DNA of 64,000 nt from Alphaproteobacteria bacterium (GTDB lineage: Bacteria; Pseudomonadota; Alphaproteobacteria; Micavibrionales; Micavibrionaceae). The position numbers and the translations under genes are program-made. The stretch is from the NCBI GenBank assembly GCA_018608245.1, contig JABAZY010000052.1, forward strand, positions 3,624-67,623. The letters run 5' to 3'. Positions 1-64,000 of the stretch are shown here, piece after piece. How positions within the stretch are numbered: the first letter of the stretch is position 1; the number at the start of each line of letters is the position of its first letter. The notes below the pieces were generated by a model, which saw nothing but the letters and a program-made list of their open reading frames with translations, did not search any database and was not told where the DNA came from.

Positions 1-484
1 GTCCTACATTTCTAGTAGATTCAGCTTCATTATAACGCGTTAATCCTTGTTTAATGGAATTTAGGGCATAGGATAACGTTGGAGACGTTTCCGCCCAAAA
101 AGCACTCTCTACTTCTAGGTCGGTGTATTGATTACGGTGGATGGCGTCTTGTATTGCGTGGGAAATACGGCAATAAGAGCCCCCACAAAATTTATTAACA
201 GTTCTGATTTCGTCGTGTTGTAATATCTTATCAGGGTGATACAAGTCAGCGATAATAGATTCAAATTGCGCTATAATATAGTTTTTTTCGCCGGATGCTA
301 TATCATCTCTTAACCCTTGAAGAAGTTCATAAGTGTGATCTACCGTTATACGTGATGTGTGTCCTGAGCCAAATGTCAGTCGCTCATTTAATTGATTTAG
401 GGTATTCGAAATTATCGTTTTTCGTGCGGTTGAGTTCGTAAAGTGGGGTTCTGCACTGGATGTTGTATTGGTGTTTTCTGACAT
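1..484 (-). CDS. Hypothetical protein, C-terminus truncated by the window edge (MSENTNTTSSAEPHFTNSTARKTIISNTLNQLNERLTFGSGHTSRITVDHTYELLQGL...)
   Basis: Minus-strand frame open from ATG at 484 to the window start. It is absent from the ORF track because it has no stop inside the window. A promoter-like TTGACA-17-TATTGT lies upstream (516-544). Confidence 0.7.
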   Translation of the reverse strand, partial: MSENTNTTSSAEPHFTNSTARKTIISNTLNQLNERLTFGSGHTSRITVDHTYELLQGLRDDIASGEKNYIIAQFESIIADLYHPDKILQHDEIRTVNKFCGGSYCRISHAIQDAIHRNQYTDLEVESAFWAETSPTLSYALNSIKQGLTRYNEAESTRNVG

Positions 485-515
485 CGACTTTTCTCTTTAT
501 TACTGCTATTAATGG

Positions 516-544
516 ACAATACAAATTTTTGAGTGTTATGTCAA
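516..544 (-). promoter_or_regulatory. Putative sigma70-type promoter (TTGACA-N17-TATTGT) for the partial gene at 1-484
   Basis: Minus strand reads TTGACATAACACTCAAAAATTTGTATTGT. Confidence 0.5.
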
Positions 545-560
545 TAAAAAGGTGTTTATA

Positions 561-1181
561 ATGAATTATTTAGTTTTAATGCGTCATGGTCAGTCAGAGT
601 GGAATTTAGCGAATAAGTTCACGGGGTTTAAGGATGTCGAGTTGACGGAATTGGGCATTGAAGAAGCGAAAGAGGGTGGTCGTCGTCTTAAAGAAGCAGG
701 TATTAAGTTTGATCAAGTATTCACCAGTACGCTGAAACGGGCAAATGAAACGGCTAAGTTAGCGTTAACTGAGGCTGGGCAGGAAGATTTGATTGATACA
801 ATGATCTACCATGATGATTTGCGTGAGCGCGATTATGGTGATTTAACGGGGCTAAACAAAGATGAAACCCGCGAAAAATATGGCGATGAACAGGTGCATA
901 TTTGGCGTCGTTCGTATGAAGTACCACCTCCAGGGGGCGAATGTCTTAAAGATGTGGTTGAAAATCGTGTGAGACCTTATTATAATGATGAAATTAAGCC
1001 GCTTGTGAAGGCTGGTAAAAACGTTTTGATGGCGGCACATGGTAATAGTTTACGCGCTATGTTGATCATTTTGGGCGTGGAAACGCCAGAGACAATCAAT
1101 GACGCGGAGATGGAAACTGGCGTACCTGTTGTGTTTGAATTAGATGAGGGTAAGATTCTAAGTCGTAAGGCGTTCAAATGA
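561..1181 (+). CDS. gpmA: 2,3-bisphosphoglycerate-dependent phosphoglycerate mutase (start likely at internal MNYLVLMRHGQSEWN)
   Basis: LMRHGQSEWN...KFTGF, RERDYGDLTGLNK and AAHGNSLRA motifs of dPGM. Confidence 0.93.
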   Translation: MNYLVLMRHGQSEWNLANKFTGFKDVELTELGIEEAKEGGRRLKEAGIKFDQVFTSTLKRANETAKLALTEAGQEDLIDTMIYHDDLRERDYGDLTGLNKDETREKYGDEQVHIWRRSYEVPPPGGECLKDVVENRVRPYYNDEIKPLVKAGKNVLMAAHGNSLRAMLIILGVETPETINDAEMETGVPVVFELDEGKILSRKAFK

Positions 1182-1185
1182 TTTA

Positions 1186-1214
1186 TTGACATAACTATTT
1201 ATTGAGCGTATAAC
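1186..1214 (+). promoter_or_regulatory. Putative promoter TTGACA-N17-TATAAC upstream of the 1320 ORF
   Basis: Sequence TTGACATAACTATTTATTGAGCGTATAAC. Confidence 0.5.
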
Positions 1215-1319
1215 AACGTCATAATTAGTGATGTAAACAGTAGGTGATGATACAGATCAAGTACGTGTAGATACTGATTTTGTCCAATCTGCACCAAAAC
1301 TAGGTTAAAAGAGAATATA

Positions 1320-1628
1320 ATGGCAAATAACGATATTGAATTGAATCCAGAAGAGCTTGCTGAATGGCAAAGTAGCCGTTCAGGTGGAACATCTACGTCT
1401 AATGCGGGCGTGGCTGGTTCTTATATCAGGGCTGCTGCCATCACTACTGTATTATTGGGTGGAGGTGCATTGGTTATGGGGCCTGATATAATTAATCATT
1501 TTTCTTCTTCTTCTTCTTCTTCTGAGGGGCGTGCAAATAATACTCACCGTTTATCACCAGAGTTAAGAAGTGACGCTACGCCATTACAGCAAGAAACACC
1601 TTATGTTCTAGAAGCGCGCCCAACATAA
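1320..1628 (+). CDS. Hypothetical protein with one predicted TM segment and a poly-Ser tract
   Basis: ORF with upstream promoter-like sequence; (TCT)7 encodes seven consecutive Ser after a hydrophobic segment. Confidence 0.6.
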   Translation: MANNDIELNPEELAEWQSSRSGGTSTSNAGVAGSYIRAAAITTVLLGGGALVMGPDIINHFSSSSSSSEGRANNTHRLSPELRSDATPLQQETPYVLEARPT

Positions 1629-1701
1629 TTTTAACGTTGACATAATTTTTATATTGTGATTATTAGGTAGTTCATTTTTAATTGATTGGAAGGTTATAAC
1701 A

Positions 1702-2067
1702 ATGGGTAATGTTTATAGTGTAGATGCATGGGAAACTGCTTTGCAACGCGGTTTGAGCGGTGGTTTTGAAGGTGTTACACGTGTGTTAGATAATGTTTTG
1801 CGTATTAGTACAAATGAACAAAATGGACAAAATTATGGCCAGGCTTTAGAGCAGGTCTTTACTAGTCCTACAGGCGTGGCTGTTCCAACAGAGGGACAAC
1901 GAGCTCTTATTGTTATGAGCGTAGCTGATTTTAAAAAACAAGGTGCGTTAAGTGCGGCAACCGTTGACGCTTTTGCAGGTATGGGTTTCACCCGACCTAG
2001 TGAAGCTGTCATTGCAGCTTGTTCAGGAAGCACTTATACAGGCCCTACGGTTAATGATCAGCCGTAA
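1702..2067 (+). CDS. Hypothetical protein
   Basis: 121-aa ORF preceded by GGAAGG SD-like sequence; followed by a terminator-like hairpin. Confidence 0.65.
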   Translation: MGNVYSVDAWETALQRGLSGGFEGVTRVLDNVLRISTNEQNGQNYGQALEQVFTSPTGVAVPTEGQRALIVMSVADFKKQGALSAATVDAFAGMGFTRPSEAVIAACSGSTYTGPTVNDQP

Positions 2068-2097
2068 GGTTGGAACCGTTTATTAAAGTAATTATAT

Positions 2098-2136
2098 AAA
2101 GCATCGGGAATAACATTTCTGATGCTTTATTCTTTT
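2098..2136 (+). terminator. Putative intrinsic terminator (AAAGCATC...GATGCTTT then T-rich)
   Basis: 8-bp inverted repeat followed by ATTCTTTT; imperfect U-tract. Confidence 0.45.
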
Positions 2137-2211
2137 CTGGATTTTGTTGCGTGTCTGGGGTAAAAACGATCCATATTAATAACAAGTAACTTAAGGTAAT
2201 CAGGATAAATA

Positions 2212-2739
2212 ATGGATATTTCTAAAATCTCGATGGGTAAAGACGCTCCAAATGAAGTCAACGTTATTGTTGAGAACTCAGTTGGTGCAGTGCCTGTAAA
2301 ATACGAAATTGATAAGGAATCCGGCGCGATTTTTGTTGATCGCTTTGTTCATACACCGATGTTTTACCCTGGTAATTATGGTTTTGTCCCTCACACATTA
2401 TCCGATGATGGTGACCCAGTTGATGTTTTAGTCGTGGGTGAGATGCCAGTTATTGCGGGCGCGGTTATCCCTGTGAACCCAATTGGTGTTCTAAAAATGG
2501 AAGATGATGGCGGTATGGATGAGAAAATCATCGCGAAGCCAACCACAAAAATGTTCCCATACCATGAAAATATTGAGAATTACACAGACCTACCTGAAAT
2601 TGTAGCGCAACGTATTGAGCATTTCTTTACACATTACAAAGACCTTGAAAAAGGAAAGTGGGTAAAAATTCTTGGTTGGGGCGATGCCGAAGAAGCTAAA
2701 AAACTATTACAAGAAGGCGTTGAACGCGCTAAGAAATAA
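2212..2739 (+). CDS. ppa: Inorganic pyrophosphatase
   Basis: [38 protein letters not shown] family I PPase signature. Confidence 0.96.
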
Positions 2740-2762
2740 CTTTTTAAAACAGGAGAAAAACT

Positions 2763-3035
2763 ATGCAGACAATAAATTATTACAGATTTTGGTTATTAAT
2801 GGTTGGTGCAGTATGCATCGCGAGTATCAGTCCCGTTATTGCGGTTCTTATTGGTTTAGGCGCTGTGGGTCTTGGGCTTGTGTTACCGATCTTTTCGAAG
2901 CAAATCATGGCGATGGGGTCGAAAATTGAAACTTCAGTGAATAAAAAAGTTGAGAAAAAAACTGAAGACAAAAAGCCTGAAACTAATAGTGGCGATAATA
3001 GAAATGAAGCTGACGACAAAACGGACGCAGCTTAA
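2763..3035 (+). CDS. Small membrane protein, hypothetical
   Basis: Two hydrophobic segments and a charged Lys/Glu tail; SD AGGAG upstream of ATG. Confidence 0.6.
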   Translation: MQTINYYRFWLLMVGAVCIASISPVIAVLIGLGAVGLGLVLPIFSKQIMAMGSKIETSVNKKVEKKTEDKKPETNSGDNRNEADDKTDAA

Positions 3036-3072
3036 TAAGATTTAAAGCTGAGTAATTAATAGGAGGGTAAGA

Positions 3073-3444
3073 ATGAGTGACTTTAAGATAGGTCAAGCTG
3101 TTGTAATTAAAGAAACAGGCGCGAAAGGTTCCGTTGTTGACTTGGAAAATGGCGCTCCTGTTGTTGATTATGATGGTGCGAGCGTTCCAGAAATGATGTG
3201 CGATGATGAACTGGTTCCTGATGTTTTATATAATGCGGGTGATACAGTTATAGTGACCTTTTCAAAGCCAGTGAATGGCGTGACCAAAACAGAAGGAACG
3301 GTTCTGGGTGTAGATGGAGAGTTTAGGACGGTTTCTTATGTGGATTCATTCGGACCAGTAGAAACGACACAAAAGGTTGGTGCCTTTAAACCAGCACCTA
3401 CATCAGCCGGTGACGGACCGAGTGTTGTCAGTGCCGTTGCTTAA
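3073..3444 (+). CDS. Hypothetical protein, possible KOW/SH3-like beta-rich repeats
   Basis: SD AGGAGGG upstream; repeated G-x-V motifs (KIGQAVVIKETGAKGSVVDL; AGDTVIVTFSKPVNGVTKTEGTVLGV). Confidence 0.6.
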   Translation: MSDFKIGQAVVIKETGAKGSVVDLENGAPVVDYDGASVPEMMCDDELVPDVLYNAGDTVIVTFSKPVNGVTKTEGTVLGVDGEFRTVSYVDSFGPVETTQKVGAFKPAPTSAGDGPSVVSAVA

Positions 3445-3455
3445 ATGCTCAAAAT

Positions 3456-3486
3456 AAAAGCCGCATCTGATGACGCGGCTTTTTTA
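3456..3486. terminator. Intrinsic terminator, probably bidirectional between convergent genes
   Basis: AAAAGCCGC-atctgatgac-GCGGCTTTTTT. Confidence 0.85.
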
Positions 3487-3510
3487 ATTCTCAATATGAA
3501 GAAAGTCTTA

Positions 3511-3780
3511 TTAACGTCTGATATTTAGGCGTTTAATAATATCTTGGTAACGTGCGTTATCTTTACCTTTAACGTAATCTAAAAGCTTACGACGAAGCGC
3601 AACCATAGCCAAAAGTCCACGACGTGAACCAAAGTCTTTTTTGTTGCCTTGCATATGTTCTGAAAGGTTGTTGATACGCTCAGTTAAAATAGCGATTTGT
3701 ACTTCTGGTGAACCAGTGTCGCCTTTTGATGTTGCATATTCTTCAATTAACGCTGTTTTGCGCTCTGCTGTAATCGACAT
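3511..3780 (-). CDS. rpsO: 30S ribosomal protein S15
   Basis: [43 protein letters not shown]... Confidence 0.96.
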
Positions 3781-3819
3781 CGTATACTCCTTTTTGTTAA
3801 AGTAACCCAACCATTTGGA

Positions 3820-4764
3820 TTACATGTTCAATACCCGAAGCGGCTTTATTTCTGCGCCATATACGGTGACTAGCGCGAGCGCTTGGCCTTCATATGTGGC
3901 TAGGATAATTGTCTGATCATCTGATTTCCAATCCAGCCCCAAAGCGGTTAAACGCTCCAAATCTGATTTAGCCATCAGGGATAATGACCTCCCATGCTTT
4001 AATGCTACCGCTTCCTGTTCCTTCAAGGCCAGAGCCGGGATGTCGTCCAGGACGGTCTGAAGGGGAAGAATTACATCTTCGAGTGCCGTGTTATCGCCCA
4101 TCTGCTCAAAAAAGTCTAGCGAAATCGCATCTTTTAGGTCGAATGGGCCAACTTTTGTGCGTTTTAGGGCGGATATATAACCAAAACAGCCCAGTTTTTG
4201 CCCCATATCACGGGCGAGCGAGCGGATGTAAGTGCCTTTACCGCAAGTGCATTTGAAGGCTGTTTCGTTCTCATCATGGCTGATTACTTCTAGATCATAG
4301 ATGTGAACGATACGGGATTTGATATCAACTGCTTGGCCTTCACGCGCAAGGTCATAGGCGCGCTCACCATCAATTTTGATGGCTGAAAATTGTGGTGGTG
4401 TCTGTTCAATACTGCCGATGAACTCAGGGATAAGCGCTTCTATTTGTTCTTGGGTTGGGCGGGTGTCTGAGGATTGAATGACGTCACCTTCGGCATCATC
4501 CGTTGTGCGTTGTTCGCCCCATGTGACGGTAAATTCATAAATTTTACTGGCGTCTTGAGCGTAATTAACTGTCTTTGTCGCTTCGCCAAGCGCTAAAGGT
4601 AATACGCCAGAGGCGAGGGGGTCTAATGTTCCACCATGGCCAATTTTATTGGCATTTAACGCGCGACGGATCTTGCCAACAGCTTGCGTTGAAGTCATGC
4701 CAACAGGTTTGTGAAAATTGATCCAGCCATCAATTTTGACGCCGTTTTTACGTGATCTGCCCAT
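3820..4764 (-). CDS. truB: tRNA pseudouridine(55) synthase
   Basis: GWINFHKPVGMTSTQAVGKIRR, GHGGTLDPLASGVLPLALGEATK. Confidence 0.95.
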   Translation of the reverse strand: MGRSRKNGVKIDGWINFHKPVGMTSTQAVGKIRRALNANKIGHGGTLDPLASGVLPLALGEATKTVNYAQDASKIYEFTVTWGEQRTTDDAEGDVIQSSDTRPTQEQIEALIPEFIGSIEQTPPQFSAIKIDGERAYDLAREGQAVDIKSRIVHIYDLEVISHDENETAFKCTCGKGTYIRSLARDMGQKLGCFGYISALKRTKVGPFDLKDAISLDFFEQMGDNTALEDVILPLQTVLDDIPALALKEQEAVALKHGRSLSLMAKSDLERLTALGLDWKSDDQTIILATYEGQALALVTVYGAEIKPLRVLNM

Positions 4765-4770
4765 CTTTGA

Positions 4771-5181
4771 TTACTCTGAGTCTTCTTCTTGGTCAGAATA
4801 TTCGATTTTTCCCAAGATGTTTTCAAGTTTTTGAACGTTTTCGTAAGACGTGTCGATTTTGAACCTGACTTTTGGCGTGAATTTCATGGTGTTTTGTGCG
4901 CCAATATCTTTTTGGAATTGTGCGGCGTTGTTGTTAAGCGCAGGGATGAATTCTTCCATGTCTTTACCACCAAGTGAAATCACGTAAGCAGTTGCTTGCT
5001 TAAGGTCAGGCGAGGGGCGTACTTCGGTCACTGTAATATCTGCGCTCGCATCAATTAAAATCTCATCACGGAAATGACCCTTTTGCAGAGTTTGAGCGAT
5101 GATGTGGCGAATTTGTTCCCCAACGCGCAATTGGCGTTGAGATGGGCCTGTTCCTGATGGTGTTTTTTGTCTGTTTTTCAT
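4771..5181 (-). CDS. rbfA: 30S ribosome-binding factor RbfA
   Basis: RQLRVGEQIRHIIAQTL...ITVTEVRPSPDLKQATAYV; position between infB and truB. Confidence 0.92.
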   Translation of the reverse strand: MKNRQKTPSGTGPSQRQLRVGEQIRHIIAQTLQKGHFRDEILIDASADITVTEVRPSPDLKQATAYVISLGGKDMEEFIPALNNNAAQFQKDIGAQNTMKFTPKVRFKIDTSYENVQKLENILGKIEYSDQEEDSE

Positions 5182-5236
5182 GATTTTATTAACTTAGTTC
5201 TGCCTTCACGGCGTATACAATAAAGGCAGTGGTAAA

Positions 5237-5374
5237 TTAATTATTAGCTGGAATAGCAGGTTTTCCGCCTGGGCCATTATATGGTTCGCCGTTGCTATCA
5301 TATCTTAATGGCTCAAAACCTTCATCTGTTTCAGCTTGTTCGGTCGTCTTAGAAAAAATAGTTTGTATGATCAT
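5237..5374 (-). CDS. Small hypothetical protein, 45 aa (MIIQTIFSKTTEQAETDEGFEPLRYDSNGEPYNGPGGKPAIPANN)
   Basis: Read by hand; below the ORF-track cutoff. Strong AGGAGT SD 5 nt upstream of ATG; fills the infB-rbfA gap. Confidence 0.55.
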   Translation of the reverse strand: MIIQTIFSKTTEQAETDEGFEPLRYDSNGEPYNGPGGKPAIPANN

Positions 5375-5410
5375 TATACACTCCTAAATTTGGTTACTAG
5401 TTAACGTAAC

Positions 5411-7858
5411 CTAATCCAAAGTTCTCGCTTCTGCAACTATTTCGAAACATTCGATAACGTCTTTTTCTTTGATGTCATCATATCCTTCGAAGGCCATACC
5501 ACATTCGACTTTTTCTTTTACTTCTTTCACTTCATCTTTGAAGCGTTTCAGTGTTTTCAGCGTACCTTCATGGATAACAACATCATCACGAAGCAGGCGA
5601 ACTTTTGCGCCACGTTTTACAACGCCTGTGGTGACCATACACCCAGCAATTTTACCGAATTTAGAGATATTAAAGACTTCACGAATTTCAGCTTGACCAA
5701 GATATTGCTCACGCATATTAGGATCAAGCATACCGCCAAGGATGGCTTTCGCATCGTCGATTAAATCATAAATGATACTATAATAATTAATGCTTAGACC
5801 TTCACGCTCGGCTTGCTCACGCGCCTGTGGGTTTGCACGTACGTTGAAACCAATTAACATCGCGTCAGACGCATTTGCCAAGGTCACATCAGATTCAGTG
5901 ATGCCACCAACGCCAGAGTGAAGGACTTGAACAGAAATTTCTTCGTTCTCTTCGGTCATTTTATTTAGTGAACCGATAATAGCTTCGACTGATCCATGAA
6001 CATCCCCTTTGATAACGACAGAGAGTGTTTTCTTCTTAGTGTCAGAAGAAAGGGCAAATAAGTTTTCGAATGTACGCCCATCATTCACGGCCGTCGCACT
6101 AATTTCACGAATTTGGTTTGCACGGAATTCAGCAATTTCACGCGCTTTGGCTTCATCATCAAGAACGTTCATGACAGAGCCAGAAGCTGGTGTTCCATTA
6201 AGGCCTAAGACCTCAACAGGTTGTCCTGGAATAGCTTCTTTGATTTGCTTGCCTTTATCATCGAAAATAGCACGTACTTTACCAAATTCAGCACCAACAA
6301 CGAATGTGTCACCAACTTTAAGCGTACCATTTTGAATAAGGATGGTAGCCACTGAGCCACGGCCTTTTTCCATTTTGGATTCAATAACCGCCCCTTGAGC
6401 ATTACGGTTAGGGTTGGCTTTCAACTCAAGAATTTCAGTTTGAAGCATGATGGCATCTTCAAGCGCATCTAGGTTTGTTTTGTTTTTAGCAGAAATTTCA
6501 ACAGCCATAACATCACCACCAACTTCTTCAGTGATCACTTCATGTTGCAGAAGGTCATTTCTAACTTTATTGGCATCGGCACCCGGAAGGTCGATTTTGT
6601 TAATGGCTACAATCATTGGAACGCCAGCTGCTTTAGCGTGGTTAATCGCTTCAACAGTTTGTGGCATGATGCTGTCAGCAGCGGAAACGACCAAGACCAC
6701 AAGGTCAGTTACATTCGCACCGCGTGCACGCATTTCGGTGAACGCTGCGTGACCTGGTGTATCCAAGAATGTAATTTTATTCTCTTTAGCGGTTTTGATT
6801 TGATAAGCACCAATATGTTGCGTAATGCCGCCAGCTTCGCCAGCAACAACGTCTGTTGAGCGCATCGCATCAAGAAGGGAGGTTTTACCATGGTCAACGT
6901 GACCCATAATTGTCACAACTGGTGGACGTGGCTCAAGATCTTTTGCGTCATCTTCGACGGTATCAATCGCCATCTCAATATCTGAAGCTGTCACACGTTT
7001 AATTTTGTGACCATATTCTTCGATAACTAACTCAGCAGTATCTGCATCAATAGATTCATTGATTGTCGCCATAACGCCAAGACCCATAAGGGTTTTAACA
7101 ATAGAGGCGCCACGTTCAGTCATACGATTAGCAAGTTCTTGGATAGTAATTGTCTCTGGAACAATAACTTCACGGAAAACTTTTGCTTTGTCTTCTTTAG
7201 GACCTTTCATCGCTAAACGAGCTTTTTCACGGGCACGTTTTTGCGCGGCCATGGACATACCACGGTCACGGTCATAATTATTATTCAGCACTTGTGTCAC
7301 AGTAATTTTACCGCCACGGCGACGATCATCAGCTGATTTTGATGGCTTGGCTGTACGTTTTAACTTGTCTTTTTCAGCTTCGGTTTCGCGGCGCGCAGGC
7401 ATTGCTGCTTGTTGCTGTGCAAATTTTTGCTGATGTTTGGCGTCAGTAGCGGACGTTGTCGCTTTTTCTTCTGATTCAATACGTTGCAATTCTTCTAATT
7501 CACGACGTCTTGCTTCATCCGAAGTTTCTTTACGCTTTGCATTTTCTTCTTTGGCAATTTCAGTTGCAGAAGGGCCACTTGATGGTGGTGGTGGTAAAGA
7601 TGATTTGCTGTCAGTATTTTTAAGTGCTTCTTCCAAAGCTTTAGCGCGTGCGCTACGTTCATTTGACGTTAGGGCAAGAGCATCAGCTTCTTTTTTGACT
7701 TCTTCTGCCGTTTTACGACGACGACGAACTTCAACCACAGTACCACCTGCAGGTTTAGGCGCACTAGCACCACCTTTAAGGCTAAGCGTTCCGCCTTTGA
7801 GCCCTAAAGTTTTCTTTGGTGCGTCTTCTTTTTTGTCGTCTGTTTTCTTTTCAGTCAT
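5411..7858 (-). CDS. infB: Translation initiation factor IF-2 (start at MTEKKTDDKK)
   Basis: PPVVTIMGHVDHGKTSLLDAMR, DTPGHAAFTEMRARGA, NKID. Confidence 0.97.
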   Translation of the reverse strand: MTEKKTDDKKEDAPKKTLGLKGGTLSLKGGASAPKPAGGTVVEVRRRRKTAEEVKKEADALALTSNERSARAKALEEALKNTDSKSSLPPPPSSGPSATEIAKEENAKRKETSDEARRRELEELQRIESEEKATTSATDAKHQQKFAQQQAAMPARRETEAEKDKLKRTAKPSKSADDRRRGGKITVTQVLNNNYDRDRGMSMAAQKRAREKARLAMKGPKEDKAKVFREVIVPETITIQELANRMTERGASIVKTLMGLGVMATINESIDADTAELVIEEYGHKIKRVTASDIEMAIDTVEDDAKDLEPRPPVVTIMGHVDHGKTSLLDAMRSTDVVAGEAGGITQHIGAYQIKTAKENKITFLDTPGHAAFTEMRARGANVTDLVVLVVSAADSIMPQTVEAINHAKAAGVPMIVAINKIDLPGADANKVRNDLLQHEVITEEVGGDVMAVEISAKNKTNLDALEDAIMLQTEILELKANPNRNAQGAVIESKMEKGRGSVATILIQNGTLKVGDTFVVGAEFGKVRAIFDDKGKQIKEAIPGQPVEVLGLNGTPASGSVMNVLDDEAKAREIAEFRANQIREISATAVNDGRTFENLFALSSDTKKKTLSVVIKGDVHGSVEAIIGSLNKMTEENEEISVQVLHSGVGGITESDVTLANASDAMLIGFNVRANPQAREQAEREGLSINYYSIIYDLIDDAKAILGGMLDPNMREQYLGQAEIREVFNISKFGKIAGCMVTTGVVKRGAKVRLLRDDVVIHEGTLKTLKRFKDEVKEVKEKVECGMAFEGYDDIKEKDVIECFEIVAEARTLD

Positions 7859-8006
7859 ACTTGCCTTCGCTTCTATATATGCTCGGGTGATATACGTAAT
7901 CACCGTAACAGGGTTATCTTTTACACTAATCTGGCTCTTATTCCAACCAGATCATGTATAAGCCCTTAGAAGCTTAGCAATTTCTGATTGGCTTTATCGT
8001 AGCCAA

Positions 8007-9596
8007 TTAAGCATTGGTTGCAGTTTCAGCAGGTGCCTGTTCACTTTCAAGGGCCGCTGCATCTCCATTATCATTTTCTGCATTTTCCTCAGCAGCGGCT
8101 GCAATCGCAGCATCTTCTTCGGCGAACCAACGCTCACGCGCTTTCATGATCAAGGCTTCAGCTTCGCTACTCTTCATAACGCCTTCACCAATAATCTCAA
8201 TTAACTCATCTGTTGCAAGGTCAGCGAAATCATCCAATGTTTTCACTTCATTTTCACCAAGCTTGATGATGATGTCTGGTGTTAGGCCATCAAATGCGAT
8301 CAAGTCATCGCTAATGCCTAGCTCAGCACCTTTTTCTTCCAACATTTTCTCTTGAGCATTCAGCCATGTCACGGCACGGTTGATTAACTCAGCTGCGATA
8401 TCTTCGTCAAAGCCTTCGATTTCTGTCATTTCCTCAACAGGAGTATCGGCAACTTCGGTCACGGTTGTGAAACCTTCTGTGATCAATAATTGAGCAATCA
8501 TGTCATCAATATCAAGGGCTGTAATAAATAGCTCTGAACGAGATTTGAATTCTTCTTGACGACGGGTTGCTTCTTCTTCGTCTGTCATGATGTCGATTTC
8601 CCAACCAACTAACATAGACGCTAAACGAACATTTTGACCACGACGACCAATCGCAAGAGATAGTTGCTCCTCTGGAACAACAACATCCATACGTTTTTTA
8701 TCCTCATCCATAACCACTTTAGAAACTTCCGCAGGGGCGAGGGCGCTGATGATCAAGCTACCAAGATCTTCAGTCCATTTGATGATGTCAATTTTCTCGC
8801 CTTGAAGCTCGTTAACAACGGCTTGAACACGTGACCCGCGCATACCAACACAGGCACCAACAGGGTCAATTGAACCTTCACGAGATTGAACAGCAATTTT
8901 CGCACGGCTACCAGGATCACGGGCAACAGCCATGATTTCGATAATACCATCGTAAATTTCTGGCACTTCTTGTGTGAATAATTTAGCCATAAATTGTGGG
9001 TGTGTACGGGACATGAAAATTTGTGGTCCACGTTGCTCTTCACGCACTTCGTAGATGTACGCACGAACACGCTCACCAGTTTTGAAATGTTCGCGTGGCA
9101 TACATTCTTCACGACGAAGTAGACCTTCGGCACGGCCAGCAATATCAATAGTCACGTTACCATATTCAACACGTTTTACGATACCGTTGATAACTTCACC
9201 GACACGGTCTTTGAATTCTAGGTAGTGACGCGCGCGCTCGGCTTCGCGTACTTTTTGAACAATAACTTGCTTTGCAGTTTGTGCGGCAATACGTCCAAAA
9301 TCTAATGGCGGTAATTCATCAATTAAAAACTCACCAAGAGCCGCATCTTTTTTGACGCGCTGAGCTTGATCAAGCGTTAGTTGTTGCACTTCGTCTTCAA
9401 CTTCTTCGACAACTTCTCGGTAACGCTTAAGGTCGATAACGCCAGTCTTACGATCTAGGTGCGCACGGATATCATGGTCATGACCGTATTTTGAACGACC
9501 AGCTTTTTGGATTGCTTCTTCCATTGCTTCGATCACAACTTCGCGATCAATATTCTTTTCTCTTGCCACAGCATCGGCTACTTGCAACAGTTCCAT
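8007..9596 (-). CDS. nusA: Transcription termination/antitermination protein NusA
   Basis: MELLQVADAVAREKNIDREVVIEAMEEAI, S1/KH domains (VGACVGMRGSRVQAVVNELQGEKIDII), C-terminal helix-hairpin-helix region. Confidence 0.97.
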   Translation of the reverse strand: MELLQVADAVAREKNIDREVVIEAMEEAIQKAGRSKYGHDHDIRAHLDRKTGVIDLKRYREVVEEVEDEVQQLTLDQAQRVKKDAALGEFLIDELPPLDFGRIAAQTAKQVIVQKVREAERARHYLEFKDRVGEVINGIVKRVEYGNVTIDIAGRAEGLLRREECMPREHFKTGERVRAYIYEVREEQRGPQIFMSRTHPQFMAKLFTQEVPEIYDGIIEIMAVARDPGSRAKIAVQSREGSIDPVGACVGMRGSRVQAVVNELQGEKIDIIKWTEDLGSLIISALAPAEVSKVVMDEDKKRMDVVVPEEQLSLAIGRRGQNVRLASMLVGWEIDIMTDEEEATRRQEEFKSRSELFITALDIDDMIAQLLITEGFTTVTEVADTPVEEMTEIEGFDEDIAAELINRAVTWLNAQEKMLEEKGAELGISDDLIAFDGLTPDIIIKLGENEVKTLDDFADLATDELIEIIGEGVMKSSEAEALIMKARERWFAEEDAAIAAAAEENAENDNGDAAALESEQAPAETATNA

Positions 9597-9643
9597 GATA
9601 TTATTCCTTCTACTTATCTAATTGCCTCAAGACGGTAAACCGT

Positions 9644-10195
9644 CTACGGCTGTTTTTCTTCTGTTTTAACTTCTTCTTGAGGAGCGTCGTTTTCGTTTGC
9701 CGTCTCAAAAAATTTCTTTGTGGCCTTAATTAGTGCATCGGTCATCACTAACTTGGCTTTATATATGTTGTTGAGGGGTAATTCAACCTCTCCTTGGTCT
9801 GTTTTTAGGACAATTTCTTTTTCGTCGGATTTTTGTAAAAACCCTCTGAATTTACGTTGACCTTCAAGGTCACTATCTAATTCAACCTTAAGCTCAATCC
9901 CTAAACCGACATAACGCTCGTAATCGCTAGCTTTGAAAAGCGGGCGGTCGAGGCCAGGCGAGCTAACTTCAAGGCGGTATTTGCTCTCAATAGGGTCTTC
10001 AACCTCCAAAGTAGGGGAGATTTCACGGCTGATTTGCGCGCAATCTGCTAGGCTAAGCTTGCCTGTTTTTGGGTTCTCAGCAAAAATTTGTAACGCACCA
10101 CCTTTATACTCCAGCCATAACAAAGCAAACCCTAACTCCTCAATAATGGGGGTTATGATGTCGTTGACGTTCTGTTCTAAGGTCGTATAATTCAT
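9644..10195 (-). CDS. rimP: Ribosome maturation factor RimP
   Basis: Size, position upstream of nusA, YRLEVSSPGLDRPL motif. Confidence 0.94.
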   Translation of the reverse strand: MNYTTLEQNVNDIITPIIEELGFALLWLEYKGGALQIFAENPKTGKLSLADCAQISREISPTLEVEDPIESKYRLEVSSPGLDRPLFKASDYERYVGLGIELKVELDSDLEGQRKFRGFLQKSDEKEIVLKTDQGEVELPLNNIYKAKLVMTDALIKATKKFFETANENDAPQEEVKTEEKQP

Positions 10196-10230
10196 CTAGT
10201 TTTTCTCGCTTTACCCTGAAAAAATGTAAC

Positions 10231-10261
10231 AAAAAAGGCGGGTCTCTTTTGGAGCCCACCC
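10231..10261 (-). terminator. Terminator-like hairpin in the rimP leader (candidate attenuator)
   Basis: Minus strand GGGTGGGCTC-CAAAA-GAGACCCGCC-TTTTTT, between a good promoter and the rimP start. Confidence 0.65.
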
Positions 10262-10285
10262 TGTAAACTTCAGGTATTTGTGTTG

Positions 10286-10314
10286 TTTATAAGTATTTCA
10301 ACGATAAAATGCAA
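10286..10314 (-). promoter_or_regulatory. Putative promoter of the rimP-nusA-infB operon (TTGCAT-N17-TATAAA)
   Basis: Minus strand TTGCATTTTATCGTTGAAATACTTATAAA. Confidence 0.55.
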
Positions 10315-10333
10315 GCATTTTCTAACGTATTAA

Positions 10334-10373
10334 TAAAAAAGCTTCTGGGGGCATAAGACCTCCAGAAGCTTAA
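10334..10373 (-). terminator. Intrinsic terminator of the DEAD-box helicase gene
   Basis: Minus strand AAGCTTCTGGAGGTCTTATGCCCCCAGAAGCTTTTTTATT. Confidence 0.85.
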
Positions 10374-10392
10374 TTAAAATTATGTTATTTGC

Positions 10393-12186
10393 TTATGATG
10401 AAGCGCGGGTTCTTGGTTTTGAGCCGTTTGCGTTATTTCTGCTTTGTCCGCCTTTGTTCGCACCGTTCTTATTGAACGGACGACTTTTGCGAGCACCAGC
10501 AGAGGCGTTATCAGGTTTTCTGTAGCCCGTATTTGGACCAGTTTTTACGCCACCTTTAGAGTCTGCTTTTGCGCCGCCTCTGAAAGGTTTTTTCTTCTTT
10601 GATGATTTGTTTTCATCATTGCGTTTTTCAAAACTAGTTTTTGATCCGGGTTTAGCAACATTTTTGCCTTTATAACCTTCGCCTTCAAAAGAAGATTTTG
10701 AACGACCATTCGCTGTTTTCTTGTCACCGAAAGATTTTCCACGGTCACCACCAAAATATTTGCTTTTGCTACGTGCTTTATCATCACCAGTTGCGCCTGC
10801 GTTGCGATCATCGCGATCATTGTTACGTTTTTTGATACCGACGCGTTTGCTGTCGGCGTAACTATTGTTACGGTCTTCACCATCACTAGACGCTCTATTT
10901 TTTGAGCCGTAACCATTTTCTGGTTTTTTGTAACGATCATTAGAAGGTTTCTTACCGTAAGCTGGCTTACCGCCACTTGAATCTTTACCTTTATAACCAC
11001 CGGCGCTATTACGGCGTGGACGGTTAGTATCAGGGCGACGTCTTTTCTTACCATCGCCTTGACCACGGTAAACTTTACCGCCTGTGTGGGCTTTTTCAGG
11101 ATCCATCAACATTTCAATGGCGCTCCATTTACGACCATCAGCTGGTGTAATCAAACATAGTGCAGAACCTTTGGCACCAGCACGGGCTGTACGGCCGATA
11201 CGGTGAATATAATCTTCTGGCACTTGTGGAAGGTCATAGTTGATAACGTGTTCAATGTGCGGAATATCTAAACCACGGGCAACAACATCTGTTGCCACCA
11301 AGATACGGAATTCTTGCGCGCGCATTTTTTTAATAACGCGATCACGACGTGTTTGTTTTAGATCACCATGAATAGCATCTGCATGGAATTCATAACCAGC
11401 TTCGTTATTAAGACGCTTCGCTAATTTTTCTGTTCCATATTTTGTTTTCACAAAAATAATTACAGAACCTTCACGCTCATCTAATTGCTCGCATAACTTC
11501 TCATATTTTTCGTGGTCTTTTACGTGAAGTACTTCTTGTTTGATGTTTTCGATTGGGTTTGTTGTTGAACCAACAGAAACACGCTCTGGGTTGTTCATGT
11601 AGTTTTTAGCCATTCTTACAATGTCATCAGGCATTGTCGCTGAGAACATCAATGTTTGACGTTTTTGTGGCATATGGCGAAGGATAGCATCAATTTGAAC
11701 ACTAAAGCCCATATCTAACATACGGTCAGTCTCATCCAATACTAAGAACTGCATATCTTTCATGTGGATGTTACCACGATCAAGATGGTCATTAATACGA
11801 CCAGGCGTTCCCACGATCAAACGTGGTTTTTTTGTTAGTTGTGCATACTGCTTACCCATTGGTGCACCACCAATTAGGAAGGCTGTGTTAATGGCACTCT
11901 TTTTACCCAATAATTGATGTAAAATCTCCATCACCTGCTTACCAAGCTCACGCGTTGGTGTTAGTACGAGGGCTGACCCTTTAGGGTTCGTTAAAAGAAA
12001 TTCAATGATTGGAATAGAGTAGGCGGCTGTCTTACCAGTACCTGTCTGGGCTGAGCCCATAACATCCTTACCTTCTAAAGCAAGCGGTATCGCTTGTTCT
12101 TGGATTGGTGTAGGGGTTTCGTATCCCATTTGTTCTAGTGAATCTTGCAGCATTACGCTCAGATTAAAATCTGCGAAATTAGTCAT
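10393..12186 (-). CDS. DEAD-box ATP-dependent RNA helicase (RhlE/DeaD type) with long basic low-complexity C-terminus
   Basis: GSAQTGTGKTAA, VLDETDRMLDMGF, SATMPD, HRIGRTARAG motifs. Confidence 0.94.
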   Translation of the reverse strand: MTNFADFNLSVMLQDSLEQMGYETPTPIQEQAIPLALEGKDVMGSAQTGTGKTAAYSIPIIEFLLTNPKGSALVLTPTRELGKQVMEILHQLLGKKSAINTAFLIGGAPMGKQYAQLTKKPRLIVGTPGRINDHLDRGNIHMKDMQFLVLDETDRMLDMGFSVQIDAILRHMPQKRQTLMFSATMPDDIVRMAKNYMNNPERVSVGSTTNPIENIKQEVLHVKDHEKYEKLCEQLDEREGSVIIFVKTKYGTEKLAKRLNNEAGYEFHADAIHGDLKQTRRDRVIKKMRAQEFRILVATDVVARGLDIPHIEHVINYDLPQVPEDYIHRIGRTARAGAKGSALCLITPADGRKWSAIEMLMDPEKAHTGGKVYRGQGDGKKRRRPDTNRPRRNSAGGYKGKDSSGGKPAYGKKPSNDRYKKPENGYGSKNRASSDGEDRNNSYADSKRVGIKKRNNDRDDRNAGATGDDKARSKSKYFGGDRGKSFGDKKTANGRSKSSFEGEGYKGKNVAKPGSKTSFEKRNDENKSSKKKKPFRGGAKADSKGGVKTGPNTGYRKPDNASAGARKSRPFNKNGANKGGQSRNNANGSKPRTRASS

Positions 12187-12353
12187 TTTGGCTCCTATGT
12201 CAGAGCCAAATTATATAAAGGATTATTCTTTTATATCCCTGAGTTAACGGGGTGGGGCTCTATTTGGACGTAGTCTTAACACAACTGTGGATAAAAAGGT
12301 GAATTATTTTAAAGTTTTTTCATATATTTGTATTTTTATTACGAAAGTGGCTG

Positions 12354-13079
12354 TTAAGTAGCGTTTCGTGTGAAAAATAAATAGTTCATTTTATCGGCAC
12401 CTTTGGCTTTTTTTGTTTGGTAGCGGGTGTCGATCCAGTCCTCAGGGGCAACACGCCAATCATCGGCGCAGGTAGCTGTCCATGTAAAATCTGGGTGGGT
12501 GGTAGCTTCTGTGACCATCCATTCTGCTAGATAGGGCACATCAGTTGACATGATCAGTTTGCCGTCTGGCTTTAATATTTTGGAGAATATATCGAGATTA
12601 TCTTGGTTAATGATCCGTCTGCGGTGATGGCGGGTTTTGTGCCATGGATCAGGATTAAGGACATAAATCTCATCAATACTGTTTTCTTCAAATGATTTGG
12701 CCACGGGAATGGCATCATCCATCCAAACACGGGCATATTTTTCTAAGTTTTGCTCTTTTATATCGACCAGAAAAGACGCCATACCGTTGACGAAGGGTTC
12801 AATGCCAATAAAGCCTGCGTTGATGCCTTTGTCATTATATTGGTGGATAAGCCCTGTTAAATGCTCACCACCACCGAAGCCTATTTCGAGAACGATTTTC
12901 TCTGGTTCATAATCAAACAGAGAAGCGGGCGCTAGATCATGTTCTTGGGTGATTTGTTTCTCGGGGAGTTGTGATTTAGGGTAGGCGTCATCCAATAGTG
13001 ATTGGCGAGTTGCCGTTAGCTTACGTCCCATACGTCGTCCGTAAAATCGCCAGTCTGAATGTTGTTGTTGCTCAGTCAT
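12354..13079 (-). CDS. trmB: tRNA (guanine-N7-)-methyltransferase
   Basis: VLEIGFGGGEHL, YVLNPDPWHKTRHHRRRIINQDNL. Confidence 0.94.
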   Translation of the reverse strand: MTEQQQHSDWRFYGRRMGRKLTATRQSLLDDAYPKSQLPEKQITQEHDLAPASLFDYEPEKIVLEIGFGGGEHLTGLIHQYNDKGINAGFIGIEPFVNGMASFLVDIKEQNLEKYARVWMDDAIPVAKSFEENSIDEIYVLNPDPWHKTRHHRRRIINQDNLDIFSKILKPDGKLIMSTDVPYLAEWMVTEATTHPDFTWTATCADDWRVAPEDWIDTRYQTKKAKGADKMNYLFFTRNAT

Positions 13080-13080
13080 A

Positions 13081-13689
13081 TTAGTGCCAAGTGAGGACTT
13101 TGTGGCCAAGTTGATGGCGTCTGATCATTAAGAAGCCTACTAATAAAAAGGCGGTTGAGGAGATTGCTATAGGGTATAATGATGTCAGCACATTGATTTT
13201 TTCTAATGCAAACATGCTCAGAAAATAAGTGAATCCGTAGATAGAGAAGCTGACGATGTTTTCTTGGTGCGGGCTTTTGTATGATTTCCGAAGGGTAGGG
13301 TAGAAACCTAAGGTGTCGATGATCGTGACCATCACCAATGATAATAAGGGCGCTTTAAAGATTGGCCAAATGGCAATGGAGACAATGCAACCCGCCAAAC
13401 ATAGCTTGTCAGAGGTTGTGAATTCTTTCTCACCCTTAAAGAAGGCTAGTAGAGCAATGGCGAAACAGTTAAAGGCAATGATAGCGGTGATCATGGAGCC
13501 TGCGCCACCTTTACTAGAAAACTGCGTATAAGCGACAACAACCGTCACGATGCCCCAAATTAACCACGTGTAAAGATGGGGTTTCGTACGTCCGTTGTTA
13601 ATGGCGACTAAATAATAAGCCAAGTTCCCAAACGCAATGATCGATGCAATTATTGCGACTATCCATTTGGGGTCTGTAAGATCAATCAT
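13081..13689 (-). CDS. Multi-pass integral membrane protein, unknown function
   Basis: Repeated hydrophobic segments; overlaps or abuts trmB start region. Confidence 0.7.
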   Translation of the reverse strand: MIDLTDPKWIVAIIASIIAFGNLAYYLVAINNGRTKPHLYTWLIWGIVTVVVAYTQFSSKGGAGSMITAIIAFNCFAIALLAFFKGEKEFTTSDKLCLAGCIVSIAIWPIFKAPLLSLVMVTIIDTLGFYPTLRKSYKSPHQENIVSFSIYGFTYFLSMFALEKINVLTSLYPIAISSTAFLLVGFLMIRRHQLGHKVLTWH

Positions 13690-13699
13690 GAAATAGAGA

Positions 13700-14860
13700 C
13701 TAGCCTAATTCTTTTTGTAACGCTTCTACTAAGTCAGTTTGTTCCCATGAGAATGAACCATCATTTGCAGGTTCACGACCAAAATGTCCGTATGCAGCAG
13801 TTTGGGCATAGATAGGACGATTCAGTTTTAGATGTTCACGAATACCACGAGGGCTTAGGTCAATTACTTTATTGATTGCGTTTGCCAAGGCTTCTTCGCT
13901 CACTGTTCCTGTATTATGTGTGTTCACAAATAAAGAGATAGGTTTAGCAACACCAATTGCATAAGACACTTGAAGTGTACATTTATCTGCGTAACCAGCC
14001 GCAACAATATTTTTAGCAAGATAGCGAGCAGCGTAAGCAGCTGAACGGTCAACCTTTGTTGGATCTTTACCAGAGAAGGCGCCACCACCATGAGGGGCTG
14101 CACCACCGTAAGTATCAACGATAATTTTACGACCAGTTAAACCAGCATCACCCACTGGACCACCAATAACAAAACGGCCAGTTGGGTTCACGTATAACTC
14201 GTCTTCAGGGCACATCCAGCCATTTGGTAAAACTTTTTCAATGTGTGGGCGTACCATTTCACGTACATCTTCTTGTGAAGCGCTTTCGCCGTGTTGTGTT
14301 GAGACAACAACAGAAGCGGCACGTACTGGCATACCATTTTCGTAAACTAAAGATACTTGAGATTTTGCATCTGGGCCTAATAAAGACAATTCGCCAGAAT
14401 GACGGGCATAAGCAAGACTTTTTAAAATTTCATGTGAGTATTGAATAGCCGCAGGCATAAGCGCGTCTGTTTCTTTACAGGCATAACCAAACATAATTCC
14501 TTGGTCACCAGCACCTTCGGCGTCAACGCCTTGGGCAATATCCACTGATTGTGAGTGAGCACGAACATCAAAGCGTGCTGTTTTCCAGCTAAATCCTTTT
14601 TGGTCATAGCCAATTTTCTTGATGACGTCGCGTCCTAATTCTTCCATGACGTCAGGTGTGATGCTGTCAGGGCCGCGTGTTTCACCTAAAATACCAACAT
14701 AATCAGTCGTCACAGTTGTTTCAATCGCAACGCGTGACTCTGGCTCTTCCTGTAAAAAGCGGTCAACGATAGCGTCAGAGATTTGATCACAGATCTTATC
14801 TGGGTGACCTTCGGAAACTGATTCACTTGTGAATGTATAATTTTTAAGATTGTTTAGCAT
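13700..14860 (-). CDS. metK: S-adenosylmethionine synthase
   Basis: [50 protein letters not shown]. Confidence 0.98.
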
Positions 14861-14928
14861 AGTAACCCTTCATCATTTTTATCCAAAATACGGAAGGAAA
14901 TTACATGGTTAACCAAGTAATAGCAAGC

Positions 14929-15399
14929 TTAACCGTCGGAATCTTGCATATTTTCAGCCATATTTTTACCCAAAGCCAAGAAACTTTTGCGTAATTTAGG
15001 ATTATCGAGGGAGTAATAAACTTTTACCAGCTCATCAATTTCCTTTTTAGGGATGTAATTTTGGGCGTTATTATCTTGGTCAGGAAGAGGGCGTCCTTCT
15101 AAACCTTGTTGCGCGTTGTCTGATAGTCCGTATGCTTGAGCCATCTCGTCGGTCTGATCAAAACCTTCAATAAAGGCATTAAACGGCACTTTGAGAATGT
15201 TACTAATATCATGAAGGCGTCCAACACTAATACGGTTTTTGCCATTTTCATATTTTTGAATTTGTTGAAAAGATACGCCAACTTTCTCAGCCAAGAATTC
15301 TTGGGTGACTTTTTGCATTTTGCGCATTTCTTTCAGACGTTCACCAACGTAAATATCGATGGTTTCAGCGTGTCTCTTTTTCTTGATCATTTTCTCCAT
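14929..15399 (-). CDS. XRE-family helix-turn-helix regulator
   Basis: LKEMRKMQKVTQEFLAEKVGVSFQQIQKYENGKNRISVGRL HTH_3 domain; typical alphaproteobacterial metK/lnt neighbour. Confidence 0.88.
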   Translation of the reverse strand: MEKMIKKKRHAETIDIYVGERLKEMRKMQKVTQEFLAEKVGVSFQQIQKYENGKNRISVGRLHDISNILKVPFNAFIEGFDQTDEMAQAYGLSDNAQQGLEGRPLPDQDNNAQNYIPKKEIDELVKVYYSLDNPKLRKSFLALGKNMAENMQDSDG

Positions 15400-15504
15400 A
15401 ACCCCCTTTATGTCCGAAAAGATATGGAAACATAGCAGAGGTTAGGAGGGTATGCAATGGTATTTATTAATTTACGAAATAATCTGAGAGTACGGCTTTA
15501 AAAA

Positions 15505-17079
15505 TTATGATAAAAAATCTTTATTTCTTAAAAAAATCGCGAAAACACCCAGAATTAGGAAGATTGAGAGGAATGGCAATTCCTTAAACACACTATAGTA
15601 TGTTTTCAAAAAGGTTGGTTTAGGTAGGTTTCCGTTTAAAATAGATTTTTTCATAAGATCTGCTTTTTGAGTTGTCTCGCCCAGAGGGTTAATGAACGCA
15701 GAGACTCCTGTATTTGCGGCACGTATAACGGGAATACCTGTTTCAATTGCGCGAAATTGTGCTTGGGCAAGATGTTGATAAGGCCCTGGGCTGTCGCCGT
15801 ACCAGCCATCATTTGTGATGACTAGAAGCCATTCAGGGGTTAGTTGATTATTTACCGTTTCATGCGGAAAAATACTTTCGTAACAAATTAGGGGTGAAAA
15901 GGATGGAATTTCTGGAATGGCAATTGTTTGTGGGCCATCGCCACGCTCGAATGCGCCAAAAGAGGCAACGGCTTGGAACGGAATATAACCTTGGAAAGGG
16001 ATGTATTCACCAAAAGGGACTAAATGAGATTTAGTGTAAATGCGTTCGGCATTATTGAACTTGCTCCAGAAATTAAGGGCGTTGTGATAGAGGGGCTGTT
16101 CGTTACCTGCCTTGCTATCAATGTTTAGTGCACCTGATAACAAAATAGCGTTATTCTTTTGGATCATCACATTTATACGCTCGTTAACGGCTGCATTATT
16201 AATGAAGGCAGGGGGCATGGCTGTTTCTGGCCAGATGATGATTGTCCGTTTATCTGGATTAGCATTTTCTTCTGATAATGCAATATGAGTTTCAAAATTC
16301 TTGACGAGTTTATCGTTCTTCCATTTATTAGCCTGATGAATATTGGGTTGAATAATTTTGATATCGATATTTTCTTGGTAAGTTATTTGAGTATTGGTTA
16401 AACGTTCTGTGCCGTAAAAAGCGCTGAGGGATAAAGTTAAAATGGCAAAGGATGCAATGATAACTTTTGAGTCTATATGTTTTTGAGGCGTTAGCAGGTA
16501 GCCCAAGACACTTGCCCATAAAATAGTGATAAGCGTTAAACCATAAGGGCCAATGAGGCTGGCTGTTTGGGCTATGGGCATGAACCCTAGCCATGTGTAG
16601 CCGTATAAGTTCCATGGGAAGCCTGTAAAAGCGGTGCCGCGCACCCATTCAGATAATCCGATAAAAACACAGAATCCTAAAAACCGAGATATGTTGTTTT
16701 TAGGAAATAAGATGTGATTGATGGTGAGGTAGAGTGCAGGGAATAGGGATAGAAGAATAGGCAGGGCAATGACGGCGAAGGGCCACACCCAAAGAAATGC
16801 TTCGTTACCTTCAACTAATAGAGCATTACCGATCCAGTAAAGCCCAACTGCAAAATAGCCAAGCGAGAAACAAAAGGCGGTGGCAAAGCATTGGCGTTTA
16901 TTCTGGCAAGCATCATAGAAAAAGTAAAAGATACTAAAGCCGATGAATAATAACGGTAGATAATAAGTAGGCGCTTGGGCGAGAGCGGATAAACCACCTA
17001 GCATAATTAGAATAGGCAATTTTATCCAAAGCGAGCACGCTTGCGCCTGTATTAATTTATTTAAGAACGATGAAGGCAT
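15505..17079 (-). CDS. lnt: Apolipoprotein N-acyltransferase
   Basis: IIWPETAMPP, SHLVPFGEYIP, ICYESIFP, NDGWYGDSPGPYQHLAQAQFRAIE. Confidence 0.95.
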   Translation of the reverse strand: MPSSFLNKLIQAQACSLWIKLPILIMLGGLSALAQAPTYYLPLLFIGFSIFYFFYDACQNKRQCFATAFCFSLGYFAVGLYWIGNALLVEGNEAFLWVWPFAVIALPILLSLFPALYLTINHILFPKNNISRFLGFCVFIGLSEWVRGTAFTGFPWNLYGYTWLGFMPIAQTASLIGPYGLTLITILWASVLGYLLTPQKHIDSKVIIASFAILTLSLSAFYGTERLTNTQITYQENIDIKIIQPNIHQANKWKNDKLVKNFETHIALSEENANPDKRTIIIWPETAMPPAFINNAAVNERINVMIQKNNAILLSGALNIDSKAGNEQPLYHNALNFWSKFNNAERIYTKSHLVPFGEYIPFQGYIPFQAVASFGAFERGDGPQTIAIPEIPSFSPLICYESIFPHETVNNQLTPEWLLVITNDGWYGDSPGPYQHLAQAQFRAIETGIPVIRAANTGVSAFINPLGETTQKADLMKKSILNGNLPKPTFLKTYYSVFKELPFLSIFLILGVFAIFLRNKDFLS

Positions 17080-17086
17080 TGGTCAA

Positions 17087-18049
17087 TTATTCTTCGTCAG
17101 GTGTTGGAATATCTCGGATTTTTAGGGTGCTGATGCGGCGTTGGTCGGCTTCTAAAATTTCGAAAACCATGCCTGATGAATGAGTGATAACTTCGCCACG
17201 AGCAGGAATACGGCCTGCGATGTAGAAAACTAACCCGCCTAATGTATCTATTTCATCATGTTCTTCTTCGCTGAAAATCTTACCATACGTTTCTTCGAAA
17301 TCTTCAATGTCTAATCGCGCGTCGGCAACGATTGTGCCGTCAGGTTTTTGAGTTATTTGTGGTGGCGTGTCTTGATCAAATTCATCTTCAATCTCACCAA
17401 CAATCGATTCAATCACATCACCAACGGTAACGAGTCCATCAATACCGCCATATTCATCAACAACTAAAGCCATATGTTTTTTGTCCTGTTGCATCTTCAT
17501 AAGGAGATCAAGAACAGGAAGAGAGGGTGAAACGATAGGAACATTTCTTAACAGCTCTTTTAATTTGATTTTTTTATTCTTCGCGAGGGATGAAAGGATA
17601 TCTTTGATATGCACTGTGCCAGAGATATCATCCATTGTGTCGCTGTAAACTGGAATACGGCTATATTGATGTTCGCTCAATAGCTCCATTAATTGTTCTT
17701 GGGAGGCTTGAATGTCAATCGCGATAATATCCGCACGTGGTATCATTACATCATCGACGGTTCTGCTTTGTAAGGTCAGAATGTTTTTGATTAAAGCTTT
17801 TTCGTGTTCGGCGATAGACGGGGTTTGGCTATTATTGTCGCTAACATCTTCGATATAATCTTCTAAGGCTTCACGGAGGATTTCCGAGCCATTTTTTTGA
17901 CGACCAAAAATAGATTTAAATTTTGAGAGCAAACCAGTTGAATTTACCCCCTCCTGTGATGTTGTTGCATGTTGAGAAGCCCTTTTCGGGCTGCTACTTG
18001 AAGGGTCTTCAGACGTATCTGACATATTATTTGTATCTACCTTTAACAT
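17087..18049 (-). CDS. corC: Hemolysin C/CorC-type CBS-domain transporter-associated protein
   Basis: VDDVMIPRADIIAID, SRIPVYSDTMDDISGTVHIKD, VDEYGGIDGLVTVGDVIESIVGEIEDE. Confidence 0.9.
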   Translation of the reverse strand: MLKVDTNNMSDTSEDPSSSSPKRASQHATTSQEGVNSTGLLSKFKSIFGRQKNGSEILREALEDYIEDVSDNNSQTPSIAEHEKALIKNILTLQSRTVDDVMIPRADIIAIDIQASQEQLMELLSEHQYSRIPVYSDTMDDISGTVHIKDILSSLAKNKKIKLKELLRNVPIVSPSLPVLDLLMKMQQDKKHMALVVDEYGGIDGLVTVGDVIESIVGEIEDEFDQDTPPQITQKPDGTIVADARLDIEDFEETYGKIFSEEEHDEIDTLGGLVFYIAGRIPARGEVITHSSGMVFEILEADQRRISTLKIRDIPTPDEE

Positions 18050-18081
18050 TTCAATTCAGTTTATCGTTTTGGTGCATAAAA

Positions 18082-18612
18082 TCAAGCAAGTATCGTACCT
18101 GTATAGGGGTTTTGAACGCCTAATTGCTCTAATATTCTAATCTCTAAAGCTTCCATATCGTTAGCCTCTTCTTCTTCCTTGTGGTCAAAGCCTATAAGGT
18201 GGAGAACGCCATGTACAACTAAATGTCTTAAATGATCAAGCATGAACTTGCCTTGTTCTTTACTCTCACGTTGAATGGTTTGGAAGGATAAGAGGACATC
18301 GCCTAAATTAAGCACACCTTCAGTGTTGATATCTTCGCCCTCTAAATTAGCAAAAGTCAGTACATTGGTCGGGGTGTCTTTATCGCGATATTCACGGTTT
18401 AAAACATGTAATAATTCATCATTGGCTAACACAACGCTAACTTCTAGCTCACGGCCTGTCGCTATTGTTGGGAGGGTAATAGAATTAATGCTACAGAGTG
18501 TGGCAACACGAATAATATCTTCGATATCAGGGATGCGTTCCCAATCTGGATATTGAACGGAAATGTCTACGGTGACGATTTCTTTTATGTTATTTGAAAA
18601 TGGGGATTCCAT
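18082..18612 (-). CDS. ybeY: Endoribonuclease YbeY
   Basis: LNREYRDKDTPTNVLTF, HLVVHGVLHLIGFDH zinc motif. Confidence 0.94.
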   Translation of the reverse strand: MESPFSNNIKEIVTVDISVQYPDWERIPDIEDIIRVATLCSINSITLPTIATGRELEVSVVLANDELLHVLNREYRDKDTPTNVLTFANLEGEDINTEGVLNLGDVLLSFQTIQRESKEQGKFMLDHLRHLVVHGVLHLIGFDHKEEEEANDMEALEIRILEQLGVQNPYTGTILA

Positions 18613-18614
18613 TA

Positions 18615-19658
18615 TTAGGCTCTGGTGCTCCTGAATTCATACTTGTCGTACGCGTTAATGATTTTAGTCACTAATTTATGACGGACAACGTCTTTTGAGT
18701 CAAAATGTACGAACGGAATATCATCAATATTACCCAAAATATTCATCGCTTCTTTTAAGCCTGATTGTGCGTTAGACGGTAAATCAACTTGTGTTGGGTC
18801 ACCAGTGATAACCATACGCGTGCCTTCACCCATACGGGTTAGAAACATTTTCATTTGCATGGAAGTTGTGTTCTGCGCCTCATCAAGTACCACAAACGCA
18901 TTCTTTAATGTACGTCCACGCATGAAGGCGAGGGGCGCAATTTCAATTTCACCGCTTTCTAATTTCTTTGGAAGTTGGTCAGCTGGCATCATCTCATTAA
19001 GTGCGTCATAGATAGGGCGCAAATACGGGTCAATTTTTTCAATCATGCTTCCGGGCAAGAAACCTAAATTCTCACCTGCTTCAACAGCAGGACGACAAAA
19101 TACCATGCGTTCGATTAAACCTTCTTGGAACATCGACACGGCAGCCGCAACAGCCAAAAATGTTTTACCTGTTCCCGCAGGGCCAACACCAAAGACCATG
19201 TCATGGTCACGAATGGCATTAATGTAGAATGCTTGATTGGGCGAGCGGGGTGAAATCAATTTGTTTTTGTAGGTCTTAATGCCTGACTTTTCATCATAGA
19301 AAGCGCTTTTCTTTTTGCCCTTTTTAGGTGGGGCACTTTTAACTTCTTTTAGGTCAGTCATGTCTTTTTCTTTCTCTTTTAAAAATCGGAGAGCGGCATC
19401 AATTTCACTAGTGGTTACGTCTTGTTCACGGTTGAGCTTTTCCCAGAGCATTTTAAACAACTCATCAGCGATAAGCACATCTTTAGGATGCCCTTTTAGC
19501 TCAAGCTTATTACTTCGACAGCCAATATCGATGCTTAAAAGTTGTTCAATATGATGGAGATGAGCATTCTGTTCGCCGTATAAATAGGGCAGAAGGGTGT
19601 TGTCATCGAAAGAAAGCGCAATGCTTTTAATTAACGGTTTTACTATGGTTTTCCTCAC
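18615..19658 (-). CDS. phoH: PhoH family protein
   Basis: GVGPAGTGKTFLAVAAAV, FVVLDEAQNTTSMQMKMFLTRMG. Confidence 0.95.
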   Translation of the reverse strand: MRKTIVKPLIKSIALSFDDNTLLPYLYGEQNAHLHHIEQLLSIDIGCRSNKLELKGHPKDVLIADELFKMLWEKLNREQDVTTSEIDAALRFLKEKEKDMTDLKEVKSAPPKKGKKKSAFYDEKSGIKTYKNKLISPRSPNQAFYINAIRDHDMVFGVGPAGTGKTFLAVAAAVSMFQEGLIERMVFCRPAVEAGENLGFLPGSMIEKIDPYLRPIYDALNEMMPADQLPKKLESGEIEIAPLAFMRGRTLKNAFVVLDEAQNTTSMQMKMFLTRMGEGTRMVITGDPTQVDLPSNAQSGLKEAMNILGNIDDIPFVHFDSKDVVRHKLVTKIINAYDKYEFRSTRA

Positions 19659-19687
19659 ACAATAGTTAAGCTATTAGTATAGCAAAA

Positions 19688-21079
19688 TTATGCTGATTTT
19701 ACAATGTTTTCGGTAAGGTTTTCGGATGTGCTAACAGCTGTGACAACCTCACCAGTAAGGGCGTGACCTGTGGAATCTGTGACGTGGACGTCTACTATTT
19801 GGCCAATTAGACGTTCATTGGCTGGAACGTTGATAGCCTGATAGAAGGGGCTTCGACCCTGTAATTGCCCTTCTTTTTTCCCTTTACGTTCGAACAGGAT
19901 AGGAAGGGTTTTACCGACAGTATCAGCGTTAAACTCCGCTTGGAATTCACCGATAAGCTCTTGAATTTGTGTTAAGCGGACTGTTTTAACATCCTCACGC
20001 ACCAAATTCGTCATATTGGCGGCGGGCGTACCTGGGCGGGCGGAGTATTTGAAAGAATAAGCACTGGCGAATTTAACATCGCGGATTAACTGCATCGTGT
20101 CTTCATGGTCTTGGTCTGTTTCTCCCGGAAATCCAACGATGAAATCGGATGAAAACACTAGGTCAGGACGGGCTTTTTTTAGGTCAGCAATAATTTCACG
20201 GTATCTGTCTGCTGTATGTTTACGATTCATAACTTTCAACATCTTGTCAGAGCCACTTTGCACAGGCAGATGTAGGAAGGGCATGAGCTTTTGCACATCA
20301 CGGTGGGCATCTATCAATTCTTGGTCAACATCGCGTGGGTGCGACGTCGTGTAGCGAATTTGTTCAATGCCATCAATCTCAGCTACAGCCTCGATCAAAC
20401 GGCCTAAGCCCCATGTTTTGCCGTCTACGTTTTCGCCGTGATAGGCGTTGACGTTTTGACCTAATAAAGTGATTTCTTTTGAACCATTATCCACAAGACG
20501 CTTGGCTTCATCCACAATTTTGTCCACTGGGCGGGAATATTCCGCGCCACGCGTGTATGGTACGACGCAAAACGTACAGAATTTATCACATCCTTCTTGG
20601 ATTGATAGGAAAGCTGATGCGCCTTGGTTTTGTTCCTCTGGTAGGAAGTCGAATTTGGTTTTCTCTGGGAACTCTGTGTTCACGATACGGTTTTCACCGT
20701 AAGCGCCAGTGGCTTTTGCCACCATCTCAGGGAGTTCATGATAGGTTTGCGGGCCAAAGATCATATCAACGGTTGGCGCACGCTTCATGATGAAGTCACC
20801 TTCAGCTTGTGCAACACAGCCAGCAACAGCCATTAGCATTGATCCGCCAGCTTCTACCTTTTTATCCTTGTGGATTTTTAAACGACCAATTTCGGAGAAA
20901 ACTTTGTCAGTGGCTTTCTCGCGTATATGGCAGGTATTGAGGATGATCATGTCGGCATCATCAGGCTCTTCGACGGTCATGTAGCCCAGAGGCGCGAGGA
21001 TATCCGCCATACGGCTTGAGTCGTAGACGTTCATCTGACAGCCCCAAGTCTTTATATAAAGTTTTTTATTAAATTTCAT
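19688..21079 (-). CDS. miaB: tRNA-2-methylthio-N6-dimethylallyladenosine synthase (start at MKFNKKLYIKTWGCQMN)
   Basis: TWGCQMNVYDS, EGCDKFCTFCVVPYTRG radical SAM, TRAM domain tail. Confidence 0.95.
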   Translation of the reverse strand: MKFNKKLYIKTWGCQMNVYDSSRMADILAPLGYMTVEEPDDADMIILNTCHIREKATDKVFSEIGRLKIHKDKKVEAGGSMLMAVAGCVAQAEGDFIMKRAPTVDMIFGPQTYHELPEMVAKATGAYGENRIVNTEFPEKTKFDFLPEEQNQGASAFLSIQEGCDKFCTFCVVPYTRGAEYSRPVDKIVDEAKRLVDNGSKEITLLGQNVNAYHGENVDGKTWGLGRLIEAVAEIDGIEQIRYTTSHPRDVDQELIDAHRDVQKLMPFLHLPVQSGSDKMLKVMNRKHTADRYREIIADLKKARPDLVFSSDFIVGFPGETDQDHEDTMQLIRDVKFASAYSFKYSARPGTPAANMTNLVREDVKTVRLTQIQELIGEFQAEFNADTVGKTLPILFERKGKKEGQLQGRSPFYQAINVPANERLIGQIVDVHVTDSTGHALTGEVVTAVSTSENLTENIVKSA

Positions 21080-21152
21080 CACATAACCTTTGCGTAAGCG
21101 TTTAATCACATTTAAGGTGCACAAATCAAGCAAAAACGAGGCATATAGACAG

Positions 21153-22094
21153 ATGAAACCAGTATTACTCTCTTTTCATGGTAATGGCGTATTGGGCTTA
21201 GATCAGCTCGAAGAAACTTTTGAGGTGGTTAAGCTTTATAAAGAAAAAGACCCAGAAGCGACGATCCAGAAATACAAAGATGACGTGGTAGCTATTAACT
21301 GCACTGTGAGTCATAAAATCAGCCGTAAGTTGATTGAAGCTTTACCGAAGCTACAGATTATTGCTACATTTTCTGTGGGGTACGATCATATTGATGTACA
21401 GGCGGCGAAGGATAATAACGTTGTGGTGACAAATACGCCTGATGTGCTTTGTGCAGAGACGGCGGATACTGGAATGGCTTTATTGTTGGCGGTGTCCAAA
21501 CGCTTAGCGGAAGGGGATATGTATATCCGCGTGGGTAAATGGTTAGCGGCCGATATGCCGTTGGGGGTTTCCCTAGAAGGCAAAACTGTTGGTATTGTTG
21601 GGTTAGGGGGCATCGGTTCTAAGGTCGCTAAACGTTGTGCGGCTTTTGACATGAATGTTGTTTATTATGGCCCGCGTGAGAAGAAGGATTACCCTTATAA
21701 ATATTACGATGATATTACCGAAATTGCGAAAGATAGTGATTTCTTGATTTTGACTTGCCCAGGGGGCGAGGCAACGGCTAACCTAATAGATGCGAATGTT
21801 TTGGATGCTTTGGGTGAGAAGGGATTTTTGATCAATATCGCCCGCGGGAGCGTTGTTGATGAGCCAGCCTTGATTGAGGCATTACAGGCAAAAAGAATTG
21901 CAGGTGCGGGACTAGATGTTTTTGCTAAAGAGCCACACGTACCAGAGGAATATTTTTCAATGGACAATGTGGTGCTTTTACCCCATATAGGGTCAGCTAC
22001 CGTAGAGACAAGAACAAAAATGGGTCAATTAGTCATCGACAATATTTTGGCACAATTGGCTGGTAAGCTGTTATTAACTGAAGTGAAGATTTAA
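21153..22094 (+). CDS. D-isomer specific 2-hydroxyacid dehydrogenase
   Basis: VGIVGLGGIGSKVAKR, INIARGSVVDEPALIEAL, GLDVFAKEPHVPE. Start placed at internal M (MKPVLLSFHGNG). Confidence 0.9.
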   Translation: MKPVLLSFHGNGVLGLDQLEETFEVVKLYKEKDPEATIQKYKDDVVAINCTVSHKISRKLIEALPKLQIIATFSVGYDHIDVQAAKDNNVVVTNTPDVLCAETADTGMALLLAVSKRLAEGDMYIRVGKWLAADMPLGVSLEGKTVGIVGLGGIGSKVAKRCAAFDMNVVYYGPREKKDYPYKYYDDITEIAKDSDFLILTCPGGEATANLIDANVLDALGEKGFLINIARGSVVDEPALIEALQAKRIAGAGLDVFAKEPHVPEEYFSMDNVVLLPHIGSATVETRTKMGQLVIDNILAQLAGKLLLTEVKI

Positions 22095-22102
22095 GGGTAA
22101 TT

Positions 22103-22576
22103 ATGATTAGATTTTATGTGTTGTTATTTGTTGCTGTCGTCAGCGTTTCTGCGCCAGTATTGGCAAAAAGTTGTTATTCATCAGCTGAAGCGGAAGCTGA
22201 GCAAGCTATTCGTATTCACAGTGAATTGATGGTTATCGGGCTTAATTGCCAACATATGACACCACGTGGGTGGAAAAACTTCTATCAACAATATCGTGAA
22301 ATCACCAATAATTACTCTCGTACTATTTCAGGCTATGAAAGCACATTGATTAGCTATTATAATCAATCAGGCAATGGTGAGCGTAAGATGCATGATTTGC
22401 GTACAAGCTTTGCCAATGAAACTTCTACAAATATTGCACGTATGCGTCCTGATGTATTCTGCGCCAAATTCTCGCCACGTATTCCAAAAGTGGCGAATAT
22501 GTCACGGACAGAATTCGTTGATTGGATTAAGGCAAGCGCTAGTACTCAGCGTTTAAGCAAGCCTCTTTGTCAGTAA
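22103..22576 (+). CDS. Secreted hypothetical protein
   Basis: Signal peptide (MIRFYVLLFVAVVSVSAPVLA-K) and several Cys. Confidence 0.75.
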   Translation: MIRFYVLLFVAVVSVSAPVLAKSCYSSAEAEAEQAIRIHSELMVIGLNCQHMTPRGWKNFYQQYREITNNYSRTISGYESTLISYYNQSGNGERKMHDLRTSFANETSTNIARMRPDVFCAKFSPRIPKVANMSRTEFVDWIKASASTQRLSKPLCQ

Positions 22577-22586
22577 ACTTATTTGA

Positions 22587-22982
22587 TTATTCACAATCAA
22601 GGTCGCTACATTTCCATGTGCGTGGGTTTTTAGAAACACCATTAGCTTCTCTATCTCCGCGTTTTAAAGCATGCCCAGTGTTTGCTATTAATTTTTCAAG
22701 TCTGCCAGATATTTCGGCATTATTTTCCTCGTGACATTCGCTTACAGATTCAGTGGCTTCACCAAAGGTACATATCCGAGTCTGTTGCTCAAATTCACTT
22801 TGTATTTGCTCAAGACGGTCACAAAAGCGCGTAATACGAGGGGATTGTTTTTCCCCACAATATTGAGCGTGTGTATCGTTGAATCTTTTGATTGGGTCTG
22901 GCGTTTCATCTGCGAAGCTTGACGAAGATATAAGTAGGGAGCTTGCAAAAATGCCTGTTGCTATTTGTTTTAAATTTATCAT
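22587..22982 (-). CDS. Small secreted Cys-containing protein, paralogue A
   Basis: Signal peptide MINLKQIATGIFASSLLISSSSFA; C-x11-C-x16-C spacing shared with neighbour. Confidence 0.7.
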   Translation of the reverse strand: MINLKQIATGIFASSLLISSSSFADETPDPIKRFNDTHAQYCGEKQSPRITRFCDRLEQIQSEFEQQTRICTFGEATESVSECHEENNAEISGRLEKLIANTGHALKRGDREANGVSKNPRTWKCSDLDCE

Positions 22983-23407
22983 TACTTCATTCCTAATATA
23001 TCGTAGCCATTAGGAAACGCTGTATCAAAGGCTGTTTGATTAGCAGCGGCGTATTTGGTACGTGCAGCGCCTGTGCATTCTTCTTTAAAGGTCAATATTG
23101 CTTTAGATTTAGCCAGGATTTGTTCATTCGTTAACGTATGCCTTGAACCAAGATCTAAAGAATTGGCAAAGAAAGTTGTTTCTCTTGCGCATACATTTAA
23201 ATCCATAAAAAGCTGGCTGTAATTTTTTTGAATAGTACTACAAAAAGATTTAGCGTTAGGGCTTTCATCTGTCTCGCAAATAAGTGTTTCAAGTGACGCG
23301 TTTGTTTTGGTCATTATTACAGAGTCTGAATTTAGCTCTTGGGCATGTACAGCGCCAGCTAATAGGCCTCCAAAAACGACGCTTGCGATTTGTTTAATGT
23401 TTATCAT
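22982..23407 (-). CDS. Small secreted Cys-containing protein, paralogue B
   Basis: Signal peptide MINIKQIASVVFGGLLAGAVHA; same C-x11-C-x16-C spacing. Confidence 0.7.
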   Translation of the reverse strand: MINIKQIASVVFGGLLAGAVHAQELNSDSVIMTKTNASLETLICETDESPNAKSFCSTIQKNYSQLFMDLNVCARETTFFANSLDLGSRHTLTNEQILAKSKAILTFKEECTGAARTKYAAANQTAFDTAFPNGYDILGMK

Positions 23408-23442
23408 GGATGGTTTATATCACAGCATTTGTAATATGTAAA

Positions 23443-24468
23443 CTAATAATGCACACCTTCGCGCTTATGGCGGGGGTCGTGGGTATGGCCTTGAGGGTCC
23501 ATGTGAATGATAATCTCGGCATGGGGGAATATCTTTAGTAGAGCTAAATCAATCTCTTCGATGATATCATGGGCTTTTTCTAGCGTTAAATTGCCGTCTA
23601 GCTCAACATCAAAGCTTATGTGCAAATCCATGCCAGATTGGCGTGTACGGAGGTCATGTAGGCCAAAAACACGTTTATCTCGTTTAACCAGATCGATGAT
23701 TTTTTGACGCTCGCAGAAAGGTATTTCACGATCCATCAGCATGTCAGTCGCTTTTTTACCGATTTTAAGCCCTGTCCAAGCTAAATAAGCAGCGATGCAT
23801 AGGGATATGACTAAATCAACCGTACCAGATTGGGTTAAATAATCTGCTGAAAATGCTAAGATGACACCAATATTTATGAAGATATCACCTTTATAATGAT
23901 TTCTGTCTGCTTCAACTGCGAGCGATGGTGCGCGTTTAAGTACCCATTTTTGAACCAGTACCAGTATAAATGTTAGGACAATGGCAATGATTGAAACGGC
24001 GATACCTAACGCATGATGTTCAATATTTGTGGGGTTGAAATAATTTCTGATGGTCTCAAAAGTGATAAAGACGGCTGACCCAATAAGGAAGGATGCTTGG
24101 ATTTGTGCGAAGAACCCTTCGGCTTTGCCGTGACCAAATCGATGGTCATGATCGGCAGGTTTAAGCGATATCTTGATACTGCAATAGCTGACGATGGATA
24201 AGACAGCGTCGCCGATAGTGTCAATGAGGGAGGCTAGCAGGGCATTCGACCCTGTAAAGAAATAGGCAATTGATTTGATAATAATCAAAACTAAAGCCGT
24301 GCTTAATGCCCAATAAGAGGCCACTAAGGCCAGCTTTTGGTTGGGAATAATCTCACTTTGGTTTTGCTTTTTAAAGAAATTCATAGGGTTATTTATTAGC
24401 ATGCACATGCGCTTTGTGGCAATAAAATCCATTAATTCTTGATGTATCTTATGGGAATGTATAGTCAT
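23443..24468 (-). CDS. Cation diffusion facilitator family transporter (start may be internal)
   Basis: SLIDTIGDAVLS, DHDHRFGHGKAEGFFA, EADRNHYKGDIFINIGV. Confidence 0.92.
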   Translation of the reverse strand: MTIHSHKIHQELMDFIATKRMCMLINNPMNFFKKQNQSEIIPNQKLALVASYWALSTALVLIIIKSIAYFFTGSNALLASLIDTIGDAVLSIVSYCSIKISLKPADHDHRFGHGKAEGFFAQIQASFLIGSAVFITFETIRNYFNPTNIEHHALGIAVSIIAIVLTFILVLVQKWVLKRAPSLAVEADRNHYKGDIFINIGVILAFSADYLTQSGTVDLVISLCIAAYLAWTGLKIGKKATDMLMDREIPFCERQKIIDLVKRDKRVFGLHDLRTRQSGMDLHISFDVELDGNLTLEKAHDIIEEIDLALLKIFPHAEIIIHMDPQGHTHDPRHKREGVHY

Positions 24469-24491
24469 AATTTGTTAATTGGAGCGTATTA

Positions 24492-24821
24492 ATGAGTAAT
24501 AGAACTTATTTAGTTATCAGTCATGATTTTACAAGCGTACAGGGAGAAAAGCTTTTTAGGCGTCTTCCAGCTGTTGTAATAAAAAAATATGAATGTGAAA
24601 TAGGGGGTGGAGACTCTTCTGCTGAACCATTAAGATTACTAACTGTTACGCCAACAAGCGACCAGCAATCTGCAACATTTGAGTTTTTGCCTTTACAAAG
24701 TGATGTGGCAAAGAATGCTTTTGAGAAAGCAGCGACAAATGCTCTGATTAGTATGGCGCTTCAGCAAATGTCTAAGCCTGCTAAAGCACCAGAATTGCAC
24801 TTTGGTGAAACGGTGCATTAA
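24492..24821 (+). CDS. Hypothetical protein
   Basis: 109-aa ORF followed by a terminator-like hairpin. Confidence 0.6.
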   Translation: MSNRTYLVISHDFTSVQGEKLFRRLPAVVIKKYECEIGGGDSSAEPLRLLTVTPTSDQQSATFEFLPLQSDVAKNAFEKAATNALISMALQQMSKPAKAPELHFGETVH

Positions 24822-24825
24822 CCAC

Positions 24826-24853
24826 TAAAGGGGATAAAATATCCCGTTTTTCT
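24826..24853 (+). terminator. Putative intrinsic terminator
   Basis: GGGAT-AAAAT-ATCCC-GTTTTTCTT. Confidence 0.5.
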
Positions 24854-24913
24854 TGTTCGATTGAAATATTCAGCTATCCTTTTGAAAAGATTTCATAAAG
24901 GGAGCATTTAACG

Positions 24914-26347
24914 ATGAGTATTGACCAGCAGATTGACGAAGCTTTTAAGCCGATTGCCAAGGCAATATCGGACACTATTTTCTATGCGGAACCTATTACA
25001 GGCTATGACATTAAGCTGATTTTGGTTTGGCTAGTCCTTATCTCGTTGTTCCTTACTATATATTTGGGATTTATAAACCTTCGCTATTTCAAGCATTCTA
25101 TCAATATCCTGCGTGGTAAATACGATAAAAAGAATGATAAAGGTCAGATTAATCGTTTTCAAGCTTTAGCAACCTCGTTGTCAGGCACGGTTGGTTTGGG
25201 GAATATTGGTGGCGTCGCTGTAGCGGTGTCTACTGGTGGCCCTGGAGCGTTATTCTGGATGGCGATGATGGGTTTGTTTGGGATGAGTGCCAAGTTCGCG
25301 GAAGCGGCTCTTGGGGTTAAATACAGGGTTATTGCCGATGATGGGCAGGTCTCTGGTGGGCCAATGTATTATATCAAGGCCGCGTTTGAGAATATTGGTA
25401 TGGCTAAAATGGGTGCGTTTTTCGCCTTTCTATTTGCTGTTTGTATTGTTGGTGGAGCTGTAGGGGCAGGAAACATGTTCCAGTCTAATCAGGCGTTTCA
25501 ACAAGTTTTAAATGTAACGGGTGGCGAAGAGAGCGTGCTTGCGGGCAAAGGTTGGATGTTTGGTATCTTCTTGGCGGTTTTGGTCGGTGCCGTGATTATC
25601 GGTGGGCTGAAATCTATCGCAGCTGCGGCATCTAAAATTGTGCCCCTGATGGGAGCCATATATTTAGTGGCTGGATTAGTGGTTATTGCGATGAATGCAT
25701 CGGCTATTCCTGCTGGGTTTGCGACTATCTTTGAAACAGCTTTAACGCCAGAGGCTGGTTTTGGGGCTGTGTTGGGGGCGTTGCTTATTGGAGTTCAACG
25801 GGCGGCGTTTTCTAATGAGGCTGGTATTGGGTCTGCGGCTATTCCACATTCTGCTGCGAAAACTAACGATCATGTGTCTCAGGGCTTTGTTGCTATGCTG
25901 GGGCCGTTCATTGACACAATCGTCATCTGTATGGTGACAGGCTTGGTTATTGTGATGAGCGGTGTATATGAGGGTAGTGACGGCATGGAAGGGGTGACAT
26001 TAACCTCCAGCGCCTTTGAATCTGCTATACCTTGGTTCCCTTATGTCTTAACGCTGACGGTATTCTTGTTTGCTTTTTCAACGATGATTGCTTGGTTTTA
26101 TTACGGGCTTAAGGGGCTTCAGTATTTGGTTGGTAACTGTAAGTTTTCAGAGAATGCTTATAAGATCGCGTTTTGTTTATTTATCATTGTTGGGGCATCA
26201 ACGAAGCTTGGGTCTATTATAGATTTCTCTGATGCGATGATATTCGCGATGGCTATTCCGAATGTTTTAGCATTGTATTTATTAGCACCAGAGTTAAAGT
26301 TAGATATTAAAAAATATCTGCAAAACATTGATAAGATTAAGAAATAA
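24914..26347 (+). CDS. Alanine/glycine:cation symporter family (AGCS) transporter
   Basis: TVGLGNIGGVAVAVSTGGPGALFWM, NEAGIGSAAIPHSAA. Confidence 0.94.
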   Translation: MSIDQQIDEAFKPIAKAISDTIFYAEPITGYDIKLILVWLVLISLFLTIYLGFINLRYFKHSINILRGKYDKKNDKGQINRFQALATSLSGTVGLGNIGGVAVAVSTGGPGALFWMAMMGLFGMSAKFAEAALGVKYRVIADDGQVSGGPMYYIKAAFENIGMAKMGAFFAFLFAVCIVGGAVGAGNMFQSNQAFQQVLNVTGGEESVLAGKGWMFGIFLAVLVGAVIIGGLKSIAAAASKIVPLMGAIYLVAGLVVIAMNASAIPAGFATIFETALTPEAGFGAVLGALLIGVQRAAFSNEAGIGSAAIPHSAAKTNDHVSQGFVAMLGPFIDTIVICMVTGLVIVMSGVYEGSDGMEGVTLTSSAFESAIPWFPYVLTLTVFLFAFSTMIAWFYYGLKGLQYLVGNCKFSENAYKIAFCLFIIVGASTKLGSIIDFSDAMIFAMAIPNVLALYLLAPELKLDIKKYLQNIDKIKK

Positions 26348-26392
26348 GTGTTTCTGTTAAGTTTAAAAATACCATATACGCTACGTTTTATT

Positions 26393-26478
26393 TTATCCAC
26401 AGGTTAAGACCTGCTTAAAGCCCTATAAAGTCTCAATAAATGAGCAAATTTGAGCTGTACTTGTGGATATGTGGATAA
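26393..26478. promoter_or_regulatory. Cluster of DnaA boxes: TTATCCACA (26393-26401, +), ATATCCACA (26462-26470, -), TTATCCACA (26470-26478, -)
   Basis: Two exact and one single-mismatch matches to the DnaA consensus within 86 bp of intergenic DNA. Confidence 0.6.
26404..26418. promoter_or_regulatory. Candidate CtrA-binding site TTAAGACCTGCTTAA (TTAA-N7-TTAA)
   Basis: Exact match to the Caulobacter-type CtrA consensus, 2 bp from a DnaA box. Confidence 0.5.
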
Positions 26479-26533
26479 GTGCTTTTATATAGCGCTTGTC
26501 TAGGACGTTGCGCCTGCGCATAGTCATATTATT

Positions 26534-28399
26534 ATGATAAATTCTATAAAAGATAAGCTGTTAAGTGGCGGTAAACGCACGAAAAAATCACGCCTTAAAC
26601 GTGATATTAACAGTGTACCTTTTACGTCTGGCGATAAACCTGCCGAAAAAGACGACCATATTTCAATTCCTGATAGTTCTACGGGTGGTTTAGGTAATAT
26701 CCGTATCATCTCAGAACCTAATCGTGATCAGCATATGCAAAGTGATGAAGAGTTTCTACGTGAGCTTGAAAAAGAGATGGAAGCAGAAGAGCGCTTAGAA
26801 GCTCAATTGGCAGAAGAGTTAGATAAACGCATTACACATCAAGCAAGGCGCTTAGCTCAATTAAAAGCGGAGCCCGAGCCAGAAGGATATGATGAGGAAG
26901 AGTTGGTGCTGGGCGAGGAAGTAGAGCCTGAAGAAGATAATATGGCGTTTCCTTTCCATGAGGAAGAAGTTGCCAAGGAGCAAAAACAATATAAACAAGA
27001 AACCAAGGCGAGTGAAAAAACGCTAGAGCAGAGCAGGTTAGCGGATCGTAAGCGCCGTAAAATGTTAATGCTGATTGCGATTACGTTTAGCGCGATATGG
27101 CTAGGATTAGCGATTGGGTATTATGCGCGTTCATACTCTGAATGGGGTTTAATCTTTAGCACGCCGCCGCATATTGTAGGGATATTTTTAGCAGGTTTAT
27201 TGGCGCCAATTGTCCTTTGTTGGTACTTATTGGGCTTATTTAGACCAAGAAGACGCGAAAATCGCGAAAATATTGCTTATAATCATGATTTTCAACCGCA
27301 TGACTTCCCATCTCGTGAGAATTTGTATCTATTTCACAAGGATATTGAGCGTTTTTGTGTTCAGGGGGCTGAGCTGGCTGCTTATTCAAAAGCAATGGCG
27401 CAGACCATCCCTGATGCACGAGAGCGTCTAAAAGAAGATGTACGTATGTTCTTGGAGTTCTCTGACAAGACAGCAGAATCGGTTAATACCCTAACGACTT
27501 TACTTGCTGAGCGTTCTGAGCGTTTCATGGAAGTGATTAATGAGATTGAAGAACGAACAACGAGCCTAAATGCTGAAATGCATGAAGGTATCAAGGAAAC
27601 TTACGAAGAGGCCAAGGAACTATCTGAGCAAATAGGCGGGATAGCGACCGATATTCGTCATATTCAAGGAGCATCGCAGGAGCTTCACGTTGATATCAAG
27701 GCCGCCAATAAGGAGCTATCGTCTGAGGCAGATCGTATTGCTGATGTGTCGTTGAAGGCCTCTAAGGTTATTCAACAGGCTTCTGGCTCGTTTGCACTTC
27801 AATCCGGTGCGTTGATTAAGGCGATGGATGAAGTGAAGGATTATAGCCAAGGGCTGGATCAAAATATTAGCGCGGCTGCAGCTTCTGGCGGGCGTAGTTT
27901 CCGTGAAGAAATGCGTGCGCCTGCACAAATTCCACCAGTTGAGCGCCGTAAGGCTTTTTCGGTCCCATTACCTACATCTGTGCCGAACCCGATGACATCA
28001 CCTAACAATATGCCTGTAAATGCTAATAGCGGTTCGCAATATTCTATCGATGGATTGCATGCAATCTCAATAGATTTAACACGTTCTGTTGATGGACAGG
28101 TGCGGGAGAGTATTTGGGAGTTATACCAAAATGGCGACCGTGAAGCCTTCACGCAATATCTATTGAGTGTTGAGGATAAGGTTTTAAACGCTAAAACATT
28201 CAAGATTTACAAAAATAATGCAGATTTCAGAGGGTATGTATCGCGCTATATACAACAGTTTGAAACGCTTTATGAGGAATTATATGAGGAAGCTGATCGC
28301 AATGATCGCGGGGCATTATTCCCATCTTTAATCCTGAATAGTAATTTAGGGCGTCTATACAAGATACTGTGCCGTTTATCTGGACATCCTGCGCTTTAG
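26534..28399 (+). CDS. Uncharacterised 621-aa protein: acidic N-terminus, two predicted TM helices, coiled coil, helical C-terminal domain
   Basis: Long ORF; hydrophobic MLMLIAITFSAIWLGLAIGYYA and HIVGIFLAGLLAPIVLCWYLLGLF; heptad-like middle region. Confidence 0.8.
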   Translation: MINSIKDKLLSGGKRTKKSRLKRDINSVPFTSGDKPAEKDDHISIPDSSTGGLGNIRIISEPNRDQHMQSDEEFLRELEKEMEAEERLEAQLAEELDKRITHQARRLAQLKAEPEPEGYDEEELVLGEEVEPEEDNMAFPFHEEEVAKEQKQYKQETKASEKTLEQSRLADRKRRKMLMLIAITFSAIWLGLAIGYYARSYSEWGLIFSTPPHIVGIFLAGLLAPIVLCWYLLGLFRPRRRENRENIAYNHDFQPHDFPSRENLYLFHKDIERFCVQGAELAAYSKAMAQTIPDARERLKEDVRMFLEFSDKTAESVNTLTTLLAERSERFMEVINEIEERTTSLNAEMHEGIKETYEEAKELSEQIGGIATDIRHIQGASQELHVDIKAANKELSSEADRIADVSLKASKVIQQASGSFALQSGALIKAMDEVKDYSQGLDQNISAAAASGGRSFREEMRAPAQIPPVERRKAFSVPLPTSVPNPMTSPNNMPVNANSGSQYSIDGLHAISIDLTRSVDGQVRESIWELYQNGDREAFTQYLLSVEDKVLNAKTFKIYKNNADFRGYVSRYIQQFETLYEELYEEADRNDRGALFPSLILNSNLGRLYKILCRLSGHPAL

Positions 28400-28428
28400 G
28401 TTTCGTAATAAAACACGTTGATTGCCCA

Positions 28429-28457
28429 TTGATTGATGAGGCGAATGTCGGCATAAT
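28429..28457 (+). promoter_or_regulatory. Putative promoter TTGATT-N17-CATAAT for the HAD gene
   Basis: Spacing and hexamers read from the sequence. Confidence 0.35.
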
Positions 28458-28516
28458 GCGCTTTGGCTATTCGTAGCTAAAATTATTCGAGTTCAATATT
28501 TTAAGGCCTTTCTTGT

Positions 28517-29455
28517 ATGCCAAAAACTAAATTCTGCGTCGGACTTTCTGATATTTCAGATAGCTATATGGGCTGTATCATTGATGATTGGGGCGTGCTT
28601 CATGATGGTGAGGATGCTTTCCCTGAGGCTGTGGATACGCTTAAGTCGTTAAAAGAGCGTCATAAGCACATCATTATTCTGACGAATGACCGTAAAACGG
28701 CATTGCAGAAAAAAGAACAACTTAAGAAAATGAAAATTGGGCCAAGCCTGTATCAGGATATTGTGACCCCAATGGAAGTGGTGCGTAATGGCTTAATCGC
28801 GCAAGATAAAGATTTTTTCAAAGATATTGGTAAGAAAGCTTATCTGTTTACGCATGATGGCGACACGTCGATTTTGGATGATACAGGTGTTGAAGCTGTT
28901 GAAGATATTAATGATGCAGATTTCGTTATTATGATGGGTATGGCCTACCCAAGACGTACGTTGGAATCTTATGAAGAAGATATCAAGGTTGCTATCAAAA
29001 AACGCTTAGCGGCCATTTGCTTAAACCAAGATAGTCGTGGCTTAATTGGTACTAATTTCTTGGTGGGGTCAGCATTGATTGCGCGTCGTTATGAAGATTC
29101 TGGTGGTATTGTTAATTATGTAGGAAAGCCTCATTCTTATATTTACCGTCATTGTGTAGAAATTTTCCAAGAAAAAGAAATTTACCCTGCGCATACAGTT
29201 ATGTTTGGTGACACGATGGCGCATGATGTCATTGGTGCTAATACAATGGGTCTTGATACGTGTTTGTTCAAATCTGGCCTTCACGCCGCTAACTTTATGC
29301 ATTGTGAGAACTTGAAAGAAGTTGATAACGCGCTTAAGAACCTGATTGTTCAATATAACAACGTCATGCCGACTTATTTGGCGGATGAAATGGCGTGGGG
29401 TAATGCGCTCCCAGACCGTAAACACAAAAAACGCAAACTTCCAAAACGTAAATAA
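28517..29455 (+). CDS. HAD superfamily class IIA hydrolase
   Basis: IIDDWGVLHDGEDAFPEAVDTL, GKPHSYIYRHC, MFGDTMAHDVIGANTMGLDT. Confidence 0.88.
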   Translation: MPKTKFCVGLSDISDSYMGCIIDDWGVLHDGEDAFPEAVDTLKSLKERHKHIIILTNDRKTALQKKEQLKKMKIGPSLYQDIVTPMEVVRNGLIAQDKDFFKDIGKKAYLFTHDGDTSILDDTGVEAVEDINDADFVIMMGMAYPRRTLESYEEDIKVAIKKRLAAICLNQDSRGLIGTNFLVGSALIARRYEDSGGIVNYVGKPHSYIYRHCVEIFQEKEIYPAHTVMFGDTMAHDVIGANTMGLDTCLFKSGLHAANFMHCENLKEVDNALKNLIVQYNNVMPTYLADEMAWGNALPDRKHKKRKLPKRK

Positions 29456-29467
29456 ATAGGCAAGTTA

Positions 29468-29905
29468 ATGCTGACTCATGTCGAACAGAAAGAACTGCCA
29501 TACAGCGCAGAACAAATGTTTGAGCTTGTGGCGAGCGTTGATAAGTATGAAGAGTTTCTGCCTTGGTGCATAAAAAGCCGTATTAACGAACGTGAAAATG
29601 ACGGCGCTGTATTTTATGCTGATTTGATTGTTGGCTATAAAATGTTCCGTGAGAAATTTTCATCGTGTGTACTACTTGATGAGCCTAATGAAATCTATAT
29701 TGAATATCTAAAGGGGCCGTTGAAGAACCTAAAGAATAAGTGGGTTTTCACCGATAGAATAGGGGGCGGATGTATTATCGATTTTTCCGTAGAATTTGAA
29801 TTTCGTAATAAGGCGCTACAGAGCTTGGCAACTATGTTTTTCAACGAAGTCGTGAAACGCATGACAGACTCATTTGAAGCGCGTGCAAAAGATATTTACG
29901 GCTGA
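29468..29905 (+). CDS. ratA: RatA / COQ10-like START-domain protein
   Basis: EQMFELVASVDKYEEFLPWC; IDFSVEFEFRNKALQSLATMFFNEVVKRM. Confidence 0.9.
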   Translation: MLTHVEQKELPYSAEQMFELVASVDKYEEFLPWCIKSRINERENDGAVFYADLIVGYKMFREKFSSCVLLDEPNEIYIEYLKGPLKNLKNKWVFTDRIGGGCIIDFSVEFEFRNKALQSLATMFFNEVVKRMTDSFEARAKDIYG

Positions 29906-30327
29906 ACTGGCGTGCTTTCTATCATTCTTTCCGCGTATTCACCGTACGCAGAACTATTTTTCTTCCATGTAGCTAAAGATTGAATTATTATATGATTGCT
30001 ACATCCTGCCATAACAAACTTTCCTTTTTTCTCTAACTCTATGGCGTCAGCGACCTCTTTTGTTATTATTATTCTGCGATCTTTATCGATTTCACCTTCT
30101 GACATATAAGGAGCCGTCATAAGTAATGACAGGTTATCAAAAACCTCGTAAATAGGTTTATTGGTTCCTATCAAGGTTTTATTTTTAGGATTTAGGTGAA
30201 GAAATACTTTTTCGTTAAACTCTTCAATAATAGAGGGGGGAATGACAATGCGGAATTTGCTATCCATAGTAAGGATAGCATGGCCAAAAAAGCCTGTTGC
30301 GCCGTTAAAATCTAAAGTTCCTGCCAT
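29896..30327 (-). CDS. MraZ/SpoVT-AbrB-like protein outside a dcw cluster
   Basis: Two AbrB-like halves: FFGHAILTMDSKFRIVIPPSIIEEF and DKDRRIIITKEVADAIELEKKGKFVMAGCSNHIIIQSLATWKK, resembling the MraZ tandem. Confidence 0.65.
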   Translation of the reverse strand: MAGTLDFNGATGFFGHAILTMDSKFRIVIPPSIIEEFNEKVFLHLNPKNKTLIGTNKPIYEVFDNLSLLMTAPYMSEGEIDKDRRIIITKEVADAIELEKKGKFVMAGCSNHIIIQSLATWKKNSSAYGEYAERMIESTPVQP

Positions 30328-30426
30328 AATAATTTCTCGTTATAATTTTAGGCAAGCGACCTAATGACAACTTGCGATATAGCGTTTCTTTCCTAAATAA
30401 AATAAGAGGGTATTATAAACTTCATA

Positions 30427-30452
30427 TTATGTCAATATTTTGGTTGACATAA
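30427..30452. repeat. 9-bp perfect inverted repeat TTATGTCAA-N8-TTGACATAA in the divergent promoter region
   Basis: Direct reading; each arm contains a TTGACA (-35) hexamer. Confidence 0.8.
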
Positions 30453-30497
30453 CTTAAACACATAATAGATTACGTTAAATTTTATAGGAGAAAAAGC

Positions 30498-30956
30498 ATG
30501 GGACTTATTAAAACCTTGGACGCAGAGAGCATTACACTTATTGGTAATGATTTATTTTATACACCTGCAGAAGAAGGCAGAAAAACACAAGTTGCCCGTG
30601 TTATTGGCGCTATTCCAGATAACGCTATTCATCATAAGGCAAATGAAGCCATTGCCTTGACAGAACATGACGCACAGCAACAAGGGTCACCTTATTATAA
30701 AGTTGAAGAATTATTCACAGGACGATTTGTTATGTCGCCAAAGCTTACTGCTACAACATTTAGGCTGGGTGGTGAATTCGCTGATTCAAGCATGATATCG
30801 TACGGAGATAGCTTAGCAGGCTTTATTGAAAAGCTTAATGCAGATGATGATAGAGCAATTATATCAACTATTGCGGCTTTTGAATTAATTGATGGCAGAA
30901 CTATTGCAACCGACGTTGGTCAAGAGCTTCTGCCGAGCAAATATCGTATAGATTAA
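30498..30956 (+). CDS. Hypothetical protein
   Basis: 152-aa ORF with AGGAG SD; divergent from the MraZ-like gene. Confidence 0.65.
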
Positions 30957-32404
30957 TCTAACTTACCCTTAAGGATATCATTCACCATCTTTGGGTTGGC
31001 TTTGCCTTGGGATTTTTTCATGACTTGGCCGACGAAGAAGCCCAAGAGTTGGACTTTACCGTTTTTGTATTTGGCTAAGTTGTCTGGGTTTTCGGCGATG
31101 ACTTCATCAACGATTTTCTCAATGGCGCCAGTGTCAGTGACTTGTTTTAAGCCTTTTTCTTCGACGATGGCGTTGGCTTCTTTGCCTGAGGCATACATTT
31201 CAGCGAAGACATCCTTGGCAATCTTACCTGAGATTGTGTTGTCAGAGATGAGGGCAATCAGACCGCCTAAATTTTTAGCGGAAATAGGGGATTGTTCGAG
31301 TTTCTTCTCATCTTTGTTTAAAGCACCCAATAGCTCATTGATCACCCAGTTGGCGGCGAGTTTTGCATCATTGTCATTTGCAACGGTCTCAAAGAACTCT
31401 GCACGGCTACGCTCGGCGATTAAGATGCTGGCATCATATAGATTTAGGCTATAATCCCCCATGAAACGGTGTTTCTTTTGGTCTGGAAGCTCTGGCAACG
31501 TTGCTTTGATGTCTTCGATGTATTTCTCTTCTAACACAAGCGGGAGAAGGTCTGGGTCTGGGAAATAACGATAATCATGTGCTTCTTCTTTTGAACGCAT
31601 AGAGCGTGTTTCGTTTTTAGCAGGGTCCCAAAGACGTGTCTCTTGAACAACCTCGCCGCCATCTTCGATTAACTCAATTTGGCGTTCAACCTCAAAATCA
31701 ATGGCTTGATGGACGGCTTTTAACGAGTTGACGTTTTTTATTTCGGCACGTGTCCCCAATTCATCCCCAGGCTTACGCACAGAAACATTCACATCGGCAC
31801 GCATAGAGCCTTCATCCATATTTCCGTTACACGTTTCTAAATAACGTAGGATCATACGGATTTTAGATATGTAGGCGACGGCTTCTTCAGGCCCACGAAT
31901 ATCAGGCTCGGACACGATTTCCATCAAGGCACAGCCAGAACGGTTCAGGTCAACAAAAGATTTCTTAGGGTGTTGGTCATGAACAGACTTACCAGCATCT
32001 TGTTCAAGGTGGAGGCGGGTAATGCCAATTTCCTTGACCGTGCCGTCTGGTAAATCAATCTCGATAACGCCTTTACCTACGATAGGGTCTTCAAATTGTG
32101 AAATTTGATATCCTTGAGGTAAATCTGGGTAGAAGTAGTTTTTACGCGCAAAGATAGATGTGCGCATAATTTCAGCATTTAAGCCAAGGCCTGTACGGAC
32201 AGCTTGTTCAACACATTTTTCGTTAAGCACAGGCAGCATGCCCGGCATTGCTGCATCAACCATTGATACTTGCGTATTTGGCTCGGCGCCAAAATCAGTG
32301 GCGGAGCCTGAGAATAATTTGGAATTGGCAATAATTTGAGCATGGATTTCCAACCCAATAACAATTTCCCATTCGCCTGTTTCACCTTTAACTAAAGCTG
32401 ACAT
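30953..32404 (-). CDS. gatB: Asp-tRNA(Asn)/Glu-tRNA(Gln) amidotransferase subunit B
   Basis: [45 protein letters not shown]. Confidence 0.97.
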
Positions 32405-32423
32405 ATTCTGATACCTTCTATCT

Positions 32424-33893
32424 TTATTTATTCAAAAACGGGAATTGTGCGGCGGTTTCAAGTACGCCACCTACCCGTAAAACTGTTTCTTCGTCCCATG
32501 CGCGACCGATGATTTGTAGCCCCAATGGCAAGCCATCTTTGTCTAATCCAGCAGGGACTGACATAGCTGGTAGGCCAGCTAGTGATGACGGCACGGTAAA
32601 TACATCGTTTAGATACATTTTGATCGGATCATCATCGTTTTCACCAATCACGAAAGCGGCGCTTGGCGCGGTTGGTGTCAGAAGCACGTCACATTTTTTG
32701 TAGGCATCGGTGAAGTCATTTGAGATTAAACGGCGAACCTTTTGTGCCTTGATATAATAGGCATCGTAATAACCAGAAGATAGGGCGTATGTGCCGATCA
32801 TGATACGGCGCTTAACTTCGTCGCCAAAACCTTCAGCGCGGGTTTTTTCATATGAGTCAGTTAGGTCTTCGCCTTCAACGCGAAGCCCGTAACGTACACC
32901 GTCATAACGGGCTAGGTTTGATGAACATTCCGCAGGGGCAATGATGTAATAAGTTGGAAGGGCATATTTCGTGTGCGGTAGAGACACATCAACAATTTCT
33001 GCACCAGCGGATTTTAGCCATTCGATCCCTTGTTGCCAGATTTTCTCAATTTCTTCTGGCATACCATCAACGCGGTATTCTTTTGGAACCCCAACTTTTA
33101 AGCCTTTAATGTCACCTGTAAGCGCGCCAGCGAAGTGTGGAACAGGCATATCAGCACTTGTGCTGTCTTTTGGGTCGAAGCCTGACATTGATTCAAGCAA
33201 TAGGGCAGAATCTCGAACGTCACGGGCAAATGCGCCTGGTTGGTCGAGTGATGACGCAAAGGCGACGACGCCCCAACGTGAACAACGTCCATAAGTTGGC
33301 TTAATTCCTGTAATCCCGCAGAATGATGCTGGCTGACGAATTGACCCACCTGTATCTGTGCCTGTGGCGGCCATTGATGTGTAGGCGGCAACAGAAGCGG
33401 CAGATCCACCAGATGATCCACCTGGAACTAATTGTTCATTTGAGCCATCTCTTTTTTTCCATGGGTTAATGACGTTACCAAAATAGCTGGTTGTGTTGGC
33501 TGATCCCATTGCAAATTGATCAAGGTTTACCTTACCTAACATCACCGCACCATCATCCCATAGGTTTTGGGTGGTGGTTGATTCATATTGTGGAATAAAG
33601 CCTTCTAAAATATGGCTAGCAGCCGTTGTCTGTACGCCTTTCGTGCAGAACAAATCTTTGACGGCGATAGGAATTCCTTCCAACAACCCAGCTTTGCCAG
33701 AGGCGCGGCGTTCATCGCTATTAGCAGCCTGCTTTAGCGCAATTTCTGGCGTCTCCGTGATGAAGGCGTTTAGGTCACGTGTTGCTTCTATGGCACTTAT
33801 ATGTGCTTGGGTAAGCTCAACTGAGGTGAAATCACCTTTTTCAAGTCCTTCAAGGGCGGAGGCTAAACTTTGGTGTGTAAGATTTGAGGTCAT
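32424..33893 (-). CDS. gatA: Asp-tRNA(Asn)/Glu-tRNA(Gln) amidotransferase subunit A
   Basis: [45 protein letters not shown] amidase signature. Confidence 0.97.
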
Positions 33894-33915
33894 GGTTTAA
33901 TACTTATCTTATTGG

Positions 33916-34134
33916 TTATTTTTGTTTGGTTATATGCATCAAAATGAAATAGGTAAGAACACCAGCCATTATAAATACAGCCGCTAGAATGGTTGCTGTA
34001 CCTGAACTTTCAAATAAACTGTCCCGCAAAAACCATATAATTAACCCTCCCACTAAATCAAATGCCAAGATAAAGGGGGCAATTTTCCTTAGTGGGAGTG
34101 TTTTAGTGTTTTTTGCTAGATCGTCTGGTCTCAT
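33916..34134 (-). CDS. Small two-TM membrane protein between gatA and gatC
   Basis: 72-aa ORF with two hydrophobic stretches; co-directional spacing. Confidence 0.65.
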   Translation of the reverse strand: MRPDDLAKNTKTLPLRKIAPFILAFDLVGGLIIWFLRDSLFESSGTATILAAVFIMAGVLTYFILMHITKQK

Positions 34135-34154
34135 AATTTTGTTCTTTGTTTAAT

Positions 34155-34442
34155 TTACTCGACAACTTTTGGTACGGCGAAGAAATCTTCTAATTCTTCA
34201 GGCGCATTCTTCAAGATGTCCTTAACGATATCGCCGTCTGTTACCTTATCTTCACGCAGGCGTAGTTTGATATCTACCACGCTAGAGAGAGGCTCGACGT
34301 TGTCTGTATCAACTTCGGATAATTGCTCAACAAAGCTGATGATGCCAGAGAGTTTTGCTTTATGTTCTTCAAGCTCGGCATCCGTCAGTTTCATACGGGC
34401 AAGGCGCGCAACTTTTTTTACATCGTCGGTTGAAAGGGACAT
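34155..34442 (-). CDS. gatC: Asp-tRNA(Asn)/Glu-tRNA(Gln) amidotransferase subunit C
   Basis: MSLSTDDVKKVARLARMKLTDAELEEHKAKLSGIISFVEQL. Confidence 0.94.
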   Translation of the reverse strand: MSLSTDDVKKVARLARMKLTDAELEEHKAKLSGIISFVEQLSEVDTDNVEPLSSVVDIKLRLREDKVTDGDIVKDILKNAPEELEDFFAVPKVVE

Positions 34443-34543
34443 TTACAATACTTTCTTATTACTTTTATGTTTTTAGACTATTGTTTATAAGGTATTTCTT
34501 CTAACATTACGTTAGTGCTCACGCAAGATAGAACAAAGGTTTA

Positions 34544-35032
34544 ATGGCAAAAAAAGATAAAATATTAGCGTTGAAAGATATTCCAAGAGATCAAGTTCCA
34601 AAAAACTGCCGTTTAATGGGATTGGATTTGGGCACAAAGACGATTGGTGTGGCTATTAGTGACTCGATGCAGTCTATAGCAACACCTGTAACAACAGTTG
34701 AGCGGTCAAAGTTTTCTAAGGACATTGAGGCGCTAAGTAAGATTATTCAGGAATTTGAAGTAGGGGGCTATATTTTGGGGCTTCCGCTCAATATGGATGG
34801 CACAGAAGGGGCGCGCTGTGACGCCACGCGTTCATTCGCCGATGAAATGCGCCAGCGCCCCGAAGTGTTTGGTGATAAGCCGTTCATAGCCCTGTGGGAT
34901 GAGCGTTTATCCACAGCTGCTGTGGATGATTTCCTGATAAACACTGTGGATATGTCTAGAACAAAGCGCAAACAGGTGGTTGATAAGCTTGCGGCGCAGT
35001 TGATCTTGCAGGGGGGCTTGGATTATATCTAG
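34544..35032 (+). CDS. ruvX: Holliday junction resolvase-like protein RuvX/YqgF
   Basis: MGLDLGTKTIGVAISD, GLPLNMDGTEG, WDERLSTAAVDDFL. Confidence 0.93.
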   Translation: MAKKDKILALKDIPRDQVPKNCRLMGLDLGTKTIGVAISDSMQSIATPVTTVERSKFSKDIEALSKIIQEFEVGGYILGLPLNMDGTEGARCDATRSFADEMRQRPEVFGDKPFIALWDERLSTAAVDDFLINTVDMSRTKRKQVVDKLAAQLILQGGLDYI

Positions 35033-35790
35033 CGGAGATTAAGGTGGTCGAGGGTTGCTGGTTGTCCTTGTTGGTCAAAACTATATAAGTGCCAATTCAT
35101 ACGGGCTTTTCTATCAAAATGGCGCTTTTGTACGGTAAGTCGGTGGGGCGTGATGCCGTTACTTGTCATCGTTTCTTCTGTTTTTTCTATATCACAAATA
35201 TCGCTTGACGTTAGGCAGGCAACACCGTTTTTTGTTAAAATACTTTGAACTTGAGCAAAGTATTTTCTGTAACAGGCAAGGGATTTATCTCTAACGTCTT
35301 CACGGCCTTTTTCTGCGGTAGCAAACCATAAATTTCCTAGTACGAAATCATATTGCTGGGTTGGATGCTTTTGGATTACGTTTTCAAATAAGTCGCTTAA
35401 GATAACATCTGAAATTTTCCCAGTTATTTCTGGGTTTTTTGCTTTATTTGTATATGTAAGTGTAATGGCTTTTTTTATATTATCGCAGGCTATAACCTTT
35501 GCCCCACGAAAAGCTGCAACCAATGATAGGACGCCGCTACCACATCCAACATCTAAAACAGTTTTTCCTGTTAGGTCTTGAGGGAGGTTATCTATAATAA
35601 TACCTGAAGCATGGGACATTTTTGGATCTGCGGGGCAAACCCCAGCTTGCAATTGCAGGGGGAAGCCATATTTGTTGTGCTCAAGTTGTTTTTTCTCATA
35701 AAACTCATCGTAATACCGGTCAAGAAACTGGTGGTATCGTTTTATTTGATTTGGAGGTGTTTCTGTTGTAGATGTACGTTTACGAGCCAT
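35029..35790 (-). CDS. Class I SAM-dependent methyltransferase
   Basis: TVLDVGCGSGVLSLVAAFRGAKVIACD; FVLGNLWF. Confidence 0.82.
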   Translation of the reverse strand: MARKRTSTTETPPNQIKRYHQFLDRYYDEFYEKKQLEHNKYGFPLQLQAGVCPADPKMSHASGIIIDNLPQDLTGKTVLDVGCGSGVLSLVAAFRGAKVIACDNIKKAITLTYTNKAKNPEITGKISDVILSDLFENVIQKHPTQQYDFVLGNLWFATAEKGREDVRDKSLACYRKYFAQVQSILTKNGVACLTSSDICDIEKTEETMTSNGITPHRLTVQKRHFDRKARMNWHLYSFDQQGQPATLDHLNLR

Positions 35791-35871
35791 TGTGTTTTCT
35801 ATATTTATTTATATTTTCGTTTTATATAAAATAAAAAAGAAACCGTCAATGGCTTTTACATATAGCCTACG

Positions 35872-36672
35872 TTAGTCGTATTTAAGTAATTCTTGCGCAT
35901 TGATTTTCATCCATGCTTTACCGCGGACGTAATTGTCGCAGAGGGCGGCGCATTGCTTCCAGAAGGCGGGGCTGTGATCCATATGTGCTAGATGCGCCAC
36001 TTCATGGGCAACCACATAATCGAAAGCCTCTGGGCTGGCAAAAGCTAAGCGCCATGATAGGGATATATAGCCATCATGTGAGCAACTGCCCCAACGGCTA
36101 GCGGTATCTTTTACATCAACACCTTTTAATTCTCTGCCTAAAATATCAGCTTTGTCTTGGGCGATGCTGGTCAATTCTGCACGGGCGTGATCTATGATAA
36201 AGCGACGGATACGTGCCTCTGGAAACTCTTTATTTGTTGAGACGCTTATTTTATTGTTTTTCAATGATATAGTGGTTTTTCTTAAAGTAAAATCGCAAGT
36301 GATATTGACGGTGTATTTCTGTCCAAATAGTGGAATGATGTTTCCGTGCTCAAAGGTGATTTGTTGCGGTAGTTCATCAAGGCGATCTTTAATCCATTTT
36401 TTATGCTCAAGCGCGAATTTATAGGCGCTCTTAAGGCTTGTACGTTTAGGTATAACCAGAAAAACAGTGCGTTTTTTAACATCTAGGCGCAAGGCCAAGC
36501 GTTTTGCGCGGGCGTGATGGCGGAGTTGTAAGGCAGGTGATATATCGCTGAAAGGGTATAAGTCATCATGTGTCGCACCTTTTTCGTTCCATAATAACTG
36601 CTGTAACTTCGTGGCAGGAGAAGCTTTTTTACGTTCAGCGCTTTGAAGCGGTTTTGTGCGTTTAGCCGTCAT
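35872..36672 (-). CDS. YgjP/SprT-like zinc metallopeptidase (DUF45)
   Basis: SRWGSCSHDGYISLSWRLAFA, YVVAHEVAHLAHMDHSPAFW. Confidence 0.9.
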   Translation of the reverse strand: MTAKRTKPLQSAERKKASPATKLQQLLWNEKGATHDDLYPFSDISPALQLRHHARAKRLALRLDVKKRTVFLVIPKRTSLKSAYKFALEHKKWIKDRLDELPQQITFEHGNIIPLFGQKYTVNITCDFTLRKTTISLKNNKISVSTNKEFPEARIRRFIIDHARAELTSIAQDKADILGRELKGVDVKDTASRWGSCSHDGYISLSWRLAFASPEAFDYVVAHEVAHLAHMDHSPAFWKQCAALCDNYVRGKAWMKINAQELLKYD

Positions 36673-36761
36673 AATCTAATAACAATAGTTGGCAATATGA
36701 TATTGGGCAAGAGTAATGTGCCAATATTCCGACTTCACGGAATTCATATTTAATGTAATAT

Positions 36762-37886
36762 ATGGGCATGGAAGAAACTGAATTATCATTAACAACTATA
36801 TTAATTGACCCTGATCGTTTTCCAGTAGCGCTTATGGCGATAGCGCTTGTGACTGTTATTGGCATGATGCGTGGCGCATTGGGCGGGAATGCTCAGCCAT
36901 TTTTTTGGCATATCATGGAAATTCTATTCGGGTCTTTCGGTGATAAAATGAATAAGCCAGATCGATTGAAAGGGGATTTGATATTTCGAGGCTTTCTGCT
37001 AACCAGCTTTGGGCTTGTTGTCGCGTTTATGATTGGAAGTGCTTTTGAACTCTTGACCTTAATTTTTCCGCATTACTCGATTGTTGAAGTTATTGCTTTA
37101 AGCTTGTGTTTGACCTGTGGTGCGCTTTTTGCGGGGATTGGTCAGTTATATAAAGCTTTGAATAAATCAGATGTAACCCAAGGCGCGTATTATACGATTG
37201 CCCGTACAACCCAAACTAATATGAGTCAAAGCGATGACTTTGCGATTACACGTGTTGGGATTGGTATGTTGTTAAAAGGCTTTGATAAGGGACTGGTGGC
37301 GCCTGTGATTTGGTATCTACTGACAGGGTTGGTTGGTGCTTATTTATATGCGGGACTAGCGGCGCTTAGTTGGCGTTTTGGTAAAGAGGGTTTTGGGCGC
37401 GGTTTCGGCCATGCGCCGATGGCTCTGGAACGCTTGATGGGATTCGTTACGAGTATGTATGCAGGTGTTTTAATTTTACTGGGTAATATTCTGACGCCTA
37501 CGGCCAGCCTATCGCGTGGATTTAAAGGGGTGATGAGCTCAAAAATGCGTGCGCCTTATGGGCAAGGCGGTATGCCGATGACATCCGCCGCATGGGGATT
37601 AAACATTAGTATTGGTGGCCCAAGCACAGATATTGAGGGAAGTGCCATAAAACGGGAGTGGGTAGGACCATTAAAAGCAACTGCGCAGTTACAAGCTAAG
37701 CATCTTCACCGTGCAGCTTATTTAACCTTTATGGCTTTGATTTTGTTTGTTTTTTCTATTGTTGGGGCGATGTTATTTGCATCCATGAACCTGACAGAAG
37801 GGGTTGAGCTTGATTTTATCCCAAAAATTGGTGCATCTATGCTTGACTTATATGAACGAATTCGACTAATGTTCGCCCAGAATTGA
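36762..37886 (+). CDS. CbiB/CobD-like (adenosylcobinamide-phosphate synthase family) membrane protein, divergent
   Basis: DPDRFPVALMAIA..., DKGLVAPVIWYLLTGLVGAYLYAGLAAL, APYGQGGMPMTSAAWGLNISIGGP resemble CbiB core motifs. Confidence 0.65.
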   Translation: MGMEETELSLTTILIDPDRFPVALMAIALVTVIGMMRGALGGNAQPFFWHIMEILFGSFGDKMNKPDRLKGDLIFRGFLLTSFGLVVAFMIGSAFELLTLIFPHYSIVEVIALSLCLTCGALFAGIGQLYKALNKSDVTQGAYYTIARTTQTNMSQSDDFAITRVGIGMLLKGFDKGLVAPVIWYLLTGLVGAYLYAGLAALSWRFGKEGFGRGFGHAPMALERLMGFVTSMYAGVLILLGNILTPTASLSRGFKGVMSSKMRAPYGQGGMPMTSAAWGLNISIGGPSTDIEGSAIKREWVGPLKATAQLQAKHLHRAAYLTFMALILFVFSIVGAMLFASMNLTEGVELDFIPKIGASMLDLYERIRLMFAQN

Positions 37887-37928
37887 ATACAAATTGAATA
37901 ATATATAGATTTTATAAGGATTAGAGCC

Positions 37929-38216
37929 ATGAGCCGTCAATGTATGATAACTGGTAAAAGCGTAATGAGCGGTAACAACGTTTCACATGCGAAAAATAGA
38001 ACTCGTCGTAAGTTCTTGCCAAATATACAAGATACAAGCGTTTACAGCGAAATCTTAAAGCAAAAAATTAGAATTCGTGTAAGTGCGGCTGGCTTGCGTA
38101 CATTAGACCACAAAGGTGGTATTGACGCTTACTTGCTAAACACAGCAAAAACAAAGGTTGATCCTGCGTTACGTCAGTTGAAAAACACAATTGAAAAAAT
38201 TAAAGCAAAAGCTTAG
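37929..38216 (+). CDS. rpmB: 50S ribosomal protein L28
   Basis: MSRQCMITGKSVMSGNNVSHAKNRTRRKFLPN. Confidence 0.96.
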   Translation: MSRQCMITGKSVMSGNNVSHAKNRTRRKFLPNIQDTSVYSEILKQKIRIRVSAAGLRTLDHKGGIDAYLLNTAKTKVDPALRQLKNTIEKIKAKA

Positions 38217-38250
38217 TTTTTCAGCGTAATTGCTTTTAATAATTATTATA

Positions 38251-38285
38251 AATCCTGTTTTGTATAATCAAAACAGGATTTTTTA
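38251..38285 (+). terminator. Intrinsic terminator after rpmB
   Basis: AATCCTGTTTTG-tataat-CAAAACAGGATTTTTTAG. Confidence 0.88.
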
Positions 38286-38298
38286 GTTTGGAAAATAA

Positions 38299-39492
38299 AT
38301 GAGTGAAATCAAGATAGACTATCCGAATTTTGGGTTTGAGGTGACGCATCGCGATGAAAAGAGTAATGCGCGTATTGGTGTGATTACGACTCCTCACGGG
38401 ACGATTGAAACACCAAATTATATTTTTTGTGGGACGAAAGCCTCTGTTAAAAACCTGTCTCCTTATCAAATGAAAGAAGCGCAGACGGATATTATTCTCG
38501 CAAATACCTATCATCTAATGATTCAGCCTGGAGCGGATATTATTGAGAAAATGGGTGGGCTTCATAAATTTATGAATTGGGACAAGCCGATGTTAACCGA
38601 TAGTGGTGGTTTTCAGGTTTTTTCCATGGGGCATGGCACATGCGCGGATGAAATTAAAGGGCGCAGCACAGGCACGAAGAAAGAGAGTTTGTTAAAAATT
38701 ACAGAGGATGGAGCGGAGTTTCGCTCTTATGCTGATGGGCGTAAATTAATGCTTAATCCTGAAACGTCCATGAAATTGCAACGCCAATTGGGTGCTGACT
38801 TAATCATGCAGATGGATGAGTGTACGGCGTATCAAGTAACGCGTGATTATACAGCTAAATCAATGGAAATGAGTATGCGTTGGGGGGATCGCTCTTTGCT
38901 TGCTTTTGATAAAGATCATGATGGAACTCAAGGGTTATACGGGATTATTCAAGGGGGAATCTATCATGATTTGCGTAAGATTAGTGCGGAGTATGTGGCT
39001 GAACGTCCATTCTTTGGTACAGCTGTTGGTGGTTGTCTAGGCGGTAGTGATGAGGAAATGTATGGTATTTTAGAATCTATCCAAGCCATAAATCACCCTA
39101 ATCGACCTATTCACTTCTTAGGGATTGGACGTATCAAAGATGTTTTTCAGTCTGTACGTCATGGTATTGATACATTTGACTGTGTGATGCCAACACGTAT
39201 TGCGCGCCATGGTATGGCCTTAATGAAAGGCGTGCCGAACGAACGAATTAACTTGGTTAATTCAAGATACAAAGATGACCCAACACCTTTGGACGAAGCT
39301 ATGGAGCTTCCTTGTTCTACTGAATATTCTAAAGCGTACATTCATCACTTGTTGAAAGCCAAGGAAATGCTGGGTTATCAGATTGTTTCTCAACATAATG
39401 TAGCGGTGATTAATCAGCTTATGCGTGAGGTTCGTGCAGCCATTAGAGCTGGTACTTTGGACGCGTTAGAAAAAGAATGGCTGGTTGATTAA
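38299..39492 (+). CDS. tgt: tRNA-guanine transglycosylase
   Basis: LANTYHLMIQPG, DSGGFQVFSMG, GIIQGGIYHDLR, DTFDCVMPTRIARHG. Confidence 0.95.
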   Translation: MSEIKIDYPNFGFEVTHRDEKSNARIGVITTPHGTIETPNYIFCGTKASVKNLSPYQMKEAQTDIILANTYHLMIQPGADIIEKMGGLHKFMNWDKPMLTDSGGFQVFSMGHGTCADEIKGRSTGTKKESLLKITEDGAEFRSYADGRKLMLNPETSMKLQRQLGADLIMQMDECTAYQVTRDYTAKSMEMSMRWGDRSLLAFDKDHDGTQGLYGIIQGGIYHDLRKISAEYVAERPFFGTAVGGCLGGSDEEMYGILESIQAINHPNRPIHFLGIGRIKDVFQSVRHGIDTFDCVMPTRIARHGMALMKGVPNERINLVNSRYKDDPTPLDEAMELPCSTEYSKAYIHHLLKAKEMLGYQIVSQHNVAVINQLMREVRAAIRAGTLDALEKEWLVD

Positions 39493-39534
39493 GTTTACTT
39501 TGATTAAGCTTATTTTTCGTATAGAATTACAGCC

Positions 39535-40407
39535 ATGGTTCTAGAATATAATAAAACAAATAATCTTCCGCTTATTTCATCTATTATCGAGGATTGTTCT
39601 ACTTGGTTTAGTCAAGTTACAATGATCGTCGCATTTTATGATGATAAGGTATCCCAAACTGATATTGAGTTACCTCTCAAATTTTCACAATGGTATAAGG
39701 GTGTTAAGGAAGAAGGTGTATTGGCTGGTGATATTGTAGAGAATTGCAATGATATTTATCAGGAGATGATTCATCAAGGAAGCAATTTGGTGCAATTAGT
39801 CCAAATTAAAAAACGTCCCGTATTGATGGATTTTCAAGATTTTCAAGGTGTTTATACGGGTTTTATTTCGCGGATGCGTCGTGTTGAGCGTGACGCTAAT
39901 ATTGTTGGTAGTGGTTTAGATCAATTGACAGGTCTGCGTAGCTATGATGTGGCTGCTCTTGATTTGAAAAAAGAGATGGAACGTTTGAGCCGTCAAAAAG
40001 TACCTTTTTCATTGCTGATGTCACGCCTAGATAATTTTGATGAAAATAATATTGATCAAGCTTCCCTAGATGTTGTTGTTAAAAGCGTTAAGGAGTGCAT
40101 GCGATCATTTGATGATGCGTATTATTGTGACAATGGTTATTTTTTACTGAGTTTAAAGCATTCTGATGTATCTGGCGCGCAAGCGCTTGCTAATCGTTTG
40201 AAGCAAGCCATTGATGAGCACTCATCCGAGGGCATGAGTATTACTTTATCACACTGTTTGACGGAACCGACTGTTGGGGATGATATAGATGAATTACTGA
40301 TGAATATGCGTAAAGATTTAGAGGATCACAGCGCAGAAGCTGACAGTATTTTGAAATTCATCGAAGTTAGCCCACTTCAGCGTTTCATGGACAATAAAGA
40401 AGATTAG
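39535..40407 (+). CDS. Degenerate GGDEF-domain protein
   Basis: LDQLTGLRSYDVAALDLKKEMERL...YYCDNGYFLLSLKHSDVSGAQALANRLKQAI; GGDEF motif position reads DNGYF. Confidence 0.75.
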   Translation: MVLEYNKTNNLPLISSIIEDCSTWFSQVTMIVAFYDDKVSQTDIELPLKFSQWYKGVKEEGVLAGDIVENCNDIYQEMIHQGSNLVQLVQIKKRPVLMDFQDFQGVYTGFISRMRRVERDANIVGSGLDQLTGLRSYDVAALDLKKEMERLSRQKVPFSLLMSRLDNFDENNIDQASLDVVVKSVKECMRSFDDAYYCDNGYFLLSLKHSDVSGAQALANRLKQAIDEHSSEGMSITLSHCLTEPTVGDDIDELLMNMRKDLEDHSAEADSILKFIEVSPLQRFMDNKED

Positions 40408-40418
40408 GCATTTTTACT

Positions 40419-41060
40419 ATGTCGCATAATTTCAAAAATCTGCACATTGTAGATCATCCCGTTATCAATGACCGTTTGAGCTATATTCGTCAAAAAAGCA
40501 CTTCGTCTGCTGATTTTAGGTGTGGAATTTATGAGATTTCGCTACTTTTAGGGTTTGAGGCCACAAAAAACCTACCAACGAAGAAAATATCAATTGAAAC
40601 ACCCGTTACTAACACTGAAGGACAGGCGTTAGCGTATGGCGATCCTGTCATTATTCCTATATTACGTGCGGGTTTGGGGTTAAGTGATGGGTTGCAAACC
40701 TTATTACCTCGAGCATCCATTGGGCATATTGGGGTTTATCGGGATGAAAAAACCAAAAGACCTAAGGAATATTTGGTTAAATTGCCTGATTTAGCTAATA
40801 AAAAAGTAATTTTGGCAGACCCTATGCTGGCCACGGGATATTCTGCAAAACATGCGATAGATTTACTTGTAGAGCGTGGTGTAAGTCCCTGTGACATAAC
40901 ATTGATGATATTAGTGGCTGTACCAGAAGGGGTGTCCGTTATTGCTGAAGCATATCCTGAAATCCTCATATATACCGCGTCTTTAGACGATCATTTGAAC
41001 GAGGATGCCTATATTGTGCCTGGTTTAGGGGATGCTGGGGACCGTATTTTTAACACCTAA
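40419..41060 (+). CDS. upp: Uracil phosphoribosyltransferase
   Basis: VIIPILRAGLGLSDGLQTLLP, LADPMLATGYSA, GDAGDRIFNT. Confidence 0.95.
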   Translation: MSHNFKNLHIVDHPVINDRLSYIRQKSTSSADFRCGIYEISLLLGFEATKNLPTKKISIETPVTNTEGQALAYGDPVIIPILRAGLGLSDGLQTLLPRASIGHIGVYRDEKTKRPKEYLVKLPDLANKKVILADPMLATGYSAKHAIDLLVERGVSPCDITLMILVAVPEGVSVIAEAYPEILIYTASLDDHLNEDAYIVPGLGDAGDRIFNT

Positions 41061-41135
41061 ACCATTATTATTAATGAATTTTGAGCGTTTTTGATGTATT
41101 ATAGTAGGTTGTATAACATCAAAGGTATGTAGTTT

Positions 41136-42677
41136 ATGGGGCGCACTTCTATCCCTTACGATAAAATATTTTCACAAATGCCCGTAACACGGTTTTTGGT
41201 TGAACCTTCTGGCGCTAACTTCATCATTATTGAGGTGAATTTAATGGGTGAAGATTTCTTTGTGCGCCCGCGTGAAGAGATTATAGGTAAAAAAATAGAA
41301 GATTTATTTATTCCTGATAATGCGAAGCGCGTCAGTGAATCTTTGAAAAGTTGTTTAGAGCGAAAACTTCCTGTCAGCCTTCCAGCGTTAATTGATTTTC
41401 CAAGTATTAGAAATGCGTCATCCTTCTTCGTCAGTCCAATTTTAGGTGAAGATGAGAATGTTTTATATTTAGATATTATGGCGCAACCATCGATTGTGAA
41501 TAATAGCGTTGTTGAGCGGGAACGTGACGATGCTTTAAGCCTGCTAACGTCAATTTTTGATGTTAGTGATATTAGTATCATGGTCAGCGATATTCATCGT
41601 CGTATTTTGCGAGTCAATAATAGTTTCGAGCGAATTTATGGCTGGGGCAGTACAGACATGATTGGTAAGGATTTTCTGGATTTTATTCCTGAGGAAGAGC
41701 GTGACAAAGCAATTATGACGCATCAAGGCTACATTGACAATAGCGAGCGTGGTGCGGGTGATGTTAAATTTGTCTGTAAGGACGGCTCTGTTGCTAATTG
41801 TTGGTATTCTACAGCGGTTATTGAGTTAAGCCATAACCGAAGGTTTTTAGTGGCAACGCTTTTGGATATTACGTCGCGTAAGCAGATGGAACGCTCATTG
41901 CTGCTGGCAAAGGATCAGGCAGATACTGCCAACCATGCGAAGTCAGCATTTTTGGCTAATATGAGTCATGAGTTACGGACGCCGTTAAATGCGATTATCG
42001 GTTTTTCTGAAATGATGCAAAAGCAAACATTTGGCCCTTTAGGTGATGACAAATATATCGAATATTTGGGTGATGTGCATATGAGTGCACTCCACCTGTT
42101 AGAGATTATCAACGAAGTTTTAGACATGTCTAAAATTGAAGTGGGACGTACAGTGCTTGATGAAAAAGAGGTGAATATTATATCACTTGTTGAAACTGTG
42201 GTTCGTCTTATGTCACCAAGGGCAGAAAAGGGCAATGTTGAAATTAAGTTCGAACCAGATATTAAAAGTGGCTATGGGCTTTTCTCAGACCCGCGTTTGA
42301 TTAAACAAATATTGATTAATCTTATTACTAACTCAATCCGTTATTCCATTAATGGCGGTGTCATTGAAATCAAGATTGAGATTAATGATAGCGGTGAAAT
42401 GATTATGAGCGTTAGTGATCAAGGTATAGGGATTCCAAAAGACCGTCTTGGGGAAGCAATGCAACCTTTTAGACAAGTTCATGACCCTGTTCAAACAATG
42501 TCATACCAAGGGACTGGTTTAGGGCTGCCTCTTGCTAAAGCAATGGTGGGTCTACATCAGGGAGAGTTTAGGCTCGATTCAGAGGAGGGGGTGGGTACTT
42601 GGGTTACTATTAGTTTTCCTAAACATCGTGTACGTGTTTTAGAGCACGCGCCAAAAGAGAATGCCCACCTTATATAA
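41136..42677 (+). CDS. PAS-domain sensor histidine kinase
   Basis: FLANMSHELRTPLNAIIGFSEMM H-box; NLITNSIRYS, DQGIGIPKD, GTGLGLPLAKAMV. Confidence 0.94.
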   Translation: MGRTSIPYDKIFSQMPVTRFLVEPSGANFIIIEVNLMGEDFFVRPREEIIGKKIEDLFIPDNAKRVSESLKSCLERKLPVSLPALIDFPSIRNASSFFVSPILGEDENVLYLDIMAQPSIVNNSVVERERDDALSLLTSIFDVSDISIMVSDIHRRILRVNNSFERIYGWGSTDMIGKDFLDFIPEEERDKAIMTHQGYIDNSERGAGDVKFVCKDGSVANCWYSTAVIELSHNRRFLVATLLDITSRKQMERSLLLAKDQADTANHAKSAFLANMSHELRTPLNAIIGFSEMMQKQTFGPLGDDKYIEYLGDVHMSALHLLEIINEVLDMSKIEVGRTVLDEKEVNIISLVETVVRLMSPRAEKGNVEIKFEPDIKSGYGLFSDPRLIKQILINLITNSIRYSINGGVIEIKIEINDSGEMIMSVSDQGIGIPKDRLGEAMQPFRQVHDPVQTMSYQGTGLGLPLAKAMVGLHQGEFRLDSEEGVGTWVTISFPKHRVRVLEHAPKENAHLI

Positions 42678-42747
42678 CTGACTTGATATTTACCTTATCT
42701 AAGCGTAATATCCATCGAATAATGAACCTTTAGACTAGGGAAATACC

Positions 42748-43161
42748 ATGAGCGCAGCAGAATTGATACAGAAATGCCATGATGCAGGTCTTAAGATGAC
42801 TGAGCCTCGCCGTGTCATCCTAGATATTCTAGAGCACGCTAAGGACCATCCTTCTGTTGAAGAAGTTTATGATCGTTCAAAGAAGCAAGATTCATCTATT
42901 AGTATGGCGACTGTGTATCGTACGCTTGCGCTGTTAGACGAAATGGGGCTTGTTTTCCGTCATGAATTTAACGATGAACAGCATGCTCGTTATGAAGTAA
43001 ACACAGAACATCATCATCACTTGATTGATATTGATACCGGCAAAGTGATCGAGTTTCAAAATGAAAAAATTGAAAAGATGAAACAGAAAATTGCGGATGA
43101 ACTGGGTTATGAACTTGTTGAATGTCGCTTAGAGCTTTACGGCAAAAAGAAGAAAAAATAA
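42748..43161 (+). CDS. fur: Fur family transcriptional regulator
   Basis: GLKMTEPRRVILDIL, SMATVYRTLALLDEMGLVFR, EHHHHLIDIDTGKVIEF. Confidence 0.93.
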   Translation: MSAAELIQKCHDAGLKMTEPRRVILDILEHAKDHPSVEEVYDRSKKQDSSISMATVYRTLALLDEMGLVFRHEFNDEQHARYEVNTEHHHHLIDIDTGKVIEFQNEKIEKMKQKIADELGYELVECRLELYGKKKKK

Positions 43162-43170
43162 TTTTCAAAT

Positions 43171-43506
43171 ATGTTTGAAGAACCATCAACCATTCCAACC
43201 TATTTATTGGTGGAAGCTAAATTGCGTGAATTGTCTACGCAAGGTATTGGTGCCTATATCGCTCATCGTGGTGAGAAGATGGGTGGACTTATTCTGCTCA
43301 AAATTTCTGACATGTCTGGACAATGTAAATTGCTGAGCCAACAACGCAATATTGATGGTGCTTTAGAATGGCAAAATATGTTTAAGGAAGAATTAGTGGA
43401 AGAGAAAAGGGCGGATGAATATAGCGTCCGTGCGATTAACCGTGACCCAGATCTATGGGTGATCGAAATTGAAGATAGAGCAATGAATAACCCGTTTGTA
43501 GATTAA
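43171..43506 (+). CDS. DUF1491 family protein
   Basis: PTYLLVEAKLRELSTQGIGAYIAHRGEKMGGLILLKI...RDPDLWVIEIED; next to fur. Confidence 0.75.
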   Translation: MFEEPSTIPTYLLVEAKLRELSTQGIGAYIAHRGEKMGGLILLKISDMSGQCKLLSQQRNIDGALEWQNMFKEELVEEKRADEYSVRAINRDPDLWVIEIEDRAMNNPFVD

Positions 43507-43625
43507 GGTGTGCAACCATCTATATCGGCAACATTTTGCAAAAACTGTTCAAATTTTTCCACAGGAACAGTATCGCGCGGTAATAATGATGCGGCTTCTT
43601 CAAAGTTTTTAATATTATCAGTCAT
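43503..43625 (-). CDS. Small hypothetical protein, 40 aa (MTDNIKNFEEAASLLPRDTVPVEKFEQFLQNVADIDGCTP)
   Basis: Read by hand; GGGGA SD-like sequence upstream; stop shares TTAA with the DUF1491 stop. Confidence 0.45.
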   Translation of the reverse strand: MTDNIKNFEEAASLLPRDTVPVEKFEQFLQNVADIDGCTP

Positions 43626-43763
43626 TATTTTTCCCCTTTAATAACTATTCTTACTGTACCGCAAAAAGGTTACAAAAGCTTTAATAAATTTATTTGCCAT
43701 ATAGTTTGACTTCTATGGTGTTTATTAGTATTTATTTACGAAATAGAGAGAAGATACTAAATT

Positions 43764-44777
43764 ATGTCCGTAGATACCGTTATAACGACAGCAGGGTTTG
43801 ATATTCCTGAAAAATTCGCAAAGTACTTTCAGTACTTTCCGCAAGTGCTGGAAGATATTGCGGCCCAAGACGACCAAAGTTTTGATTTTATTATTTTCCT
43901 TGAGACTGAAGATCAACGCGCCCAAGTACAAGGTGCGGTTGATAATGGCTCAAGTGCTGTGCAGCGCATGAATAAAGAAGGTAGATGCCAAATCAAATTA
44001 ATTCCACCGCGTGCAGAAAAGATAGATAACCTTTATGCTGGTGAGGTGCGTACGCGTGATTATATTGAGAGTGGAAAATATACTTATGCTCTTTATGTGG
44101 ATTTTGATGAGCGATATAGTGATCCCAAATATTTATCTACTTTAAAGTCAGTGATGAATGAAGAGGATGCTGCCATTGTTGCGGCTAACCCAATGGCATT
44201 TGGAAAGAAAATTACAAAGCCTGCGAGTCTTATGTTTCCCAAGTACAAGAATAGAGTGCCTCTAAGAAAAATTGATCATTTAGATAGTAACAGCGCTTTG
44301 TGGTGCAATATGCTTGCTCGTGTATCTTCTATACCGCGCGTATCTTGGGAAGATATGAAGGATTTACCTAAAGAGTTAGGCGCCGCATTAGATTGGCATT
44401 TTGCTATTCGTAATAATGGTAAAATTATTTATACAGATGAAACATCGATGGGGCACCGTTTTCATGACAGTCTTGTGGATCACAGTCATGAGCAATCTAT
44501 AGATGTTAAATTAGCCTTTTATCTTATGTCATGTGATGGGGTGGATTTTGATACAAGAACTAGAAATAGAATAAATCAGTTAACTGATATATTTGATGTG
44601 CAATCGATGTTTTATAATAACCCTACAAAATATGCGGACGAGAGAGCTATGTTGATAAGCGTTAACGCAAATAGAAATTCATTCGTGGGTAAGGATAGGC
44701 CATTAGAGTTGTGGGAAAATGCGCACGCTGTAGATTTGCGTTATATGTTGGATAGGTGTCAGCCAAGCATTGCTTAG
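43764..44777 (+). CDS. Putative glycosyltransferase-like protein
   Basis: YALYVDFDERYSDPKYL (DxD-like) and overall alpha/beta pattern; weak. Confidence 0.5.
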   Translation: MSVDTVITTAGFDIPEKFAKYFQYFPQVLEDIAAQDDQSFDFIIFLETEDQRAQVQGAVDNGSSAVQRMNKEGRCQIKLIPPRAEKIDNLYAGEVRTRDYIESGKYTYALYVDFDERYSDPKYLSTLKSVMNEEDAAIVAANPMAFGKKITKPASLMFPKYKNRVPLRKIDHLDSNSALWCNMLARVSSIPRVSWEDMKDLPKELGAALDWHFAIRNNGKIIYTDETSMGHRFHDSLVDHSHEQSIDVKLAFYLMSCDGVDFDTRTRNRINQLTDIFDVQSMFYNNPTKYADERAMLISVNANRNSFVGKDRPLELWENAHAVDLRYMLDRCQPSIA

Positions 44778-44786
44778 AAACAAAAG

Positions 44787-44876
44787 TGGCGGAGGAACAG
44801 GGATTCGAACCCTGGATGGGCTTGCACCCATGCTAGTTTTCAAGACTAGTGCATTCAACCGCTCTGCCATTCCTCC
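44787..44876 (-). tRNA. tRNA-Ser (anticodon TGA)
   Basis: Minus strand GGAGGAATGGCAGAGCGGTTGAATGCACTAGTCTTGAAAACTAG...GGTTCGAATCCCTGTTCCTCCGCCA, with long variable arm and encoded CCA. Confidence 0.95.
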
Positions 44877-44974
44877 GCAATTGATGTGAAATCTATTTAC
44901 AGATTTTAGGCGCCAAAAACAAGCCTTTCTTTTACCTCTTACGCAATAAAGTTAAATTTGCTAAAGAATAGGGT

Positions 44975-45790
44975 ATGTTTTTTATTATTTCTAAAATTGT
45001 TTGGTTCTTAATTAGCCCTTTAAACTTAATCTGGTTATTGATGGTTTCTGGTTATTTGATCATTAATAGACACCCTAACTTGGGCTATAAGATGATTTTT
45101 ACGGGGGTGGTTTTATTTGTTCTGCTGGGCGTGCTGCCTATTGGGCATAATCTAACTGTTTTCCTTGAAAAGCAATATCTGCGCGAGCGTTTACCTAAAC
45201 AAGTTGATGGTATCATCGTGCTGGGAGGCGCTTTCAATACGCATATATCTAACAAAACGGGGCAACTGGCCCTAAATGAGAATATTGGACGTATGGTAGA
45301 GTTTGTGGCGTTGTCAAAGATATACCCAAATGCCAAATTGGTTTTTAGTGGTGGGTCGGGGCGCTTATTGTCTAAAGACCGTAAAGAAGCCGAGGATGCT
45401 CAAACGTTCTTAGGTATAATGGGTGTTCAAGGGGCGCGGCTTATTATTGAGCCTGACTCGCGCAATACCTATGAAAATGTAGTGTTTACGAAGAAATTGG
45501 TGGAGCCGAAGCCTGATGAGAAGTGGATTGTGATAACCTCAGCGTTTCATATGCCACGCACGATGGGAATATTTGAGCAACAGGGTTGGAAAGTTATCCC
45601 CTATGTCAGCGCACCCCGTACGGATGGTGAATATCAGATTTATCCTAGGTCTTTCAGTATATTAGGTCAGTTTTACTTGCTCAGCAATGCTATTAAGGAG
45701 TTTGTGGGTAGTGCTACATACTATTTTTCAGGGAAAAGCGCTTTTCTACTGCCCATGCGTCCTTTAGAATCTGAAACAGAATCAAAATAA
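44975..45790 (+). CDS. YdcF family (DUF218) protein
   Basis: VDGIIVLGGAF, SRNTYENVVFTKKLV, VITSAFHMPRTMGIFEQ. Confidence 0.88.
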   Translation: MFFIISKIVWFLISPLNLIWLLMVSGYLIINRHPNLGYKMIFTGVVLFVLLGVLPIGHNLTVFLEKQYLRERLPKQVDGIIVLGGAFNTHISNKTGQLALNENIGRMVEFVALSKIYPNAKLVFSGGSGRLLSKDRKEAEDAQTFLGIMGVQGARLIIEPDSRNTYENVVFTKKLVEPKPDEKWIVITSAFHMPRTMGIFEQQGWKVIPYVSAPRTDGEYQIYPRSFSILGQFYLLSNAIKEFVGSATYYFSGKSAFLLPMRPLESETESK

Positions 45791-45794
45791 CTTT

Positions 45795-46784
45795 ATGGGC
45801 GGAATTATTATGTTGAGAAATCACTTTAAGAAAATACTATTAGTAACTGTTTTAGTTTGCTTTTCATCTGTTTCGTTTGCGCAAAGCCAATCTTTTGATG
45901 TTTGGCTACAGGGCGTGCGCAGCGAAGCTGCTCAAAAAGGTATCTCAGAAAACACCATTAACGCGGCGTTAAACGGCATTAAACCTATTCAGCGTGTTAT
46001 TGAGTTAGATAAAAAACAGCCTGAGAATAAAAAGACATTCGTCCAATATCGTACATCTGTGGTTAACCAAAACCTTATCAAGCAAGGGCGTCGTTTAATT
46101 CAAGAAAACTATACGATCCTTCAAGAAGTTGAAGATAAGTACGGTGTGCCAAAGCAGTTTATTGTGGCGCTTTGGGGGATTGAAACAAATTTTGGTGGTA
46201 ATACTGGTGGGTTCAAAGTTGTGCCTGCGCTTGCCACATTGTCTTGGGAAGGACGTCGCGCAGACTTCTTCCGTAAAGAGTTATTTAATGCGCTTAAAAT
46301 TATTGATGAGGGTCATATTAGTGCGGCAAGCATGAAAGGTTCTTGGGCAGGCGCAATGGGGCAAAATCAATTTATGCCTTCTAGCTTTAATTCCTACGCG
46401 GTAGATCATAATGGTGATGGAAAACGCGATATTTGGGGTACAAAGAAAGATATTTTTGCTTCAACGGCCAACTACCTCAAGAAGAATGGCTGGAAATCAG
46501 GGGAGCGTTGGGGGCGCCGTGTACAATTACCCCCAAGTTTTTCAAAAGAAATGGTTACGCCAAAAATTAAGAAACCAATTTCATATTGGTCAAGCTTAGG
46601 TGTGCGTAAGTTAGATGGAACGCCACTTCCAACTGAAAATATGATGTCTTCAATTGTTGCTCCTGATGGGGTAGGCGGAGAGGCATGGATTGTGTACAAC
46701 AACTATCAAACAATAATGGATTGGAATAGATCCACTTATTTTGCTACATCTGTCGGTCTTCTAGCCGATCAGCTAGCCCGATAA
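45795..46784 (+). CDS. Lytic murein transglycosylase (MltB-like)
   Basis: IVALWGIETNFGG, GSWAGAMGQNQFMPSSFNSYAVDHNGDGKRDIW. Confidence 0.92.
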   Translation: MGGIIMLRNHFKKILLVTVLVCFSSVSFAQSQSFDVWLQGVRSEAAQKGISENTINAALNGIKPIQRVIELDKKQPENKKTFVQYRTSVVNQNLIKQGRRLIQENYTILQEVEDKYGVPKQFIVALWGIETNFGGNTGGFKVVPALATLSWEGRRADFFRKELFNALKIIDEGHISAASMKGSWAGAMGQNQFMPSSFNSYAVDHNGDGKRDIWGTKKDIFASTANYLKKNGWKSGERWGRRVQLPPSFSKEMVTPKIKKPISYWSSLGVRKLDGTPLPTENMMSSIVAPDGVGGEAWIVYNNYQTIMDWNRSTYFATSVGLLADQLAR

Positions 46785-46815
46785 ATTTTTAACGACGAGA
46801 AACAGAGTAAATATC

Positions 46816-47919
46816 ATGCGTACTTTAGCCTTACAATCCATGCCTAAACCGTTATTCGCCTTCATGCTGCTAACCATTGTATTTGGTGGTGGTCTTTCTG
46901 GCTGTTCCGAAACGCGTTATGCCGCGCATATGGTAAAACAAATTCCTATGGGGCAAGATAAAGCAGCGAAAAGCGTTGGTTATTTTAAGGTTGGTAGTCC
47001 ATATAACATTAAGGGGCGTAAATATTACCCAAAAGAAACTTATGGTGGTGTAGAAACAGGCACGGCTTCTTGGTATGGCCCAGGATTTCATGGCAAAATG
47101 ACAGCCAATGGAGAAACGTTTGATAGAAACGATCTGACAGCTGCCCATAGAACTCTTCAAATACCAAGCGTTATTAAAGTAACTAATTTGAGCAATGGTC
47201 GTTCAATAATCTTACGTGTTAATGATCGTGGGCCATTTGCGCATGATCGAGTCTTAGATGTGTCGGAACGTGCTGCAAGTTTGCTTGGGTTTAAAAACCA
47301 AGGTACGGCCAAAGTACGCATTGAGGTCATGACAGACGCCAGCAAAGTTGTTGCCAATGCTGCTAAGCAGGGTAAAGACACGCGCGGTTATGCCGTGGCG
47401 CTTAACCAGAACAAAACACATCATTTAGATCAACCATCTATTATCACGCCACCACCAACACCAGAAGTAAAAATGGCGAGTGCGCAAAGCGTTCAAAATG
47501 CACAGCGTGTGGCGCAAGTACAACCTGCAACAGGCGCACCTCAACAAATATATTACAAACCTGAGCCAGTTCAGCGCGTTGTTCTATCGCCTGAGATGCC
47601 AACTCAAACATCGCCAGCTCCTGTGGAAAAGGTTGTGAATAATGTCGTGGATAATCAAAAGGTGTCAAAATTTGTACCGTCCGTTCCAGCAGGTAAAATA
47701 TTTGTTCAAGCTGGTGCATTTTCTGAGGAGCAAAATGCGTTAGCCTTTAGCCGTACATTATCATCTTATGGACCATCAAAGGTTTATATGACACGTGTTG
47801 ATAATAAGCCATTTTATCGCGTACGTTTAGGACCATATGAAGATTCTGCGAAAGCATCCGAAGCTGTTTTGGCGCTTAACAATAGTGGTAAGGCAAACGC
47901 TGTTTTAATTGTTGATTGA
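46816..47919 (+). CDS. rlpA: RlpA-like septal lytic transglycosylase with SPOR domain
   Basis: GTASWYGPGFHGKMTANGETFDRNDLTAAHRTL, VRVNDRGPFAHDRVLDVSERAA equivalent, C-terminal SPOR. Confidence 0.92.
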   Translation: MRTLALQSMPKPLFAFMLLTIVFGGGLSGCSETRYAAHMVKQIPMGQDKAAKSVGYFKVGSPYNIKGRKYYPKETYGGVETGTASWYGPGFHGKMTANGETFDRNDLTAAHRTLQIPSVIKVTNLSNGRSIILRVNDRGPFAHDRVLDVSERAASLLGFKNQGTAKVRIEVMTDASKVVANAAKQGKDTRGYAVALNQNKTHHLDQPSIITPPPTPEVKMASAQSVQNAQRVAQVQPATGAPQQIYYKPEPVQRVVLSPEMPTQTSPAPVEKVVNNVVDNQKVSKFVPSVPAGKIFVQAGAFSEEQNALAFSRTLSSYGPSKVYMTRVDNKPFYRVRLGPYEDSAKASEAVLALNNSGKANAVLIVD

Positions 47920-47965
47920 TTACACTAATTACACCCATTTCGTCATAGTGATTTGAAAGAAAAAA

Positions 47966-49096
47966 ATGCGCTTTATATTTTTAACCTTAATTGTTCTCTT
48001 TAGCTTTTCATCAGCACCCGCGTGGAGTTGGTCGCAAGAAACAGCGGCGAAGCAAGCGCTTGTGATGGACATGGAAACGGGACAAGTGTTGTTTGAGAAA
48101 AACTCAGATCAGCGTATGCCCACATCTTCGATGAGTAAGGTGATGACGGCTTATATGGTTTTTACAGCTATTGAGAGTGGCCGCATTGATTTAGACACTG
48201 AGTTCCGTGTCAGCAAGGAAGCCTCTGAAAAAGGTGGATCTAAAATGTTTGTGGCTGATGGCACGAAGGTCAAAGTTGAATATTTGCTACGCGGTGTGAT
48301 TATTCAATCTGGTAATGATGCAACAATTGTTCTGGCTGAAGGGCTTGCGGGGAGTGAAAAAGAATTTGCTAAGCGCATGACCGAAAAGGCGGAAGAAATT
48401 GGGATGGGTGACAGTAATTTTATGAATGCTAGTGGTTGGCCAGACCCTAACCATTATTCAACGGCGCACGATCTGGCAATTATGGCGCGCCGCGTGATGA
48501 AAGATTTCCCCGAGTATTATAAAATGTACGGTGAAAAAGAATTCACCTATGCAGAGATTAAACAAAGAAACCGTAATCCATTGCTTTACCGTGATATTGG
48601 CGCAGACGGTATTAAAACAGGTCATACAGAAGTGGGCGGTTACGGTTTAATAGGGACAGCCTTGCAAGATGGTCGTCGTGTATTGATTGTGCTAAACGGC
48701 ATGGAAAGCGAAAAAGAGCGCTCAGATGAATCTTCAAGACTTATTACATGGGGATTAGACAAGTTTAAGAATGTTGAACTATTTAAAGCCAATCAGAGTG
48801 TAACCGAAGCGCCTGTGGCGATGGGGCAAGAAAAAACTGTGTCTTTAGTTCTTCAAAAGAACTTAAAGGTCACCGTGCCTAAAAAAGTTGATGATAAAGA
48901 TAATATTGTTATCGAGTATAAAAAACCTGTCGTGGCGCCAATCAAAAAAGGCGATGTTCTTGGAACGCTAACGATCAAGGGCGAAGATTTAGAAGGCCAA
49001 AAATATGATCTAGTAGCAGGTAGCTCTGTTGAAAAATTAGGGTTTTTCAAAGGTACATTCGTAAAAGCCAAAACGTATCTTTTAGGCAGTCGATAG
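47966..49096 (+). CDS. D-alanyl-D-alanine carboxypeptidase (PBP5/6 family)
   Basis: TSSMSKVMTAYMVF SxxK, SGNDATIVLAE, DGIKTGHTEVGGYG KTG. Confidence 0.95.
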   Translation: MRFIFLTLIVLFSFSSAPAWSWSQETAAKQALVMDMETGQVLFEKNSDQRMPTSSMSKVMTAYMVFTAIESGRIDLDTEFRVSKEASEKGGSKMFVADGTKVKVEYLLRGVIIQSGNDATIVLAEGLAGSEKEFAKRMTEKAEEIGMGDSNFMNASGWPDPNHYSTAHDLAIMARRVMKDFPEYYKMYGEKEFTYAEIKQRNRNPLLYRDIGADGIKTGHTEVGGYGLIGTALQDGRRVLIVLNGMESEKERSDESSRLITWGLDKFKNVELFKANQSVTEAPVAMGQEKTVSLVLQKNLKVTVPKKVDDKDNIVIEYKKPVVAPIKKGDVLGTLTIKGEDLEGQKYDLVAGSSVEKLGFFKGTFVKAKTYLLGSR

Positions 49097-49099
49097 CCC

Positions 49100-49738
49100 A
49101 TGAGCCGAGGAACATTTATCACATTAGAGGGCGGTGAGGGTGTTGGCAAAACAACACAGATTGCTTTTTTAAAAGATAAATTGGAAAGCGAAGGGCACCA
49201 GGTCATTACAACCCGTGAACCAGGTGGTACACCAGCCGCCGAAGAAATCCGCAATTTAGTCTCAAGCGTAGAATTTGGTGCGAACCTTCCGCCTTATGCA
49301 GAATTAATGCTATTTAACGCAGCGCGTGCGTCGCATATTGAAGATATTATTAAACCAGCATTAGAGGACGGCAAGGTTGTCATCTGTGACCGTTTTATTG
49401 ATTCAACGCGTGTCTATCAGGGCATTTTACAATCAATTGATATGGCGTTTATTCATCAATTAGATGCCCGCATTGTTGGTGAGTATATGCCAGATTTAAC
49501 GCTTTTGCTTGATATTACGGCTGAGGCCGCTATGGAGCGTGTAAAGACACGTGGTGTGCGGGACCATTATGATAATGGTGATATTGTATTCTACACGTCG
49601 CTACGTGATGGCTTTTTGACGTTAGCTGAGGAAGATCAGGCACGTATTAAGGTCATTGATGCCGATGCAAAGATGGATGTCATTGCAGAAAATATTTGGC
49701 AATACGCCTCTGATGTTATAGAAAATAAGAATGTTTGA
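49100..49738 (+). CDS. tmk: Thymidylate kinase
   Basis: FITLEGGEGVGKTTQ, TREPGGTPAAEEIR, CDRFIDSTRVYQG. Confidence 0.96.
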   Translation: MSRGTFITLEGGEGVGKTTQIAFLKDKLESEGHQVITTREPGGTPAAEEIRNLVSSVEFGANLPPYAELMLFNAARASHIEDIIKPALEDGKVVICDRFIDSTRVYQGILQSIDMAFIHQLDARIVGEYMPDLTLLLDITAEAAMERVKTRGVRDHYDNGDIVFYTSLRDGFLTLAEEDQARIKVIDADAKMDVIAENIWQYASDVIENKNV

Positions 49739-50885
49739 TGACTTTCAAGACATTGATGAAAATGTTTCTGTAGACTTAAGTGGCTATGATATTGATGAGC
49801 CAGAGGGACTATCTCAACCGCGGGACTCCATTTTATGTTTAGGTCACGACGACGCTGAGCAAACATTATTACAGTTAATCAATAGCGGAGCTATGCCACA
49901 CGCTTTAATATTCTCTGGGCTTCACGGTGTTGGAAAATCTACATTCGCCTTTAAATTGGCGCGTTATTTATTAAAACATGGCACAGCTGATAGCGCACAA
50001 GATAGTTTGTTTGGTGATGCGCCTTTAGAAGCTATGAACTTAGATGTTGCTAAATATGATCCGGTGTTCTCCCGCGTGTCGTCTGGCGGACATCCTGATT
50101 TTTTATATATAGAACGTCCCATTGACACAAAAGGCGTACAGAAAAATGCCCTCGATGTTGATACGGCACGGAAAGTAGCTCCGTTCTTGCGTAAAACAGC
50201 CTCAGAGGGTGGTTGGCGTATTGTGTTGGTTGATGACGCAGATACAATGAACCGTAACGCTCAGAACGCTTTATTGAAGATTTTGGAGGAGCCACCATCA
50301 AATGCGTTGCTCATTCTTGTGACGCATCGTTTAGGCGCGATGATCCCAACCATTAGGTCTCGTTGTCGCGTGGTGTCATTTGACCCATTAGAAAAAGAGC
50401 CACTTGAGCAATTGATGGGCCTTGCTGTTGGTGGTGAAGTTTCAGCGCGTGAGCGTAAAATACTGACAGCACTTGCAGGTGGCAGTATGGGCGCTGTTCA
50501 GAAAATCATTGATGCTGGTGGATTTGACACTATTCAGATGACATTAGATATTCTCCAAGGTTGGGAAAACTGGGACTGGGTTGAAATTCATCATTTGGCC
50601 GACAGCATTAGCCGTGCAGGGCAGGGTGACTTATTTAAGAATGTTGAAACAATTATGTGCTGGGTTGTTACGCAGATGGTTTTTGCCAAAGCTAAAAAAC
50701 ATGCTCAATTAGAAGATCCCTTGGATAATGAAGCGTTTACGGCGCTTCTACATCATTATTCACTTGAAGATTGGGTCAAAATTTGTGACAACTTAAAGGA
50801 GCATTTTGCGCAAGCACATTTTGCCAATTTGGATAAAAAACAAGCCGTTCTTGGGGCATTTAATATAATCAAAACATCATATTAA
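49731..50885 (+). CDS. holB: DNA polymerase III delta' subunit
   Basis: FSGLHGVGKSTFAFKLARYLL, NRNAQNALLKILEEPPSNALLILVTH. Confidence 0.93.
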   Translation: MFDDFQDIDENVSVDLSGYDIDEPEGLSQPRDSILCLGHDDAEQTLLQLINSGAMPHALIFSGLHGVGKSTFAFKLARYLLKHGTADSAQDSLFGDAPLEAMNLDVAKYDPVFSRVSSGGHPDFLYIERPIDTKGVQKNALDVDTARKVAPFLRKTASEGGWRIVLVDDADTMNRNAQNALLKILEEPPSNALLILVTHRLGAMIPTIRSRCRVVSFDPLEKEPLEQLMGLAVGGEVSARERKILTALAGGSMGAVQKIIDAGGFDTIQMTLDILQGWENWDWVEIHHLADSISRAGQGDLFKNVETIMCWVVTQMVFAKAKKHAQLEDPLDNEAFTALLHHYSLEDWVKICDNLKEHFAQAHFANLDKKQAVLGAFNIIKTSY

Positions 50886-50918
50886 ATTGCTCTCATTATT
50901 TTAGGAGTAATTTGAACC

Positions 50919-52493
50919 ATGAGTTCACATGATACATCACCTTTTTATATCACGACTGCCATTTCATATGTGAATGGTAAGCCGCATTTGGGGCATGCTT
51001 ATGAGCAAATTCTAACGGATGTCATGGCACGTTTTCAACGTTTAGACGGGCGTGAGGTTATGTTTTTGACAGGAACAGATGAACATGGTCAGAAGGTTGC
51101 TAAAACAGCGGAGACCAGAGGTATGGAGCCGCAAGCTTTTTGTGATGAAATCTCTGAGAGCTTCCGTGACATGACAACGCAGCTTAATATCTCAAATGAT
51201 GATTTTATCCGCACAACCGAAGAGCGTCATTATAAGGCGTCACAAGCTATTTGGACGGCTATCAAAGAGAATAATCCAGATGATATTTATTTAGGCAAGT
51301 ATGATGGTTGGTACTCTGTTCGTGATGAAGCCTATTTTGCTGAGGATGAATTAACCACTGCTGAAGACGGTAAAACGAAATTAGCGCCGACAGGGGCGGA
51401 AGTTGAATGGGTAGAAGAGCCTTGTTATTTCTTCAAGCTATCAGCTTATGGCGATAAATTGTTGGAATATTACGATGCTAATCCTGATTTTATTCAACCA
51501 GAAGCACGCCGTAATGAAATAAAAGCTTTTGTAAAACGCGGTCTTCAAGATATTTCAATTTCACGGACAACCTTTAAATGGGGAGTTCCAGTACCTAATG
51601 ATCCAGATCATGTAATGTATGTTTGGCTAGATGCACTGACGAATTATATTACGGCGCTTGGCTATCCTGATACGAATGATGAAAAATACGAAAAATTCTG
51701 GCCTGCAAATTATCATGTGATTGGAAAGGATATTATTCGTTTCCATTGCATATACTGGCCAGCATTTTTGATGGCGGCGAATTTAGAGGTGCCTCATACT
51801 GTTTTTGCGCATGGGTTTATCAATGTCGAAGGGCAGAAAATGTCTAAATCTGTGGGGAATGTGATTGCTCCACAAGATTTGATTGACGCGTACGGCCTTG
51901 ACCAAACACGTTACTTATTAATGCGTGAAGTTAGCCACGGTAATGATGGTAACTTTTCCCATGAACACGCGGTGCAACGGATTAATAGTGACTTGGCCAA
52001 TGGCTTAGGTAATTTGGCGCAACGTAGTTTATCGATGATTTACAAAAACTGTGATGGTGCAATTCCAGAAGCAGGGGCATTGAGTGATGAAGATCAAGTA
52101 TTATTGACCCATGCTTATGAGAAGTTATTACCTGCTATTCGTGGAGAAGCTAATAATATGCGCTTTAACCGTATGTTAGAATTGATATGGCGTTTGGTGA
52201 TTGATGCCAATGGCTATATTGACGCGCAAGCGCCTTGGGGATTGAAAAAAACTGATCCAGAACGCATGAAGACAGTACTTTATGTGCTGGCGGATGTTAT
52301 TCGCGTGCTTGGTATTGCTGTGCAATCTGTTACACCAGAAGCCGGTGCAAAGATTTTGAATCAATTAAAAATTGCAGAAGGTGAGCGAAGCTTTGCAAAT
52401 ATGAGCAAAGACTATGCATTAAAATCTGGTACAGAGATTGATCAACCAGAAGGCGTATTTCCACGATTAGATACAAAAGAAGAGGCGACATAA
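50919..52493 (+). CDS. metG: Methionyl-tRNA synthetase
   Basis: ISYVNGKPHLGHAYE, FLTGTDEHGQKV, KMSKSVGNVI. Confidence 0.97.
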   Translation: MSSHDTSPFYITTAISYVNGKPHLGHAYEQILTDVMARFQRLDGREVMFLTGTDEHGQKVAKTAETRGMEPQAFCDEISESFRDMTTQLNISNDDFIRTTEERHYKASQAIWTAIKENNPDDIYLGKYDGWYSVRDEAYFAEDELTTAEDGKTKLAPTGAEVEWVEEPCYFFKLSAYGDKLLEYYDANPDFIQPEARRNEIKAFVKRGLQDISISRTTFKWGVPVPNDPDHVMYVWLDALTNYITALGYPDTNDEKYEKFWPANYHVIGKDIIRFHCIYWPAFLMAANLEVPHTVFAHGFINVEGQKMSKSVGNVIAPQDLIDAYGLDQTRYLLMREVSHGNDGNFSHEHAVQRINSDLANGLGNLAQRSLSMIYKNCDGAIPEAGALSDEDQVLLTHAYEKLLPAIRGEANNMRFNRMLELIWRLVIDANGYIDAQAPWGLKKTDPERMKTVLYVLADVIRVLGIAVQSVTPEAGAKILNQLKIAEGERSFANMSKDYALKSGTEIDQPEGVFPRLDTKEEAT

Positions 52494-52496
52494 GCT

Positions 52497-52676
52497 ATGA
52501 TAAGTAAAATATTTTCACCTGTGGGGTTGGTTGTCTCTATTGTACCTACAATTGCTTGGATATTCTCAGTATATACACATGTGACAAGCAGTGAGTGGCT
52601 TTTATCATTGGTTGTTTTCTTTATCCCACCGATTGGAGCAATTGATGGAATAGGCATGTTCTTTGGCTGGTGGTAA
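52497..52676 (+). CDS. Small two-TM membrane protein, 59 aa (MISKIFSPVGLVVSIVPTIAWIFSVYTHVTSSEWLLSLVVFFIPPIGAIDGIGMFFGWW)
   Basis: Read by hand; below the ORF-track cutoff; fills the metG-tatD gap exactly, AGAGG SD-like. Confidence 0.6.
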   Translation: MISKIFSPVGLVVSIVPTIAWIFSVYTHVTSSEWLLSLVVFFIPPIGAIDGIGMFFGWW

Positions 52677-52679
52677 ATA

Positions 52680-53489
52680 ATGTGGATTGATAGTCATTGC
52701 CATTTAAACCATGAACGCGGTGAGGATAGCCCTGCGGATTTAATTGCTCGTGCAAAACAGGCGCAGGTGGATGGTATGCTAACCATCTGCTGTGAAGTGG
52801 CTAAGGAGATGGATGAGCTTTTGGGTATTACCCAAACCAACGATAATGTTTGGTGCAGTATTGGCACACACCCTCATGATGCAGGTGTTGAGGCGGAGCA
52901 AGCTATTACTGCAGATCAAATGATTTCACAGGCCAATGCACAAGATAAAATTATTGGTGTTGGTGAATGTGGGCTGGATTACTTCTATGATCATGCGCCT
53001 CGTGAAGCTCAAGCTGAACAATTCCGTAAGCAAATTCATGTTGGTAAAGAAACTGGTTTGCCCATCATTATTCATACCCGTGACGCTGAAGAAGACACTA
53101 TACAGATATTACGTGAAGAGGGTGCTTGTGATGGTAAAACAAAAGTATTGATGCATTGTTTCAGCTCTAATGAAACGCTAGCACGCCAATCTATTGATGA
53201 AGGATTCTACATCTCTTTCTCTGGCATTGTGACCTTTAAGAAATCGACGGAGCTTCAGGATATTGCCAAGTTTGTGCCTCTAGATAAAATATTGGTCGAA
53301 ACGGATGCACCGTTTTTAGCACCAACACCACATCGCGGGAAAACCAATGAGCCTGCTTATGTTGGCCTAACGGGGCAATTTTTGGCGGATCTTCATAACG
53401 TCACTGAACAAGAAATGGCGCAACATACAAAAGATAATTTCTTCACGCTGTTTGATAAAGCCAAAAAGACTTATACGGGGGCGTATTAA
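52680..53489 (+). CDS. tatD: TatD family hydrolase
   Basis: MWIDSHCHLN, VGECGLDYFYDHAP, LVETDAPFLAPTPHRGK. Confidence 0.95.
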   Translation: MWIDSHCHLNHERGEDSPADLIARAKQAQVDGMLTICCEVAKEMDELLGITQTNDNVWCSIGTHPHDAGVEAEQAITADQMISQANAQDKIIGVGECGLDYFYDHAPREAQAEQFRKQIHVGKETGLPIIIHTRDAEEDTIQILREEGACDGKTKVLMHCFSSNETLARQSIDEGFYISFSGIVTFKKSTELQDIAKFVPLDKILVETDAPFLAPTPHRGKTNEPAYVGLTGQFLADLHNVTEQEMAQHTKDNFFTLFDKAKKTYTGAY

Positions 53490-54268
53490 TGCCCAAAGCA
53501 CGTTTTGTATTAATGGGCTGTGGCGCGTCAGGCGGTGTGCCAATTATTGGTAATTACTGGGGCGCTTGTGACCCGAAAGAGCCCAGAAATATACGTACAC
53601 GGTCGAGCGCCTTTATTCAGACAGATAGCACAACTGTGTTAATTGATACGGGCCCAGATTTTCGTGAGCAATGCAATAAACATAAAATTGAAGACATGGA
53701 TGCCGTCCTTTATACCCATAGCCATGCGGACCATACGCATGGTATTCAAGAACTGTCGATTTTACGCCGTATTCAAGATAGGCGTTTTCCTATTTATACG
53801 AACGCGCAAACTTTGGCGGAGTTGAAACTTCAATTTTCATTTATGTTTGATGATAAACATAGCCACCTATATCCAAGTGCTTTGGAAGAAAATCTCATTA
53901 CGCCTTATGAGCAATTTACAATTGGCGATATTGATATAATGTCGATTGAACAAGATCACGGCACTATGACCACGTTAGGTTTTAGGTTTGGTGATTTGGC
54001 TTATTCGACTGATATGAAAAGCTTGGATGATAAAGCAATCAACGCGTTAAAAGGGATCAAAACTTGGTTCGTTGACGCAGGCGCCTATCAAAACGCAGAA
54101 AACTATGTTCATGCTCATATAGGTAAAGTGTATGAGTTAAATGAGCAGGTGGGCGCAGAAGAAGTGTATATCATGCACTTGCCCGTCACCATGGACTACC
54201 AAACGGTCGAAGCGGAACTAAAAGATGGTTACGCTATGGCGTATGATGGTTTGACTCTGACTTTTTAG
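53489..54268 (+). CDS. MBL-fold metallohydrolase (PhnP-like)
   Basis: MGCGASGGVPIIGNYWGAC, YTHSHADHTHGIQEL. Confidence 0.92.
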   Translation: MPKARFVLMGCGASGGVPIIGNYWGACDPKEPRNIRTRSSAFIQTDSTTVLIDTGPDFREQCNKHKIEDMDAVLYTHSHADHTHGIQELSILRRIQDRRFPIYTNAQTLAELKLQFSFMFDDKHSHLYPSALEENLITPYEQFTIGDIDIMSIEQDHGTMTTLGFRFGDLAYSTDMKSLDDKAINALKGIKTWFVDAGAYQNAENYVHAHIGKVYELNEQVGAEEVYIMHLPVTMDYQTVEAELKDGYAMAYDGLTLTF

Positions 54269-54866
54269 TTGCTGGTGTATCAATTGGGTCAATTAATGAG
54301 CTTTGTGTTTTTGCATTATAATGAGGTGCGTGCCAATTCTTAATAAGGCTCGGTATGGTCAAAGCACAAATTTTTATATCTAACGGTAAATCATGATTTC
54401 TAACGTATTGTTTATCTAGCTCTAACGTTCGACTGTCGGATAAATTGTTTTGTCCTGCAATTTGAGCAAGTCCAGTTATGCCAGGCCTTACCGTATGTCT
54501 CTCATGGTCGTTTGCTATTTGCTGAATGAGTTTTACTACGGGGCGAGGGCCTACAATACTCATATCACCTTTAAAGACGTTTACTAAATTAGGGAGTTCA
54601 TCAAGGCGTGATTTTCTCAAAACACTGCCTAGTTTAGAAGTTCTGGCCTCATCATCCAATAGTAGACCATCGTTATCTACCTTGTCGTTCATAGATCTTA
54701 TTTTATATATTTTGAATGAGTTGCCATGTTTGCCCACTCTATCTTGAGTAAAAAAAGGCCAAGATTTGGTTTGAAACGCCATCACTAATGCAATAGGGGC
54801 TACAACAGGCATAGTAACTATTATACCCGTTCCAGACACAGCTAAATCAAATGCACGTTTTAACAT
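54234..54866 (-). CDS. Bacterial sugar transferase (undecaprenyl-phosphate glycosyl-phosphotransferase type)
   Basis: FTQDRVGKHGNSFKIYKIRSM, LRKSRLDELPNLVNVFKGDMSIVGPRP, RPGITGLAQIAG. Confidence 0.92.
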   Translation of the reverse strand: MLKRAFDLAVSGTGIIVTMPVVAPIALVMAFQTKSWPFFTQDRVGKHGNSFKIYKIRSMNDKVDNDGLLLDDEARTSKLGSVLRKSRLDELPNLVNVFKGDMSIVGPRPVVKLIQQIANDHERHTVRPGITGLAQIAGQNNLSDSRTLELDKQYVRNHDLPLDIKICALTIPSLIKNWHAPHYNAKTQSSLIDPIDTPATKKSESNHHTP

Positions 54867-54901
54867 GCCCAGTTTTTAGCTCAAATAAAAAATTATGTCA
54901 A

Positions 54902-55369
54902 TTATATTGAGTGTGAGAAGGCTTTTATGATTTTCTCATAAGTTTGACGTTTGAAGGGCACAATTAGCTCTATTGTGTCTTTTAGGTCAATCCATTGCCA
55001 TTTGCTGAACTCTGGGCGTTCATCGGCAGTTAGATCAATATCGCTATCGACGCCATCAAAGCGCATTGCTAGCCACGTTTGTTCTTGTCCTGCGTACTTT
55101 CCGTTCCAAAATTTTGATTGAAGCTTTGGCGGGAGGTCATAACGAATTTTTTGGTCATGAATTTTAATCAGGCTTGCTTTATCTGTGCCTGTTTCTTCTT
55201 TTAGCTCACGTAGAGCCGCATGAAGGATATCTTCGCCTTCATCAATACCGCCTTGAGGCATTTGCCAAGCGTTTGGAGTGTCTATACGCTCACCAACGAA
55301 CACTTTACCCTCTGGGTTAAATAGCGCCACACCGACGCAAGGACGATAGGGTTTATTGCTATCACTCAT
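54902..55369 (-). CDS. rppH: RNA pyrophosphohydrolase (Nudix)
   Basis: YRPCVGVALFNPEGKVFVGER, WQMPQGGIDEGEDILHAALRELKEETG. Confidence 0.94.
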   Translation of the reverse strand: MSDSNKPYRPCVGVALFNPEGKVFVGERIDTPNAWQMPQGGIDEGEDILHAALRELKEETGTDKASLIKIHDQKIRYDLPPKLQSKFWNGKYAGQEQTWLAMRFDGVDSDIDLTADERPEFSKWQWIDLKDTIELIVPFKRQTYEKIIKAFSHSI

Positions 55370-56504
55370 ATTTAACAGTGGCCGATGCAGGGGCTAATTG
55401 AAATTGTTGTGCCTGAGAAGAGTTCAGAAACGTCTTGAGTGCCTTAATACTAGATGGGTAAGGGCGAATCATAATTGTGGCATGATCGCGCCCAACCGCT
55501 ATATCAATGGCACGACGAAAGCCTAAATAGGCGTTTTGTTCACCCAACGCTTCATCAACCCAAACATTATTTTGCCCGTGCGGGTAATCGTTACTGCCAG
55601 CAATTGAGCTAACAAAATTACGGCTGTAAGGGTTGCTATCAATAATAGCTAAACCGCGCTCAAAGACATTTTGAAAAGCAGGCTTAATATCTCCATCTTC
55701 AGCAGAGAACTTATGCCCTTTACTTGTAATGAAACCAACATAGCCATCTGTAGAGGCCATCACTTCGGCAAGGCGTTTATCATTTTTTTCCATTGAGCTA
55801 TTAATGAATAAAGTTAGAGGGCCAGGGTCATCAATTGGATAGTTTTTGGTCTCCATAGGCAGGGTCAACCAAACTTCATGTCCACGGCTACGGGCATAAT
55901 CTGTTAGTTTTTTTAAATTATTGCCATAGGGTGAGAAAGATAATGTTACGTCTGCGGGGAGCGTATCAATCAGCTCTTTTGTTCTTTGAGCATTAATGCC
56001 TAAATCTGTAATAATAATAGAAAGTGTTGATTTGTTATTGCTATTAAATGGGCGTTTATACGCGTCAAAAGGTGTTAACGCGCCATTTCTTTTGGGCAAT
56101 AAACCATCTACAGTTTTGTTGTAAAAACCATTTATAGGTGACGGCTGTAGAACGCTACCTGCATCGGAATAAACGACTGGTGTTGCTTCTCCGACATTTG
56201 TCGCGGGAGGCATATTCAGGGTTATTTGATTAGCTGGTTTACTACTATCCTGAATAATAACGGCTTTTGAAGCTACTCTTGCCTGTAGTTCAGCATAGAA
56301 ATCGCCTTGGGTCATTAGTAAGTAGGCAATGAACATAATTAAGATAACAGCGCAAACAGCCAAAGCGTTTAAAAAGCTAGAGCCATAAAACCATTTATCA
56401 TTAACATTGGTGTTTTTATTATTTGATTTTTTCCGCGTTGGTTTCTTACCGCTTTTTTCGCGCTTGACTATTTCATCATCTAAAGTTGCTTGAAAACTGC
56501 TCAT
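55362..56504 (-). CDS. Divergent polysaccharide deacetylase family protein
   Basis: LSIIITDLGINAQRTKELIDTLPADVTLSFSPYG, GHEVWLTLPMETKNYP. Confidence 0.85.
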   Translation of the reverse strand: MSSFQATLDDEIVKREKSGKKPTRKKSNNKNTNVNDKWFYGSSFLNALAVCAVILIMFIAYLLMTQGDFYAELQARVASKAVIIQDSSKPANQITLNMPPATNVGEATPVVYSDAGSVLQPSPINGFYNKTVDGLLPKRNGALTPFDAYKRPFNSNNKSTLSIIITDLGINAQRTKELIDTLPADVTLSFSPYGNNLKKLTDYARSRGHEVWLTLPMETKNYPIDDPGPLTLFINSSMEKNDKRLAEVMASTDGYVGFITSKGHKFSAEDGDIKPAFQNVFERGLAIIDSNPYSRNFVSSIAGSNDYPHGQNNVWVDEALGEQNAYLGFRRAIDIAVGRDHATIMIRPYPSSIKALKTFLNSSQAQQFQLAPASATVKYE

Positions 56505-56519
56505 AATAAATTTCTGGGT

Positions 56520-57875
56520 CTATTTCTTAGCCATACGCTCTTCATAAAGAGTGATACCGCGTAATAGGTCAACGGCACGGTCAAGTTGATAATCCTGAGG
56601 TTTATCTTCTTCCTCTTCATTATCGTTAGCTGCTATCTTGTTTTTGCCTTTTTTCTTTTTATCATTGTCATTTTTCAATGCACCACGTAAATCACCTTCA
56701 CGCATACCAGCACGTTGAGCAATTTCTTCTAATTTAGCTGGTCGAACTTCAATGTCTGGGGTAATACCTTCGGCCTGAATAGAGCGACCAGATGGGGTAT
56801 AATAACGCGCCGTTGTTAAGCGCATCGCACCATGACCAGGAAGAGGAATGATGGTTTGAACTGACCCTTTACCGAATGATTGCTCACCAATAACAAGCGC
56901 ACGTTTATGATCTTGTAGAGCGCCGGCAACAATTTCTGATGCGGAAGCAGAACCACCATTAATAATGACAATAACAGGTTTACCATCGATTAAATCACCT
57001 GGTCTTGCATTATCGCGTTTTGTGTCTTCTTCATTACGCCCACGGGTTGAAACAATTTCACCTTTTTCTAAAAACGCGTCAGAAACAGTTATCGCTTCGT
57101 TAAGCAGACCACCTGGATTATTTCTTAAGTCGAGAACATAGCCAATAACTTTATCACCAGCTTCTTTTTTAATATCGTCAATCGCTTTGATTAAACCAGG
57201 TGTTGTATTTTGGTTGAAGGTTGTAATACGAACATAGCCAACGTCATCTTGTTCCACGCGACTTTTGACTGATTCAATTTTGATGATGTCACGGACAACT
57301 TCAATATCCATGACGTCTTCTGCACCTTCACGGACAACAGTTAGTACAATAGGTTGACCAACTTTACCGCGCATTTTTTCAACAGCTTCTGATAAGGATA
57401 AACCCATAACAGTTTCACCATCTAAATGAGTAAAATAATCACCCGCTTTAATACCTGCGTCAAAAGCAGGTGTTCCATCAATAGGGGAAACCACTTTTAC
57501 AAAACCATTATCCATTGTGACTTCAATACCAAGTCCGCCAAATTCACCGCTTGTTTGAACACGCATTTGTTCGAAATCATCATTATCAAGGTAAGATGAG
57601 TGAGGGTCTAAATTAGCGAGCATGCCTTCAATCGCATTCTCAACCAGTTCTTCATCAGTCACGGGCTCAACATATTGTGCTCTGGCACGTTCAAATACAT
57701 CGCCTAATAAACCTAATTGACGGTAAGTTTCTTCGTTGTTTTCGGCAGGCTCATTATCACCAGCTTCAACTTCTGCTGTTTCACCGGCTGTACGTTCTTC
57801 TGCTTGCGCATTTGCAAGTGGAGCAAACCCTAAAAGGCATAAGAAGAAACCCAAGATAAATAGAGATGAACGCAT
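56520..57875 (-). CDS. S41 C-terminal processing peptidase
   Basis: Signal peptide, PDZ (GGLGIEVTMDNGFVKVVSPIDGTPAFDAG), GGSASASEIVAGALQDHKRALVIGEQSFGKGSVQ. Confidence 0.94.
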   Translation of the reverse strand: MRSSLFILGFFLCLLGFAPLANAQAEERTAGETAEVEAGDNEPAENNEETYRQLGLLGDVFERARAQYVEPVTDEELVENAIEGMLANLDPHSSYLDNDDFEQMRVQTSGEFGGLGIEVTMDNGFVKVVSPIDGTPAFDAGIKAGDYFTHLDGETVMGLSLSEAVEKMRGKVGQPIVLTVVREGAEDVMDIEVVRDIIKIESVKSRVEQDDVGYVRITTFNQNTTPGLIKAIDDIKKEAGDKVIGYVLDLRNNPGGLLNEAITVSDAFLEKGEIVSTRGRNEEDTKRDNARPGDLIDGKPVIVIINGGSASASEIVAGALQDHKRALVIGEQSFGKGSVQTIIPLPGHGAMRLTTARYYTPSGRSIQAEGITPDIEVRPAKLEEIAQRAGMREGDLRGALKNDNDKKKKGKNKIAANDNEEEEDKPQDYQLDRAVDLLRGITLYEERMAKK

Positions 57876-57917
57876 GAAAAAATCCTTTTATGTTAAACGT
57901 ATTTTGTCGGTTAACTG

Positions 57918-59126
57918 TTAACGAAGACCCGCAATCTTTTTTGATGGATTAACAGGATGACCATTATAGCGCAATTCGTAATATAGGGAAGGCTTGTTAC
58001 CATTGGAAGGTGATTTATTCATATATCCTAAAGGCTCCCCAGCAGAGACTGCTCGGCCAACGACTGCATCTATTTTATCCATACCTGCAACAAGGCTGTG
58101 GTACTTATTTTGATGCTTCATAATAATTAAATTTCCATAGCCACGGAAAGGGCCTGCATACTCAATGACCCCACCCATTGGCGCCACAACAATAGCACCA
58201 GCACGACCGGTAATGCTAAGACCTTTTGAGACGGCACCAATATCATCGCGCGTGCCATAGCCAACTTTTATGAGGCCAGAGATAGGCAATTGAGCTGCGC
58301 CAGTCTTTGGAATAGGTGTCTTTTTAAGGGATCTAGTGCTAACGCTCGTTTCTTGAAATTGGGCAGGCTTGGGTTTTTTTGCCTGTTTGGCTAGTTCAGT
58401 GGCACGTCTACGCTCAGCTTTTTGTTTCTTTTCTAATTTGGCCATCAAATCTTTAAGCGTGACAGCTTCCTTGGCAATTTTCTTTAGCTCTGCTTGTTGT
58501 TTTTCGACATCTTTTGATGCGCGCGCATATTTCTTCTCTCGGGCATTCATCAAGGATGTTAGCTTGGTTTGATTTTGATTTAGAGCTTTGGATTTTTCCT
58601 GTGCTTCTTTTCTGTGTTCTTCAAGATTGCTGATGATGCTTTCCAGTTGAGAAAGGTCAGCTTTTAACGCTTCCGCACGGTTATAAATATTGGGTAAAAC
58701 GCTTTGAAGGAGCATAGCACTTTGAGCTGTTTCTAGCGGGGCGCCAGGGCGTGCAATTAGAGCTTCTGGTGGAATACGGCGCATACGCTCTAGCCCTAAG
58801 ACTAAATCAGCAATCGCGCCTTTATCTTTATTTAGACGCTCCTCAATCTTTATCTGCTCGGCTCTTTGTGTCTCAATACGGTTTTCAAGATTGAGCAAAT
58901 CCTGTTCATTCTTTTTAACCTTACGGGCGATAGCAATGATTTCTTTTTTCTGGGATTTAATATCCGCTTCGATATCTTTTGCTTTAACTTTTAACTTCTC
59001 TGCCTTTTTCTTTTCTTCCTTCATCCGTGATTCAACGTCCTTAACGGGATGGGCAGGGGGTGTAGGCTGAGCCATAACATCAACAGAGAAAACGATAAGC
59101 AATAATATTAATATAAAAATCTTCAT
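57918..59126 (-). CDS. EnvC-like murein hydrolase activator (coiled coil and M23 domain)
   Basis: Coiled-coil N-terminus; GAIVVAPMGGVIEYAGPFRGYGNLIIMKHQNKYHSLVAGM. Confidence 0.9.
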   Translation of the reverse strand: MKIFILILLLIVFSVDVMAQPTPPAHPVKDVESRMKEEKKKAEKLKVKAKDIEADIKSQKKEIIAIARKVKKNEQDLLNLENRIETQRAEQIKIEERLNKDKGAIADLVLGLERMRRIPPEALIARPGAPLETAQSAMLLQSVLPNIYNRAEALKADLSQLESIISNLEEHRKEAQEKSKALNQNQTKLTSLMNAREKKYARASKDVEKQQAELKKIAKEAVTLKDLMAKLEKKQKAERRRATELAKQAKKPKPAQFQETSVSTRSLKKTPIPKTGAAQLPISGLIKVGYGTRDDIGAVSKGLSITGRAGAIVVAPMGGVIEYAGPFRGYGNLIIMKHQNKYHSLVAGMDKIDAVVGRAVSAGEPLGYMNKSPSNGNKPSLYYELRYNGHPVNPSKKIAGLR

Positions 59127-59572
59127 TGTCTGTGGTAAGGATGCCCTGCAAGAATTTGTTGTGCCCTATAAATTTGTTCAATCAACATAACGCGAACCAT
59201 CATATGTGGCCATGTCTGTTGACCAAAGCTTATCACACTATCCGCACGTTTCAATATATCTTCGCTCAATCCATCAGCACCTCCAATAACAAATTGAATG
59301 GGGCCAGATGATTTATCAATCTGTAGCTGTTCTAATCTTTGAGCAAATTTGATGCTAGGGAAGGATTTTCCTGTTTCATCAAGGACAATTAGTGATCCTT
59401 GGTCAGATATTTTATCGAGGATTTTCTTTTGTTCATCAGCCGTCGTATGTGCCTCAAGCTCATGTAACGTGAATTTGCCGTGAAGACGTTTTCTATAGTC
59501 CTCAAACAAGCTGTAGAAAGGGCTGTTTTTCTTTAATTTAGCAACAGCAATTAATTCAATGGAAAAGCTCAT
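59123..59572 (-). CDS. rlmH: 23S rRNA pseudouridine(1915)-N3-methyltransferase
   Basis: VLDETGKSFPSIKFAQRL, FVIGGADGLSEDILKRAD, LIEQIYRAQQILAGHPYHRQ. Confidence 0.95.
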   Translation of the reverse strand: MSFSIELIAVAKLKKNSPFYSLFEDYRKRLHGKFTLHELEAHTTADEQKKILDKISDQGSLIVLDETGKSFPSIKFAQRLEQLQIDKSSGPIQFVIGGADGLSEDILKRADSVISFGQQTWPHMMVRVMLIEQIYRAQQILAGHPYHRQ

Positions 59573-59635
59573 GCGTCAAAATGCATGATAAATTGAAGGA
59601 AGAAAAGCTCTATTTTATACGGAACTTTTTAAATG

Positions 59636-60025
59636 TTAAGCGCTTTGGGTGCCGTCTTCTTGACCATCCTTAACAGGGGTCATGCTCCACATTTGTTCGA
59701 TGTTATAGAATTCGCGGACTTCGGGGCGGAATAGATGTACGACGACGTCGCCAGCATCCATAACAACCCAGTCACCTTGAGGAGCGCCTTCTATTTTAAT
59801 TTGCTTAACACCACGTGCATTCAAGCGATCTTTCAGCTTTTCTGCCATGCGGACGACTTGTGTGGTGGATGTTCCTGAAGCAACGACGATATAATCTGCC
59901 AAGGCTGATTTCCCAGCAAGTTCGATTACTTCTATTTCTACAGCCTTATCATCGTCTAATGATTGGATGATAAGATCTTTAGTCTCAGAGGGTTTCAGCC
60001 TCTCGATTGATGTTGATGTTAGAAT
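59636..60025 (-). CDS. rsfS: Ribosomal silencing factor RsfS, apparently with an AUU start codon
   Basis: In-frame extension of the tracked ORF gives LTSTSIERLKPSETKDLIIQSLDDDKAVEIEVIELAGKSALADYIVVASGTSTTQVV. AGGAGG is 7 nt before ATT at 60025; no in-frame ATG/GTG back to the stop at 60041-60043. Confidence 0.75.
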   Translation of the reverse strand: MLTSTSIERLKPSETKDLIIQSLDDDKAVEIEVIELAGKSALADYIVVASGTSTTQVVRMAEKLKDRLNARGVKQIKIEGAPQGDWVVMDAGDVVVHLFRPEVREFYNIEQMWSMTPVKDGQEDGTQSA

Positions 60026-60342
60026 GTTAATGCCTCCTATTTAATTACACTTACGTACAAACCATAGTTTTCAATAATATTCAACAGCGCACGCCAAATT
60101 TAGCGCCAAAATAAGTATTTGGCACAAAGGTGACATATCCAAAATAGTAATTGGGGGATTTTTTGAAAAGAAGCATGGGGCATAACTTGATTAGCGCCAC
60201 ATAACCTCGCTTTCATAAGCTGTAAAATGTATCAAAAACACACTGTCCATACCTATATTCTACCGCGGATTCGAGTTTTCAACAATAAAATCCTGCTAAG
60301 TGGTTGATTTTAAATATTAAAAAAATCTATTAATAAGCTGAT

Positions 60343-60978
60343 TTAACGCTGCTTATTACGGATTTGGGTGGAGGAAATATCAAGCATTTTTGCGCCATCT
60401 AGCCAGTAAATACAAGGTTTTGTGAGGTCAGTCTTACGTCCGTCCGTATCATGCCTATGGGCAACACTATCGAGCAGTTTAAGAGGGCAACCACGTACCA
60501 AATTAGTGGCAGGTGGGCGGGCTATGAATACAAGGGGCATCATATCAATAATGGAGCGCCATTTGTCCCATTTATGAAAGATAAGCGCATTATCCATGCC
60601 GCATATCCAGATGAACTCAGTTGAGGGGAAGTTAGTTTTAAGCCCCTGAATAGTCTCAAAGGTGTATTGCGTGCCCAATTCTTTTTCCAAATGCGTCGCC
60701 ATTTGTCGTGGGGAGCGGGCTGTTATCTCTTCAACTTGTTTGTGACGTTTATCGTAGGGGGCAGTATGTTTGGAATCCTTTAACGGGTTTTGTGGAGTGA
60801 CAATCCACCAGACAAAATCTAACCCAAACTTTACACGCGCCAATCTGGCAATATGCATATGGCCATCATGTGCTGGATTGAATGAGCCACCAAGCAAGCC
60901 AATACGCATATTTTTCCATCGATGGGCATCTTTTAAGGTCGGGGGCGTCAAGGCTGGAAGTGTTTGATTTTTATGCAT
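60343..60978 (-). CDS. nadD: Nicotinate-nucleotide adenylyltransferase
   Basis: IGLLGGSFNPAHDGHMHIA, ISSTQIRNKQR. Confidence 0.93.
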   Translation of the reverse strand: MHKNQTLPALTPPTLKDAHRWKNMRIGLLGGSFNPAHDGHMHIARLARVKFGLDFVWWIVTPQNPLKDSKHTAPYDKRHKQVEEITARSPRQMATHLEKELGTQYTFETIQGLKTNFPSTEFIWICGMDNALIFHKWDKWRSIIDMMPLVFIARPPATNLVRGCPLKLLDSVAHRHDTDGRKTDLTKPCIYWLDGAKMLDISSTQIRNKQR

Positions 60979-60990
60979 AGGAACTAAGCC

Positions 60991-62286
60991 TTAAGGTCGC
61001 GTTTGACCAGTCCCTTTAACTAGATATTTGAAGGTCGTTAGCTGTTTTACGCCAACGGGGCCACGGGCGTGAAGCTTGCCAGTGCCAATACCAATTTCTG
61101 CGCCCATACCAAATTCACTACCGTCGGCAAATTGTGTGGAGGTATTATGCATGACAATAGCGCTATCAACTTGTAATTGAAAATCCTTCACGGCGCTTTC
61201 ATCTTCTGCAATGATGCAGTCTGTGTGATGTGAGCCGTAATGGTTGATATGCGTAATAGCTGCGTCCGCACCGTCTATATATTTAGCGCTGATTTTAGCT
61301 TCTAAATATTCTGTGCCCCAATCTTTATCTGTTGCAGGTTGAATTCTATCATCTAACGCTTGAATATCTTTATCAGCAACCACAGCACAATCATTATCAA
61401 GCAAAGCCGTTAGAATTGCTTTAACCTTTTCTGGCGCGAGCGCTTTATCAAAGAGAAGGGATTCAGCCGCTCCACAAATACCTGTGCGGCGTAATTTTGC
61501 GTTTATAATAACGCCTACGGCTAGATCAATATTAGCGCTCTCATGAATATAAATATGACAGTTCCCGTCTAGGTGAGCAAAAACGGGCATTGTGGCTTCC
61601 GCCATGACACGTCCGGTTAATCCCGCACCACCGCGTGGAATCATTACATCAATATATTCATGTGCTTTTAACATCGCGCTAACAAAGGCGCGATCTGTAG
61701 AAGGTGCCATAGAGACAGCTTCTTTGGGTAAATCATTTTGCTCTAAAGCGCGTTGCACTAAATCATGGAGCAGGGAAGATGAATGAAAGCTTTCTGACCC
61801 CCCACGCAATATCACAGCATTTTGGGATTTTAAACATAGCGCCGCCGCATCAATTGTGACGTTTGGACGGGATTCATAAATCATGCCCAGCACACCAATA
61901 GGCACAGAGATTTTTTGGATGGTTAGTCCGTTTGGGCGTGTCAATTCTTCTAACACATCACCGACAGGGTTATCGAGCGCTTGAATATCACGCACGCCTT
62001 GCGCCATTGCCTCGATACGTTCTGGCGTTAAGGTCAGGCGATCAATAAGCGCGGGCGTTAGGGATTTCTCCTTAGCTGATTCAACATCAAAGTTATTGGC
62101 TGATAAAATGTCTGCTTGATTTTCGATAATCAGATCAGCAAGACTGTCTAATGTTTGATTGATTTGTACGGGCGTGGCTTTAATTAACTGAGCACTTGCA
62201 TTTTTTGCGCCCACGCCAATTTCACGCATGACATCATCTACGTTTTTATCGGCGCTTGAGGTAAGGTTTTGTACGTTCATCGCCAA
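60991..62286 (-). CDS. proA: Gamma-glutamyl phosphate reductase
   Basis: GVLGMIYESRPNVTIDAAALCLKSQNAVILRGGSE, IPRGGAGLTGRV, ARGPVGVKQLTTFKYLV. Confidence 0.96.
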   Translation of the reverse strand: MAMNVQNLTSSADKNVDDVMREIGVGAKNASAQLIKATPVQINQTLDSLADLIIENQADILSANNFDVESAKEKSLTPALIDRLTLTPERIEAMAQGVRDIQALDNPVGDVLEELTRPNGLTIQKISVPIGVLGMIYESRPNVTIDAAALCLKSQNAVILRGGSESFHSSSLLHDLVQRALEQNDLPKEAVSMAPSTDRAFVSAMLKAHEYIDVMIPRGGAGLTGRVMAEATMPVFAHLDGNCHIYIHESANIDLAVGVIINAKLRRTGICGAAESLLFDKALAPEKVKAILTALLDNDCAVVADKDIQALDDRIQPATDKDWGTEYLEAKISAKYIDGADAAITHINHYGSHHTDCIIAEDESAVKDFQLQVDSAIVMHNTSTQFADGSEFGMGAEIGIGTGKLHARGPVGVKQLTTFKYLVKGTGQTRP

Positions 62287-62329
62287 TAGAGTATCTATTA
62301 TAGGGAAAGCTGAAAAGCTATTTTATCAA

Positions 62330-62824
62330 TTAGTTGACTTGTTTCGCCACAGAAACAATAGAAGCATCAGCTAACTTAGCGCCTTCTTTGTCATCCAATG
62401 TTTGAATGATAGCTTCTGTTGTAACGGCCACGGCTAATTCAGCGGCTTGGTTACGAATATCTGCAATTGCATTCTCTTCGATACGTTGGATACGTGAGGT
62501 TAATTGAACTTCACGACGATCCATTAACTCAGCCAAGTCTGCTTCAGCATTTTCCTTAAAGGCTTTTGCTTGCTCTTTAGCATCGGCAATAATGCCTTTT
62601 GCTTCTTCATCTGCATCACGTTGTTTACGTTGGTATTGCGCTAATAACTCTTGAGCTTCAACACGTAGTCTTTCAGCCGTTTCAATTTCAAGCTTAACTT
62701 CGTCAATACGGCCATCTAATTTACCAACAACAGATTTTGCGCCTAATTTATATGCTATGAAGGCAAATAAAACGAAAGAGATTGCAACCCAAATACCTGT
62801 GTCATGTGCTAAAAGTTCTAACAT
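62330..62824 (-). CDS. atpF: ATP synthase F0 subunit b
   Basis: N-terminal TM plus long charged helix; start at MLELLAHDTG; position in atp operon. Confidence 0.9.
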   Translation of the reverse strand: MLELLAHDTGIWVAISFVLFAFIAYKLGAKSVVGKLDGRIDEVKLEIETAERLRVEAQELLAQYQRKQRDADEEAKGIIADAKEQAKAFKENAEADLAELMDRREVQLTSRIQRIEENAIADIRNQAAELAVAVTTEAIIQTLDDKEGAKLADASIVSVAKQVN

Positions 62825-62825
62825 A

Positions 62826-63527
62826 TTAAGCAGCCTTTGCTTTCTTTGAAATACCGTCAATTAATGACTGAATTTGCGATGGGTTAGCTTTTTTGTTGAT
62901 GATTTTTTCAACGGCCACACTAGCAACTTCAGCTGTAATGACATTCATCTCGCCCATTGCTTGGTTTTTAGCCACAAGAATACGTTCTACAACAGCTTGT
63001 ATTTCCTTTTCAGAGCGGGCTCTGTAATCATCAAATGCTTCTGCCGCTTTAGCTTTCATTTCAGTATCAACTTTTTGAATAGCTTCTGATGCGTCACTTT
63101 GAGATTTTTCGAGATTGGCATGGTAAGCATCATGAACCAAATCTGCTTCAGATGTTAGCTTCTCAGCCGTTTCTAAATCAGACTGAATATGATTTTTACG
63201 ATTTTCAATAACACCTGAAATGTCAGGTAAAGTTTTCTTCGCAAATACTACATATAAAATAGCAAATGCCACGGCTAACCAAAACACCTGTGAGGCAAAC
63301 CAAGTTGGATCAAATTGAGGTAGCCCACCTTTAGAAGCATGTTCTGCACCATGATGTACAGCTTCTTCCGCGCCGAGGGCTAACTCATTATGAGTTTTAT
63401 CAACATGAATACCATCTGCGGCAGCATCAACAACGCTATGGTCAGCACCGTGTATATCTTCAGCAGAAAATGCAGAAGATATGGTAAATAGATAGAGTGC
63501 AATAATGCTAGCAGATAAAGTTTTCAT
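62826..63527 (-). CDS. ATP synthase F0 subunit b' with N-terminal signal-like extension
   Basis: FDPTWFASQVFWLAVAFAILYVVFAKKTLPDISGVIENRKNHIQSDLETAEKL typical b'. Confidence 0.9.
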   Translation of the reverse strand: MKTLSASIIALYLFTISSAFSAEDIHGADHSVVDAAADGIHVDKTHNELALGAEEAVHHGAEHASKGGLPQFDPTWFASQVFWLAVAFAILYVVFAKKTLPDISGVIENRKNHIQSDLETAEKLTSEADLVHDAYHANLEKSQSDASEAIQKVDTEMKAKAAEAFDDYRARSEKEIQAVVERILVAKNQAMGEMNVITAEVASVAVEKIINKKANPSQIQSLIDGISKKAKAA

Positions 63528-63545
63528 GTTACGACTTCGCCTAAA

Positions 63546-63773
63546 TTAACCTACGAATACTAGGTAAAGTGAGATCAATAGAGCAAAAATAGCCAAAGCT
63601 TCTGTCAATGCGAAAGCAAGGAAGTATTTTTTGTCTAATAATTCAGCTGCATTTGGGTTACGACCAACAGCTTCATTGTATGATGCGAAGATTAGACCCA
63701 AACCAATACCAACACCGATTAGTGGTAATAGTGCGATTGCGCCTGCAAGTAATTTAACAGCTTCTAATTCCAT
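63546..63773 (-). CDS. atpE: ATP synthase F0 subunit c
   Basis: GAIALLPLIGVGIGLGLIFASYNEAVGRNPNA...FALTEALAIFALLISLYLVF. Confidence 0.97.
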   Translation of the reverse strand: MELEAVKLLAGAIALLPLIGVGIGLGLIFASYNEAVGRNPNAAELLDKKYFLAFALTEALAIFALLISLYLVFVG

Positions 63774-63848
63774 AGTTTTTTCCTTTTCTTTTTAAACTAA
63801 GTTCGATTAACAAATTTATGTCCACCGCGCAAGCGGTATGACGGGTTT

Positions 63849-64000
63849 TTAGTGACCAATTTCAACAGTATCTTTCAAGTAAATACAGCTCAAAATAGCA
63901 AATACGTATGCCTGTAAAAAGGCGATTAATAATTCAAATCCAATTAAAACAACGTTGAAGAACATTGGGCCAATCCCCGCAAGCACACCAGTTGTGCCCA
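63849..64000 (-). CDS. atpB: ATP synthase F0 subunit a, C-terminal part (cut by window edge)
   Basis: Minus strand ...GTTGVLAGIGPMFFNVVLIGFELLIAFLQAYVFAILSCIYLKDTVEIGH*. Confidence 0.92.
   Translation of the reverse strand, partial: GTTGVLAGIGPMFFNVVLIGFELLIAFLQAYVFAILSCIYLKDTVEIGH

Follow-up and report, generated by a model that had tools for sequence, protein, structure and literature searches.

The window, which is the whole stretch of 64,000 nt analysed from a Micavibrionaceae genome, carries rsfS on its minus strand, separated from nadD by a gap of 317 nt (60026-60342) that ends at the putative rsfS start. The features of the start region are as follows.

60041-60043, minus strand: TAA in frame, the upstream boundary of the rsfS frame, read from the sequence
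60033-60038, minus strand: Shine-Dalgarno sequence (SD) AGGAGG, 7 nt before the start codon, read from the sequence, with a strong SD at the equivalent place in relatives
60023-60025, minus strand: putative AUU (ATT) start codon of rsfS, from comparative evidence
59636-60025, minus strand: predicted rsfS coding sequence from the ATT, 129 aa plus stop, from the sequence and a PF02410 match over residues 18-113
59687-59974, minus strand: RsfS domain match (PF02410), a profile match converted from contig coordinates

The minus-strand codons that follow the TAA are ATA GGA GGC ATT AAC ATT CTA ACA TCA ACA TCA ATC GAG AGG CTG AAA CCC, and the frame between this stop and the RsfS domain contains neither ATG nor GTG, as the sequence-only reading of this DNA had stated. 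That reading also described an exact AGGAGG 7 nt before the ATT at 60023-60025, which we find as described, and an ORF called from an internal TTG and lacking the RsfS N-terminus. The TTG in question, at 59902, is the first canonical codon in the frame and indeed falls inside PF02410; the domain begins at about 59974, and a start at this codon would remove about 24 domain residues. Further near-cognate codons are present in frame (ATA 60040, ATT 60031, ATC 60007 and CTG 59998), and among all of these only ATT 60025 has both proper SD spacing and conservation. When translated from this ATT, the product matches PF02410 with 107.9 bits (cut-off 21.6) over positions 2-98 of the 98 in the profile; this coverage of the full length assigns it to the RsfS domain, and it is the sole RsfS match in the genome, the assembly of which is in 72 contigs.

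The nearest named loci are those of Micavibrio and of Micavibrionaceae metagenome-assembled genomes. Starts were called by a fixed rule that uses SD run and spacing and sets the best canonical codon against the best non-canonical one. Applied to 34 rsfS loci of the Micavibrionaceae, it returned 26 ATT, one ATC, three TTG (L019, L042 and L047), one ATG and three ambiguous cases; the locus called ATG (L039) also shows, by eye, an ATT with its SD at the aligned position, giving 27/34 with ATT. In other families of the order rsfS starts at ATG, GTG or TTG, and these, together with the TTG starts within the family, indicate that the rare start is not indispensable. The sequence-only reading had proposed aligning the upstream regions of relatives, and this was done for 57 genes, comprising the family and the nearest named loci, some of which carry the label Rhodospirillales or Magnetovibrio. 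Counting 17 triplets back from the domain anchor, one meets ATT in 39 of the 57 genes, ATC in one and ATA in none, and several of the remaining genes have the same SD and ATT displaced by a codon or two. Internal isoleucine codons of the same genes are ATT 255 times, ATC 226 times and ATA 92 times (Fisher p = 3e-12, a value that is indicative only, the sequences being related). Since an internal isoleucine would not be restricted to ATT, the aligned codon is best regarded as the start. The suggestion that AUU is the rsfS start thus gains from a position, codon and SD that are kept over many genera, with ATT exchanged at that place for other codons capable of starting. We consider AUU initiation on rsfS near certain from these comparisons, and translation of this Micavibrionaceae gene from 60025-60023 in particular very highly probable.

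The survey was extended with a test blind to the start codon. For each of 207 distinct rsfS genes, almost all of them from Alphaproteobacteria, it recorded which in-frame codon follows the strongest SD. At a spacing optimum of 7, the observed (expected) counts are 45 (3.5) for ATT, 14 (2.5) for ATA, 13 (5.5) for CTG, 10 (3.2) for ATC and 9 (4.0) for ATG, so that non-AUG codons stand ahead of ATG. The rank of the codons shifts as the optimum is varied, and at 5 the first place is taken by GCC, a codon just before the start; ATT, ATA, CTG and ATC remain enriched. A class-wide draw of 90 rsfS genes gave 39 non-AUG, 15 canonical and 36 ambiguous starts, a split that is approximate, as the caller produces some false positives (L155 and L110, with a call in or near the domain, are examples) and misses genes with weak SDs. 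The 39 non-AUG calls are 13 ATA, 12 CTG, 9 ATC and 5 ATT, the CTG calls being less certain than the ATN calls. In 27 of these 39, as a raw count, the codon is followed by one for Ser, Ala, Thr or Pro; the same residues occupy this position at many real N-termini. Outside the Alphaproteobacteria none of 40 rsfS genes (E. coli included) was called non-AUG and 27 were canonical. As controls, rpsP gave ATG in 26/30 with one non-AUG call, and infC of the order gave 40/47 non-AUG. The gene rlmH proved unsuitable as a negative control, having few strong SDs (a run of at least 5 in 19/99), and rpsP was used instead.

We mapped the calls on a tree of the RsfS domain for the 150 callable genes, with L039 set to ATT by hand; the protein is short, and the counts should be taken as approximate. 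Canonical and non-AUG starts replace one another 20 times on this tree (mean 38.8 and minimum 32 with shuffled labels), and the four non-AUG codons interchange 22 times, suggesting that codon identity wanders and that the class of start tends to persist. As judged from these comparisons, the rare rsfS start is a trait of many lineages in the Alphaproteobacteria, and is wider than the single-gene oddity first noticed.

From E. coli genetics, IF3 is known to discriminate against the near-cognate codons AUU, AUC, AUA and CUG. The window rsfS, with AUU behind an SD and conservation in relatives, has a start of this class. The infC gene of the same genome (L259; contig C52 of G000, 24893-26202) starts at ATC, with AAGGAG before it (AAGGAGACACAAACC-ATC), and over the order infC starts at ATC, ATT or ATA. 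Strong SDs are common to infC and the family rsfS genes, and so is a C before the start codon (31/43 and 25/33, respectively, versus 9/25 for rpsP). By its sequence, rsfS looks like a second gene, beside infC, with a start in the set discriminated against by IF3. Coupling of rsfS to IF3 or to initiation fidelity is plausible, and the case is strengthened because infC of the same genome has AUC in a similar context. The two genes differ in that infC is autoregulated by IF3, a scheme that does not apply to rsfS, where the candidate control by IF3 would act in trans.

Several known systems resemble this arrangement in part. E. coli infC starts at ATT, which we checked, and E. coli pcnB is another chromosomal AUU gene, its start being read from the K-12 record; pcnB encodes poly(A) polymerase, whereas rsfS is a ribosome-silencing gene in which the trait extends across many alphaproteobacterial families. 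A working model is Streptomyces sigR, a regulatory gene repressed in trans by IF3 through its rare start (PMC5472188); that start is GTC, the organism belongs to the Actinobacteria and the proof is experimental, whereas rsfS is argued here by comparison. Staphylococcus aureus cvfC1 (AUU) and ccpN (AUA) have, like rsfS, conserved rare starts with strong extended SDs (PMC13009471), but these are other genes, in Bacillota, and are backed by initiation profiling and reporters. The E. coli orthologue of rsfS (ybeB) is likewise not AUG-started, but its UUG (TTG) is accepted by IF3, unlike the AUU-type starts of the Alphaproteobacteria. In E. coli lacking rimM both IF3 and RsfS are elevated and a joint action against premature subunit joining has been proposed (PMC13246957); since E. 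coli rsfS starts at TTG, this case shows the two proteins acting together and not the shared control considered here. RsfS orthologues are reported to bind uL14 and block subunit joining (PMC7125091).

We propose that the AUU of rsfS would be read by initiator tRNA as Met, and that the strong SD 7 nt upstream would hold this start in place. From the start site and its conservation, which the alignments of relatives demonstrate, we infer a reduced yield, a response to IF3 and a joint rise of IF3 and RsfS. Synthesis of RsfS would be kept low, with IF3 activity on the 30S subunit as its gate. A drop in free IF3 relative to 30S would increase initiation at the rsfS AUU and the infC AUC together, and both anti-association factors would rise, IF3 on 30S and RsfS on 50S through uL14. 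We put the probability of this explanation as a whole, a conserved AUU start with IF3-gated synthesis of RsfS, at roughly 0.65, and regard the gating by IF3 taken singly as moderately probable. The broader suggestion, on which we would give even odds, is that in many Alphaproteobacteria infC and rsfS may form a circuit sensed by IF3, in which both mRNAs have IF3-rejected starts and a fall in IF3 activity on 30S leads to joint production of the factors that block 30S/50S joining.

The simplest rival is that the AUU start is real but merely sets a constant low level of RsfS, with no physiologically useful response to IF3. In poor medium the S. aureus AUU and AUA starts reach about 10 % of the expression obtained with AUG, and the cvfC1 AUU showed no medium effect (PMC13009471), both of which fit a constant setting. 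So does the outcome of a search for other control elements at rsfS: an Rfam search of the leader for regulatory RNAs gave no match, the start shows no unusual RNA structure (z-scores +0.9 and +0.7) and the matches of a sigma-70 scan of the leader did not exceed those of shuffled sequences. Against it, the strong SDs partly compensate for the weak codon, AUG with a weak SD could equally give a low level, and the start codon varies within the IF3-rejected set (AUU, AUA, AUC and CUG), as it does in infC; we consider a constant setting unlikely. Less probable still, and in our opinion improbable, is a neutral relic, in which an ancestral alphaproteobacterial non-AUG start of rsfS has been tolerated because little RsfS is needed and has drifted among near-cognates. 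The repeated shifts to ATG, GTG and TTG, represented by the 20 changes of class on the tree, agree with such a history, but ATT is kept in the 57 genes far beyond its use for internal isoleucine, the strong SDs are maintained, and the more efficient AUG is only one base away.

Two further rivals question the AUU itself, and are effectively excluded by the relatives, the position of the domain and the SD. Translation might begin downstream, either at TTG 59902, to which its place as first canonical codon draws attention, or at CTG 59998; the former has no SD in addition to lying within the domain, the latter lacks both a properly spaced SD and conservation in relatives, and we think either start very improbable. 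An ATG wrongly sequenced or assembled as ATT might be entertained for an assembly in 72 contigs whose nearest named relatives are metagenome-assembled, but ATT is found at the equivalent place in dozens of independently assembled genomes, and the chance of such an error is negligible.

To our knowledge, very few genes are known with IF3-rejected starts. Our search of open-licence PubMed Central papers yielded no account of a non-AUG start for rsfS/ybeB, and absence there is no proof of novelty. A ribosome-silencing gene that keeps a rare start across many families suggests that start-codon fidelity may serve as a signal that sets ribosome silencing, and the same kind of rare start on infC and rsfS suggests that the two genes may be controlled together. 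A practical corollary is that in many alphaproteobacterial genomes the annotated rsfS may be wrong or truncated.

Some individual loci deserve mention. In Rhizobiaceae and Phyllobacteriaceae (L102, L108, L114, L117, L123 and L137) rsfS has an apparent CTG start behind AAAGGA, and within the Rhizobiaceae the GTG of Shinella corresponds to GTA in Neorhizobium, a difference that favours the CTG. The rsfS genes of L112 and L133 have GAGGAGGAGCAACAA-CTG (or CAGCAA), and here an out-of-frame ATG AGG AGG ... TGA reading frame runs across the SD and terminates at the CTGA of the start; translational coupling is possible at these two loci.

A scan covering 304 kb of the genome, with 315 ORFs of 110 codons or more, flagged 14 of the 315 as having an SD plus a non-AUG codon and no competing canonical start, one of these being an LpxK ORF (L310) with an in-frame ATG three codons downstream. 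The top score was shared by rsfS and a relaxase ORF of the MobA/VirD2 type (L315:3791-5200, minus strand), which has a strong SD before an ATC and a poor SD at an ATG 13 codons on, and which is a possible second candidate for a non-AUG start in this genome.
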